From a bacterium (GTDB lineage: Bacteria; UBP15; UBA6099; DSWB01), in assembly GCA_020061125.1 (NCBI GenBank), contig JAGUYV010000448.1, forward strand, positions 1-7,898: DNA of 7,898 nt, read 5' to 3'. The position numbers and the translations under genes are program-made. Positions 1-7,898 of the stretch are shown piece by piece (the first letter of the stretch is position 1; each line of letters starts with the position of its first letter). The notes under the pieces were generated by a model. The model saw only the letters and a program-made list of their open reading frames with translations. It had not been told where the DNA came from and searched no databases.

Positions 1-123
1 AAAACTCGTTATTTGCTTTCTTGGCATTGTTTCCAAGTACCGCAAATGAGCAAAAGTGAGGAAAAACACCGGGACTGGGTGCGTTTTGCGACAGCAAAAT
101 CTTGCCTGTCCCGCGTTTTTTCC
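1..123 (+). repeat. Outer inverted repeat, left arm (REP-like unit A)
   Basis: This stretch matches the reverse complement of 2144-2266 at 118 of 123 positions with no gap (counted by eye). It holds a REP-like unit: GGGACTGGG at 71-79, a hairpin with arms TTTTGC (84-89) and GCAAAA (94-99), and CCTGTCCC at 105-112, so that GGGAC and GTCCC can form an outer stem. The right copy is bounded by TTTTTCAACAGCCCC. The left copy begins exactly where the complement of that motif would continue beyond base 1, so the left boundary is probably cut by the window. An apparent open frame here is a by-product of the repeat. Confidence 0.9.
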
Positions 124-148
124 GGCACCGGGACATTTCAACAACCCC

Positions 149-190
149 ACTGGGTCGCTTTCCGCAATGGAAAGCGTTGCCTGTACCCTG
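149..190 (+). repeat. REP-like unit B
   Basis: A diverged member of the same hairpin family as unit A. A perfect 8-base stem (CGCTTTCC 156-163, GGAAAGCG 169-176, loop GCAAT) is enclosed by GGGT (152-155) and ACCC (185-188), and TTGCCTGTACCC follows the hairpin as in the other units. It is preceded by TTTCAACAACCCC (136-148), a variant of the boundary motif. I see no inverted partner for it on the right side. Confidence 0.7.
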
Positions 191-250
191 CGTTTCTTCG
201 CCCCCTGCACCTTTTCAACAGTCCCTCTGGGGGGGCAAGCTGCACCAAAA

Positions 251-344
251 GCGCGAACGCAGTAAAAAATAGGGACTGGGAACGCGGCGGCTTTCCGCTT
301 GCCTGTACCTGTTTTTACGGCCGCCAGGCTCCTTCAATAACCCC
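251..344 (+). repeat. Second inverted repeat, left arm (REP-like unit C)
   Basis: This stretch matches the reverse complement of 2008-2102 with scattered substitutions and about one single-base gap. It contains GGGACTGGG at 272-280, a GCGG/CCGC hairpin (287-298) and GCCTGTACC at 301-309, the same layout as units A and B. It ends in TTCAATAACCCC, a decayed version of the TTTTTCAACAGCCCC boundary motif seen at the matching place on the right. Confidence 0.85.
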
Positions 345-397
345 TCGCCACCGTTTAACCAATTGACAAACAGGAAATTTCGCAGCATCATTTCTTC

Positions 398-674
398 ATG
401 GTACAAAGAGTGCGCATAGTGCTGCCGGGAATCGCGCACCATATCACCCAGCGCGGGAACATGCTGCTGCCGCAACACACGGCATATTCAATGCAAAGCA
501 ACCACAACGGCGTGGGGTGCTTCTGTACCCTGTATTTGCGTATAACAAACGGTAAGCATGGGGTTGTTGAACAATCCCAGCCCCCCTGTTTATTCCGTCG
601 CATATCTCAAAGCACTTCTCGATCGTCTGCTCAAACCGGGAAAAAGAGGGCCAAAAAAGGAAAAAGAGGAATAA
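398..674 (+). pseudogene. Internally deleted REP-associated tyrosine transposase remnant (left)
   Basis: The first 21 codons (398-460) read MVQRVRIVLPGIAHHITQRG plus N, the characteristic N-terminus of RAYT/IS200-like Y1 transposases. The expected continuation is absent. In another frame, codons up to the TAA at 672-674 read LLDRLLKPGKRGPKKEKEE, a typical basic, proline- and glycine-rich RAYT C-terminus. The central part that should hold the HUH metal-binding histidines and the catalytic tyrosine is missing, so the product cannot be active. TTGACAAAC lies just upstream (363-371), as in the right-hand remnant. Bases 546-557 in the gap repeat CAAACGGTAAGC, which also occurs by the central gene. 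The family assignment rests on the two termini only. Confidence 0.75.
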
Positions 675-691
675 TTAAGTATGGTGTCCCC
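633..691 (+). repeat. Third inverted repeat, left arm (transposase 3' end and tail)
   Basis: This stretch pairs with the reverse complement of 1651-1709 without net gaps. Both ends are perfect: 16 bases at 633-648 (AAACCGGGAAAAAGAG) and the tail TTAAGTATGGTGTCCCC ending at 691. The middle is diverged but keeps the same length. It covers the last codons and stop of the transposase remnant and a short 3' tail, so this tail is probably part of the mobile unit rather than host sequence. Confidence 0.85.
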
Positions 692-774
692 AAAACTCGA
701 GAATTCATCGTACAGAAGCGGCCAGGTCTGTGGTTATATTGCAGAGAATGTGTTGTGTGTTGCAGCGCCATTTT

Positions 775-790
775 AACGGTAAGCGTCCCT
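775..790 (+). repeat. Inner inverted repeat, left copy
   Basis: AACGGTAAGCGTCCCT is the exact reverse complement of 1567-1582. The two copies bracket the central AT-rich gene closely (its stop is at 822, its start at 1496). A 12-base version, CAAACGGTAAGC, recurs at 546-557 inside the left transposase remnant. This suggests a recurrent element end or junction rather than chance. Confidence 0.8.
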
Positions 791-821
791 GTTTTCTTTT
801 CGGTGCTTTGCTTAGGTAGTG

Positions 822-1496
822 CTACTTACAAACGATGCGACTTACCAATGCTATAGTCAATGCTACTAGAATGATTGCTAACACTGTAATTTTGAGTTCT
901 TTTATCGGTCGCCCCTTTTTTAATTGAGCACATTGATTCCTATCTGTACCCCAAAATGCCAGACTTTCATCCGATATATCATCGAATAGAACGGCAGCGT
1001 TCGTTGCATTTTGGCAAATTTGAGAGGCGAATTCATCCTTATCTTTCAGCCTCATCAAAGAAACTTGAGCCATTGGCATCTTGGATAACGCTTGAATATT
1101 ATCTTTTTCATTCTCGTTAAAGTAAATTAGAGCAATCTCATCAAAAAGCGCTCGCTTTTTAACGATTGCGAAAATGTTTTCCCATCGTATTTTAAGTCTT
1201 TTCACACGAAACGGATCAAATATGCGCCAAGTATTTCCTCTATCAACCGAAGATTCAATAATAAGATACTTCTCAGTTAATTGAGCCACGAATTTTCTGG
1301 AAATTGCACATTCGAATAAAATTGGCGAAATTATTATTTGAAAAGCTAATGTAAATACATGGAAGTCATGTATTAACAATTTGCCGTTGGCGAAATAAAT
1401 GATGATGAATAGTACAACGACCAAAGGAATCGTAAATATAAAACTCCGATAAATATTATTGAAATTGACTCTGTTGTTATAATATATTTTTGTCAT
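822..1496 (-). CDS. Unrecognised AT-rich membrane protein, probable PH-like domain
   Basis: A 224-residue protein of unknown function. Hydrophobic segments at about 18-36 and 45-63 form a likely N-terminal hairpin, and a third at about 202-220 closes the C-terminus, followed by a short basic tail. Residues about 66-165 are soluble and run in short alternating strands (for example YLIIES, KIRWENIFAIVKK, EIALIYF) ending in a DKDEFASQI helix. This resembles bacterial PH-like domains of membrane proteins, but that is inference from pattern only. The gene is far richer in A+T than its surroundings: bases 1321-1380 hold 15 G or C of 60. ATG start; the leader is purine-rich with AGAGGAAATGAGA and only a weak ribosome site. 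It is alone, intact, and framed by inverted repeats and transposase remnants, which suggests acquired cargo. Confidence 0.75.
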   Translation of the reverse strand: MTKIYYNNRVNFNNIYRSFIFTIPLVVVLFIIIYFANGKLLIHDFHVFTLAFQIIISPILFECAISRKFVAQLTEKYLIIESSVDRGNTWRIFDPFRVKRLKIRWENIFAIVKKRALFDEIALIYFNENEKDNIQALSKMPMAQVSLMRLKDKDEFASQICQNATNAAVLFDDISDESLAFWGTDRNQCAQLKKGRPIKELKITVLAIILVALTIALVSRIVCK

Positions 1497-1566
1497 CGCT
1501 GTCTCATTTCCTCTATCTCATCTCGCGTCTCTCGTCTTCTGTCACTTGTGCCTTGGCTAGATAAAT

Positions 1567-1582
1567 AGGGACGCTTACCGTT
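1567..1582 (-). repeat. Inner inverted repeat, right copy
   Basis: AGGGACGCTTACCGTT is the exact reverse complement of 775-790. On the minus strand the match to the 546-557 copy (CAAACGGTAAGC) extends through base 1584. It lies about 70 bases upstream of the start of the central membrane-protein gene. Confidence 0.8.
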
Positions 1583-1650
1583 TGATTTGCGCGAATTCAG
1601 CAAACAGAAGCAGCCTGCGCTGTGGTTGCGTTTTAGTGATTGGTAGTTTG

Positions 1651-1709
1651 GGGGACACCATACTTAATTATGCTTCCCTTTTCCCTTTTGGGTCTCTTTT
1701 TCCCGGTTT
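1651..1709 (-). repeat. Third inverted repeat, right arm (transposase 3' end and tail)
   Basis: Reverse complement partner of 633-691. The perfect segments are 1651-1671 and 1694-1709. It contains the stop codon and last codons of the right-hand transposase remnant and the same GGGGACACCATACTTAA tail. Confidence 0.85.
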
Positions 1710-1756
1710 ATGCGGTGCGGCCGACAGGGCGCTATGGTTCTGGCTGTTCCTGGCAT
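1668..1756 (-). pseudogene. Miniature REP-associated tyrosine transposase remnant (right)
   Basis: Read on the minus strand from 1756, the codons give MPGTARTIAPCRPHRI, closely resembling the MPRTAR-type N-terminus of RAYT transposases. After a frame change near 1709 they give KPGKRDPKGKREA and a TAA stop at 1670-1668, a RAYT-type C-terminus matching the left remnant. Only 89 bases remain, so almost the whole coding region, including the HUH histidines and catalytic tyrosine, has been deleted with both ends kept. That is the pattern of a miniature non-autonomous derivative. A near-consensus promoter stands directly upstream. It points toward the left remnant with the AT-rich gene between them. 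Confidence 0.7.
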
Positions 1757-1766
1757 AGCTTGCTTT

Positions 1767-1796
1767 ATTAAATCATACGATTGCTCCGTTTGTCAA
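1767..1796 (-). promoter_or_regulatory. Promoter of the right transposase remnant
   Basis: On the minus strand, TTGACA (1796-1791) is followed after 18 bases by TTTAAT (1772-1767), a good sigma70 match just upstream of the remnant ATG at 1756. The left remnant keeps the same TTGACAAAC start at 363-371, but its -10 (CATCAT at 386-391) is poor. Confidence 0.55.
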
Positions 1797-1848
1797 TATT
1801 TAAGGCGGGCGCCGGGTCCGCGGCATTACCGTGGGGTTGGCGAAAACC

Positions 1849-1888
1849 AGGGTACAGGCGCCGCTGAAAAACGGCGGTTCCGGTCCCG
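1849..1888 (-). repeat. REP-like unit E
   Basis: This has the same layout as the other units, in minus orientation: GGGTACAGG (1850-1858), hairpin arms CGCCG (1859-1863) and CGGCG (1872-1876) with an A-rich loop, then CCGGTCCC (1880-1887). A further 6-base stem, CAAGGG (1901-1906) with CCCTTG (1915-1920), lies just beside it. Confidence 0.6.
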
Positions 1889-1951
1889 ATGCTGCTCATT
1901 CAAGGGAAAAACCGCCCTTGCCCAAAAGCCGGCCCTTGACATCCTGTCCCC

Positions 1952-1980
1952 TGGATTCCGGCTCTCCGGCCGGAATGACG
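1952..1980. repeat. Dispersed GGATTCC...GGAATGACG hairpin repeat
   Basis: ATTCCGGC (1955-1962) and GCCGGAAT (1969-1976) form a perfect 8-base stem over a 6-base loop, flanked by TGG and GACG. The layout is that of the ATTCC(N)GGAAT family of dispersed repeats common in proteobacteria, of which neisserial dRS3 is the named example. It is not part of the nested palindrome and seems to be a separate insertion. Confidence 0.6.
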
Positions 1981-2007
1981 GCCCAAGTGAGCGGTATTGT
2001 TCGCAGT

Positions 2008-2102
2008 GGGGCTGTTGAAAAAGCCTTGCGGCCGTAAAAAGCAGGTACAGGCACGCGGAAAAACACCGCGTTCCCAGTCCCTGTTTTTTACTGCGTTCGC
2101 GC
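2008..2102 (-). repeat. Second inverted repeat, right arm (REP-like unit D)
   Basis: Reverse complement partner of 251-344. It starts with GGGGCTGTTGAAAAA (2008-2022) and contains GGTACAGGC (2044-2052), a CGCGG/CCGCG hairpin (2054-2058 with 2066-2070) and CCCAGTCCC (2073-2081). It is less decayed than the left copy at the boundary motif. Confidence 0.85.
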
Positions 2103-2143
2103 TTGTGGTTCAGCTTGTTGGGTTTTTCAACAGCCCCGCAGTG

Positions 2144-2266
2144 GGAAAAAACGCGGGACAGGCAAGGTTTTGCTGTCGCAAAACGCACCCAGTCCCGGTG
2201 TTTTTCCTCACTTTTGCTCATTTCCGGCACTTGGAAACAATGTGAAGAAAGCAAATAACGAGTTTT
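2144..2266 (-). repeat. Outer inverted repeat, right arm (REP-like unit A copy)
   Basis: Reverse complement of 1-123 with five mismatches and no gaps. It carries the same GGGAC/GTCCC outer stem and TTTTGC hairpin. It lies between two copies of TTTTTCAACAGCCCCGCAGT (starting at 2123 and 2263), which suggests that these motifs delimit one mobile or amplified unit. Confidence 0.9.
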
Positions 2267-2277
2267 TCAACAGCCCC
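2263..2277. repeat. Element-boundary motif TTTTTCAACAGCCCC
   Basis: Exact copies lie at 2263-2277 and 2123-2137, and the exact reverse complement at 2008-2022. Variants lie at 136-148, 212-225 and 332-344 (TTTCAACAACCCC, TTTTCAACAGTCCC, CTTCAATAACCCC). All sit at edges of the REP-like units, and this one closes the repeat-rich island on the right. Confidence 0.7.
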
Positions 2278-2280
2278 GCA

Positions 2281-2509
2281 GTTCGCGTTTTTCGCCCGCG
2301 CCGCTTCGTTTCCCGTGTGACCGCTCTCATGCCGCACACCCGAGGGCGCCCCCATAAATGGAATCCTACAGGCGCTGCCTGCGGTTACCGCGCTATTCCG
2401 GGGTTGTTCGCGCTGCTGCAACCCCGGGCAATTCGAGGCCCGGTTTTGCGGCTGTGGCGCGCATGGGGTTCCCCGGGGCATGCGGTTCCGCGGGCGCTGC
2501 GCCGCCTCA
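2281..2509. other. GC-rich spacer with hairpins, no gene recognised
   Basis: I see no convincing coding frame here. The frames that stay open do so in GC-rich repetitive sequence, without ribosome sites or recognisable protein. The clearest structure is a 9-base perfect stem, CCGGGGTTG (2398-2406) with CAACCCCGG (2419-2427). Several shorter GC palindromes follow at 2466-2500. Confidence 0.5.
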
Positions 2510-2538
2510 TTGAACATTTTTTCATTATTTTGTTTAAA
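2510..2538 (+). promoter_or_regulatory. Weak candidate promoter of the receiver gene
   Basis: TTGAAC (2510-2515), a 17-base spacer and TTTAAA (2533-2538) match sigma70 boxes at four of six positions each, in a locally AT-rich stretch. A small dyad, GAATA-TGG-TATTC (2567-2579), lies in the leader. No better promoter is visible before the gene. Confidence 0.3.
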
Positions 2539-2602
2539 AGGCCTTTGAGGCGGGTATCACTGTAGGGAATATGGTATTCTATGCCCTTTTCACGGGCGCT
2601 GA

Positions 2603-2611
2603 AGGAGGTGA
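2603..2611 (+). promoter_or_regulatory. Ribosome binding site fixing the receiver start
   Basis: AGGAGGTGA lies eight bases before the ATG at 2620. It selects that start over the in-frame ATG at 2581, which has no ribosome site and would put the Shine-Dalgarno sequence inside the coding region. Confidence 0.85.
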
Positions 2612-2619
2612 CACACACG

Positions 2620-3039
2620 ATGCAGGCAACTGTTGAAAAGAGGATTAACCGCAAGCAGAAAGTCATCCTGGTCATCGAAGACGACAGGGACATGAACGAT
2701 CTGGTGTGCGACGCCCTGGACAGCGCGGGGTATCAGACACTGTCCGCATTCGACGGGGTGGAGGGGCTGCGGCTGGGCGAACAGGCGCACCCGGATGTGA
2801 TTCTGCTTGACATCATATTGCCGGACGCGGATGGGGTGGATCTGTGCCGCGACCTGCGCAGGAACGAGACCACGCGTCTCATTCCCATCATCATGCTCAC
2901 GGGCAGGCAGGACCTGTCCACCAAGCTCTCGTCCTACATTGCGGGGGCCAAGCGGTACATCACCAAGCCGTTCCAGATTGACCAGTTGATTGAGGAAGTG
3001 GACAAGACCCTGATTCAGAAGCAAATCGCTGCGGACTGA
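2620..3039 (+). CDS. Stand-alone response-regulator receiver protein
   Basis: A 139-residue single-domain CheY-like receiver. Phosphotransfer from a histidine kinase to an aspartate would switch its surface. After about 13 basic N-terminal residues the fold begins at VILVIEDD, with the acidic metal-binding pair at D21-D22. The phospho-accepting aspartate is D64 (ILLDI), the switch threonine T94 (MLTGR) and the conserved lysine K116 (TKPF), so all catalytic positions are kept. The usual GADDY loop before TKPF reads GAKRY, an unusual basic change. There is no output domain, so it must act by protein contact or as a phosphorelay step. No kinase gene adjoins it, and it converges on the diaphorase operon. 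The N-terminal stretch is a little longer than in minimal receivers. Confidence 0.92.
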   Translation: MQATVEKRINRKQKVILVIEDDRDMNDLVCDALDSAGYQTLSAFDGVEGLRLGEQAHPDVILLDIILPDADGVDLCRDLRRNETTRLIPIIMLTGRQDLSTKLSSYIAGAKRYITKPFQIDQLIEEVDKTLIQKQIAAD

Positions 3040-3051
3040 CGCGCGCGAACA

Positions 3052-3069
3052 GCCGGGCGCGCGCCCGGC
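3052..3069. terminator. Perfect GC palindrome between convergent genes
   Basis: GCCGGGCGC followed directly by GCGCCCGGC makes an 18-base perfect palindrome in the 113-base gap between the receiver gene (stop 3039) and the diaphorase operon (stop 3153). The position suits a bidirectional terminator, but no T-run follows on either strand, so it may act with Rho, mainly stabilise 3' ends, or be something else. Confidence 0.4.
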
Positions 3070-3152
3070 CGGAAGCCGAACCGCACCGCGGCCTTGTTTC
3101 CCTTTGCCGATCTTTCCGGATACTTCCCCTATAAGCAACCCGGTTCAGCGTG

Positions 3153-3848
3153 TCACTGCCATCCGTAGCGGCTGCACTTGAAGCCTTCGCCCAGGCGGCA
3201 CATCACGCACATGGCTTCCTGTGCGCCGGAGGCCATGGAAAGCTGGGATTCGCAGCCGCCGCACAGGTGCGCCTCGCCGGGCTTCATGGAGCCTTCGCAC
3301 GGCACGATGGTCATGGGACAGGTGTCCACGCACGAGTTGCATTCCTTGCAGTAGGCCGGGCGGTCGCCGAAGGGGAACCCGACGCGGCGCTCTGCGCCGC
3401 GGCCCACGAACCCGATGGCGCGCGCCTGCCACATGTCCGAGCAGATGCGCACGCACCGGCCGCACAGGATGCAGTCGTCGTTGCGGAACGGATACCGCAC
3501 TTCCTTGACCCCGCAGCGCACGGCCATGTCCTGGACCGCGCGTGAGTTGGGCGCCTGCGCCACCAGAAGCTCGGCGATGTTGCGCCGCAGATGCCTGATG
3601 CGCTCGGTGTTGGTGCGGATGACCATGCCTTCCTGCACATCGAGGGTGCAGGAGGTGGTGATCCGGGAGCGGCCGTCCACGATGTTTTCCACGATGCACA
3701 GGCGGCACGCGCCGATGTCCGTCATGTTGGGGATGTGGCACAGGTGCGGGATGCAGATGCCGTATTCGATGGCCGCATCCAGAACCGTGGTGCCCTTGGG
3801 CGCGCGCGTAGTCGCCCCGTCTATCGTCAGCGTCACAATTTTTTTCAT
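3153..3848 (-). CDS. Short NuoG-like ferredoxin subunit of an NAD-linked hydrogenase/formate dehydrogenase
   Basis: A 231-residue electron-transfer subunit equivalent to the N-terminal part of NuoG, HndD/HydA or HoxU. A plant-type [2Fe-2S] domain (1-80) has C37, C48, C51 and C67. The linker, where the family normally has a His-Cys3 [4Fe-4S] site, reads LLVAQAPNSRAVQDMAVRCG and keeps only C112, so that cluster is apparently lost. Two [4Fe-4S] motifs follow: C126, C129, C132, C136 and C167, C170, C173, C177. The last 40 residues add C196, C199, C214, C217 and C225, a possible further metal site that I do not recognise. No H-cluster or molybdopterin domain follows. It is the last gene of the operon, 17 bases after the flavoprotein gene. 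ATG at 3848 with GAGGTG just upstream was preferred to a longer frame that overlaps the preceding gene. Confidence 0.85.
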   Translation of the reverse strand: MKKIVTLTIDGATTRAPKGTTVLDAAIEYGICIPHLCHIPNMTDIGACRLCIVENIVDGRSRITTSCTLDVQEGMVIRTNTERIRHLRRNIAELLVAQAPNSRAVQDMAVRCGVKEVRYPFRNDDCILCGRCVRICSDMWQARAIGFVGRGAERRVGFPFGDRPAYCKECNSCVDTCPMTIVPCEGSMKPGEAHLCGGCESQLSMASGAQEAMCVMCRLGEGFKCSRYGWQ

Positions 3849-3865
3849 GCCGCACCTCAATGGGG

Positions 3866-5746
<1,881 letters not shown>

Positions 5747-6377
5747 AGGCGGCGGCCTCCTTTCGTGCGGATGCTTTCACGGGCGTGCGCTTCTTGCCGG
5801 GGGCCTGTTTTTCCTGCCCGCCGGCCTTGAGGATGAGCGCCTTGAGCTTGGCCGGGGTCACATGGTCGTGGTATTCTCCGTTCAGCACCACAACCGGCCC
5901 AAGGGCGCATGCGCCCAGGCAGTTGACCTGTTCGAGGGTGAACAGCCCGTCCGCCGTGGTTTCGCCCGGGCCGATGCCGAGCAGGCCGTGGATCTGGCTG
6001 GAGAGCAGATTGGATCCGCGCACATGGCACGCGGTGCCCGCGCAGATGGTGATCACATTTTTGCCCCGCGGTTTCAAAGACAGCGCTTTGTAGAAATTCG
6101 CGGCGCGGTACACCTCGATTTCGGGAACGCCCAGTTCCCGTGAGATGATTTTCATATCCTCTGTGCTGACATAACCGTTGCTCTCCTGGACATCCAGAAG
6201 CGTCTCAATGAGCATGTGCGGCTGGCTGCGCCTGCCCTTGAGGATGGGTTCGAGCGTGAGTGCAGACATTGCTCCCCTCCCGTGCTCTTGGCGGAATCGC
6301 GGCGCGGCGCCTGATCGCGGCCCGCGCGGCGTGCCTCGTATACACCATTGTCAAGCACGCCCGCGGTCCGGTAAATA

Positions 6378-6461
6378 CCCATAAATTGCCTATAATCAGC
6401 CTATTAACAATGTGTATTTACATTCACGCAATACACCTATATAATGCCTATAAACAATAGG
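6378..6461. promoter_or_regulatory. CCTAT repeats phased at 11 bases, probable operator
   Basis: CCTAT occurs at 6389-6393, 6400-6404, 6436-6440 and 6447-6451. Within each pair the spacing is exactly 11 bases, and the two pairs are 47 bases apart. A variant CCCAT at 6378 continues the 11-base phase. The 24-base blocks 6388-6411 and 6435-6458 agree at 18 positions. The last copy also forms a dyad, CCTAT-AAACA-ATAGG (6447-6461). GTAAATAC (6371-6378) and GTATTTAC (6414-6421) form another dyad. Repeats at one helical turn are typical of cooperative regulator binding. The right pair overlaps the -10 and start site of the regulator gene, which would suit repression. Confidence 0.6.
6417..6445 (+). 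promoter_or_regulatory. Sigma70-type promoter of the LuxR-type regulator
   Basis: TTTACA (6417-6422), a 17-base spacer and a consensus TATAAT (6440-6445) predict a start near 6452, about 20 bases before the ATG at 6472. The promoter lies within the CCTAT repeat array. I find no equally good promoter for the divergent operon. TTGACA on the minus strand at 6354-6349 has no -10 at a workable distance. Confidence 0.75.
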
Positions 6462-6471
6462 GAGTCATGCG

Positions 6472-7452
6472 ATGAACAGACCCGGAAATCCCGCGCGGCC
6501 CTGGGGCGTTCCCCCGCACATGGACACGGACCTGCGACTGCCCCTGCCCCTGCCGGAAAACCTCGAACGAGATCCGCAAAAGCTCGAAGTGGCGCTCCTC
6601 GAGCGCATCAAGGAACTCAACTGCATGTACGGCATGGCCATTCTGGCCGAGCGCTATTCCGATTCCATCGAGGATTTTCTGCAAAGCCTCGTGAACATCC
6701 TGCCACCATCGTGGCAGTACCCGGACATCACCTGCGCGCGCATCATGTTCCGGGGGCAGACCTACAAGAGCCGCGATTTCCGGGCCTCACGGTGGCGGCA
6801 GTCCGCGCGCATCGCCATGTACGGAGAGCACGCGGGCGAGGTCGAGGTGTTCTACAAGCAGGAGCGGCCCGCGCATGACGAAGGCCCGTTTCTCAAGGAA
6901 GAACGCCTGCTTCTTGACGCCGTGGCCGAACAGATAGGCAAGATCGCCGCGCGCATCGCCTCGGAACGGGAACTGCGCGAACTGAACCGGCAGCTCACGG
7001 TCGAGCGCGAGGCTCTGCACGAAGCCAACCTGGCCCTGCGCGCCATCATGGCCCGCATCGAGGAGGAGAAGCTCGACATCAGCCGCAGCATTCAGGCCAA
7101 TGTGGACAAGGCCATCATGCCCGTGCTCCACGCCATGGCCCTGGAACTGCCCGAGGGGAGCAGGAAATATGTGGACATTCTGCGCTCCAGCCTCGTGGAA
7201 ATCACCTCGCCGTTCATCAACCGGCTGTCCCGCGAAGTGCTCTCGCTCACGCCCACGGAAATCCGCATCTGCGACCTCATCCGCGGCGGCATGCGCACCA
7301 AGGAAATCGCCCAAATTCAGGGCATCTCCGAAGCCACGGTGAACCGGCACCGCGAGCACATCCGCCGCAAGCTCGGCCTCGTGAACCGGGAGGTGAACCT
7401 GGCCGCGTTCCTGCAATCCGGGGAATGGAGCCGCCAGGCGCCGCGTCTCTGA
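6472..7452 (+). CDS. LuxR-type transcriptional regulator with GAF-like sensor and coiled coil
   Basis: A 326-residue DNA-binding regulator. Residues about 35-160 (from LLERIKELNCMYGMAIL through the EEERLLLDAVAEQIG-like helix) look like a GAF-type sensory domain: a start helix, a short-strand core with FRGQTYKSRDF and IAMYGEHAGEVEVFY, and a closing helix. Residues about 162-202 are a charged heptad-like helix, a likely dimer or signalling coiled coil. Residues 259-314 are a LuxR/FixJ helix-turn-helix with the typical LTPTEIRICDLI, TKEIAQIQGISEATVNRHRE and IRRKLGL. No receiver domain is present, so input is probably a ligand, redox state or partner protein. C51 and C88 are possible sensor residues. 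The start at 6472 has GGGAG eight bases upstream. It is divergent from the diaphorase operon and a plausible regulator of it. Confidence 0.85.
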   Translation: MNRPGNPARPWGVPPHMDTDLRLPLPLPENLERDPQKLEVALLERIKELNCMYGMAILAERYSDSIEDFLQSLVNILPPSWQYPDITCARIMFRGQTYKSRDFRASRWRQSARIAMYGEHAGEVEVFYKQERPAHDEGPFLKEERLLLDAVAEQIGKIAARIASERELRELNRQLTVEREALHEANLALRAIMARIEEEKLDISRSIQANVDKAIMPVLHAMALELPEGSRKYVDILRSSLVEITSPFINRLSREVLSLTPTEIRICDLIRGGMRTKEIAQIQGISEATVNRHREHIRRKLGLVNREVNLAAFLQSGEWSRQAPRL

Positions 7453-7472
7453 CCGGCCAACGCCCCGGCTGC

Positions 7473-7501
7473 TTGACAGCCCTGCGGCCCCGCAATACAA
7501 T
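7473..7501 (+). promoter_or_regulatory. Near-consensus sigma70 promoter before the methyltransferase gene
   Basis: A perfect TTGACA (7473-7478), a 17-base spacer and TACAAT (7496-7501) predict a start near 7508, about 25 bases ahead of the first candidate ATG. No clear terminator of the regulator gene precedes it. A small GGCTG/CAGCC stem (7467-7481) overlaps the -35. Confidence 0.7.
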
Positions 7502-7533
7502 CGCCCAAAACGCCGCGACAGGCCTCCGTCCCC

Positions 7534-7898
7534 ATGGAACACATCACACCGGATCACATGGAGCATGTCTCCTGCCCCCTATGCGGCGGGACCCGGCACA
7601 AGAAATTGTTCGATGCGGCGGACATCAAGCACGGCGTGAGCGGCCGGTTCTCGTTCGTGCGCTGCGCTTCGTGCCGCCTGATTTTTCAAAATCCCCGAAT
7701 CAAAAGCGAATTCCGCGATTTGATGTACACCCCGGATTATGAGCCGTACCACCACGGCCGGGGGAGCGTGCTCGACGACCCCGCGCGCCTGGCGGCCACG
7801 ATTCCCCGCTACGAGATTCTCGAAAAATACTGTGCACAACCCGGCGCTCTCCTGGATGTGGGATCCGCATCCGGGGATTTCATCGAATACGCCGCGTC
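7534..7898 (+). CDS. SAM-dependent methyltransferase with N-terminal zinc ribbon (3' end beyond window)
   Basis: An open frame of 121 codons runs off the window end. The start has two cysteine pairs, CPLCG (residues 14-18) and CASC (46-49), followed by LIFQNPR and a YTPDYEPYHHG segment. This is the pattern of the zinc-ribbon head found on many class I methyltransferases of sugar or cell-surface pathways. LLDVGSASGDFIEYAA near the end is SAM-binding motif I. The substrate cannot be told from this fragment. Two starts are possible: ATG at 7534, and ATG at 7558 with a weak GGA before it. I chose the first, which fits the upstream promoter. The gene follows the LuxR-type regulator after an 81-base gap but has its own promoter, so it may belong to an unrelated unit. 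Confidence 0.8.
   Translation, partial: MEHITPDHMEHVSCPLCGGTRHKKLFDAADIKHGVSGRFSFVRCASCRLIFQNPRIKSEFRDLMYTPDYEPYHHGRGSVLDDPARLAATIPRYEILEKYCAQPGALLDVGSASGDFIEYAA

Follow-up and report, generated by a model that had tools for sequence, protein, structure and literature searches.

A gene between facing TIRYT termini at the centre of a nested palindrome: a candidate passenger unit related to TIRtrons

The window analysed here, the entire 7,898-nucleotide contig C294 from a fragmented MAG of 513 contigs, opens with a series of nested inverted repeats centred on one gene, which raises the question of how this gene came to lie between two mirrored arms. The gene (822..1496, minus strand) encodes a predicted membrane protein of 224 amino acids and looks foreign, with a GC content of 34% compared to 63% for the remainder of the contig. 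Relatives of the protein were found neither by Pfam and PADLOC nor among genome contigs, viral contigs or in its own genome, its predicted structure was too poor for use (pLDDT 44), and a search for known RNA families returned none.

Alignment of the window to its own reverse complement recovered, with slightly wider limits, the four nested pairs that a sequence-only reading of this DNA had reported. The outermost pair joins 1–150 to 2117–2266 (90% identity), the second 236–316 to 2037–2117 (90%, extended by 312–344 with 2008–2040), the third 633–697 to 1645–1709 (85%), and the fourth 765–794 to 1563–1592 (83%). A weaker pair (504–557 with 1573–1626, 76%) was seen in addition to these four, and the identity of 118 of 123 positions claimed for 1–123 and 2144–2266 was confirmed (95.9%). 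Counting exact 14-mers common to the first 2290 bases and their own reverse complement gave 186, whereas 200 dinucleotide shuffles averaged 0.38 and never exceeded 6, and the inverted structure is thus far above chance. As the contig begins within the outer repeat, the left side of the palindrome has been cut off by the assembly.

All four pairs are made of repeats that are dispersed across the genome, in which 121 places match the first 2290 bases. The outer repeat, M1 (1..150 on the plus strand and 2117..2290 on the minus strand), and the inner repeat, M2 (236..344, plus, and 2008..2117, minus), were delimited by self-alignment, genome copies and folding. Both fold as hairpins (z -2.8 to -6.3) and frequently stand side by side elsewhere in the genome. 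Neither carries the GTAG or GTGG foot of a GTAG-REP, the only GTGG/CCAC occurrences falling outside the stems. The left arm alone contains an additional dispersed repeat, M1b (149..232, plus), recognised by its genome copies, and the right arm alone contains an unrelated repeat of the CCGGCTCTCCGGCCGGAATGACG type (1881..2000, plus), to which repeats in other genomes are related.

Further inwards, both arms are deletion derivatives of a transposase gene that is intact on contig C460. This gene encodes a Y1 transposase of 222 amino acids that matches the Y1_Tnp profile with 46.9 bits and contains the motifs NHIHL (HUH, H60-I-H62) and RYVELNPVRA with the catalytic tyrosine Y119. About 100 residues follow the Y1 domain, at the place where subclass 2.1 has a C-terminal HTH extension, and Pfam detected no HTH there. 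The gene lies between inverted ends GGGGACACC...GGTGTCCCC, with GGGGACACCATACTTAATTA upstream and its inverted counterpart TAATTAAGTATGGTGTCACC downstream. These ends are inverted TIRs with GGGGWSAS and not GTAG hairpins, and the terminus, here called T, shows no folding (z=+1.3). Di Nocera et al. (2013) named such genes TIRYT and the elements TIRtrons, and described GGGGWSAS as the TIR motif (PMC3733652); most TIRYT have been placed in TnpAY1 subclass 2.1 (PMC6006769).

In the left arm, on the plus strand, a TIRYT 5' coding remnant (MVQRVRIVLPGIAHHITQRGN-; 398..467, with 435–467 matching the 5' part of the C460 gene) precedes a unit-4 fragment that replaces the TIRYT interior (469..556), and the 3' coding end with the right terminus follows (593..698). 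The 5' remnant is contiguous with 469–698 in C70 and C424 as well. In the right arm, on the minus strand, the TIRYT 3' coding end (1645..1724) is fused directly to the promoter region and start of the gene (1705..1804) by an internal deletion unlike that of the left arm. A scan for T sites placed terminus T+ (AATTAAGTATGGTGTCCCC) at 673..691 and T- at 1651..1669 (minus strand), and these facing termini form the exact left and right boundaries of the cargo unit. Between them, two truncated unit-4 copies accompany the gene in the same orientation (minus strand), one on its 3' side (698..796, outer TIR missing) and one on its 5' side (1563..1642); unit-4 and TIRYT parts were assigned by sequence comparison.

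The same layout, T+ followed by cargo and T-, recurs with varied and mostly AT-rich cargo in this genome and in the Deltaproteobacterium RBG_13_61_14. At up to two mismatches of the 17-base core, T sites number 23 in the window's genome and at most one per relative. Facing pairs spaced by 0.4–2.5 kb occur on seven contigs (C294, C382, C460, C70, C424, C409 and C291), with a GC content of 0.32–0.54 inside compared to 0.53–0.61 in the flanks. Five of the seven have a clearly AT-rich interior (0.32–0.40), and the enclosed DNA is different from unit to unit. The cargo includes a 323-amino-acid AT-rich ORF on C424, a 544-amino-acid protein with a weak SNase match on C70 and a 261-amino-acid protein with a sub-threshold Gmx_para_CXXCG match on C460; C291 encloses an IS4-like transposase and is not AT-rich. 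TIRYT 3' codons adjoin T+ on C294, C70, C424 and C460 and, by reading, also at the loci L326, L328 and L334. C302 and C1 share this left end and likewise have an AT-rich gene, with unit-4 in place of the second T. PADLOC gave no match for the three cargo proteins tested from the window's own genome, and no defence function is therefore claimed for the window gene.

Outside this genome, T was found in more than 118 stretches from many phyla, in a sample that is not random, and the 118 loci examined showed no informative overlap that would reveal an empty site. RBG_13_61_14, the one T-rich comparison genome, has 68 T sites and 11 facing units, nine of them AT-rich, and the passenger layout is dominant there. 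Its units lie beside or between host genes (for example ABC-transporter and aspS-like genes), and unrelated repeats also adjoin them. Cargo in RBG_13_61_14 comprises a SIR2 protein, GmrSD_N plus FRG (NsnA and PDC-S15 in PADLOC), a methyltransferase and small ORFs; an AIPR/AbiU-like gene adjoins a single T in the same genome, and single T sites elsewhere adjoin an MvaI/BcnI-type restriction gene and a DUF4276 gene. Several cargo genes outside the window resemble anti-virus defence genes. Taken over the 18 facing units of the two genomes (7 and 11), the cargo measures 0.4–2.8 kb, and 14 of the 18 are AT-rich compared to 2 of 12 in other orientations (Fisher p=0.002).

Less in keeping with passenger units, just 2 of the 17 facing pairs listed from the mixed sample of other genomes are AT-rich, and some units hold host-like or other cargo, such as a carboxylesterase at L326 and the IS4-like transposase on C291. 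Of 54 neighbours in the order T- to T+ among the matches listed, 46 are no more than 131 bases apart, and these short doublets served as a control, with no GC change beside them. Among the matches listed, a GC drop of more than 0.1 on the GGTGTCCCC side was seen at 17 of 91 other T sites (19%) and at 1 of 76 doublets (1%; p=0.0002). Cassette arrays had been considered for the T-T+ "arrays" of other genomes and were rejected, since most are doublets between ordinary genes. A phage origin was likewise dismissed, with one occurrence of T in 2.9 million viral contigs. No target duplications were seen, as expected for HUH transposition.

The best explanation as a whole, to which we give a probability of roughly 0.45, is that a passenger gene lies in the palindrome between two oppositely oriented TIRYT (TIRtron) elements, each acquired and deleted independently of the other, with hairpin-repeat arrays outside both, and that the enclosed segment is, or once was, mobilised in trans. 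The T-bounded segment would be a present or past non-autonomous mobile unit, for which the odds seem about even. A TIRYT, for example the intact one on C460, would recognise the ends of this segment in trans, and the unit might be excised and inserted as single-stranded DNA with no target duplication, in analogy to IS200/IS605-type HUH enzymes; that TIRYT is the motor is a more tentative proposal. A difficulty for this reading is that the T ends of a canonical TIRtron point the other way (T- TIRYT T+), which places the cargo outside the element. The enzyme would thus need to use the inner ends, or the unit would move as a circle whose T-T+ joint is opened between the two T, and the short T-T+ doublets could, as a conjecture, correspond to such a joint. 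The sequence-only reading had also proposed a mobile unit with arms derived from transposase copies, which holds for the anatomy, as both arms derive from the C460-type gene and the layout recurs with other cargo; its mobile part goes beyond this anatomy.

The strongest competing account, which is quite possible although we would not bet on it, is that nothing moves as a unit, and that a horizontally acquired AT-rich gene sits in a tolerant spot where TIRtrons, REP-like hairpins and unit-4 landed singly on both sides. It agrees with arms built from dispersed repeats inserted at different times, with more unrelated repeats in the right arm and beside the RBG_13_61_14 units, and with the host-like GC content enclosed by most facing pairs listed for other genomes. 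Chance landing sits poorly, however, with T ends that, in two unrelated genomes, coincide with both AT-rich edges of 14 of the 18 units, with T doublets that do not lie beside AT-rich DNA, and with a GC step in RBG_13_61_14 (0.54 to 0.40) that is located at T itself.

Another account treats unit-4 as a site resembling attC, with gene and unit-4 together forming an integron-like cassette. Unit-4 does follow AT-rich genes in the same orientation on C302, C1, C203 and in the window, but the GTTRRRY/RYYYAAC core pair is present in none of nine copies, no integron integrase scored above the cut-off, and the best-preserved copy is bounded by its own terminal inverted repeats (GGGACGCTTACC...GGTAAGTGTCCC). 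Unit-4 was accordingly rejected as an integron attC, and a cassette of this type is improbable. Still less credence is given to a repeat-mediated misjoin in the fragmented assembly: several contigs terminate, and the window starts, inside the outer repeat, yet the arms differ by 4–28% and carry different deletions, and the layout is seen again on six further contigs and in an assembly made independently.

Whether the arms are sisters was decided by a nearest-copy test on copies spanning at least 60% of a unit, for which 15 M1 and 29 M2 copies were comparable. The mirror arms are not each other's closest copies in any of the four pairs, and the closest copies of each arm are on other contigs. 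For the left TIRYT end, identity is 98.5% to the copies on C70 and C424 and 84.6% to its mirror; for the left unit-4 it is 94.6% to C302 and 72% to its mirror. On C70 (window 55–698, 88%) and C424 (258–698, 86%) the left arm is present again as a single block. Mirror partners of M1 and M2 are no closer than many other copies, and M1 is about equally similar genome-wide (for example 100% over 91 bases to C52), so that homogenisation of the outermost pair, suggested earlier from its better conservation, is unsupported. Strictly nested pairs centred on the gene would also fit an inverted duplication of a RAYT-REP unit that trapped the gene between its copies, as put forward in the sequence-only reading, or a snap-back palindrome. 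However, two elements of one family, here TIRtron remnants, nest automatically when in opposite orientation, M1b and the 1881–2000 repeat occur in one arm each, and the nearest-copy test together with the different internal deletions excludes such a duplication in its simple form, leaving this account the least credible of all. The possibility that the arms are merely dispersed repeats without co-occurring pairs was right about the dispersal and wrong about the pairs, as the arms do occur together as units. We regard the structural reading as firm, and are confident of the arm anatomy as described and that the arms are not a duplication.

RAYT and TIRYT enzymes are widespread, but the usual view is that they move tiny repeats at most. 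Should genes be carried by their termini as well, this would provide a vector for the many AT-rich orphan and defence genes whose presence between ordinary host genes is unexplained, and a 19-base sequence would be enough to find such genes. That the arrangement recurs, both here and in at least one bacterium unrelated to this one, suggests a route for moving single genes that has drawn little notice. In a broader and still doubtful form, TIRYT-type HUH transposases may mobilise small non-autonomous gene cassettes with facing T termini, a chromosomal gene-shuffling system in several phyla that would operate alongside integrons and spread AT-rich orphan genes and anti-phage defence genes singly or in pairs. 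The model predicts that TIRYT cuts and rejoins T-bearing cargo strands. TIRtrons are already known, and for facing-T passenger units we found no description in the open-access literature searched; a search with the terminus sequence strings gave nothing relevant among the matches listed.

Among known systems, mobile insertion cassettes (MICs) consist of IS4-family ends around a passenger gene, with the transposase supplied in trans. The facing-T units are alike in that inverted transposable-element ends bound passenger genes with no transposase inside, and differ in that the ends come from an HUH and not a DDE element and that no target duplication was seen. Composite transposons similarly carry cargo flanked by two copies of a single element in inverted orientation, as in the window and C382, whereas most units here have a transposase remnant on one side and a bare T on the other. 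REPtrons and REPINs (RAYT with GTAG-tagged REPs) share the principle that a single Y1 transposase supplies scattered non-autonomous repeats, which are often doubled, and M1 and M2 hairpins cluster in a manner similar to BIMEs; in contrast, T is not a hairpin and M1 and M2 lack the GTAG foot. Shared with TIRtrons are a Y1 HUH transposase with a catalytic tyrosine, a gene between inverted non-hairpin TIRs whose GGGGWSAS motif is GGGGACAC here, and TIR copies dispersed singly and in pairs. TIRtrons were published as repeat families around a transposase gene, in a text in which the word "passenger" is absent (PMC3733652), whereas the cargo genes described here lie outside the transposase unit and are bounded by facing TIRs.

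At locus L292 (G000:C291), an IS4-like transposase element (1488-2911) has terminal inverted repeats, CATAAGCGTTAACTTAA, that directly adjoin GGTGTCCC on both sides, and the element therefore lies exactly between two facing TIRYT ends (tyrosine transposase termini). Tandem decayed copies of the terminus were found right at the cargo edges of two other loci, L119 (1270-1330, GTGTCCCCAAAACTCC) and L122 (10355-10401, GGAATTATGGGGACA), and these look as if one end had been used repeatedly.

The dispersed repeat unit-4 is roughly 115 bp long and bears terminal inverted repeats of its own (GGGACGCTTACC/GGTAAGYGTCCC). Copies lie in the window at 469-556, 698-796 and 1563-1642, and at three further loci, namely L121 (2443-2558), L123 (704-788 and 1366-1460) and L120 (1772-1849). 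AT-rich genes repeatedly have unit-4 behind them in the same orientation, and among the 31 genomes searched, convincing copies were found in this genome only.

Ordinary host genes occupy window positions 2581-7452, including a response-regulator-like gene, a cluster encoding a NuoF/HydB-like protein of 626 aa together with ferredoxin-type genes, and a LuxR-type regulator.

Confined to the right arm of the window structure is a repeat of the CCGGCTCTCCGGCCGGAATGACG type (1881-2000), and similar repeats were found in other genomes, some of them from other families.
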